Assembly: GCA_001871075.1 (NCBI GenBank)
Contig: MNUP01000130.1
Location: 1 to 32,636 of the forward strand
Direction: 5' to 3'
DNA length: 32,636 nucleotides
DNA from: Candidatus Desantisbacteria bacterium CG1_02_49_89
GTDB lineage: Bacteria > Desantisbacteria > UBA1551
Shown one piece after another: positions 1-32,636 of this stretch. The first letter of the stretch is position 1, and every line of letters begins with the position of its first letter. The translations under genes and the position numbers were made by a program. Below the pieces are notes generated by a model that was not told the origin of the DNA, did no database searches, and saw only the letters and a list, made by a program, of their open reading frames with translations.

Positions 1-1
1 T

Positions 2-1303
2 TTTTACATCGCGGACCCTGACCTGAACAGCGGGAAGAACGCGGTTGATGCTTCAAAAGAAATTTCAATTGCCTGGCAGGAGAACGCGAAGGCAATCGCG
101 GTTATTTTCGGGGTAAGCCAGAAGGACGCAGCGCTCACCTCAGATATCGGGGTAATAACTATTGTTTACGACAAGGCAGGGCAGGAACAGGTCAATATCA
201 CCCGCGGGCTTAACGCGCTCTCGAATAACGAGTTCCCTTTGCAGAAGTGGCGCGCTGAGATGTTCGCTTTTAAAATGAATAAGGACGCGGCTGTAACCGA
301 GATCAGGATCAAATGCAGGTTCCCGGTTTTCGCCGTGACTGCGGCAGGGGAGAAGACGCAGAGATCTTCTGATTCTCTCGCCTCGATCGAGAAAGAGCAG
401 AAAGAGGCGCTGGAAAAGACGATAGCCGAGGCAAAATATATTGCCCAGAGGGACGCGCTTACGGCAAAATGCAAAGACATAGTCGCGAAGGCGCAGGCAA
501 AAAAGCCGATAAAGATCTGCCTGATACCGCCGCGCGGGGACATAATTCCGGTTTCAAACCTTGAGGCAGACCCGGGGAAACTGTGGCCTATAGGGAATGT
601 CATCAAAAAGGCGGCGGAAGACCTGGGTATAACCGTTGACGTTCCGAAAGTCAGCGAGTTTGTTGACAATGCGGTTTTTAACCCTGCCAACTACCCGATA
701 GCGTTTTACTTCGGGCACGAAGAATACATCCGCACATATAAAACGGAAAATGACTGCGAAGACGCGCTTTTGAATTACCTTAAGAACGGGGGATTTTTGA
801 TCGTGGCCGGACCCGGCGGCACCTATCCGTTTTTCTACCCGATGGACTACGAGGGCGGTAAATGGAACACGCAATTCAAGAAACCGGCGGACTTCGGAAG
901 GCAGTTCGAACTGTTTATATGCGGGTCCGGAGCGAAAAAAGGCGAGAGCAGGGGTTTTGAATCCCCGCCCACGGACGAAGTCCTGACCTTCAAGATCAAT
1001 AAAAATCAGAAAGTATTCACCCTCCTGCCGCAGACAATGCCTTACCCGAAAGAGCCTGACCCCAGGTGGAGGCCGGTTTCCGGGGAAGGGCTTGCTCCAG
1101 AGGACGAATATATCCCAATATTAAATTTGGAGAATGACAGCAGCGAACCGTACGGCCAGGGTATAGCGCTTATAAAACACGGTTGTCCCGATTTTAAGGG
1201 CGCCAGCGTCCTTTATTTCTGGGGCTCTTTGCTTGATACGCAGTACGGCGAGGGAATGCTTCTTGAAGCGATCGCATACGCGGTGCAGGCAGTCGCCAAA
1301 TAA
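2..1303 (+). CDS. 3' part of a large secreted-type protein with a coiled coil and a GATase-like domain (5' end outside window)
   Basis: The reading frame is open from the first bases of the window, so the gene begins upstream and the ATG at 239 is only an internal methionine. About 433 codons are visible. The first ~100 residues look like a beta-sandwich. A charged Glu/Lys/Ala-rich stretch around 380-500 is probably a coiled coil. From about 510 the sequence reads as an alpha/beta domain (KICLIPPRGDIIP, then YLKNGGFLIVAGPGG), which resembles the glutamine-amidotransferase-like folds found beside glycoside hydrolases. I do not recognise a catalytic triad. It lies 220 bases before a GH99-like hydrolase on the same strand, so a role in polysaccharide handling outside the cytoplasm is plausible but inferred. 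The left part, including any signal peptide, is missing. Confidence 0.8.
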   Translation, partial: FYIADPDLNSGKNAVDASKEISIAWQENAKAIAVIFGVSQKDAALTSDIGVITIVYDKAGQEQVNITRGLNALSNNEFPLQKWRAEMFAFKMNKDAAVTEIRIKCRFPVFAVTAAGEKTQRSSDSLASIEKEQKEALEKTIAEAKYIAQRDALTAKCKDIVAKAQAKKPIKICLIPPRGDIIPVSNLEADPGKLWPIGNVIKKAAEDLGITVDVPKVSEFVDNAVFNPANYPIAFYFGHEEYIRTYKTENDCEDALLNYLKNGGFLIVAGPGGTYPFFYPMDYEGGKWNTQFKKPADFGRQFELFICGSGAKKGESRGFESPPTDEVLTFKINKNQKVFTLLPQTMPYPKEPDPRWRPVSGEGLAPEDEYIPILNLENDSSEPYGQGIALIKHGCPDFKGASVLYFWGSLLDTQYGEGMLLEAIAYAVQAVAK

Positions 1304-1523
1304 TTTGGCGACGGTTAAAGTTAAAGGTTGAAAGTTAAAAGTTGAAAAATACAGAAAGATGCGTTCAGCCACGGATGTCCACGGATAATACTTAATTGTC
1401 AGCTTTACAAACTTTTTGAACTGCTTTTTTAACCACGGATTTACACGGATTATCACGGATTTTACTTTATAAACTCTATAAATTGTATTTTACTGTGGAC
1501 TGTGGACTAAAATAGGGGGAAAC
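1304..1523. repeat. Intergenic stutter repeats upstream of the glycoside hydrolase
   Basis: This gap is made of several degenerate near-tandem repeats. They are a GTTAAAGTTAAAGGTTGAAAG-like run at about 1314-1345, a CACGGATTTACACGGATTATCACGG-like run around 1433-1460 and a TGTGGACTGTGGAC run at 1494-1507. The same families return at 6731-6770 and in other gaps. An AGGGGGA ribosome binding site at 1514-1520 follows and sets the start at 1524. No gene or clear promoter is seen. Confidence 0.6.
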
Positions 1524-4007
1524 ATGCTTAAATCGATCAGGGCTAAAGCCCTGAGTTACATTATCGTGCTGGTGTTCGCGATGCTGGCGCCGGGGGTGGT
1601 CATGGCTCTTGACAGGCCGTATATAGCCGTCACGTTTTTTTACTGGTACACCTGGGATTACAAGAATGAGAAGGGCGGGTGGATAGACGGGGGCGTGGAC
1701 AATACCCCGTTGTTCGGCTATTACAATTCGCCGTCTCTGGAGGACAACTACCACTCGCAGTGGCTCGCGAGCGAGTGGGGGGTCACGCACCACTTCATGG
1801 ATTTCTGGGGCCAGGGCTGGAAGGCGAAAGACGGCAAGGCACCCAGGGAAACAGTTGTCATGCAGGCCGCGGAGCAGCTGCAGAAAGAAGGTTATGACAT
1901 ATATATGTCCTTCTACCAGGACGGGAAAAAATTCAATATGAGCGATTTTTCACAGAATATCTCCGACCCGAAAAATAACGACGTCAGGTTCTGGCTGGAT
2001 AATTACGCCAAATCACCCGTATGGCCCAAGTGGCAGAATAAACCTTTCTGGCTTGTTTACGGAAGGAACGGCAGCCCGAAGCAGACAACTGATAACAGCG
2101 GGTTCAAGGAATACCTTAAAGCCAGATACGGAGACAGTATAGATAAATTAAACAAGATATGGGGCACGGAATATTCCACATTTGACGAGATCACCCTGAA
2201 ATACACAAAGGGATGGAACCGGGCTGAGTCCATCAACTACCAGTATTCGGTCTGGCAGAAGTCAATGGACGAAATGAACAGGCTCGCGAAGGAAAAATAC
2301 GGGTGGGCAGGCTTGATCCCGTCCTTTGACGTGTGGTGCGACCCGTTTATGGGTTACGGTTACTCAAATTACCACAAGGCATTCGGCGGGCCGCATTCAT
2401 ACGGCGGGATATTCGACCGCCCCGAGACCCAGGACGCGCAGAGGCTGATACAGAGCGCGGTCGCAAGGTACTACAACACGATATTCTGGGATACGTATAA
2501 GAACTATTACTGCGACTGGAATACCGAGTCCCGCATACCCGGTTTCAAATTTTTCCCCGAACCTTTTCACTTTGACAGGTTCTGGGTCGGCAACCTCATG
2601 CGCCATTCGGAGGCGATGGTCCACCTTTCCTGGAACGAGTGGTGGGAGGGATCGAACCTTGAGCCCAGCTTTGAGTACGGGAAAAAATTCTGCGAGAAGA
2701 ACCTTTTCTATGCCACTGTGATGAAGGAGTGCTTCGAGAGCCTTCGCGACTGCGCGAAAGGCGCGAAGACCGCGGTGCTGCTCAACGACTGGTCGTGGCT
2801 TGCGGGCAGTAACAGCGTGGCTGACCTGTACGGCGTGATACAGTCCCTGAGGCTTTTCGATGTTGCATTCGACCTGATACCGGACGATTTTGTGGACGCG
2901 GCAAAGCTTGAGAATTTCAGCCTTGTCATCGCTCCGTCGAACGGGACCGGGTTCGGTTCTAATAAAGACGGGAAATCCATTGCGAAGATCCTGCAGGAAT
3001 GGGTGGAGAAAATCCCCGGCAGGAGGCTTGTGGTATCATCATGCCCGGAATTCGCGCAGTACCTGGGCATAACCGAAGGCACGGATAAGGTAAAGGGAGC
3101 GGATAAGAAACCGCTGGATTTCCTCGCGAAGGAAAAAGATAAAAATACTGCCTGGACAATACTGGGGGAAGCGGACCAAAGCAGCAACCTTAGAATAGCG
3201 GCTACGGGAGAGGGGGATGTAAAGGCCGTTAAAAAAGGCGGAAGGTTTGCCAAAACAGCAACCGAGAACCCGACTTCAAAGGATTCGAAATATATGTATT
3301 TTGACGTTGACAACGGTTTTATTTCCAACGCCAGCTGGCCGAAAGTAAAAATGACGGTTGAGTATTTTGACGAGGGCAGCGCGCAGATAAGCATGTTCTA
3401 CGATTCATGCGACCAGGAATACCAGGCTTATCCGGGATACCCTCCCGGGACCTGGAAGCCCGCGGAAGAGAACATAGCGCTGGAGGATTCGGGGCAGTGG
3501 AAATCGATCACTTATAATATCGAAGACGCGCGGTTCTCTAACAACTGCAACGGCATGGATTTCAGGTTCAACATTCCCGGAAGCTTTGAATTCACCGTTG
3601 GGAAAGTGACCATCGAGAAGATAGGCGAGCCTGAGGCGCTTGTTCTGCACAGCCCTGAGATCTTCGGCGAGGAAAGCGGCAAGCCGATCTCGCTTGCTAT
3701 GCCCAAGCACGACACACATAATTTCGGAAAAGGAAAGCCGGTCACGTATTATAATTCCGACCTGTGCGCGAGGGACGCTGTGTTCGCGAAGGGTAAGGGC
3801 GAAGTATTGTTTGTAAACGACCTCGCGGGCATTTTGGAATATAAGCCCTACTGGGAAAAGGTCCTTTCCAACTGGGCGAAGGTTGACCTGCCCAAGACCG
3901 TTTATGGGGACAATGTCAGGGGGACCAGGCTTTTCAGTGGCGGGACCAGTATTTTGCTCGCATATAACTACAATCAATTGCAAATTGCAAATTGCAAATT
4001 TCCCTAA
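1524..4007 (+). CDS. GH99-like (WbsX-type) glycoside hydrolase, N-terminal part of a frameshifted gene
   Basis: The protein starts with a signal peptide (about residues 1-28, ending VMA-LD). A TIM-barrel-like region rich in aromatic residues follows, including WNEWWEGSNLEP at residues 370-381. That pattern is typical of GH99/WbsX-like proteins. Residues ~390-540 form a second alpha/beta domain. Residues ~542-705 form a beta-sandwich that is also encoded as a separate protein at 7662-8270. The start has a good ribosome binding site (AGGGGGA). The frame stops at 4007 inside a repeat insertion, and the protein clearly continues in another frame to 5932. Action on an extracellular or periplasmic polysaccharide is inferred from the family and the export signal; the substrate is unknown. 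The signal-peptide codons overlap a 25-nt repeat also found at 24383. Confidence 0.75.
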   Translation: MLKSIRAKALSYIIVLVFAMLAPGVVMALDRPYIAVTFFYWYTWDYKNEKGGWIDGGVDNTPLFGYYNSPSLEDNYHSQWLASEWGVTHHFMDFWGQGWKAKDGKAPRETVVMQAAEQLQKEGYDIYMSFYQDGKKFNMSDFSQNISDPKNNDVRFWLDNYAKSPVWPKWQNKPFWLVYGRNGSPKQTTDNSGFKEYLKARYGDSIDKLNKIWGTEYSTFDEITLKYTKGWNRAESINYQYSVWQKSMDEMNRLAKEKYGWAGLIPSFDVWCDPFMGYGYSNYHKAFGGPHSYGGIFDRPETQDAQRLIQSAVARYYNTIFWDTYKNYYCDWNTESRIPGFKFFPEPFHFDRFWVGNLMRHSEAMVHLSWNEWWEGSNLEPSFEYGKKFCEKNLFYATVMKECFESLRDCAKGAKTAVLLNDWSWLAGSNSVADLYGVIQSLRLFDVAFDLIPDDFVDAAKLENFSLVIAPSNGTGFGSNKDGKSIAKILQEWVEKIPGRRLVVSSCPEFAQYLGITEGTDKVKGADKKPLDFLAKEKDKNTAWTILGEADQSSNLRIAATGEGDVKAVKKGGRFAKTATENPTSKDSKYMYFDVDNGFISNASWPKVKMTVEYFDEGSAQISMFYDSCDQEYQAYPGYPPGTWKPAEENIALEDSGQWKSITYNIEDARFSNNCNGMDFRFNIPGSFEFTVGKVTIEKIGEPEALVLHSPEIFGEESGKPISLAMPKHDTHNFGKGKPVTYYNSDLCARDAVFAKGKGEVLFVNDLAGILEYKPYWEKVLSNWAKVDLPKTVYGDNVRGTRLFSGGTSILLAYNYNQLQIANCKFP
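1536..1560. repeat. 25-nt palindromic repeat, coding copy
   Basis: The hairpin CAGGGCTAAAGCCCTG (7-bp arms, AA loop), its leading AT and the trailing AGTTACA are identical to 24383-24407, which is intergenic. Here the repeat encodes residues 5-12 (IRAKALSY) of the hydrolase signal peptide. Confidence 0.85.
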
Positions 4008-4027
4008 AGGATCCCTTCGGGACAAAT
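3975..4027. repeat. Frameshifting intergenic-type repeat inserted in the hydrolase gene
   Basis: Between the Asn codon ending at 3974 and the Phe codon at 4028 lie about 53 bases of repeat. It has three near-tandem copies of AATTGCAA, then CCCTAAAGGATCCCTTCGGGA (4002-4022). Related GGATCC palindromes lie inside the MITEs at 23791 and 25997. Fifty-three is not a multiple of three and moves the frame exactly from the upstream to the downstream reading frame. The boundaries are inferred from where protein-like sequence resumes. Confidence 0.65.
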
Positions 4028-5932
4028 TTCAAAGAACCGGTAGCGGAAGTAATTGCGCTGAGAAGCGATGGAAACGAATACAAACCAATAACCTACGAAG
4101 TCAAAGACGGAAAAATCCTTTTCAGCGACGAGATCCAGTACTTCGGGGTTTACGAGGTTGTTTTCTCGCCTGTAGCCATAAACCACAAGCCGCTTGTGCT
4201 TCATCCCGGGGAAAAGACAAGCGCGGAACTGACCCTGAAGAACCTTACAGATAAACCAGTATCAGGCACATTAAAACTTAAGAGCGTTATCCCCACCCTT
4301 GGTTCGGATGTCCTCAACTACTCCCTTGCTGCAAAGGAAGAGAAGAAGGCAAGCTTAACTATCTGGGCAAAGGACACGGTTGACTGGGGCAATAAGACGA
4401 TAGAATGGGAATTGACATGGTTAACAAATGAGCCTAAAGGCTCTACTCCGGGAGAAAACGAGCCTAAAGGCTCTACTCCCAAGGCCTTCTACTGGCGACC
4501 CCTGTTTGTTGAGAGAAACCCGGATCTCTTGATCCTGACAAAGGTCATTGACTCCGGTAATCCCGTGCTTGCCATAAAGAACCAGGAATTCAAGCCCATG
4601 ACCTCAAAGGAGAAGGGTTTTATCACAAACGCCACAGCTAAAGACGTGAAGGTAACGATTGATGGAAAAACCACCTTTTTCGGTGACATTTCCACAAACC
4701 AGGAAGTTTCCAAACCATTAATCCTTTCATCCATTAATCCATTAAACCCGGGCCTGGAAAGAAAGGCAATCCGGATATCATACACCCAGGATAACCGCCA
4801 GGTTACTGTTGAGGACTCCGTTTCTGTCATGCTCTATCCCCAGCCTAAGATAACCCAGAAGGAGATACAGGTCTTTGTGTGCAACGCAAAAAACAAGGAG
4901 CTGGCAGACCGTCTGTTCGTCACAGACCTTCCGAAAGGCCTGTCTGCCCCGTTCAAGCTTACAACCCCGGCAGGTGAGAGTATCCCATGCCAGATACTTG
5001 ACAATAAGCTGGTATTCGTGCTTCCATATATCCTGCAGGAGACCTGTGTCAGCCTTACCATATTAAAAGGAGAGAAGGGCAATGACCAAACAGACCTTAC
5101 GCTTACAAGCTCTGACCTGGGCACAGGCAAAGGAACCCTTACTGTTGCCAACAAGCACTTCACCATAACCTTAAGCGAGGAAAAGGGAGGGACAGCTGTC
5201 AGCTTCTCATCCATTAACAAAGGCAAAGATTACGGGAGCAACTCTTTCGGCATCAACTACGGCCAGTTTTCCCAGCATGATGAACTAAAACCCGCCCAGA
5301 ACGCCGTAGAATACATTAACGAGATAAAGACAAGGCAGTCTGGCAAGCCGGGTAAGATCAAGGTTCTTGCGGACGGGTCCTTGTACAAGAAGGCGCAGGT
5401 GTCCTGGTCTGACGAGAACATTGACGCGGCGCAGGTCTACGAATTCTGGGCTTCCCAGAAACAGTTCAGGGTTACGGTTGACATTACGCCGAAGAATAAA
5501 GCCCTGACATGCGAGGAAATAGTCGCGTTTGACGCGAATTTCACCCGCAACACTCTTTATAAAATGTATCCGGGCGGCAGCGGCATGAGCCAGACAACCG
5601 GGAATTTTACGAAAGAGGTCCCGCACGCGGGATGGCGCCATGCCGACTACATCCATCCGTATTCTACTATTATGGGGCGCGGCGAGAACGTTTCAGTGAT
5701 GGTTGAGGAAAAAGCCGGGATAAACAAGTACCGCCAGGGGTTCTGGCCCGGTAAAAGGCCTGTCGCGGGTAAAATCCGGTCCGCGGAAATCGAGTATATA
5801 TCCCTGTATAAGGGCGGGTCGAGAAGCCCTGTTCATTTAACTGTCTGGGTCATGCTGCACGGGCTTTCGCACAAACAGGCAAAAGAATTTTTGGAGGAGC
5901 TTGTTTCTCCGCTTTGCATTGCCAGCAAGTAA
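3992..5932 (+). CDS. C-terminal part of the frameshifted glycoside hydrolase (beta-sandwich domains)
   Basis: This frame continues the protein interrupted at 4007. The first convincing residues are FKEPVAEVIAL at 4028. The TTG at 3992 lies inside the inserted repeat and is probably not a true start, and no ribosome binding site precedes it. About 640 residues follow and look like a chain of beta-rich domains. Late regions (TVANKHFTITLSEEKGG, then a stretch rich in Trp and Tyr) recall the C-terminal sandwich domains of GH38-like enzymes, but I assign no catalytic role. An in-frame 30-nt duplication at 4430-4479 encodes two NEPKGSTP units. The frame stays open without further damage, so the break is recent, or the two parts are still made separately. 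A consensus error at the repeat is also possible. Confidence 0.65.
   Translation: MQISLKDPFGTNFKEPVAEVIALRSDGNEYKPITYEVKDGKILFSDEIQYFGVYEVVFSPVAINHKPLVLHPGEKTSAELTLKNLTDKPVSGTLKLKSVIPTLGSDVLNYSLAAKEEKKASLTIWAKDTVDWGNKTIEWELTWLTNEPKGSTPGENEPKGSTPKAFYWRPLFVERNPDLLILTKVIDSGNPVLAIKNQEFKPMTSKEKGFITNATAKDVKVTIDGKTTFFGDISTNQEVSKPLILSSINPLNPGLERKAIRISYTQDNRQVTVEDSVSVMLYPQPKITQKEIQVFVCNAKNKELADRLFVTDLPKGLSAPFKLTTPAGESIPCQILDNKLVFVLPYILQETCVSLTILKGEKGNDQTDLTLTSSDLGTGKGTLTVANKHFTITLSEEKGGTAVSFSSINKGKDYGSNSFGINYGQFSQHDELKPAQNAVEYINEIKTRQSGKPGKIKVLADGSLYKKAQVSWSDENIDAAQVYEFWASQKQFRVTVDITPKNKALTCEEIVAFDANFTRNTLYKMYPGGSGMSQTTGNFTKEVPHAGWRHADYIHPYSTIMGRGENVSVMVEEKAGINKYRQGFWPGKRPVAGKIRSAEIEYISLYKGGSRSPVHLTVWVMLHGLSHKQAKEFLEELVSPLCIASK
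4430..4479. repeat. In-frame tandem palindromic repeat
   Basis: GAGCCTAAAGGCTCTACTCC occurs at 4430-4449 and again at 4460-4479, spaced by 30 nt. Its core is a 6-bp hairpin with an AA loop, the same design as the repeat at 1536 and 24383. It is translated as NEPKGSTP twice, inside a linker between beta-rich domains. Confidence 0.85.
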
Positions 5933-6095
5933 AAAATGCCGTCGAACGTCGTAAGTCGTACGTCATACGTTTTCAAATCCCCTCCGAAGAGTCCGTATAC
6001 TCCGTCCTTTCGGAGTCATCGGACCTATCTCCCCCTTTATTAAAGGGGGATTGAGGGGGATTACGACAATCGGTATTTCAAAAAAAGGAGGGGCT
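5933..6095. repeat. Intergenic repeats before the first 210-residue paralogue
   Basis: The gap holds a CGTCGTAAGTCGTACGTCAT-type stutter at 5943-5968, a CTCCG/CGGAG hairpin region, and at 6029-6062 a palindromic element of the form CCCCCTTT..AAAGGGGGATTGAGGGGGATT. A close copy of the last element lies at 11393-11425. An AAAAGGAGGGG ribosome binding site at about 6083-6093 precedes the ATG at 6096. Confidence 0.6.
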
Positions 6096-6728
6096 ATGAA
6101 AAAATTAGTGTTGTTTGGTCTGGCCGCGTGTGTCGCGATGGGTTTACAGACAAGCTTTGCCGCGAAAGAAGAGGCAAAGGGAACAGCGCTTTGCCTTTCA
6201 GCGACTTTTGCCGCGGCGGATGATTACGAATACTGCTACCTGAACTTCATCGAGAAGGAAGATGAGTTCAGCATTCCCAAGGGCGCTTTCCTTGAGTATG
6301 ATATGTTCATACCCAAGACAAGCGCGGGTTTCTCGGGAGGGGTTGATCTCGGGGGTGGTTCGCTGGGAACCCTGCGCGACAACGGCGGCGAGGCAGGCTG
6401 CAAGGACCAGGATGGGAATTCACCTCATCCCGCCGGAAACGCTGAAAACGCGAAAGGCGCATGGTGGCACAGGAAAATAGACCTTGGGCCCATAGCGGGA
6501 GAGAGTTTTATGGACGCGATCCTTGCTGTGGACGCGGGGAAAGACCACAAGGCAGGCGTTTACAAGGCTTATTATAAGAATATCCAGATCACGGACGGCA
6601 AAGGCAAGGTCCTTATCGACCTTTTTACAAACAAAGATAAGGTGCCGATCGGTGACGTGACAGAGCACGCCGTAAAGGACATGTCAGACTACGGTCTGAC
6701 AGTCGTGCCGCTCAGCGCCGTCAAATAA
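6096..6728 (+). CDS. Exported 210-residue protein, tandem paralogue 1
   Basis: A signal peptide (MKKLVLFGLAACVAMGLQTSFA) is followed by about 188 residues that look like a single beta-sandwich. Distinctive segments are EYDMFIPKTSAGFSGGVDLG, LRDNGGEAGCKDQDGNSPHP and WWHRKIDLGPIAGE. The fold and Trp/His-rich patch suggest a carbohydrate- or glycan-binding module rather than an enzyme; this is inference. The ATG at 6096 is chosen over the earlier in-frame one at 6051 because it has a strong ribosome binding site and begins a clean signal peptide. The next gene is a near copy, so this is a recent tandem duplication. Confidence 0.85.
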   Translation: MKKLVLFGLAACVAMGLQTSFAAKEEAKGTALCLSATFAAADDYEYCYLNFIEKEDEFSIPKGAFLEYDMFIPKTSAGFSGGVDLGGGSLGTLRDNGGEAGCKDQDGNSPHPAGNAENAKGAWWHRKIDLGPIAGESFMDAILAVDAGKDHKAGVYKAYYKNIQITDGKGKVLIDLFTNKDKVPIGDVTEHAVKDMSDYGLTVVPLSAVK

Positions 6729-6860
6729 AACAGTTGAAAGTTAAAAGTTGAACGTTGAAAGTTGAAAGTTGTACCAACAACAGTTCCTTTACTATTGAGC
6801 TATTTAAGTATTTGCGACGAACGATGAACGAAGAACGACGCACGAGACAAGGGGGGTAAC
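6729..6860. repeat. Intergenic stutter repeats between the tandem paralogues
   Basis: A run of GTTGAAAGTTAAAAGTTG-type units (6732-6770), related to the run at 1314-1345, is followed by an ACGAACGATGAACGAAGAAC-type run at about 6817-6848. An AAGGGGGG ribosome binding site precedes the ATG at 6861. Confidence 0.55.
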
Positions 6861-7493
6861 ATGAAGAAGCTTGTATTGCTGGCGCTGGTGCTTGGGATGG
6901 CGGCAGTCCTGCACACGGGATTCGCCGCGAAAGAAGAGGTAAAGGGGACGGCGATCTGCCTGACAGCGGATTACGCCGCGGCTGATGACTATGAGTTCTG
7001 CTACCTGAACTTCATAGGCGGGGATGACGAGTTCACTATCCCGGAAAAGTCATTCCTTGAATATGATGTCTTCATACCAAAGACAAGCGCCGGGTTCAGC
7101 GGGTCGATTGATATGGCCGGAGGTTCTTTCGGGACCCTGCGCGACAACGGCGGCGAGGCAGGATGCAAGGACCAGGACGGCAACTCACCGCATCCGGCTG
7201 GTAATTTCCAGGAAGCGGCAAAAGGCACCTGGTGGCACAGGAAAATAGACCTGGGTCCGATCGCTAACGAAACATTTCTTTACGGCATTATCGCAGTTGA
7301 CGGCCAGACGCACACCGACGGCGTTTACAAGGCGTATTACAAGAACATCCAGATAACAAACGGTAAGGGCAAGGTGCTTGTGGATCTTTTCACCAATAAG
7401 GCCAAGGTCCCGATAGACGAAGTGACAGAGCACGCTGTGAAGGATATGTCAGACTACGGCCTGACGGTGGTGCCGCTTAGCGCCGTCAAATAA
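6861..7493 (+). CDS. Exported 210-residue protein, tandem paralogue 2
   Basis: This protein has the same length as the one at 6096-6728 and most residues are identical, including the signal peptide design, the LRDNGGEAGCKDQDGNSPHP segment, WWHRKIDLGPIA, and the C-terminal run ending SDYGLTVVPLSAVK. Differences cluster around residues 95-150. The two genes are separated by 132 bases of repeat, not by an overlap, so they may have separate promoters. Function is unknown; an exported binding module is the best guess. Confidence 0.85.
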   Translation: MKKLVLLALVLGMAAVLHTGFAAKEEVKGTAICLTADYAAADDYEFCYLNFIGGDDEFTIPEKSFLEYDVFIPKTSAGFSGSIDMAGGSFGTLRDNGGEAGCKDQDGNSPHPAGNFQEAAKGTWWHRKIDLGPIANETFLYGIIAVDGQTHTDGVYKAYYKNIQITNGKGKVLVDLFTNKAKVPIDEVTEHAVKDMSDYGLTVVPLSAVK

Positions 7494-7661
7494 AAACAGT
7501 CACGAGTCATGCGTCATGGGTCATGAGTTTTAAACTTGACACTTGATACTTGTCGCCCCTTCGGCGACCCGCCGTTGAGGCGGGACTCTTGATACTAATA
7601 ATAATTACCGTAATCAGTATTAAAAAATCACTGTAATCTTCAGTTAAAAAAAGGGGGTAAC
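7494..7661. repeat. Intergenic stutter repeats and double hairpin
   Basis: It contains a GAGTCATGCGTCATGGGTCATGAG-like run (7504-7527), a CTTGACACTTGATACTTG run, and two tandem hairpins: GTCGCC/GGCGAC at 7552-7568 and CCCGCC/GGCGGG at 7568-7584. The hairpins appear to sit inside the stutter, which resumes after them. No T-tract follows, so they are not a standard terminator. An AATCACTGTAATCT-type unit precedes the AAAGGGGG ribosome binding site. Confidence 0.55.
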
Positions 7662-8270
7662 ATGAAAAGATTGATACTGCTTGGTTTGGCCGCGGTATTT
7701 TCAACAGTGGCCGCGGCTGGCGTGTTCGCGCAGGAAGCCGCGAAGAAGGCGCCTTCTTACGTGAAGGATCCTGACGCGGCATGGGTTATCCTTTCAAAGA
7801 AGCCGGTGAAGACGGGGCTGGAACTGCTTGAGAAAGGGGCTGAGGGTGACAACGCGCCTGCGACAAAAGGCGGCAAAGAGGCGTGGGCCGCGCTGGGCAA
7901 GAACAACGCGGTTCCCGACAACCCGGACGCTTCGCCTTTTATGTATTTCAAGATCACAAAAAAGGCATTCAAGAAAGGCGCCGCGCCGCGCGTAAAGCTT
8001 ACCGTGGAGTACTTTGACGAGGGAGAAGCGGAAGTAGGGCTTGAATACGATTCATCGGATGACGCGGTCGCCAAATGCCCGATTCCCGGAGCGTTCAAGG
8101 ACCACGAGGAGAAGATAATACTGGAAGATTCAGGGAAGTGGAAAACCTTTTCTTTTGAAATAGAGGACGGCAAGTTCGATAACGGCTGCAACGGGTGTGA
8201 TTTCCGTTTCAACTTCGCGGGCGGGGTGACCTTCACAATCGGTTCGGTCGCGGTTGAAAAAATGAAATAA
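7662..8270 (+). CDS. Exported stand-alone beta-sandwich module, homologous to a domain of the GH99-like hydrolase
   Basis: A signal peptide (about residues 1-24, ending GVFA-QE) precedes one domain. The domain shares an ordered set of segments with residues ~542-705 of the hydrolase at 1524: YMYF/FMYF, a VKLTVEYFDEG-type strand, ILEDSGKWK, a CNGCDFRFN-type Cys/Asn motif and a terminal IGSVAVEKMK-type strand. In this family position such a fold is probably a ligand-binding module. The cysteines in NGCNGCDF are partly different from the hydrolase copy. The gene ends 18 bases before comEC and could be transcribed with it, although the products look unrelated. Confidence 0.8.
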   Translation: MKRLILLGLAAVFSTVAAAGVFAQEAAKKAPSYVKDPDAAWVILSKKPVKTGLELLEKGAEGDNAPATKGGKEAWAALGKNNAVPDNPDASPFMYFKITKKAFKKGAAPRVKLTVEYFDEGEAEVGLEYDSSDDAVAKCPIPGAFKDHEEKIILEDSGKWKTFSFEIEDGKFDNGCNGCDFRFNFAGGVTFTIGSVAVEKMK

Positions 8271-8288
8271 GAGTTAAAAGACAACGCG

Positions 8289-9839
8289 ATGCTTACGCCC
8301 CTAATAACAGCGGCGCTGCTATACGTTCTGGGAGCAGCGTCCGCGTCCGCGTTCAGGATCCCTGTTCTGGCCGCAGCCCTGTTCCTGTTCGCTTCATTCG
8401 CAGCCACGCTTGTTTCGTTCAGGTTCAGGAGATCCCTGCTCACTGTTTTCCTGGCGCTGGACGTAGTATTCGCAGGCGCGTGCCTGCAATCGCTTGCGGC
8501 AAACCCGGTCTCGGCTGACCACGTAAGGAAATTAGCTTCCCCCTGGGGAATGGAACTTACCGGGACGATACTGCAGGAGCCTGATTATAATAAGGGGAGG
8601 TATTACTTTCTTCTCGGGGCGGAGGAAACAAGGGACAGCCTTTCGGTTAATACGGCCGGTCACCGCGCTGAAGGGCTTGTCAGGGTCACCTGCCCTTCTT
8701 CAGCCAGGTCAGGAGTTCCCCTGCTTTACGGCAGAAGGATCTCTGTCTCGGGCCTGCTCAAAGAACCGCCGGCGCCTGTAAAGCCCGGGGCATTTGACTA
8801 TCGAAGGTACCTTTCAAACAAGAAAATATTCGCCGTAATAACCGCGAGGAAGATCGAAGACCTTGGAAGGGGAAAAGAAAACTTTTTCCTCAGCATAGCC
8901 GCGAGATGCAGGCGCGCGATAAGAAAGAGCATAACAGGCACGCTCAAAGGGGATGAGGCGGCGCTTCTCAGGGGCGTGATGCTGGGCGACAGGGTAGGCC
9001 TTTCGCAGGAGCTGAAGGAGATGTTTATTGCCACGGGGCTTGCCCACACCCTTGTGGTTTCCGGGCTGCATGTGGGCCTTGTAGCGTCGATATTTTTCCT
9101 GTTCTTTCACAAGCTGCTGCGCCTGCCCAGAAAGATAGTTTCTTTTATAACGATGCCGTTCACCGTCCTTTACTGCCTGATGACCGGAGCGAACGCCCCG
9201 GTTGTCAGGGCGACCGTGATCACGCTGGTGGTCCTTATGGGCTACGTGCTTGAGCGGGAGCCGGATATGCTCAACAACCTTGCCCTCGCCGCCCTGATAA
9301 TCCTGGTGATCAACCCGCTTTCGCTTTTTGACGCCAGCTTCCAGCTGTCTTTCCTGGCAACCCTGGGCATAGTGTACCTGGTGCCTTTTTTTGATGCGAA
9401 TTTTAAAAAGGTCCTGCCGGGCTGGTTCGCTACCCCTTTCGCCGTTTCAGTCAGCGCCCAGATAGGCGTGGCTCCGCTGATAGCGTATTACTTCAATAAA
9501 ATTTCGATAGTGGCGCTTGTCGCGAATATTTTTGTGGTTCCCATAATGGGCGCGGTCCTTGCCCTGGGCATGCTGACCGCGATCTTCGGTTTCTTTTCCC
9601 AGGCGCTGGCGAAACTGGCAGCCGCGCTGAATTACGCGCTGCTGTGGTATTTCGCGGCGGCAGTAAAGTTTTTCGGCTCTTTCATGTTCGCCTCGCTCAA
9701 CGTTCCGAAACCGGCCCCCGTATTCATCGCGGGCTATTACGCGGCTATGTTCGCGCCGGGTTTTAAGCACGGGAAGTGGGTTTTTATGGGGCTGTGGGCA
9801 GCCCTGGCAATCTATGTCTGGATACAAGTATTTATCTGA
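8289..9839 (+). CDS. comEC: ComEC/Rec2 family DNA-uptake channel protein, short form
   Basis: This is an inner-membrane protein expected to pass single-stranded DNA into the cytoplasm during natural transformation. The N-terminal hydrophobic segments and the OB-like DUF4131 region (to ~residue 190) precede the Competence domain. That domain is recognised by LLRGVMLGDRVGLS near residue 226, then GLAHTLVVSGLHVGL and SFQLSFLATLGIVYLVP, with about eight more membrane segments. At 516 residues it lacks the C-terminal metallo-beta-lactamase domain of long ComEC proteins, which is a known variant. The ATG at 8289 has only a weak ribosome binding site and lies 18 bases after the previous stop. No other competence genes are present in the window. 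Confidence 0.9.
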   Translation: MLTPLITAALLYVLGAASASAFRIPVLAAALFLFASFAATLVSFRFRRSLLTVFLALDVVFAGACLQSLAANPVSADHVRKLASPWGMELTGTILQEPDYNKGRYYFLLGAEETRDSLSVNTAGHRAEGLVRVTCPSSARSGVPLLYGRRISVSGLLKEPPAPVKPGAFDYRRYLSNKKIFAVITARKIEDLGRGKENFFLSIAARCRRAIRKSITGTLKGDEAALLRGVMLGDRVGLSQELKEMFIATGLAHTLVVSGLHVGLVASIFFLFFHKLLRLPRKIVSFITMPFTVLYCLMTGANAPVVRATVITLVVLMGYVLEREPDMLNNLALAALIILVINPLSLFDASFQLSFLATLGIVYLVPFFDANFKKVLPGWFATPFAVSVSAQIGVAPLIAYYFNKISIVALVANIFVVPIMGAVLALGMLTAIFGFFSQALAKLAAALNYALLWYFAAAVKFFGSFMFASLNVPKPAPVFIAGYYAAMFAPGFKHGKWVFMGLWAALAIYVWIQVFI

Positions 9840-9923
9840 ATTATAAATAGCGAGAAATATTATCTTTAGAAATCGGTGTAATCTCGCAGTTGAAATCTGT
9901 GTAATCATTTTCCGGAGGGAAAA

Positions 9924-11153
9924 ATGGAGTTTATAGCGGATCTCCACGTTCATTCAAAATACAGCCGGGCTACAAGCCGCCAGATGGACATAGCCGGCAT
10001 TTCGAAATGGGCCAAACTGAAGGGCATAAAACTCATGGCCACCGGTGATTTCACGCATCCTGACTGGCTCGCGGAAATGCAGCGGGAGCTTGAGCCCGCC
10101 GGCTACGGGCTGTATAAAAAGGGGGATATTTATTTTGTCCTTACGGCCGAAGTCTGCAATAACTTCTACAAGGAAGGAAAAAATCACAGGATACACACCC
10201 TCGTGCTCGCCCCGTCTTTTGACGCGGTAAAAAAGATCAACCGCGACCTGGAAAAATACGGGAACCTTGAGTCGGACGGAAGGCCCATACTTGACATCAG
10301 CGCGAAAGACCTTGTAAAATCCGCGCTGAACGCGTCCGCGGACTGCCTCATAATCCCGGGCCATATCTGGACCCCGTGGTTTTCCCTTTTTGGCGCCAAC
10401 ACGGGCTTCGATAAGATAGAGGAATGTTTTGAGGACCAGACCAGGAACATCTTCGGCCTTGAAACCGGCCTGAGCAGCGACCCCATAATGAACTGGCGCC
10501 TCAGCGCCCTGGACCGCTACACGCTTTTATCCAATTCCGATTCGCACTCGCCTAAAAAGATAGGCAGGGAGGCGAACGTATTCGACTGCGGCCTTGATTA
10601 CAGGGAAATAACGGACGTGATTCGCAAAAAAGACAAGTCCCGCTTCCTCTACACCATCGAGTTCTTCCCGGAAGAGGGCAAATACCACTACGACGGGCAC
10701 AGGCTCTGCAACGTTGTTTTCGCCCCTGAGGAAACAAGGAAGCACAACTATATCTGCCCCGGATGCGGGAAACGCCTGACAGTGGGGGTGATGCACCGCG
10801 TGGAAAAGCTGGCTGATAGGGAAGCGGGATTCGTTCCTCCCAACGCGATCCCGTATAAAAATCTTATCCCGCTGGACGAAATAATCGCGGACGCTCTCGG
10901 GGTGGGCAAGGAATCGGTCCTGGTTGAAAGGGAGTATATGGCCCTTGTTTCAAAGGCTGGGACTGAATTCGACATCCTGCTGAAAATGACGGATATGGAG
11001 ATCAGGAAGAACATCCCGCAGAGGATCGCCGAAAACATAATCAACATGAGGCAGGGCAGGGTAAAGGCTTCCCCGGGTTACGACGGGGTTTACGGAAAAA
11101 TAGAGGTGCTGAAAGGGGAGACCAAGGAAGCCGAGCAGCTGAGTCTTTTTTAA
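9924..11153 (+). CDS. Endonuclease Q-like PHP-domain protein
   Basis: The protein begins with the PHP metal-binding motif DLHVHSKYS (residues 5-13), followed by GDFTHPDW. GHIWTPWFSLFG lies near residue 146, SNSDSHSP near 205, and a zinc-ribbon CPGCGKRL near 277. This order matches the EndoQ family, known from Thermococcales and some bacteria, which nicks DNA 5' of deaminated bases such as uracil and hypoxanthine. A strong ribosome binding site (GGAGGG) precedes the ATG. The enzyme is expected in the cytoplasm in base-damage repair. The preceding gap (9840-9923) contains an AATCGGTGTAATCT-type repeat. Confidence 0.85.
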   Translation: MEFIADLHVHSKYSRATSRQMDIAGISKWAKLKGIKLMATGDFTHPDWLAEMQRELEPAGYGLYKKGDIYFVLTAEVCNNFYKEGKNHRIHTLVLAPSFDAVKKINRDLEKYGNLESDGRPILDISAKDLVKSALNASADCLIIPGHIWTPWFSLFGANTGFDKIEECFEDQTRNIFGLETGLSSDPIMNWRLSALDRYTLLSNSDSHSPKKIGREANVFDCGLDYREITDVIRKKDKSRFLYTIEFFPEEGKYHYDGHRLCNVVFAPEETRKHNYICPGCGKRLTVGVMHRVEKLADREAGFVPPNAIPYKNLIPLDEIIADALGVGKESVLVEREYMALVSKAGTEFDILLKMTDMEIRKNIPQRIAENIINMRQGRVKASPGYDGVYGKIEVLKGETKEAEQLSLF

Positions 11154-11478
11154 GAGTCAGAGAGTCACAGTAGTGGCAGAGCTTGCTCTGCGAGTTCTTT
11201 CGTAGGGCAAGCCTTCTCGAAGACCCCCGCCAAACTGACTGGCGGGCAAGCTGCCAGTTTTGTTAGGAGGGAGGCTTGCGGGTAGCCGCAACCTTCAGGT
11301 TGCGTTTTATAGAGGCGGGGTTTATCCTGAACCTGCCGTGTCCGCCAAGTTTGTTAGGCGGAATGGTTCAGCGGCATGCCCGCCCTTTACAACTCCCCCT
11401 TTGTAAAGGGGGATTGAGGGGGATTTTGCGGCGCGGCGTTTCGTCGCGCATTGTAGTGGTCGAGCTTGCTCGACAATT
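11154..11478. repeat. Dense cluster of palindromic repeats, no gene
   Basis: This 325-base stretch holds no supported gene. It contains hairpin GCAGAGC-TT-GCTCTGC (11176-11191), hairpin CGCAACCT/AGGTTGCG followed by TTTT (11287-11308, possibly terminator-like), two copies of a CCGCCAA..TTGTTAG-like segment, the CCCCCTTT/AAAGGGGGATTGAGGGGGATT element (11393-11425, also at 6029), and hairpin GTCGAGC-TT-GCTCGAC (11459-11474). The first and last hairpins share the prefix TAGTGG. Confidence 0.7.
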
Positions 11479-11503
11479 AATTAAGTATTGTGTCCCCGGA
11501 ATT
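11479..11503 (+). repeat. ORF6N cassette boundary repeat, copy 1
   Basis: The 25-nt unit has the core GTATTGTGTCCCCGGAATT preceded by AATTAA. Identical or nearly identical copies at 12058, 13988 and 14606 lie in the same orientation and bracket the ORF6N genes. Confidence 0.85.
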
Positions 11504-11537
11504 CCATAACCACGCGATTACACGAGGAGTCTTAAAA

Positions 11538-12053
11538 ATGAGAGCGATCGTCCCGCAGGAAGTCCTCGAACAAAAGATTTTTCTAATTCGCAGCCAGAAG
11601 GTCATATTAAGTACCCATCTTGCTGATCTTTATGGGGTTGAGGCAAGGGAATTGATCCAGGCAGTTAAGCGCAACATCGAAAGATTTCCCGGTGATTTTA
11701 TGTTTCAATTGACAAATGATGAATTTAAAAACTTGAAATCACAAATTGTGATTTCAAGTTGGGGCGGTATGCGGCGCGCCAGACCTTACGCCTTTACTGA
11801 AGAAGGGATAGCTATGCTGTCCAGTGTTCTGCGGAGCAAGAGAGCCGTGCAGGTCAATATTGCCATTATGCGCACCTTCGTAAAGCTTAGAAACATTCTT
11901 TTAGCTCATAAAGAACTTGCTCATAAATTAAAAGAGCTTGAAAGAAAATTCGAAAAGCACGATGAAGAAATAATAGCAATCTTTAATGCGATCCGCCAGA
12001 TGATGGCGCCGCCGGAAAAAGTAAAACCGCGGATCGGCTTTAAGCCATACTGA
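11538..12053 (+). CDS. ORF6N domain DNA-binding protein, cassette copy 1
   Basis: ORF6N is a DNA-binding domain related to KilA-N and common in phage and mobile elements. Here the 171-residue protein has the usual layout: VPQEVLEQKIFLIRSQKV at the start, DLYGVEARELIQAVKRN (helix-turn-helix-like), FMFQLT, PYAFTEEGIAMLSSVL and a C-terminal coiled coil. I choose ATG 11538 over the in-frame ATG at 11490 because it has GAGGAG nine bases upstream and aligns with the start of the sister gene at 14073. The stop lies only 4 bases before the right boundary repeat. A 31-nt palindrome sits inside the gene at 11730-11760. Function is unknown; a transcriptional regulator of a mobile cassette is the most likely reading. 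Confidence 0.85.
   Translation: MRAIVPQEVLEQKIFLIRSQKVILSTHLADLYGVEARELIQAVKRNIERFPGDFMFQLTNDEFKNLKSQIVISSWGGMRRARPYAFTEEGIAMLSSVLRSKRAVQVNIAIMRTFVKLRNILLAHKELAHKLKELERKFEKHDEEIIAIFNAIRQMMAPPEKVKPRIGFKPY
11730..11760. promoter_or_regulatory. 31-nt perfect-arm palindrome inside ORF6N copy 1
   Basis: The left arm AACTTGAAATCACAA and right arm TTGTGATTTCAAGTT pair at all 15 positions around a single A at 11745. That base is the first base of codon 70. The sister gene has a different palindrome centred on exactly the same codon base. It could be an operator for the encoded protein or a recombination or RNA hairpin site; the function is inferred. Confidence 0.7.
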
Positions 12054-12057
12054 AAAT

Positions 12058-12082
12058 AATTAAGTATTGTGTCCCCGGAATT
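12058..12082 (+). repeat. ORF6N cassette boundary repeat, copy 2
   Basis: This is identical over 25 nt to copy 1 at 11479, in the same orientation, and starts 4 bases after the stop of ORF6N copy 1. Confidence 0.85.
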
Positions 12083-12243
12083 TTTACACAAAAGTTGAAG
12101 AAAAAATAAGGGACATTATGGGACATACTTAAGGGACATTAAGGGGCATTTGGAATTTTTTATCTTGCATCCCGTATCAAAATCTATCAGAATCTATCGC
12201 CGGAAGACGCCTGCCGAGAGTTTATGAGCAAATATTAGCTCCG
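12083..12243. repeat. Intergenic stretch with a GGGACAT stutter
   Basis: The interval has a run of GGGACAT-like units (12112-12149). A stretch around 12170-12243 then reads without stops into the decayed ORF6N copy that follows. That stretch does not resemble ORF6N N-terminal sequence, so it may be a remnant of another gene. No intact gene is seen. Confidence 0.4.
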
Positions 12244-12354
12244 CTAACAAAAGAAGAATTTTTGAGGTGCTAAATTATCACCTCAAACTTGAAGTGCCAT
12301 TTTGACACATCAAGCAGAGGGGGAAGAAGGTATTTACCCTATGTTTTTACAGAA
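12244..12354 (+). pseudogene. ORF6N remnant A (internal fragment)
   Basis: The reading frame LTKEEFLRC-stop-IITSNLKCHFDTSS, then RGGRRYLPYVFTE, matches residues ~58-90 of the ORF6N genes. A TAA at 12271-12273 interrupts it where remnant B has CAA. The N- and C-terminal parts of the gene are missing. Its bases 12259-12314 match 13807-13862 at 54 of 56 positions. It carries two adjacent palindromes, 12261-12287 and about 12286-12314. The next gene starts 22 bases later. Confidence 0.8.
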
Positions 12355-12376
12355 ATAAAATAATCAGAGAGAAAAA

Positions 12377-13723
12377 ATGAAATTTAAGGAAAATGAAACT
12401 ATAGAGCTTAAAAAATCAACTTCAGAATTGAAAGAAGCAATCATTTCCATCAGCTCTATTCTGAACAAACATGGCAAAGGCACAGTCTATTTTGGCATTG
12501 AGGATGATGGTAAAGTTGTTGGACAGCAGATAGGCAAATCAACAGTTAAAGATATTTCTAAATGGATAACCGATCACATTGACCCTAAAATCTACCCTGA
12601 TATTAAAGTTCAGAAAATAGTCGGCAAAGATTGCATTGTTATTAATTTCAACGGACATGAAAATTTGTATTCAGCCTTTGGACGTTTTTATTTAAGAGCC
12701 GGGGATGAGAATAAAAAGCTTTCTACGAAAGAAGTTGAACGGCTTATTGCAAAAAAGCAGAACTATATTTATTCATGGGGTTTTCAAGTTTCAGAAATAC
12801 CAGTTTCTGTTGTCGATGTCCCAGCAATACGGGCATTTATTAAAAAAGGCCGGGAAGCAGGACGAATTAGCTGTGCATTTGATACGGCAAGGAATGTCTT
12901 GAACAAGTTAAACCTTGTAAAAGGCAATAAATTGCTCAATGCCGGAAAGGTTTTATTTTGTAAGAATAACAGTCTTGAAGTAAGGGCAGCAATTTTTGCC
13001 ACTAACGAAAAAACAACTTTTTTGGATATCCAACTGTTTAAAGGAACACTTTTTGATTTAATCAATCAATGCGAAGCATATATTAAAGAACATATAAACT
13101 GGAGTGCGGAGATAGTTGGATTTAAGCGGGTAGAAACTCCGGAAGTTCCGGTTAATGCTGTGCGGGAAGCCATTGTAAATTCCTTATGCCACCGCGATTT
13201 TGATAATCTTGGCGGGAATGAAATTGCTATTTATAAAAATAGAATAGAAATCTACAATCCCGGGCAATTTCCATATGATTATTCCCCTGATGATTTTATC
13301 CGGGGCAAAGAAAAAAGTCTTCCCAGAAATCCTCTGATTGCAGATACTTTTTATCTAACAAAGGATATCGAGAAGTGGGGTTCCGGATTAAAAAGAATCA
13401 GTGATGAATGTAGGGTTTCCGGCGTGAAGGTAGAGTTCAATAAGATTAAAAGTGGATTCGTGGTGATATTTTATCGCCCGCAAATCGAAAAGGGCATAGA
13501 AAAAGTCGGAGATGAGGGTGTAAATGAGGGTGTAAATGAGGGTGTAAAATTTCCATTGGAATACATTAGAAAAAATCCTGGCAAGAGAGCACCTTATATT
13601 GCAGGAATGCTTAAAGTCCCATTAAAAACACTTGAGCGCTGGTTGAAAAAACTGAAAGCAAAAGGAAAAATAAAATACGAAGGAAGCTCAAAGACCGGTG
13701 GATATTACGTTGTTGGTCAGTAG
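12377..13723 (+). CDS. AlbA_2/Schlafen-type putative transcriptional regulator with a RecG-like ATP-binding C-terminal region
   Basis: The N-terminal ~130 residues are an AlbA_2 (divergent AAA_4, Schlafen-like) domain: ENETIELKKS, then SSILNKHGKGTVYFGIEDDG and FYLRAGDENKKLS. A central linker leads to the HATPase-like C-terminal region common to this family, with AVREAIVNSLCHRDF near residue 264, IEIYNPGQFP and KWGSGLKRI. A winged helix-turn-helix ends the protein. Three in-frame 12-nt repeats (13514-13549) encode EGVNEGVNEGV just before it, as often seen in the family. Such proteins are usually annotated as regulators or helicase-like proteins; their function is poorly known. The gene sits between two decayed ORF6N fragments that carry the same 56-nt sequence. 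It is AT-rich compared with the housekeeping genes. Confidence 0.85.
   Translation: MKFKENETIELKKSTSELKEAIISISSILNKHGKGTVYFGIEDDGKVVGQQIGKSTVKDISKWITDHIDPKIYPDIKVQKIVGKDCIVINFNGHENLYSAFGRFYLRAGDENKKLSTKEVERLIAKKQNYIYSWGFQVSEIPVSVVDVPAIRAFIKKGREAGRISCAFDTARNVLNKLNLVKGNKLLNAGKVLFCKNNSLEVRAAIFATNEKTTFLDIQLFKGTLFDLINQCEAYIKEHINWSAEIVGFKRVETPEVPVNAVREAIVNSLCHRDFDNLGGNEIAIYKNRIEIYNPGQFPYDYSPDDFIRGKEKSLPRNPLIADTFYLTKDIEKWGSGLKRISDECRVSGVKVEFNKIKSGFVVIFYRPQIEKGIEKVGDEGVNEGVNEGVKFPLEYIRKNPGKRAPYIAGMLKVPLKTLERWLKKLKAKGKIKYEGSSKTGGYYVVGQ
13514..13549 (+). repeat. Three 12-nt tandem repeats in the AlbA_2 gene
   Basis: GAGGGTGTAAAT occurs three times in a row with one mismatch at the end and encodes EGVN units. 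Gain or loss of a unit would keep the frame and change only linker length. Confidence 0.85.
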
Positions 13724-13800
13724 ATAGGAAAATGGGCGCTGTCCCTACTTTCAATAAAACGTATCGGTCCCGACAAGGGCGGCCATTGGGAAGTGGTCGA

Positions 13801-13982
13801 AAAATCTTTTTGAGGTGCCAAATTGTCACCTCAAACTTGAAGTGCCATTTTGACACATCAAGTTGGGGTGGAACCCGTAAACTACCCTATACTTTTACCG
13901 AGAAAGGCGCGGCCATGCTTTCCGTCAACTTATGGCGCCACCGGAAAAAGTAAAACCGCGGATCGGCTTTAAACCATGCTGA
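13801..13982 (+). pseudogene. ORF6N remnant B (5' truncated, internal deletion)
   Basis: Codons for FLRCQIVTSNLKCHFDTSSW, then GGTRKLPYTFTEKGAAMLS, match the middle of ORF6N. The sequence then jumps, with a frame change, to the C-terminal codons [19 protein letters not shown] and stop at 13980-13982. Compared with the intact copy at 14073, about 184 bases are missing between the AMLS and RQLMA codons. The N-terminal third is absent. Upstream bases 13724-13800 show no recognisable gene. Two tandem palindromes lie at 13809-13835 and 13834-13864. Confidence 0.85.
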
Positions 13983-13987
13983 AAAAT

Positions 13988-14012
13988 AAATAAGTATTGT
14001 GCCCCCGGAATT
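13988..14012 (+). repeat. ORF6N cassette boundary repeat, copy 3
   Basis: This copy matches the 25-nt unit with two differences (AAATAA instead of AATTAA, and GTGCCCCC instead of GTGTCCCC), in the same orientation. It begins 6 bases after the stop of remnant B. Confidence 0.8.
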
Positions 14013-14017
14013 TCAAA

Positions 14018-14059
14018 AAACAACCCTTTTGTTGTTTAGGTCGCAATTTGCGACCTTAA
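14018..14059. promoter_or_regulatory. Two hairpins upstream of ORF6N copy 2
   Basis: AAACAAC/GTTGTTT (14018-14037) is followed by a 25-nt palindrome at 14035-14059 with inner arms AGGTCGCAA and TTGCGACCT around a single T. The CAA-N-TTG centre is shared with three of the palindromes found inside ORF6N genes. Its place 14-38 bases before the ATG suits an operator; this is inferred. Confidence 0.5.
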
Positions 14060-14072
14060 ACAAGTCTTAAAA

Positions 14073-14600
14073 ATGAAAGCGATCGTCCCGCAAGAAGTTA
14101 TTGAGCAAAAGATTTTTTTAATCCACCGGCAAAAGATAATGTTAGATAAGGACCTGGCAGAGCTATATGGGGTAACCACGGGCAACCTAAATAAAGCGGT
14201 AAAAAGGAATGTTGAAAGATTCCCGGAAGATTTTATGTTCCAGTTAACTAAGAATGAGGAGAATTCTTTAAGATTCCAATTTGGAAGCTTAAAAAGAGGT
14301 CGGCATGCCAAGTATCTGCCTTATGCCTTTACAGAACAAGGTGTAGCCATGCTTTCGTCTGTGCTGAAAAGTAAGAGAGCCGTACAAGTCAACATTGCTA
14401 TTATGCGGGCCTTTGTAAAACTTAGAAACATCCTTTCCACCCATAAAGAACTTGCCTGCAAATTAAAGGAGCTTGAAAGAAAAACAGGAAAACATCTAAA
14501 AAAACACGATGTCGAAATCCAAGCAATTTTTGATGCAATCCGTCAACTTATGGCGCTGCCGGAAAAAGTGAAACCGCGGATTGGCTTTAAGCCATGCTGA
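14073..14600 (+). CDS. ORF6N domain DNA-binding protein, cassette copy 2
   Basis: This 175-residue protein is the sister of the one at 11538, with the same order of motifs: [66 protein letters not shown], a coiled coil and the [11 protein letters not shown] tail. The two proteins diverge most at residues 60-80, where each gene carries its own palindrome. The AAGTCTTAAAAATG start context is shared with the sister gene. No strong Shine-Dalgarno sequence is present; the upstream hairpins may control expression. The stop lies 8 bases before boundary repeat copy 4. Confidence 0.85.
14267..14293. promoter_or_regulatory. 27-nt palindrome inside ORF6N copy 2
   Basis: The arms TTTAAGATTCCAA and TTGGAAGCTTAAA pair at 12 of 13 positions around T14280, which is the first base of codon 70. 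The sequence is unrelated to the palindrome of copy 1, but position and size agree. Confidence 0.7.
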
Positions 14601-14605
14601 AAAAT

Positions 14606-14630
14606 AAATAAGTATTGTGTCCCCGGAATT
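14606..14630 (+). repeat. ORF6N cassette boundary repeat, copy 4
   Basis: This is a direct copy of the 25-nt unit with one difference (AAATAA prefix). It closes the array; the four-gene operon begins about 50 bases later. Confidence 0.85.
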
Positions 14631-14680
14631 TAATACAACAACATTTGGAGAAGAACCTTAATTTTTAATGGGGAATAAAG

Positions 14681-14743
14681 ATGACTTATAAGAAATTTGT
14701 AAAAGAATATTTATTTAAAGGATTTCTGAAAAGACAAAAATAA
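14681..14743 (+). CDS. Possible 20-residue leader peptide before the methyltransferase
   Basis: ATG 14681 follows GGGGA by six bases and opens a 20-codon frame (MTYKKFVKEYLFKGFLKRQK). Its TAA ends three bases before the methyltransferase ATG. The methyltransferase has no good ribosome binding site of its own, so translation coupling from this short frame would make sense. The peptide also resembles the N-terminus of some HEPN-like small proteins, so it could instead be the remnant of a lost gene. Confidence 0.35.
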   Translation: MTYKKFVKEYLFKGFLKRQK

Positions 14744-14746
14744 AAA

Positions 14747-16147
14747 ATGGCAGCAATTAAAAATTTTGATAAAAAAATTGGTGAGCTAAAACTACAATAC
14801 GGGAAAATTAACTGTCCGATAGTGTTTAATTTCCGTACTTTTTGTTCTTCTTGGGAATGGACTAAAAGGTCGGATGTGCTCACTCATCATATTCATAAGT
14901 ATCCCGCAAAACTCATTCCCTATATTCCAATATTCTTTTTGTCTTCCCAGATGTGTGCTAAGGATGATGAAGTAATGGATCCTTTTACTGGTAGTGGAAC
15001 CGTTCTTTTAGAATCCATAACTCATCCTTACTTTAAAAGAAATTGCTTTGGAATTGAAATTAATCCTTTAGCTCGGTTAATCGCAAAAGTCAAAACCACT
15101 CCTTTAGATCTCAAAAAATTACAAGATAAGGAAGAAGAATTATTCTTAAATTTGAAAAGAAAAGATATAAATCCAATTATCCCAGAATATGACAATCTTG
15201 ATTTGTGGTTTTCTGAGAATGCACAAAAAAAATTAGGTAAGCTAAGAGCATGTATTGAAGAACTTAAGGATGATGATTACAAAGATTTCTTTTTTGTATG
15301 TTTCTCCTCACTTATAAGAAAAGTATCATTAGCCGATCCTAATATTCCACCTCCGGTTGTTTTGAAACCGGACAAGTATAAGAAAGGTTCCTCTAGGTAT
15401 GATGAGATGAAGGATTTTCTAAAAAGAAACAGAATTCCTAATGTAAAAGCGTTATTCAAGCAATGCGTGAAGGATAATGAGAGGCGAGTTAAAAGCCTTT
15501 CTAATATAGAAGATGTTTCTAATGGCGTGGCAAAAGCAAGAATTGTTTGGGATGATTCGCGAGATCCTAAGATTGGAAGACTTGTAGCCAAAGGAAATAT
15601 TGAAAAAAAAGGCGCAAAGGTATTTAAAGAAAACAGTATAGGATTAATAATAACATCACCACCATACATCACTGCTCAGAAATATGTTAGAACGACAAAA
15701 TTGGAATTGCTTTGGCTAGGTTTGGTTGATTCAAAGTCCCTTATCGAGTTAGATAAGGAGACAATTGGAACTGAGAAAGTTAAGGTTGACGACAATCTTG
15801 TGAGAACAAACATAAAAATAATAGATAATTTATGTAATAAAATTGTAGATATTTCAAGAGAAAGAGCAATTATGGTTAATAGATATTTCAACGATATGAT
15901 TCTTGTAATAAGGAATTCCTACAAGATGCTTAAGAAAGATGGGAGAATGATCCTCATTGTGGGAAATAACAAAGTGTGTGGTTATAATGTGAAGACCTAT
16001 GGTATGCTGGCTGAAATAGGCGAGAGCATAGGATTCAGAAAAGAGATGGTAATAAAAGACAGGATTAGAAGCAGGGGGATGATTACAAAACGGCACAAAA
16101 AAGGTGGCTTAATCGAAGATGAGTATATTGTTGTACTTCAGAAATAG
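14747..16147 (+). CDS. N4-cytosine/N6-adenine DNA methyltransferase of the four-gene module
   Basis: This 466-residue enzyme is expected to transfer a methyl group from SAM to an exocyclic amine in DNA. HHIHKYPAKLIPYIP lies near residues 44-58. Motif I DPFTGSGT is at residues 78-85 and motif IV SPPY is at 304-307. That order (X-I-IV) differs from the Mod-type beta class at 19234 and has a long insert between motifs I and IV that probably holds the target-recognition part. The next gene starts 8 bases after the stop with its own AGGAG, and the following three genes are joined by 4-nt overlaps, so this heads one operon. The AT-rich composition differs from the housekeeping genes and suggests transfer. 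The likely role is to mark self DNA. Confidence 0.9.
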   Translation: MAAIKNFDKKIGELKLQYGKINCPIVFNFRTFCSSWEWTKRSDVLTHHIHKYPAKLIPYIPIFFLSSQMCAKDDEVMDPFTGSGTVLLESITHPYFKRNCFGIEINPLARLIAKVKTTPLDLKKLQDKEEELFLNLKRKDINPIIPEYDNLDLWFSENAQKKLGKLRACIEELKDDDYKDFFFVCFSSLIRKVSLADPNIPPPVVLKPDKYKKGSSRYDEMKDFLKRNRIPNVKALFKQCVKDNERRVKSLSNIEDVSNGVAKARIVWDDSRDPKIGRLVAKGNIEKKGAKVFKENSIGLIITSPPYITAQKYVRTTKLELLWLGLVDSKSLIELDKETIGTEKVKVDDNLVRTNIKIIDNLCNKIVDISRERAIMVNRYFNDMILVIRNSYKMLKKDGRMILIVGNNKVCGYNVKTYGMLAEIGESIGFRKEMVIKDRIRSRGMITKRHKKGGLIEDEYIVVLQK

Positions 16148-16155
16148 GAGAAAAA

Positions 16156-17139
16156 ATGTTACAGATAATCCCTAAAATTAGTTTATTGAACGCTGAGAAA
16201 GAGTTCGAAAAGGTAATTAGTGGCATAGAATTAAGAGGTTACATAAACAAGCCACCTGTAAGCGTTACGGGAGGCATTCAATGGGACTTGGCAGAAGAGA
16301 AAATCAAATCTCTATCGATCGATGATATTACAAATATTTTTTGTCCTTCGAGAAGAGACATATATATGAAGCGAGTTTTGAAGATTAAAGGTAGTAAAAA
16401 TTGGGGAAGAGTAACAGGCCAACTTGTTGAATCCTGCATGTTCGGCTTTGCCGATAAATATAAAGACAATATCTCAATCAATAGGGTTAGAACATATGAA
16501 AGCTTATCGAAGAAAGCCAATCTTTTCATGGCAGATTTCTCTAAGAAAAACAAAAAAGAGGTCGCTGAGCTAACTAAATTCAAAAATAGTCCAGGGGAAG
16601 ATGAGGATTTGTTGCTACGTCAGTTAAATTATGCTTTGCGGTACGAACTAATCATGCTTCGAGCTACCCGAAAGCTGTCAGGAAATAAATCTGGCAGTGA
16701 GGTAATCCCACATATGAAAATAGAACCAAACACAAAAATATTAGGCATAAGCTCACCCTCCACACCTGATTTTGTTATTCCTGGCCTTTCTGCTATAGGC
16801 GATATCAAAACAGGTTTCGAATTTAAGGATTATTACCGCTTAGCGGCTGCTGGCTATGCATTAGCTTACGAAAATCAGAAGGGTGTAGGTAATGATATTA
16901 ATTTGGGACTCATATATTATTTCCCAACGAGAAAAAAAGATATATCTTTTGCGCATTTGTACATATTTGTAATTGATGACACTTTGAGACAGGAATTTCT
17001 AGATATGCGAGACAAGGCTTTGCTCGTTATGAAAGAGGCTTTTTCCGTTTCCAAGACCGTTCCTGCTTTAGCCGAGTTGGACAAGCATTGTATTTATTGT
17101 AAATATAGGAGCGAGTGCGATAAGTCGAGAAGAAAATGA
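16156..17139 (+). CDS. Cas4-like PD-(D/E)XK nuclease with predicted iron-sulphur cluster
   Basis: The 327-residue protein has the layout of RecB/Cas4-family nucleases. One cysteine lies early (C63 in IFCPSRRDIYMKR) and three at the extreme C-terminus (C312, C315 and C321 in HCIYCKYRSEC), the arrangement that holds a 4Fe-4S cluster in Cas4 and AddB-type enzymes. The nuclease motif is D205 in TPDFVIP followed by D216-x-K218 in GDIKTG, with YRLAAAGYALAYEN as the QxxxY-like helix. It is longer than typical Cas4 (about 200 residues), and no CRISPR or cas genes are nearby. AGGAG precedes the ATG, and the stop overlaps the next start (ATGA). It is probably the effector or DNA-processing part of the module. 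Confidence 0.8.
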   Translation: MLQIIPKISLLNAEKEFEKVISGIELRGYINKPPVSVTGGIQWDLAEEKIKSLSIDDITNIFCPSRRDIYMKRVLKIKGSKNWGRVTGQLVESCMFGFADKYKDNISINRVRTYESLSKKANLFMADFSKKNKKEVAELTKFKNSPGEDEDLLLRQLNYALRYELIMLRATRKLSGNKSGSEVIPHMKIEPNTKILGISSPSTPDFVIPGLSAIGDIKTGFEFKDYYRLAAAGYALAYENQKGVGNDINLGLIYYFPTRKKDISFAHLYIFVIDDTLRQEFLDMRDKALLVMKEAFSVSKTVPALAELDKHCIYCKYRSECDKSRRK

Positions 17140-17990
17140 AGAAAAAAATCATACCTTTAATTAAAGAATATAGAATCCAAAAACTGTTTAAAGTATTGGT
17201 TTGCTTTGAGAAGTATCCATTTAACAGAGATGGTCTTAGGGAGTGCATACTCCAATTGTATAAAAGTAAAGAAGAAAAAAGTATATTTAGAGGAATGGTT
17301 ATTCCTTCTTTAAGACACCTGGGTCTTATTCTCGGGTACGATGAAGATTTAAGATTAAGCGCAAATGGTAATCTTATAGTAATTGCAAGAAAAAAGTCAG
17401 AAGAAGAGGGATTGAGAGTTTTTAGGGCAGTGTTAACTGAAATCGACGACCTAGATATAAAAATTCTAAAGATGACCATAAAGAGGAATATAGATTTTGA
17501 CAACCTTAAGTATAGCCTAATAAAGAAAATAGAGGCTCCTTCTGAAAAGCAAGCGAGAGAACGAATTAACCACTGGGTTTCTATGCTACTAGAGGCGGGG
17601 TTGTTGGTGAAGGAAAATGAAAAAAGAAGTATTGCGAAAGGATTGTTATCTCAAGTAGAAAAAGATTTGGATGTTAGTACCAAAAAAGAAAAGTTTGAGA
17701 AGGTATTTTTTGAGGTTTATGAGTCAATATTTAAAAAACAGGAAAACATACCTATAATTGATATACCAGATATCCGAACAGGGGTGACAGCAGCATTTTA
17801 TACAAGGCATAATTTAATTGTTACGGAGAAGCAGTTTGACGGACTTTTGCGGGGAATTAAATTTGCAGCTGACGATTACATAATATCACTCGGTAGAGCA
17901 ATGGGTGCTGAGGAGAAATTGTTCAAACACGAAAATAATTATTATAGAACGATTTCAATAAGATTTTTAAATAAGGAGGTAAAAATATGA
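17136..17990 (+). CDS. Unknown 284-residue protein of the four-gene module, possible winged-helix adaptor
   Basis: I do not recognise this family. The protein is highly charged and mostly helical. Two regions (about residues 20-90, with DGLRECILQLYK and RHLGLILGYDEDLRLS; and about 125-165, with QARERINHWVSMLLEAGLL) look like winged-helix folds, and the C-terminal ~70 residues form another alpha/beta segment. It has no visible catalytic motif, signal peptide or membrane segment. Overlaps of four bases with the nuclease gene before it and the ATPase gene after it mean it is very likely co-translated with both. A DNA-binding or bridging subunit is the best guess. Confidence 0.75.
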   Translation: MKKKIIPLIKEYRIQKLFKVLVCFEKYPFNRDGLRECILQLYKSKEEKSIFRGMVIPSLRHLGLILGYDEDLRLSANGNLIVIARKKSEEEGLRVFRAVLTEIDDLDIKILKMTIKRNIDFDNLKYSLIKKIEAPSEKQARERINHWVSMLLEAGLLVKENEKRSIAKGLLSQVEKDLDVSTKKEKFEKVFFEVYESIFKKQENIPIIDIPDIRTGVTAAFYTRHNLIVTEKQFDGLLRGIKFAADDYIISLGRAMGAEEKLFKHENNYYRTISIRFLNKEVKI

Positions 17991-19099
17991 AGTCCTTTAT
18001 GGAGTCAGAATATAAATTGAAAGTGGACCCTTTTGATAATAAAGTTGACCTTTCTGCCCCAATGGCTGGTCGTAAAAAGGAAAAAGAAGCGTGGAGTCAG
18101 ATCATTAGGCAGAGAACCGGGCAAAGAGGAAACTCTTTTAATTTTGTTATAGGTGATTATGGGTTCGGAAAATCTTTCTCGCTATATAAAATTTACGAAG
18201 AAGTGAAAAAAAAATATGAGAATGTAATACCGATTTTTATCACCTTACTTCCAGAAGATACTATCAGAAAATTTGGTTTAGAGTTTATACAGAGGATATT
18301 CAGCAAATTTGAGATGAAAGATTTTAAAAGAATTTTATCAAAAGTTAGAAAAGAAGATTTCGACCATCTTAAGAGTTTGTTACCTGAACCAGCCATCATT
18401 TTTGAAAAAGTAAGGAAAGGAAATGATCTCGCTTTTGTTTTTTTAAGAGGTGACAAGGTCATTGATGCCAAAGAGATGCATGCTTTAGGGGTAGGAAGGA
18501 AATTAGATTCAACAGACAGAGCCAAGGACTATTTGCTTAGTTTTTTGTATCTTTTAAAGAAGGCTGGGTTGGATAGTTTGCTTCTTGCGATTGATGAGGT
18601 TGAATATATCTTTAGCCAAATGAGAGGTTCAAAAATTTCTTTGGCCTTCAATACCTTAAGAGGAATTCACGATTTGCAGTCATTAGAACTTGGAGAAACC
18701 GCAAACATGATATTTTTCTTCGGCATCTCAATAGATGGATGGAGACGTTTGACTGTTGATCTCCAAAAAAGAGAAAAAAGCCAAGGTGGCCCGATACAGC
18801 CTTTTATAGATAGGAAAGATAATGTTATTACTCTGGAGCCATTGAGTAAAGAGGAAACGAAAGAGCTTATTAAGTTGAGATTAAAGCAGAACAGGACTAC
18901 CGGAATAGTAGGCGAAAAGCCGCTAATTCCTTTTAATGATGAATTTGTTGGCTATGTGTTTGATTTAACCAAAGGTAGACCTCGTGACATAGTCCGAAGG
19001 TGTGATATTGTTTTATTGGAAGGGTTAGAGCAAAAGATTACATTGATAACGGTAACTTTTGCAAAGAAAGTTTATGAGTCGCATGGACTTTTTATCTAA
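17987..19099 (+). CDS. P-loop ATPase of the four-gene module (ORC/Cdc6- or BrxC/D-like)
   Basis: This 370-residue protein has Walker A GDYGFGKS (residues 56-63), Walker B LLLAIDEVEYIF with D203/E204, a likely sensor segment MIFFFGISIDGW and a C-terminal region with TKGRPRDIVRR, as in AAA+ ATPases of the ORC/Cdc6 type. The GDYGFGKS and DEVE motifs also fit the BREX ATP-binding proteins BrxC/BrxD, but the protein is short and no other BREX genes are present. A perfect AAGGAGGT ribosome binding site lies before the ATG, which overlaps the previous stop. It probably senses or moves along DNA for the nuclease. It is the last gene of the operon; no clear terminator follows. Confidence 0.85.
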   Translation: MKSFMESEYKLKVDPFDNKVDLSAPMAGRKKEKEAWSQIIRQRTGQRGNSFNFVIGDYGFGKSFSLYKIYEEVKKKYENVIPIFITLLPEDTIRKFGLEFIQRIFSKFEMKDFKRILSKVRKEDFDHLKSLLPEPAIIFEKVRKGNDLAFVFLRGDKVIDAKEMHALGVGRKLDSTDRAKDYLLSFLYLLKKAGLDSLLLAIDEVEYIFSQMRGSKISLAFNTLRGIHDLQSLELGETANMIFFFGISIDGWRRLTVDLQKREKSQGGPIQPFIDRKDNVITLEPLSKEETKELIKLRLKQNRTTGIVGEKPLIPFNDEFVGYVFDLTKGRPRDIVRRCDIVLLEGLEQKITLITVTFAKKVYESHGLFI

Positions 19100-19145
19100 A
19101 CGAAATAATCCTTCCAAAATTCTCAACAGAAAAATTAGTAAGCGC

Positions 19146-19159
19146 ATATAAAATTATAT
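19146..19159. promoter_or_regulatory. Small palindrome upstream of mod, possible operator
   Basis: ATATAA-AA-TTATAT lies in the 134-base AT-rich gap between the ATPase gene and mod. A TTGAAA at 19186-19191 could be a -35 box, but no well-spaced -10 box follows, so a promoter is not certain. Confidence 0.25.
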
Positions 19160-19233
19160 TCCGCTTATGCTCGATATAAAAATACTTGAAATATGGTTAT
19201 TACATATTGTATGAATGAATATGAAGGAAACCC

Positions 19234-19692
19234 ATGAAAAAGAAAAAAGATCACGAAGAAGACGAAAGGTCAAAAACGACCCAAAATATTGAAGAACTGG
19301 CGCAACTTGCAAAAGAAAGCCAGGAACAAAAGCTGCCTGAGCAGAAGGTTGTTTTTAAAGCAGATTCTATAAAAGCTCGTGCGGGAAGACGAGGAGTCCA
19401 TAATTTACCAGACCAAACTAATCCCCCGATGGGTTTTGACCCGGAAAAAGCCTTTGACAATATATTTCCCTTTATTAAGCTTCCTTATCTTCAACCCAAT
19501 ACGCCGGAGGATATTATAAGTTTTGGTTCACCGGATGTGGGTGGGTTTTTAGATACAAAGAATAAGAGAATTCCGCTCAATGCTATCTTTTTTGGCGATA
19601 ATTTGCATATTTTAAGAGCATTACCCTCAAATTGCATAGACCTTATTTATATTGATCCGCCATTTTTCTCCGGTAGAAACTATAATTACTGA
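19234..19692 (+). CDS. mod: Type III-like DNA methyltransferase Mod, N-terminal fragment (gene broken by a MITE)
   Basis: The 152-residue fragment contains a charged N-terminal region and the first methyltransferase motif, DLIYIDPPFFSGRNYN, with DPPF at residues 141-144. This is motif IV of beta-class N6-adenine methyltransferases of type III systems. The frame then ends because the TGA at 19690 is supplied by the left end of an inserted MITE. The rest of the gene continues at 19827. AAGGAAA precedes the ATG. Without motif I and the recognition domain this fragment cannot methylate DNA alone. Confidence 0.85.
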   Translation: MKKKKDHEEDERSKTTQNIEELAQLAKESQEQKLPEQKVVFKADSIKARAGRRGVHNLPDQTNPPMGFDPEKAFDNIFPFIKLPYLQPNTPEDIISFGSPDVGGFLDTKNKRIPLNAIFFGDNLHILRALPSNCIDLIYIDPPFFSGRNYNY

Positions 19693-19825
19693 GAATCGCA
19701 TAATACCTTGACAGTTGTCTTTGCGAGCGATAGCGAAGCAATCTCGTTTTTAACGACGGGATTGCCACAGGCTTCGCCTTCGCAATGACATCAAAAAACG
19801 TCAACCAATTAAGCGAATATCAATA
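19687..19825. mobile_element. MITE copy 1, inserted in mod
   Basis: The 139-base element is flanked by TA on both sides (19687-19688 and 19824-19825). Its ends TGAGAATCGCATAATACC... and ...TTAAGCGAATATCA are imperfect inverted repeats: 17 of the first 23 bases pair. The middle is a TTGCGAGC...GCAATGACA palindrome. A second copy with the same ends lies at 23791-24007. It carries no gene, so it would need a transposase in trans; TA targets are typical of Tc1/IS630-type enzymes. Confidence 0.85.
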
Positions 19826-19892
19826 GATATGGGGAGATGATAACGAAGTTAGAACTTTCCACGACATTTGGGAAGACGGTCTGCCAAGTTAT

Positions 19893-21332
19893 TTGGTTTG
19901 GCTGAATGCCCGATTATGGGAAATGCGCAGAGTTTTAAAAGATATAGGTTCAATATATATCCATTGTGATTGGCACGCCAGCCATTATATTAAATGCGAA
20001 ATGGATAAGATATTTGGGTATGATAATTTTCAAAATGAATTTATATGGTATTATGGTGGAGGTGGAGCATCAAAAGAAAGATGGGGTAGAAAACATGACG
20101 TAATTTTATTTTACACAAAAGGTAAAGAGTGGACATTTAATATTGATGCAGTGAGAATACCCCATAAATGGACTGATGGACAAAAAAGAGCTGATGGAAG
20201 CAAAAGGGATTATGATAAAGGGAAGATACCCGATGATGTGTTTATTCATCACTCCGTAATGCCCTGGGGTGGTGAGAAAATTGGCTATCCTACTCAAAAG
20301 CCAGAAGAATTATTGGAGCAAATAATTAAGGCATCATCTAACAAAGGCGATTTCGTTGCTGATTTCTTCATGGGTGGTGGAACAACTTGTGCTGTTGCCC
20401 AAGAGCTTAATCGTAAATTTATAGGTTGTGATATTTCAAGAGTAGCCTCTTCAGTTACCCTCAATCGTTTAATAAGAGACGCAGAGCAGATTTCGGGAAG
20501 AACTGCTTCGATAAATATTGATAAAAAAGATAAACCGCTCAGCTTAGAACTTACTATAAAAGAAATCCCTGACATCAGGGTTTATTATATGGGTGTATAT
20601 CCAATTGAAAAGTTTGAGTTTATCGGGCAGAAAGAATTTGAAGACTTTATTCTAACTTCTTATGAATCAAGAAGATTCACCGGAGAGGGTGAAATTACAG
20701 GAGTAATGAATGCCGCTACTTCCGTACTAATCGGTTCAGTCAAACCAAATGAGTCTATACCTGAAGCAAGATTGAAAAAATTCGTAGAGGACATTCTGAA
20801 ATTACGTTATCAGGAAAACATCAGGATGAAGTTGAAAGTAATTGCCTGGGTATTTCCTCCATCATTACAAAGATATGCAAAAGTCTTAGAAAATTATTTC
20901 TTTAAGAAAAATTTGGCGGTTGAGATAGAACTGATTCCCATAAACAGCCAGTTATTCAGAAAAAGGATATTGGAACATTATCAGGATACGTCTAAAAGCG
21001 AATTTTTACTCAAATTTATTTCGCAACCTTCAATTATGGATATTGTCTATAAGAAAGTCAGCGGGCTTAAATACAAATTTGAGGCAGTCGGGGCAAGGAG
21101 CAACAATATAGACGGATACCTCATAAATTGTCAGTGGGATTTCAATTTTGCAGGTGGTAAATTCGGTGAAAGTGAATTCGCCCTTATGCGGGAACAAAAA
21201 GACGGCAAGTATGTGGCAATTCTGAAGGCAGAAAAAGAATTTGAAAAGTTGGGCAGATATATCGTTGCCTGCCGTGTGCAGGACAATCTTGGCGGTGAAA
21301 CGATAAAGACAAAAGGAGTGGAGATTAAATAA
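19893..21332 (+). CDS. mod: Type III-like DNA methyltransferase Mod, C-terminal fragment
   Basis: Mod-like sequence resumes at 19827 with IWGDDNEVR, then FHDIWEDGL. The first usable start in this frame is a TTG at 19893, without a ribosome binding site. The fragment holds GSIYIHCDWHASHYIK, a recognition-domain region, WGGEKIGYPTQKPEELL and motif I (DFFMGGGTTCAVAQE). The order IV-then-I matches the beta class. The last ~250 residues are the usual Mod C-terminal domain. It is expected to be inactive because motif IV is on the other side of the MITE. It ends two bases before the res start. Confidence 0.85.
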   Translation: MVWLNARLWEMRRVLKDIGSIYIHCDWHASHYIKCEMDKIFGYDNFQNEFIWYYGGGGASKERWGRKHDVILFYTKGKEWTFNIDAVRIPHKWTDGQKRADGSKRDYDKGKIPDDVFIHHSVMPWGGEKIGYPTQKPEELLEQIIKASSNKGDFVADFFMGGGTTCAVAQELNRKFIGCDISRVASSVTLNRLIRDAEQISGRTASINIDKKDKPLSLELTIKEIPDIRVYYMGVYPIEKFEFIGQKEFEDFILTSYESRRFTGEGEITGVMNAATSVLIGSVKPNESIPEARLKKFVEDILKLRYQENIRMKLKVIAWVFPPSLQRYAKVLENYFFKKNLAVEIELIPINSQLFRKRILEHYQDTSKSEFLLKFISQPSIMDIVYKKVSGLKYKFEAVGARSNNIDGYLINCQWDFNFAGGKFGESEFALMREQKDGKYVAILKAEKEFEKLGRYIVACRVQDNLGGETIKTKGVEIK

Positions 21333-21334
21333 TT

Positions 21335-21532
21335 ATGAAATACGCATTTAAAGAGCACGAAAAGAACTTCGCGGAATGGTGCAGACAGGGATATAATTTA
21401 CCTTTACCTGATGCCCAGAAACCTAAAGCCAGGGATTTTCTTAAGAATATAGACGATCCCAACTTTGTCCCTCCGTTATACCGCCATCAGGCGGAAGCCG
21501 TAAAGAGAATAATTTATTCTTATGAAGTTTAG
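21335..21532 (+). CDS. res: Type III-like restriction helicase Res, N-terminal fragment (frameshifted)
   Basis: These 65 residues end in PLYRHQAEAVKRIIYSYEV, the usual lead-in to the helicase Walker A motif of type III Res proteins. The frame stops at TAG 21530-21532. One extra T in the run at 21528-21530 would restore GAA GTT TTA GGC AAA AAG and join it to the next fragment. The gene starts two bases after mod, so mod and res form one operon. Confidence 0.8.
   Translation: MKYAFKEHEKNFAEWCRQGYNLPLPDAQKPKARDFLKNIDDPNFVPPLYRHQAEAVKRIIYSYEV
21528..21530 (+). other. Single-base frameshift site in res
   Basis: TTT here followed by AGG puts the stop TAG in frame. The downstream frame (TTA GGC AAA AAG GAT TTG) continues the protein as LGKKDLLVEVVTGGGKS. 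Loss of one T from a TTTT run explains it; a sequencing or assembly error is the alternative. Confidence 0.75.
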
Positions 21533-21543
21533 GCAAAAAGGAT

Positions 21544-23382
21544 TTGCTTGTGGAGGTAGTAACAGGCGGGGGCAAGTCTGCGATTATCGCCGGGATTATT
21601 GCTTATTTTATGATTGTTCACGATAAAAATAGATTTCTTGTTTTAGTGCCTAATACAATTGTCAGGGCAAGATTAAAAGATGAGTTTGACCCGGAAAGCA
21701 AAACCTTTGTTTATAACACCTTCCCTTTCTTCTATAACGGCACAACCGATTTAATTGAAAGGCTTACTTTGCATATGATGGAGCAGGGAAAGGCGCCTGA
21801 GGGTATAAGACAGGCAAGTATAATCCTGGGCAATATCCACCAGATTTATGAAGGCAAGGTAAGCCTTGAAATAATACAGAAAAATCTCGGCGACATTGTC
21901 ATATTTAACGACGAAGCCCACAATTCTAAGGCAGAGAATTACAACGAAGTCCTGAATAAACTTAAACCTCAGAGAATATTCCGGCTGGATACTACTGCAA
22001 CGCCGGATAGATTAGACGGGCTTCACCCTGACAGTGAAAAGATTTTAGAGTACGGCGTAAAGAGGGCGATGCAGGACAGGATAATCAAAAGGATCATAGT
22101 CTGCAAGCCTGATATCGAAAAGGTCAAGCTGACTTATAAAGACACGGAAACCGGCGAGGAGATTAAAGCCGAAGAAGTGCCCTGGGAAGAAATCGAGCAT
22201 AGAAAAATCAAGCCCACAAGGTTTATCACAAGTGAAAAACCTATGCGCCAGCAGATTGCTATTGCCAAACAGTGCCTTGATTACCAGAAGAAAGTGATTA
22301 CTCTGGACGATATAGGCAAGCCCAAGTGGAAGCCTCTGCTTTTTGTTGTTGCCATTTCAATAGCCGATGCTATGAATATCGCAAAGGTATTGGAGAATGA
22401 GTTCAAAATGAAGACCCTTTTGGTTACCAATGAAAGCGAAGAAGAACAAAAAGAAGAAGCAATGACTATCAACAGACATCTTAAAGACTGTGAGTGGGAC
22501 GCAATCGTATCAGTGCTTATGCTCCGCGAGGGCTGGGATGTCAAGAATATATCGGTCATCCTGCTTTTTAGGAAATTCTGTTACAAACTAAACGAATACA
22601 CAGGCGACAAATACTCTGTTTACGGACAGCAGGTTATCGGCAGGGGGCTGAGAAGAATTGACCCGCAGAATAAAGATGAGTGGGAGCAATGCCTTGTAGT
22701 TGACCACCCTATATTAAAACATGACTGGCTCTGGGAGATGTTGGATGCCGACCAATATGGCAGCCCTCTTAACCCGGATGAAATAATTGACGCCCAAAAA
22801 ATTCCAGAACCCAAGGAATTTGGGATTGAAACAGTTGACCATAAACCTGAAGATGTTAAAGATATTATCGGCAATATCCAGGATATTATAGACGGTATTC
22901 CCAATCCCCAAAAAGAAGAATTAAGGGTTATTCAAAAATGGCAGGAGTATCTGGATAATTATCAATATCAGATGGAACAAATAGACATTGACCAGACAAT
23001 CAGGGAAATCAAAAAAAGAAAGCTTGCCACGGGTTTCAACGAGCAGGAGGCCTTTGATGAATTTAAAATAGACGTCCAGCAGATAAATAAATTTACAGAT
23101 CGTAGCGTTGAAGAATTAAAAGAAATGATTTCCTCTGAGCTGGGTTTTATCTGCAGGGACAGTCTTAAAGAATATGACCGCAATCCGGACAAAAGACAGG
23201 ATATTATATATAAGATTCTGATTGACCATACAAAGAAAAGGTTTTTGCTGGGCAATGACCTGTTTACTATTGAAGATAAGGGCGCCTTAAAAAAATTGTG
23301 GTTTGTGATGATAGAAATTAGAGAAGTATTTTTAAACCCTTTATTAATAGAAGGGATACTTAAAAATCCATCTGAATTATGA
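21544..23382 (+). CDS. res: Type III-like restriction helicase Res, main fragment
   Basis: The SF2 helicase motifs appear in order: Walker A VVTGGGKSAII, DEAH box NDEAHNS, motif III-like DTTATP, motif V LREGWDVKNIS and motif VI QQVIGRGLRRIDP. A helical C-terminal region (QMEQIDIDQTIREIKKRK) follows. The TTG at 21544 is unlikely to be a real start, since the true N-terminus is in the frameshifted piece at 21335. In this family the helicase moves along DNA after Mod binds the target. The nuclease domain that usually ends Res is here a separate frame overlapping by 4 bases. Confidence 0.85.
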   Translation: MLVEVVTGGGKSAIIAGIIAYFMIVHDKNRFLVLVPNTIVRARLKDEFDPESKTFVYNTFPFFYNGTTDLIERLTLHMMEQGKAPEGIRQASIILGNIHQIYEGKVSLEIIQKNLGDIVIFNDEAHNSKAENYNEVLNKLKPQRIFRLDTTATPDRLDGLHPDSEKILEYGVKRAMQDRIIKRIIVCKPDIEKVKLTYKDTETGEEIKAEEVPWEEIEHRKIKPTRFITSEKPMRQQIAIAKQCLDYQKKVITLDDIGKPKWKPLLFVVAISIADAMNIAKVLENEFKMKTLLVTNESEEEQKEEAMTINRHLKDCEWDAIVSVLMLREGWDVKNISVILLFRKFCYKLNEYTGDKYSVYGQQVIGRGLRRIDPQNKDEWEQCLVVDHPILKHDWLWEMLDADQYGSPLNPDEIIDAQKIPEPKEFGIETVDHKPEDVKDIIGNIQDIIDGIPNPQKEELRVIQKWQEYLDNYQYQMEQIDIDQTIREIKKRKLATGFNEQEAFDEFKIDVQQINKFTDRSVEELKEMISSELGFICRDSLKEYDRNPDKRQDIIYKILIDHTKKRFLLGNDLFTIEDKGALKKLWFVMIEIREVFLNPLLIEGILKNPSEL

Positions 23383-23789
23383 GAGTCAACAGAGGAAAGC
23401 TAATCGGGTTAAGGCGCAGTCCGTACGGGGAAGAGGTCTATGATTCAGACCTGGAAAAATATTATATGGTGGAATTGGAAGGAATGCCCGGGATTAAAAG
23501 CTGGACTAAAAAACATAATATAAAGATTCCATACCAATTTTTATTTATAAAGAGACACTACATACCGGATTTCCTCGTGGAATTTAATGACGGCAGCAAA
23601 GAAATTCACGAAACAAAAGGGTTGCCCTTTTTGTTTTTATTATCAACTAAACTTAAAAAAGTATCAGCCGAAGAATATTGTAAAAAGTTAGGGTGGAAGT
23701 ATATATTTATAACCAAGGATAAAGAGGTTTTTTATAAGAATAATTTTCTTTCTAACGCTCTGGGCAGCATAAAAGATATAAAGGAATAA
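23379..23789 (+). CDS. PD-(D/E)XK (TnsA-like) endonuclease encoded after res
   Basis: This 136-residue protein contains YIPDFLVEFNDGSKEIHETKG, which fits the PD-x(n)-ExK nuclease core, and a C-terminal KLGWKYIFITKD strand-helix like the restriction nuclease domain at the end of type III Res proteins. Its ATG overlaps the res TGA (ATGA), which suggests coupled translation into a helicase-nuclease complex. A MITE begins two bases after its stop. Confidence 0.75.
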   Translation: MRVNRGKLIGLRRSPYGEEVYDSDLEKYYMVELEGMPGIKSWTKKHNIKIPYQFLFIKRHYIPDFLVEFNDGSKEIHETKGLPFLFLLSTKLKKVSAEEYCKKLGWKYIFITKDKEVFYKNNFLSNALGSIKDIKE

Positions 23790-23790
23790 T

Positions 23791-24007
23791 TATTGAGAAT
23801 CGCATAATACCTTGACAGTTGTCTTTGCGAGCCAAAGCCGCGAGCGAAGCGTGGCGGGCAAGCGAAGTCCCAAAGGTCCCAAGGGGATCCCTTTGGGAGA
23901 TCCCTTGGGACAACCTTGTTTTTAACGACGGGATTGCCACCCCGCCACGAATATTGGCGGGTCGCAATGACATTAAAAAACGTCAACCAATTAAGCGAAT
24001 ATCAGTA
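23791..24007. mobile_element. MITE copy 2, after the restriction nuclease gene
   Basis: The 217-base copy has the same ends as copy 1 (TGAGAATCGCATAATACCTT and AACCAATTAAGCGAATATCA) and TA at both borders (23791-23792, 24006-24007). Its middle is longer and contains nested palindromes around CCCAAGGGGATCCCTTTGGG. It ends 14 bases before the cutA start, so it forms the cutA leader. Confidence 0.85.
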
Positions 24008-24020
24008 ATTGGAGTCAAAA

Positions 24021-24353
24021 ATGTATATAATCGTGTATACGCCCTGCGCGAGCAGGGAAGAAGCGGAAAAGATAGGCAGGGCGGTCGTAGAGGAAAAACT
24101 CGCGGCCTGCGTCAATATTTTCCCCATCACGTCCATTTACCGCTGGAAGGGGAAGGTTGAAACGGGAGAGGAATGCGTTCTCCTCTGCAAGACCGCCAGG
24201 GAAAAATTCGCGAAAGTCAAAAAGATGATCAAGAAACTGCATTCCTACGAGCTTCCGGTTATAATTTACTGGAAGTTCAGGGCGGAAAGGGACGTGCTGG
24301 ACTGGATCGACGGCTCCGTCGGTGCAGGGGATGGGGAGCCCGGCGAATTATGA
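24021..24353 (+). CDS. cutA: CutA-like divalent cation tolerance protein
   Basis: The 110-residue protein matches CutA throughout: YIIVYTPCASREEAEKIGRA, LAACVNIFPITSIYRWKGKV, CVLLCKTA and the YELPVIIY strand. CutA proteins form stable trimers and are linked to copper and other metal tolerance; the exact role is unclear. GGAG lies six bases before the ATG at 24021, so I prefer it to the upstream TTG at 24009. The last few residues (GAGDGEPGEL) extend past the usual end and run into a stutter repeat. Confidence 0.9.
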   Translation: MYIIVYTPCASREEAEKIGRAVVEEKLAACVNIFPITSIYRWKGKVETGEECVLLCKTAREKFAKVKKMIKKLHSYELPVIIYWKFRAERDVLDWIDGSVGAGDGEPGEL

Positions 24354-24459
24354 ATTATGAATGATGAATTATGAGTGAAGGAATCAGGGCTAAAGCCCTG
24401 AGTTACAATAAAATCCTTGCTTTTGATTCATAACTCATAACTCATAACTCATAATTAAA
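24354..24459. repeat. Intergenic stutter repeats and palindrome copy
   Basis: A GAATTATGAATGATGAATTATGAG-type run (24346-24374), the 25-nt palindromic repeat at 24383-24407 (identical to 1536-1560) and a CATAACTCATAACTCATAAC-type run (24430-24453) fill the gap. Confidence 0.7.
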
Positions 24460-25107
24460 ATGTTACTCAGAATTTACCGCATGTTATTGAAATGCTTTGG
24501 GCGCCAGGACTGGTGGCCCGCCAAGACAAGGTTTGAGGTCATGGTCGGGGCGATACTCACGCAGAACACGAACTGGAAAAACGTGGAGAAGGCGATCGCG
24601 AATCTTCGAAAAGCAGGGGCGCTTACCCCCGAAAAAATGTCAAAACTTACGCGCGGAACACTGCGCGGATATATAAGGCCGTCCGGGTTTTACAGGCAGA
24701 AGGCTGAGAGGCTTGCCGGTTTTCTGGATTTTCTCAAGGGTTATGGATATGATCTTTCAAAGCTTTTCAGCGGGGACCCCGGCTGCCTCAGGATAAAACT
24801 GCTCCAACTTAAAGGGATAGGCCCTGAAACCGCGGATTCGATAATGCTATACGCGGGCAACAAACCGTTTTTTGTCGTGGATGCCTACACGAAAAGGATC
24901 TTCGCGAGGCTCGGCCTGATCGCAGATTCCGATGAATACGAAGAGGTCCGGAAATTTTTTCAGGATAACCTGCCCAGGAAAACCGGGCTTTATAATGAAT
25001 ATCACGCGCTCATAGTCGAGCTTGCCAAGAAACACTGCAGGAAAGAGCCTGTTTGCGGCGGCTGCCCGCTTGCGAAGCAATGTAAATTTGAGAAGAAGTA
25101 TAATTAA
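24460..25107 (+). CDS. Endonuclease III-superfamily DNA glycosylase, MagIII-like
   Basis: This HhH-GPD protein of 215 residues has the iron-sulphur cysteines at the C-terminus (HCRKEPVCGGCPLAKQC), the hairpin LLQLKGIGPETADSIMLYA and the catalytic Asp in FFVVDAYTKRIFARLG. The Lys that forms the Schiff base in Nth (GVGRKTA) is Glu here (GIGPETA), which predicts a glycosylase without lyase activity. The same feature is found in H. pylori MagIII, a 3-methyladenine glycosylase of similar length. It removes damaged bases in the cytoplasm. No strong ribosome binding site is seen before ATG 24460. Confidence 0.85.
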   Translation: MLLRIYRMLLKCFGRQDWWPAKTRFEVMVGAILTQNTNWKNVEKAIANLRKAGALTPEKMSKLTRGTLRGYIRPSGFYRQKAERLAGFLDFLKGYGYDLSKLFSGDPGCLRIKLLQLKGIGPETADSIMLYAGNKPFFVVDAYTKRIFARLGLIADSDEYEEVRKFFQDNLPRKTGLYNEYHALIVELAKKHCRKEPVCGGCPLAKQCKFEKKYN

Positions 25108-25108
25108 A

Positions 25109-25136
25109 TTGCTTTTTTAAATTTTTTGAATATAAT
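25109..25136 (+). promoter_or_regulatory. Likely sigma-70-type promoter for the small-protein/nucleotidyltransferase pair
   Basis: TTGCTT (25109-25114) and a perfect TATAAT (25131-25136) are spaced by 16 bases, about 30 bases before the ATG at 25166, which has GAGGAAA upstream. Confidence 0.5.
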
Positions 25137-25165
25137 AGTATAATCAATTATTGAGGAAATGAAAA

Positions 25166-25453
25166 ATGAGTTATTGCGGAAAATTAATTGCTAAAAATCT
25201 TAGAAGGAAATACGGAGACGCGGAAGAAGAAATCGCCGAATCAGACAGAGAATATTTTTCCCTGCTTTCGCCGGAGGACAGGATCCGTTTTTCTGCCTAT
25301 CTTTCAGGCATGTTTAACGGGCTCGCCGCGTCTTTCGGTAAAGAAATATTAAACAAACTTATGCTGACCGTTGAGTCCGAAAGAAACAGAAAAATGGAAA
25401 GTTATAAGCAAGTGACAAAATGGCTGAAGACAAAACAAAAAAAGAATTTGTAG
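25166..25453 (+). CDS. Small 95-residue protein paired with a nucleotidyltransferase
   Basis: I do not recognise this protein. It is helical and charged, with a central SPEDRIRFSAYLSGMFNGLA and a basic tail (KWLKTKQKKN). It has no membrane segment or signal peptide. A good ribosome binding site (TTGAGGAAA) and promoter-like sequence precede it. Its 3' end overlaps the next gene by 34 bases, so the two are almost surely translated from one message. The arrangement suggests a partner or antitoxin of the nucleotidyltransferase; this is inferred from context. Confidence 0.7.
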   Translation: MSYCGKLIAKNLRRKYGDAEEEIAESDREYFSLLSPEDRIRFSAYLSGMFNGLAASFGKEILNKLMLTVESERNRKMESYKQVTKWLKTKQKKNL

Positions 25454-26022
25454 GCGAACCGTATTTTGCGGTGCTTTCCGCATTGTCGCATCTTATGGCT
25501 GACGCCGGGATAAATTACGCGATTATCGGAGGAATTGCGGCGGGCATGTGGGGTATGCCGAGGTCCACTTACGACGTGGATATTGTAGCCACTCTTGATA
25601 AAGGCGCAGTTAAGCAGCTGCTGGATACAGCCGGCAAACACGGCTTTACCTTTAAAACCGATGAGATAAAAACTCTTTTAAAGAGCGATATGCTAAGGAT
25701 ATATTACCAGCCAGGCGGGCAGGAAATTATCATCGCTATAGACTGCATGCTCGCGGAGACAGAATATCAGCGTGAAGTCATCAGGCGCGCAAAAAAGATA
25801 AAGATAAGCGATTACTATATTTCATTCGCGAGCCCGGAAGACGTTATAATACTGAAGCTGATTTCTTTTCGCGGAAAAGACCGCGCAGATATTGATGACA
25901 TTATCCGTTACCGGGGCAGGAGCCTGGATACGGGATACATAATGAAATGGGCGAAGGTGTTTGAAGTAGAGGCGAATTTAAGGAATTGCCGCAAAATAAT
26001 ACAAACGCATAAAATAACCTGA
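25420..26022 (+). CDS. AbiEii/MNT-type nucleotidyltransferase-like protein
   Basis: The 200-residue protein has the nucleotidyltransferase core YAIIGGIAAGMWG (GG at residues 37-38) followed by RSTYDVDI, with the DxD acids at 52 and 54. A third acid lies in IIIAIDCM, and FASPEDVIILKLISFRGKDR is the typical following helix of AbiEii/DUF6036-like proteins. Relatives act as toxins in abortive-infection or toxin-antitoxin systems by adding nucleotides to tRNA or proteins, but many are uncharacterised. The last ~8 residues (ending QTHKIT) are encoded by the terminal repeat of a MITE, so the natural C-terminus may have been replaced. Confidence 0.8.
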   Translation: MAEDKTKKEFVGEPYFAVLSALSHLMADAGINYAIIGGIAAGMWGMPRSTYDVDIVATLDKGAVKQLLDTAGKHGFTFKTDEIKTLLKSDMLRIYYQPGGQEIIIAIDCMLAETEYQREVIRRAKKIKISDYYISFASPEDVIILKLISFRGKDRADIDDIIRYRGRSLDTGYIMKWAKVFEVEANLRNCRKIIQTHKIT

Positions 26023-26154
26023 TAGTGTCATTGCGAACGAACGAAGTGAGTGTGGCAATCTCGTCGTTAAAACCGAGATTGCCCCGAAGGGATCCCCTTG
26101 GGACTTCGTCGTTTCACTCCTCGCAACGACAAATTATTTAATGCGTTTGTATTA
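25997..26154. mobile_element. MITE copy 3, related family, overlapping the nucleotidyltransferase 3' end
   Basis: The ends TAATACAAACGCATAAAATAA (25997-26017) and TTATTTAATGCGTTTGTATTA (26134-26154) are inverted repeats matching at 20 of 21 positions, with TA at the outer borders. The middle is a TCATTGCGAA...CGCAACGACA palindrome with a nested GGGATCCCC unit, related to the middle of copies 1 and 2. The left end lies within coding sequence and leads into the TGA at 26020. Confidence 0.85.
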
Positions 26155-26194
26155 GAACCAGGGCCGAAATAGTTATTGAGGAGGGAGGTCTAAT

Positions 26195-27019
26195 TTGGTT
26201 TATTCAAAAGAAATAATCGCAGAGCTTGAGGGAAAGGCGAAGCAGGTAAGAAGGGATATCATCAGGATGCTGGTAGCCGCGGGCTCGGGCCATCCCGGAG
26301 GTTCGCTTTCATCGGCGGATATAGTGACCTGCCTTTATTTTTCCAAAATGCGCCACTCCCCGAAAGATCCCAAATGGCCTGACAGGGACAGGTTCGTCCT
26401 GTCAAAAGGGCACTGCGCGCCGGTGCTTTACGCCTGCCTTGCGGAGACGGGTTATTTCCCCGTCGACGAACTGATGACGCTGAGAAAGATCAACAGCCGG
26501 CTCCAGGGCCACCCGGATATGGTGAAGACGCCCGGGGTGGAGATGTCAACCGGCTCGCTGGGCCAGGGGCTTGCGGTCGGCAACGGCATGGCGCTCGCGG
26601 CAAGGCTTGATAAAAAGAACTACAGGGTTTACGTGGTGTTAGGGGACGGAGAGATAGAAGAGGGCGAGGTATGGGAAGCAGCGATGGCATCCGCACATTA
26701 CAAGCTTGATAACGTGTGCGCGATACTGGACCACAACGGGCTGCAGATCGACGGGCCCAACTGCTGCGTGATGGACCCTGAGCCCGTCGCGGAAAAATGG
26801 AAGGCGTTCGGCTGGAACGTGATAGATATAAACGGGCACAGCATAAGCGAAATACTTGAAGCGCTGGACAGGGCGGAGGCCCTGAAGGGCAAACCGACAA
26901 TGATAGTCGCGAAAACGGTCAAGGGCAAGGGCGTGTCTTTTATGGAGAACGTCGTGGACTTCCACGGAAAAGCCCCGACCGCGGAAGAAGGGGAGCGCGC
27001 ACTTAAAGAATTAAATTAA
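26195..27019 (+). CDS. Transketolase, N-terminal (thiamine-diphosphate-binding) subunit
   Basis: This half of a split transketolase binds thiamine diphosphate and magnesium. It shows SGHPGGSLSSADIV near residue 31, DRFVLSKGHCAPVLYA, a GQGLAVGNGMALA segment and the ThDP motif GDGEIEEGEVWEA with the downstream LDHNGLQIDG. The pentose phosphate pathway two-carbon transfer needs the C-terminal subunit encoded at 27160. The start is TTG 26195 with GAGGGAGG seven bases before it; no ATG gives a better N-terminus. Split transketolases are common in bacteria and archaea. Confidence 0.92.
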   Translation: MVYSKEIIAELEGKAKQVRRDIIRMLVAAGSGHPGGSLSSADIVTCLYFSKMRHSPKDPKWPDRDRFVLSKGHCAPVLYACLAETGYFPVDELMTLRKINSRLQGHPDMVKTPGVEMSTGSLGQGLAVGNGMALAARLDKKNYRVYVVLGDGEIEEGEVWEAAMASAHYKLDNVCAILDHNGLQIDGPNCCVMDPEPVAEKWKAFGWNVIDINGHSISEILEALDRAEALKGKPTMIVAKTVKGKGVSFMENVVDFHGKAPTAEEGERALKELN

Positions 27020-27159
27020 AAATGCAAAATGCAAAAGTAAAGATGAACCACAGAGGCACAGAGACACAGAGAAATACTCTCTTGTTTTTAAACTAAATAC
27101 TGTCCACTTAAGATAATCACTGTAATCTCTTTTGAAATCACCGTAATCAAGGAGTAACA
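27020..27159. repeat. Intergenic stutter repeats between the transketolase subunits
   Basis: AATGCAAAATGCAAAA (27020-27035), a CACAGAGGCACAGAGACACAG-type run (27049-27073) and an AATCACTGTAATCT...AATCACCGTAATCA unit (27115-27149) fill the gap. It is unusual to find 140 bases of repeat between two subunits of one enzyme. AAGGAGT precedes the ATG at 27160. Confidence 0.65.
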
Positions 27160-28092
27160 ATGGAAATAGCGACAAGAGATGCTTACGGAAAAGCGCTTGC
27201 GGACCTGGGCTTGACAAACCCGAACATTGTGGTGCTTGACGCGGACCTTTCAAAGTCGACCAAGACCGTAGAATTCTGTAAGGCGTTCCCGGACAGGTTC
27301 TTTAACATGGGGGTTGCCGAGGCGAATATGATAGGGACCGCCGCGGGCCTTGCCACCTGCGGGAAGATCGCTTTCGCTTCCACGTTCGCTGTTTTCGCCA
27401 CGGGGAGGGTATACGACCAGATAAGAATGTGTCTGTGCTACCCGAAAACCAACGTCAAGATATGCGCGACGCACGCCGGTATTTCGGTCGGCGAGGACGG
27501 GGCTTCGCACCAGAGCAACGAGGATATAGCCCTGATGAGGGTGCTGCCTAACATGACCGTAATAGTTCCCGCTGACGGGGTTGAAACAGAGAAGGCGGTA
27601 GCGGTGATCGCTGAGTACGCGGGGCCGGTATACCTGCGCCTGGGCCGTTTAAAACTGCCGGTTATTTTTAGCCAGGACTATAAATTTGAGATCGGCAGGG
27701 GCGTTCAGCTTAAGGGCGGCGCCGATGTTTCGATAATCGCGTGCGGCCTGATGGTCCACGAGGCGCTCAAGGCTTCGGAAGAGCTTTTGAAAGAGGGGAT
27801 CAGGGCAGGGGTCGTGAACATGTCTTCGGTGAAACCTCTGGATGAGGCGCTGGTCGCAAGGTGCGCGAAGGAAACAGGCGCTCTGGTAACCGCGGAGGAG
27901 CATATGGTTACAGGAGGCCTGGGCGATGCAGTTTCGGAGGTTGCCTGCAGGACGCATCCTGTCCCGGTGATACGCGTGGGCGTGACGAAATTCGGCGAAT
28001 CCGGAAGCCCCAAAGAACTGCTTGAGAAATACGGGCTTACGGCAGGCGCGGTAGCAGGGGCTTGCAGGGAAGCGATAAGGATGAAAAAATGA
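27160..28092 (+). CDS. Transketolase, C-terminal subunit
   Basis: The 310-residue protein holds the pyrimidine-binding and C-terminal domains. It has VVLDADLSKSTKT near the start, FNMGVAEANMIGTAAGLA with the catalytic Glu, ATHAGISVGEDGASHQSNED, and a TAEEHMVTGGLGDAVSEV segment late in the protein. It works with the subunit at 26195 as a heteromer in the cytoplasm. Its stop overlaps the next start (ATGA). Confidence 0.92.
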   Translation: MEIATRDAYGKALADLGLTNPNIVVLDADLSKSTKTVEFCKAFPDRFFNMGVAEANMIGTAAGLATCGKIAFASTFAVFATGRVYDQIRMCLCYPKTNVKICATHAGISVGEDGASHQSNEDIALMRVLPNMTVIVPADGVETEKAVAVIAEYAGPVYLRLGRLKLPVIFSQDYKFEIGRGVQLKGGADVSIIACGLMVHEALKASEELLKEGIRAGVVNMSSVKPLDEALVARCAKETGALVTAEEHMVTGGLGDAVSEVACRTHPVPVIRVGVTKFGESGSPKELLEKYGLTAGAVAGACREAIRMKK

Positions 28093-28613
28093 ACCGCTTG
28101 AGCATCGCGGCAATTATTGTTTCAATCGCAGTGATCGCGGCCACGGGATACGGCGTGTTCAGGTTCTACGGCTTTACTTCATCGGTAAGGGAAAAAATAG
28201 AAATGGCCGTGTACCTTGAAAACGGAGCGGATACACCCGCCCTGCGGGCGGATATAAGCAGGATAACAGAGGTCAGGAGCGTTGTTTTCATTTCTAAGGA
28301 AGAGGCGCTCCGGATGCTCAAGAGAGAGATGGGCGACACCGGCATTTTCACCGCCATACCTTCAAACCCGCTGCCTGATTCACTGATAGTGAAGCTGAAG
28401 TCGAAATACGCGGCGGCTGAAAATTTCGAGAAGGTCCGCAACAGCCTGGGGCTTCTGCCCGGAGTTTCTGAAGTTGCCTATGAGAAAAAATTCCTTGAAA
28501 GATCCCTGCCGCTGGTGACTCTGGGCGAGAAAATAGCGCTTGTATGCGGCCTGGTGCTCATAGGATACGCAAGCTTCACGATCATACTTGCGGTCAGGGC
28601 GTCAGGGGCTTAA
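28089..28613 (+). CDS. Truncated FtsX-like membrane protein (no permease domain)
   Basis: The 174-residue protein has a membrane segment at about residues 5-27, an extracytoplasmic domain with VVFISKEEALRMLKREMGD and NPLPDSLIVKL as in FtsX, and a second membrane segment at about 152-171 that ends the protein. Normal FtsX is about 300 residues with four membrane segments, so the permease part after TM2 is absent, and no ftsE is nearby. Start 28089 overlaps the transketolase stop by four bases; prfA begins 2 bases after its stop. FtsX passes signals to cell-wall hydrolases, so this may be a stand-alone regulator or a decayed gene. Confidence 0.75.
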   Translation: MNRLSIAAIIVSIAVIAATGYGVFRFYGFTSSVREKIEMAVYLENGADTPALRADISRITEVRSVVFISKEEALRMLKREMGDTGIFTAIPSNPLPDSLIVKLKSKYAAAENFEKVRNSLGLLPGVSEVAYEKKFLERSLPLVTLGEKIALVCGLVLIGYASFTIILAVRASGA

Positions 28614-28615
28614 TC

Positions 28616-29653
28616 ATGGGCGGAATCTCAGAAGACTTTGACAAATTTGAGAAGAGATACGCTGAACTGCACGACATGTTCGGAGCCGCGGGGGTCCAGG
28701 GCAAGGACCTTGCGAACTGTGCCAGGGAATTCGCGTTCCTTGAAAAATTGATACCGAAAATAAATGGATGCAGGAAGATCGCCAGGGAGATAGAGGACGC
28801 GAAAGCGCTCCTTGCATCGGATGACAAAGAAATGCGCGGCCTCGCGGCGCAGGAGCTTGAAAAGCTGGAAGGATCAAAGGACGCACTCGAAGAGGAGATC
28901 AGGGGAATAATATCTCCGGGCGAGGACGACAAGAACGTTATCATGGAGATAAGAGCCGGCACGGGCGGCGAGGAATCCGCGCTTTTCGCGAGCGACCTGT
29001 ACAGGATGTATGCAAGGTATATCGAGCGCAAGAAATGGAAGAGCGAGACATTAAGCTCGCACCCGATCGGCATAGGCGGTTTCAAGGAAATAATATTCAG
29101 GGTCGAGGGAAAAAGCTCTTACAAGAACCTGAAATTTGAAAGCGGGGTGCACAGGGTCCAGAGGGTCCCTGTCACGGAAGCCAGCGGCAGGATCCATACT
29201 TCCACCGCGACGGTTGCGGTGCTGCCTGAGGTTGAGGACGTGGAGATCGAGATAAAACCCGAGGAGATCCGCCTGGACACGTACCGTTCTTCCGGGCCCG
29301 GAGGGCAGGCGATGCAGAAGACCGATTCCGCGGTAAGGATAACGCACATACCCACGGGGATCGTCGTGTCCTGCCAGGATGAAAGGTCCCAGATAAAAAA
29401 CAAGCTTCAGGCGATGTCCATACTGCGGGCAAAGCTTTACTCCATGAAAGAGCAGGAACAGCATGACAGCATTTCAAAAGAGCGCAGGAGCCAGGTAGGG
29501 ACAGGCGAGCGCAGCGAAAAGATCAGGACTTACAACTACCCGCAGAACCGCGTTACCGACCACAGGATAAATAAGAGCGTGCATAACCTCACCGAGATCA
29601 TGGAAGGGGGCCTGGACGAATTCATAGAGGCGCTTGCCAAAAATCTGAAATGA
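28616..29653 (+). CDS. prfA: Peptide chain release factor 1
   Basis: RF1 ends translation at UAA and UAG. The 345-residue protein has the helical N-terminal domain, the codon-recognition segment RVQRVPVTEASGRIH with PVT (the PxT tripeptide of RF1, where RF2 has SPF), and the peptidyl-release motif GPGGQAMQK (GGQ). The GGQ glutamine is methylated by PrmC, encoded next with a 4-base overlap. ATG 28616 fits the family start and has GTCAGGGG upstream. Confidence 0.95.
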   Translation: MGGISEDFDKFEKRYAELHDMFGAAGVQGKDLANCAREFAFLEKLIPKINGCRKIAREIEDAKALLASDDKEMRGLAAQELEKLEGSKDALEEEIRGIISPGEDDKNVIMEIRAGTGGEESALFASDLYRMYARYIERKKWKSETLSSHPIGIGGFKEIIFRVEGKSSYKNLKFESGVHRVQRVPVTEASGRIHTSTATVAVLPEVEDVEIEIKPEEIRLDTYRSSGPGGQAMQKTDSAVRITHIPTGIVVSCQDERSQIKNKLQAMSILRAKLYSMKEQEQHDSISKERRSQVGTGERSEKIRTYNYPQNRVTDHRINKSVHNLTEIMEGGLDEFIEALAKNLK

Positions 29654-30519
29654 AAAAAACAGCGGAATTGCTTAACTGGGCGCAGGAACAGCTGAGGGAT
29701 GCCGGCATACCGGAGGCGGAGGCGGAATCCGAACTGCTGCTTGAAGAACATACGGGGCTTACGCGCACAGGGCTTTACATGAACCTTGGCAGCTGCGCAA
29801 GCATGGACGAGGAACTGTTAGAGGACAGGATAGCGAAGCGCAGGAACCGCTTTCCGCTCGCGTATATAATAGGAAAGGCGCGTTTTATGGGTTTTGACTT
29901 CCTGGTTGATGAACGCGTGCTTATCCCGCGCCAGGAAACCGAGCTGCTGGTCGAAAATACCGTGAATACGTCGTACGTCGTACGTCGTACGTCGAACAAC
30001 GAAATATCAATATTAGATATAGGGACGGGAAGCGGGAATATAGCGGTTTCACTGGCAAAGCTGATCCCTGAAGCGAAAATATTCGCGACAGATATTTCTG
30101 AAGACGCGCTTGCGGTTGCGGAAAAGAACGCGGTCCTTAACACGGTCAGGGATGAAATTACTTTCATCCGCTCGGACCTGTTTTTGGGGATCGGGAACCT
30201 GCGGAAGAACAGCGTTGATATAATTGTTTCAAACCCGCCGTATATCCCTGCCGCGCAGATCGCCGGATTACAGCCCGAGATCCGTTTCGAGCCGCGCATT
30301 GCCCTGGATGGCGGCGAAGACGGCGCGGATTTCCACAGGAGAATAATAAGCGAAGCCCCCGCATACCTCAGGAACGGCGGTTTTCTTTTCATGGAAATGG
30401 GCGCGGGCCAGTCCGCGGGTATTACGGGTATGGTTTCCAAGAACGGGAATTACGTAAAATTTGGCATAATAAAGGATTACGCGGGCATCGACCGCATTGT
30501 CTGGGCGGTTAAAAGATAA
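29650..30519 (+). CDS. prmC: Release factor glutamine methyltransferase PrmC
   Basis: PrmC methylates the GGQ glutamine of release factors using SAM. The 289-residue protein has the helical N-terminal domain, LIPRQETELLVE, SAM motif ILDIGTGSGNIAVSLA, and the catalytic NPPYIP. It overlaps prfA by four bases. Between LLVENTV and the SAM motif lies an unusual insert encoded by four copies of TACGTCG (29967-29994), read as TSYVVRRTSN. The frame is kept because the flanks compensate. Confidence 0.93.
   Translation: MKKTAELLNWAQEQLRDAGIPEAEAESELLLEEHTGLTRTGLYMNLGSCASMDEELLEDRIAKRRNRFPLAYIIGKARFMGFDFLVDERVLIPRQETELLVENTVNTSYVVRRTSNNEISILDIGTGSGNIAVSLAKLIPEAKIFATDISEDALAVAEKNAVLNTVRDEITFIRSDLFLGIGNLRKNSVDIIVSNPPYIPAAQIAGLQPEIRFEPRIALDGGEDGADFHRRIISEAPAYLRNGGFLFMEMGAGQSAGITGMVSKNGNYVKFGIIKDYAGIDRIVWAVKR
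29967..29994 (+). repeat. Heptanucleotide repeat (TACGTCG x4) inside prmC
   Basis: Four exact tandem copies of TACGTCG lie in the linker between the N-terminal and methyltransferase domains. A related CGTCGTAAGTCGTACGTCAT run is intergenic at 5943-5968. Seven is not a multiple of three, so gain or loss of one unit would shift the frame. Confidence 0.9.
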
Positions 30520-30654
30520 ACCACGGAGACACAGAGACACGGAGAAAAACCATTAACCACGCGATTACACTCGATTTTCACAAGATTAATATCTAGCATA
30601 ACTTAAATATCTCTGTGCCTCCGTGCCTCTGTGGTTATTTTGGAAGGATTTAAA
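30520..30654. repeat. Inverted pair of stutter repeats in the murA leader
   Basis: AACCACGGAGACACAGAGAC... at 30518-30547 and CTCTGTGCCTCCGTGCCTCT... at 30611-30637 are inverted relative to each other and could fold the murA leader into a long imperfect hairpin. An AACCACGCGATTACAC unit lies between them; the same unit starts at 11508. GGAAGGA precedes the murA ATG. Confidence 0.65.
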
Positions 30655-31908
30655 ATGGCGAAGCTCATAATAGAAGGCGGGAAACCCCTTGAGGGTGAAG
30701 TAAAAATATCCGGGTCCAAGAACGCGTCCCTGCCAATAATGGCCGCAACGCTTCTGGCAGACGGGGAATGCTTCCTGGACAACGTCCCGAAGGTCTGGGA
30801 CGTCAGGAGTATGGGTTTCGTGCTGCGCACGCTGGGGATGAGGGTCGAGGAGCAGGACGGACGTTTTAAGATAATCCCTCCGAAAATGCTGCATTATGAA
30901 GCGCCGTATGAACTGGTCAGGACAATGCGCGCTTCAGTGCTGGTGCTGGGGCCGCTTCTTGCCAGGCTGAGGCACGCGAGGGTTTCAATGCCCGGCGGGT
31001 GCGCTATAGGCGTAAGGCCGGTTGACCTGCACCTGAAAGGCCTTGCCAGAATGGGCGCCGAAATATCGATAAAGGAAGGTTACATAGAGGCGCACGCGAA
31101 GGGCGGGCTCAAGGGAGCGCGGATATGTTTCGAAAAGAAAAGCGTGGGAGCCACTGAAAACATAATAATGGCGGCGGCCCTGGCAAAAGGAAAAACTTAC
31201 GTGGAGAACGCCGCGATGGAACCGGAGATAACCGACCTTGCCGGGTTCCTGAACAGGATGGGAGCGAAGATAAAGAATACCGGCCCCGGCTGCCTGGAGA
31301 TCACCGGCGTTGAAAGGCTCAAAGGCACTTTTTACCGGGTGATACCCGACAGGATAGAAACAGGCACGTTCCTGATAGCCGGCGCCGCGGCTGGCGGTGA
31401 AGTCACGCTGAAGGACGTCCGGCCTGACCATGTCAAGATCATCACGGACAAGCTGAAGAAGATGGGAACATCCGTAGACATTAAAAAAAATTCGATGACC
31501 GTCTCGGGGAAAAAAAGGCTGAAGGGAGCCGAGATCGACACGGACCCGTTCCCGGGTTTCCCGACGGACCTGCAGCCGCAGATGATGAGCCTGCTGTGCG
31601 TGTGCAGGGGCAAAAGCGTTGTCAGGGAGACGATTTTTGAGAACAGGTTCATGCACATAGGCGAGCTTCAGAGAATGGGCGCCAGGGTGGAGATCCGCGG
31701 GAACAGCGCGGTCATCACCGGGGTTGAATATTTAAACGGTACTTCCGTGATGGCTTCTGACATAAGGTGCGGCGCGGCTCTGGTTGTCGCAGGCCTTGAG
31801 GCGCGGGGTGAAACATGCATCTCCAGGATCTACCATATAGACCGCGGCTATGAGAAAATAGAGGACAAGTTCAAAAGCCTCGGCGCGCGGATAAAAAGGA
31901 CAAGTTGA
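30655..31908 (+). CDS. murA: UDP-N-acetylglucosamine 1-carboxyvinyltransferase
   Basis: MurA adds enolpyruvate from PEP to UDP-GlcNAc, the first committed step of peptidoglycan synthesis in the cytoplasm. The 417-residue protein has the usual length. It shows ISGSKNASLPIMAATLLADG at the start, RTMRASVLVLGPLLAR, and the catalytic Cys in MPGGCAIGVRPVDLHL, the Cys form that is sensitive to fosfomycin. DPFPGFPTDLQPQMM and RFMHIGELQRMGA follow. I choose ATG 30655 (GGAAGGA upstream) over a GTG at 30631. hisD starts one base after its stop. Confidence 0.95.
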   Translation: MAKLIIEGGKPLEGEVKISGSKNASLPIMAATLLADGECFLDNVPKVWDVRSMGFVLRTLGMRVEEQDGRFKIIPPKMLHYEAPYELVRTMRASVLVLGPLLARLRHARVSMPGGCAIGVRPVDLHLKGLARMGAEISIKEGYIEAHAKGGLKGARICFEKKSVGATENIIMAAALAKGKTYVENAAMEPEITDLAGFLNRMGAKIKNTGPGCLEITGVERLKGTFYRVIPDRIETGTFLIAGAAAGGEVTLKDVRPDHVKIITDKLKKMGTSVDIKKNSMTVSGKKRLKGAEIDTDPFPGFPTDLQPQMMSLLCVCRGKSVVRETIFENRFMHIGELQRMGARVEIRGNSAVITGVEYLNGTSVMASDIRCGAALVVAGLEARGETCISRIYHIDRGYEKIEDKFKSLGARIKRTS

Positions 31909-31909
31909 A

Positions 31910-32636
31910 ATGAAGATATTCAGGTGGAATACCGCCAGGGCCAAAAGTTATATCGCTGAAATTTCCTGCCGCAGCTCCCGCGGCGCGGCGGGCAAAGAAA
32001 AAGAAGCCGGGAGGATCGTAGACGACGTGCGCCGCAACGGTGACAGGGCACTGCGGAAATACACGAGAAGGTTCGATGCCCCGGTCAGGAACATCCGGGT
32101 CACACAGGCGGAGATCGCGGAGGCATACAGGAAAGTGGACCCGGCTTTTGTTTTTACCGTCGACGAACTTGCCGGGCGCGTCGCTGAATTTGAAAAAAAA
32201 TCCGTCCAGAAGTCGTGGATGAAAGAATCCGCGGGGGTGATCGCGGGGCAGTACGTGAACCCCGTTGAAAGCGTGGGTATATACGTGCCGGGAGGCAAAG
32301 CCGCGTATCCCTCCTCGCTGATAATGTGCGCGGTCCCGGCAAGGCTTGCCGGGGTCAAAAGGATCGTTGTGGTAACTCCGCCCGGCAGGGATGGCAGGAT
32401 AAATCCCTGCGTGCTTACCGCCGCGGCGAGAATGTCCATAAAAGAGATATATAAGGCCGGAGGCGCTCAGGCGGTCGCCGCGCTCGCGTACGGCACCAGG
32501 ACCATAAAAAAAGTCGATAAAATAGTGGGCCCCGGGAATGTTTATGTCAGCGCGGCGAAAAAGCTCGTCCGGGGTGACGTTGAGATCGACATCCTGGCAG
32601 GCCCTTCGGAGATCCTGGTGCTTGCCGACGGGAAAG
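31910..32636 (+). CDS. hisD: Histidinol dehydrogenase, 5' part (runs off the window)
   Basis: HisD oxidises histidinol to histidine in the last two steps of histidine synthesis, using NAD+ and zinc. The frame is open from ATG 31910 to the window edge, 242 codons. It reads DDVRRNGDRALRKYTRRFD, ESVGIYVPGGKAAYPSSLIM, GGAQAVAALAYGT, KIVGPGNVYVSAAKK and DILAGPSEILVLADGK, all typical of the family in the usual order. It lies one base after murA; the murA-hisD pairing suggests one operon. The C-terminal catalytic histidines lie beyond the window. Confidence 0.95.
   Translation, partial: MKIFRWNTARAKSYIAEISCRSSRGAAGKEKEAGRIVDDVRRNGDRALRKYTRRFDAPVRNIRVTQAEIAEAYRKVDPAFVFTVDELAGRVAEFEKKSVQKSWMKESAGVIAGQYVNPVESVGIYVPGGKAAYPSSLIMCAVPARLAGVKRIVVVTPPGRDGRINPCVLTAAARMSIKEIYKAGGAQAVAALAYGTRTIKKVDKIVGPGNVYVSAAKKLVRGDVEIDILAGPSEILVLADGK

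Follow-up and report, generated by a model that had tools for sequence, protein, structure and literature searches.

A palindrome within ORF6N regulator genes that changes in step with the encoded protein and probably serves as its operator

Genes for ORF6N-domain proteins carry a palindrome at one site of the domain's own coding sequence. Its two arms covary at the DNA level, and its bases follow, through repeated switches of specificity, the identity of amino acids in a predicted recognition helix that is encoded elsewhere in the gene. We consider it very probable that this palindrome is bound by the domain that the same gene encodes; its likeliest role is autoregulation. The window examined here is a 32,636-nucleotide stretch of DNA (contig MNUP01000130.1) from Candidatus Desantisbacteria bacterium CG1_02_49_89, which has two intact ORF6N genes and two decayed copies.

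The palindrome in the window and across ORF6N domains

The intact genes and the sites that accompany them are arranged as follows.

11538-12053, + strand: intact ORF6N gene 1 (Q41, R45 class; Pfam ORF6N E 2.1e-32)
11730-11760: perfect 31-bp palindrome within gene 1, axis 11745; its half-site has GTG at +3 to +5, the Q41 class
14035-14059: intergenic ORF6N-type palindrome upstream of gene 2, axis 14047, class CG
14073-14600, + strand: intact ORF6N gene 2 (G37, K41, R45, K80; Pfam ORF6N E 1e-33)
14178-14207, + strand: predicted recognition helix, codons 36-45 of gene 2 (an AlphaFold helix at 36-45; the strongest coupling outside the palindrome is at residues 37, 38, 41, 42 and 45)
14267-14293: palindrome within gene 2, axis 14280; GA at +4+5 with K41, G at +7 with G37, T at +10 with K80

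Both genes exceed the gathering score of the Pfam profile for the ORF6N domain (PF10543), and their palindromes, with axes at 11745 and 14280, occupy equivalent positions in the domain. The ORF of gene 1 spans 11490-12053, and its ORF6N part has its first ATG at 11538. The predicted reader of the CG-class site at 14035-14059 is an E41 protein, such as one encoded at G000:C144. The window also contains a defense-type cluster (14747-23789) whose Pfam matches are a DNA methylase, a Csa1-like exonuclease, a BrxC/BrxD-like ATPase and a ResIII helicase, and which looks like a BREX-like or restriction-type defense island.

A survey of 145 genomes gave ORF6N genes in 38, almost all outside the family of the window, and these genes have the palindrome too; named genomes and viral contigs were added for a set of 202 distinct domains. 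At one site of the domain there is a palindrome with an odd axis and a length of about 27-31 bp. A palindrome score of at least 10 is reached by 81% of the 202 domains versus 0.5% of synonymous recodings, and a score of at least 12 by 53% versus 0.02%. Among the controls, a score of at least 9 is seen in 4.4% of neighboring ORFs and in 1 of 30 HTH_3 regulator genes. In 159 of 193 cases the axes share one alignment column (frame 0), and in 19 they are in the adjacent column (frame 1). A single type of palindrome occurs in two reading frames, where the encoded peptides differ (SQFAT-like versus AFCD- or TICD-like). Some single proteins (L043, L047 and L061; G093) have two ORF6N domains, one with a frame-0 palindrome and one with a frame-1 palindrome. 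ORF6N and RhuM genes with a palindrome inside the domain number in the hundreds and come from about 20 bacterial phyla and from viral contigs, and the named rows of the ORF6N tree set span 20 phyla.

The original prediction, drawn from a single paired base change in the decayed copies, was that the palindrome itself is under selection or templated correction, as an operator, a recombination site, an RNA hairpin or a product of quasipalindrome repair. When many ORF6N genes are aligned, as was suggested along with that prediction to check it, the paired columns do change together. Positions ±4 are Watson-Crick in 96% of cases versus 37% expected from the columns, and A-T, G-C and C-G pairs are all common. 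The observed and expected values are 93% versus 46% at ±5, 88% versus 44% at ±8, 99% versus 61% at ±10 and 88% versus 45% at ±13, all somewhat inflated because the axis was picked by best complementarity, and the recoding null covers the score rather than these per-column figures. Pairing weakens past ±15.

Helix residues and palindrome bases

Among 173 sequences sharing less than 75% identity, mutual information of half-site bases with protein columns, apart from those encoded by the palindrome itself, peaks at residues 41, 38, 42 and 37 for positions +4/+5, at residue 45 for +3, at residue 37 for +7, and at residues 78-81, in the putative wing, for +8 and +10. In both frames, residue 41 tracks the bases at +4+5 (162 of 164), as Q with TG (78 of 79), E with CG (32 of 32), K with GA (25 of 26) and R with GC (27 of 27). 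R45 occurs with G at +3 in 163 of 163 cases, and N45 or S45 with T or A in 10 of 10. K37 is accompanied by C at +7 in all 92 instances, and T at +10 by K80 in all 36. Glutamate is known to prefer C, lysine and arginine to prefer G, and glutamine to prefer A. Read from the alignment, the residue-to-base table is close to a lookup and fits these familiar preferences. It is obeyed by both intact proteins of the window, the first by Q41 with TG and the second by G37, K41 and K80 with G at +7, GA, and T at +10.

An AlphaFold model of the protein encoded at 14073 (pLDDT 75) has a helix at residues 36-45, a low-confidence loop that corresponds to the palindrome-encoded part, and a strand at residues 84-87. 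The fold match to winged-helix DNA binders is weak (VIA Z 6.9 for a Ski-like structure, 6.0 for Dachshund and 5.3 for RacA-DNA; best Foldseek E 0.16), and a search of the PDB by sequence found no relative.

For sequences left out of the fit, residues 38 and 41 predict the bases at +4+5 in 93% of cases, compared with 36% for the nearest relative, as judged by all other columns, and 46% for the majority class. On a tree from which the helix and palindrome columns were left out, we count at least 80 changes of class and at least 78 of residue 41. Supported branches give independent pairs in which residue 41 changes with the class in about 12 of 12 cases for TG/Q, 9 of 9 for CG/E, 7 of 7 for GA/K and 7 of 7 for GC/R, and never against it. 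Control residues show no co-change with the class on independent pairs of supported branches. By these comparisons the match between residues and bases is not due to kinship, and site and protein change together.

RhuM genes (86 sequences) carry a palindrome at a fixed site of their own, with ±3, ±4, ±6 and ±7 all 100% Watson-Crick and represented by two or more pair types. The amino acid that precedes the helix histidine goes with the bases at +3/+4, as E with CC (23 of 24), K with GG (16 of 16), R or K with TG (13 of 13) and Y with TC or TT (8 of 9), and the helix residues predict +3 to +5 in 87% of cases versus 48% for the nearest relative. In ORF6N and RhuM alike, the site is symmetric and matches the specificity residues of the gene's own protein, which is the pattern of an autogenous operator. 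The E. coli rhuM gene beside the selC tRNA has AACCATCCGGAAATTCCGGATAGTT together with NEH, the E class, and matches over at least 80% of this gene are present in 840 of 5426 complete E. coli genomes. Among Bro-N genes, phage genes included, 27% score at least 9 versus 0.3%, and residue-base coupling in this family was judged by eye. The E. coli dinD gene, a member of Bro-N, has no palindrome, and none is present in the 8 KilA-N genes examined. The in-gene palindrome is not universal among related regulators.

Proposed autoregulation and the explanations weighed against it

From these patterns we infer physical binding, dimerization and repression. An ORF6N protein would act as a homodimer, each of its two subunits reading one half-site. 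The recognition helix (residues 36-45 in the protein encoded at 14073) would read +3 to +7, with R45 at +3, residues 41 and 38 at +4/+5 and residue 37 at +7, and the wing (residues 78-81) would read +8 to +10. Because identical subunits would read both half-sites, a change in one arm would be matched in the other arm and in the protein. The site is located in codons of the helix-wing loop, about 200 nt into the gene, where many amino-acid sequences are tolerated. A protein that binds inside the gene encoding it, and at the promoter too in some genes, would hinder transcription, and in-gene binding could halt RNA polymerase in the manner of a roadblock. Since the operator would lie within the domain, any gene or fusion that receives the domain would receive the operator as well.

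ORF6N-type palindromes are also located shortly upstream of about two dozen of 199 ORF6N genes; promoter-proximal palindromes scoring at least 9 total 46 for these 199 genes, versus 1 in shuffles. They often belong to a specificity class other than that of the gene's own protein, and across the 199 genes the match to the protein's own class is not clearly above class frequencies. Because these sites are often of another class, the family may form a cross-regulating network rather than rely on simple self-repression. In the genome of the window, a YhcG/DUF1016 nuclease gene and a Bro-N gene are each preceded, at a distance of about 60-100 nt, by an ORF6N-type palindrome (L100 at G000:C94:13334 and L102 at G000:C111:19390). 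Both are possible trans targets of ORF6N proteins, and the position of these sites hints at cross-regulation.

The alternative that survives best accepts the same binding and gives it another purpose, such as copy control or exclusion of incoming alleles, tethering, or gene mobility. In its favor, ORF6N, RhuM and Bro-N genes are patchy in distribution and multicopy, remnants often terminate at or just after the palindrome, and the site is some 200 nt inside the gene, not at the promoter alone. However, in the window's ORF6N proteins Pfam reports neither a nuclease nor a recombinase domain, and the promoter sites favor transcription control. We regard another purpose as unlikely. Recombination sites of the attC-like kind were considered and rejected.

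The reading as an operator of the gene's own protein extends to two decayed ORF6N copies in the window, whose features are as follows.

12259-12353, + strand: decayed ORF6N copy A with two palindromes, an 83% direct repeat of copy B
12261-12287: copy A palindrome 1, axis 12274, with T-A at ±3 and a C·T mismatch at ±4
12288-12314: copy A palindrome 2, axis 12301, with mismatches at ±1, ±4 and ±8
13807-13985, + strand: decayed ORF6N copy B, in which the palindromes, the wing region and the C-terminal end are joined by deletion (Pfam E 2.6e-6; repeats D3, D4)
13809-13835: copy B palindrome 1, axis 13822, with C-G at ±3 and a C·T mismatch at ±4
13834-13864: copy B palindrome 2, axis 13849

Copy B scores 28.1 bits versus a Pfam ORF6N gathering cutoff of 27.8, and copy A was identified as an ORF6N remnant by its similarity to copy B and by the reading LTKEEFLRC*IITSNLKCHFDTSSRGGRRYLPYVFTE. 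The two copies are 83% alike across 95 nt, and their second palindromes (axes 12301 and 13849) have the mismatches at ±1, ±4 and ±8 in common. The half-sites of the dead copies, GGC and GTC, are of the R41-associated kind, and a relative from the same order (L038), whose peptide is identical to theirs, has R41. We infer that these palindromes are leftovers of an ORF6N operator.

Exactly between copies A and B is a gene (12377-13723) with Pfam matches to Schlafen/AlbA_2 and a RecG-type HATPase and with an internal GVNEGVNEGVK tandem repeat; it appears as if it had been inserted with duplication of the palindrome region. Tandem palindromes in the loop codons are present in L057 and L028 as well as in copies A and B (e.g. 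LRCQIVTSNLKCHFDTSS), and suggest that an operator can be doubled in frame. ORF6N remnants (L080, L089, L091, L094, L049 and L079, and the one at 13807 in the window) are often cut or deleted at or just past the palindrome, which suggests a fragile spot or a recombination-prone site. Two contig ends, G091:C30 and G091:C127 (L078 and L087), are both close to one and the same ORF6N palindrome, CATTGGAAGTCGCAATTTGCGACCTCCAATG, which looks like a break in the assembly.

The base change that prompted the operator reading is as originally described. The 56-nt stretches 12259-12314 and 13807-13862 differ solely at 12271/13819 (T/C) and 12277/13825 (A/G), both positions are the -3/+3 partners around axes A12274 and A13822, such that C-G is replaced by T-A, and the C/T difference turns CAA (Q) into the stop TAA at 12271-12273 in the ORF6N frame. 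Two random differences in 56 nt would be palindrome partners with a probability of 26/1540 = 0.017, with complementarity not yet demanded, and the paired change is one event that was chosen by eye. T-A at ±3 occurs in 0 of 169 in-frame (phase 0) ORF6N genes, an absence that is expected because T-A creates a stop. The change also places A at +3, versus the G of all 163 R45 proteins; it removes the R45-associated base and was therefore not kept for binding by an R45 protein. Selection on the palindrome itself, and with it the operator reading, is strongly supported by arm covariation and by bases that follow the recognition-helix residues across the family, but the event in copy A is poor evidence for it. 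That event may be a coincidence (P about 0.017), or it may reflect selection for a reader not among the proteins seen here.

Mutational templating, in which quasipalindrome template switching rewrites one arm from the other with no selection, would yield paired changes in dead copies too, such as the one in copy A. Nevertheless, the ±4 mismatch that adjoins the changed pair was left unrepaired in both copies, and templating can neither link bases to recognition-helix residues 30 codons away nor keep one site over about 20 phyla. As the main cause it is already contradicted by the residue-to-base code. Quasipalindrome repair is unneeded, is disfavored at the changed pair by the unrepaired mismatch, and is given very little credence by us.

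An mRNA hairpin that affects translation or RNA decay is comparably improbable. The arms could fold into a stem closed by a small A/U loop, but the mismatches have no consistent G·U preference. As a test of the G·U tolerance of an RNA hairpin, G·T is not in excess over A·C in the main ORF6N set (27 versus 45 in frame 0); in frame 1 (24 genes) the counts are 11 versus 2, with most of the 11 at one position, and the inner arms of RhuM have almost no G·T mismatches. A hairpin would also leave the residue-to-base code unexplained. The arms stay Watson-Crick with no G·T excess, and this is a feature of the DNA, not of the mRNA.

Just as hard to credit is the insertion of a mobile palindromic element (REP- or RPE-like) into ORF6N genes. 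The tandem palindromes of copies A and B, L057 and L028 and the intergenic copies speak for such an element, but the arms vary between genes without losing their pairing (58 distinct 9-nt versions among 181) and match the helix of their host. Near-identical dispersed copies were not observed, and the copy B palindrome is present in its genome only at the two places in the window. The palindromic elements of Rickettsia likewise reside within coding sequence and are near-identical mobile repeats; elements of this type were rejected because the ORF6N arms differ from one another and follow the host protein as they diverge. The exact sequence GGTCRCAAWTTGYGACC occurs in genomes that also have ORF6N, and there mostly within ORF6N, which again counts against a mobile element. 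In viral contigs, 78 of 80 exact copies are outside ORF6N, and some of these (e.g. in L296, L304 and L273) have an A-run before and a T-run after (AAAAAGAGGTCACAATTTGTGACCTCTTTTT) and are terminator-like. Because the viral copies are mostly outside ORF6N and are partly terminator-like hairpins, GGTCRCAAWTTGYGACC by sequence alone is not diagnostic.

The weakest explanation, that amino-acid constraint alone produces the palindromic look, draws on a peptide common in ORF6N (LRSQ[FI][AV]TS) and can practically be dismissed, given that the palindrome is lost in synonymous recodings and that a second frame, with another peptide, has the same palindrome and the same code.

Known systems and biological meaning

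Intragenic operators with a transcriptional roadblock are described for E. coli PurR at purB and for B. subtilis CcpA and CodY (PMC4132739). There, a DNA-bound regulator in the transcribed region hinders RNA polymerase, much as the roadblock step is proposed here, and the site serves a regulator encoded elsewhere. In ORF6N and RhuM, by contrast, the site is written into codons for the DNA-binding domain of the very regulator it would serve, and it covaries with that domain across two whole families. XRE and toxin-antitoxin regulators have autogenous promoter operators that are bound by dimeric repressors (PMC12565409, PMC9477884). The likeness would consist of a palindrome read by a homodimer and of autoregulation; however, those operators are in the promoter rather than in coding sequence and are not carried with the domain. 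For the most part, the protein families treated here are members of the domain-swapping network around Bro-N, with domain shuffling (PMC10111431), and the available portion of that account makes no mention of an in-gene operator or a residue-to-base code and does not list RhuM. The coding-sequence palindromes of ORF6N resemble those of Rickettsia in their location and differ from them in that the arms diverge together with the host protein.

A search of open PMC found no account of a palindrome inside ORF6N, RhuM or Bro-N genes. Operators of the autogenous and of the intragenic kind are both known; two families that encode and co-evolve with their own operator appear to be new, as far as this search extends.

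We think it quite likely that ORF6N, RhuM and part of Bro-N represent a general and unreported class of regulators. In this class, domain and operator would be one stretch of DNA in loop codons, moving by domain swapping and horizontal transfer, with about 80 joint specificity switches in ORF6N alone and a legible code. If this is true, the DNA targets of hundreds of uncharacterized regulators (RhuM, ORF6N and phage antirepressor-type proteins) could be read from the gene sequence without experiment. The roughly 80 switches would form a natural series for a dimeric DNA-binding domain, with interim states that can be tested, and covarying amino-acid pairs in these proteins would be explained at the DNA level. 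An operator inside the domain would also be the reason that such domains survive constant swapping.
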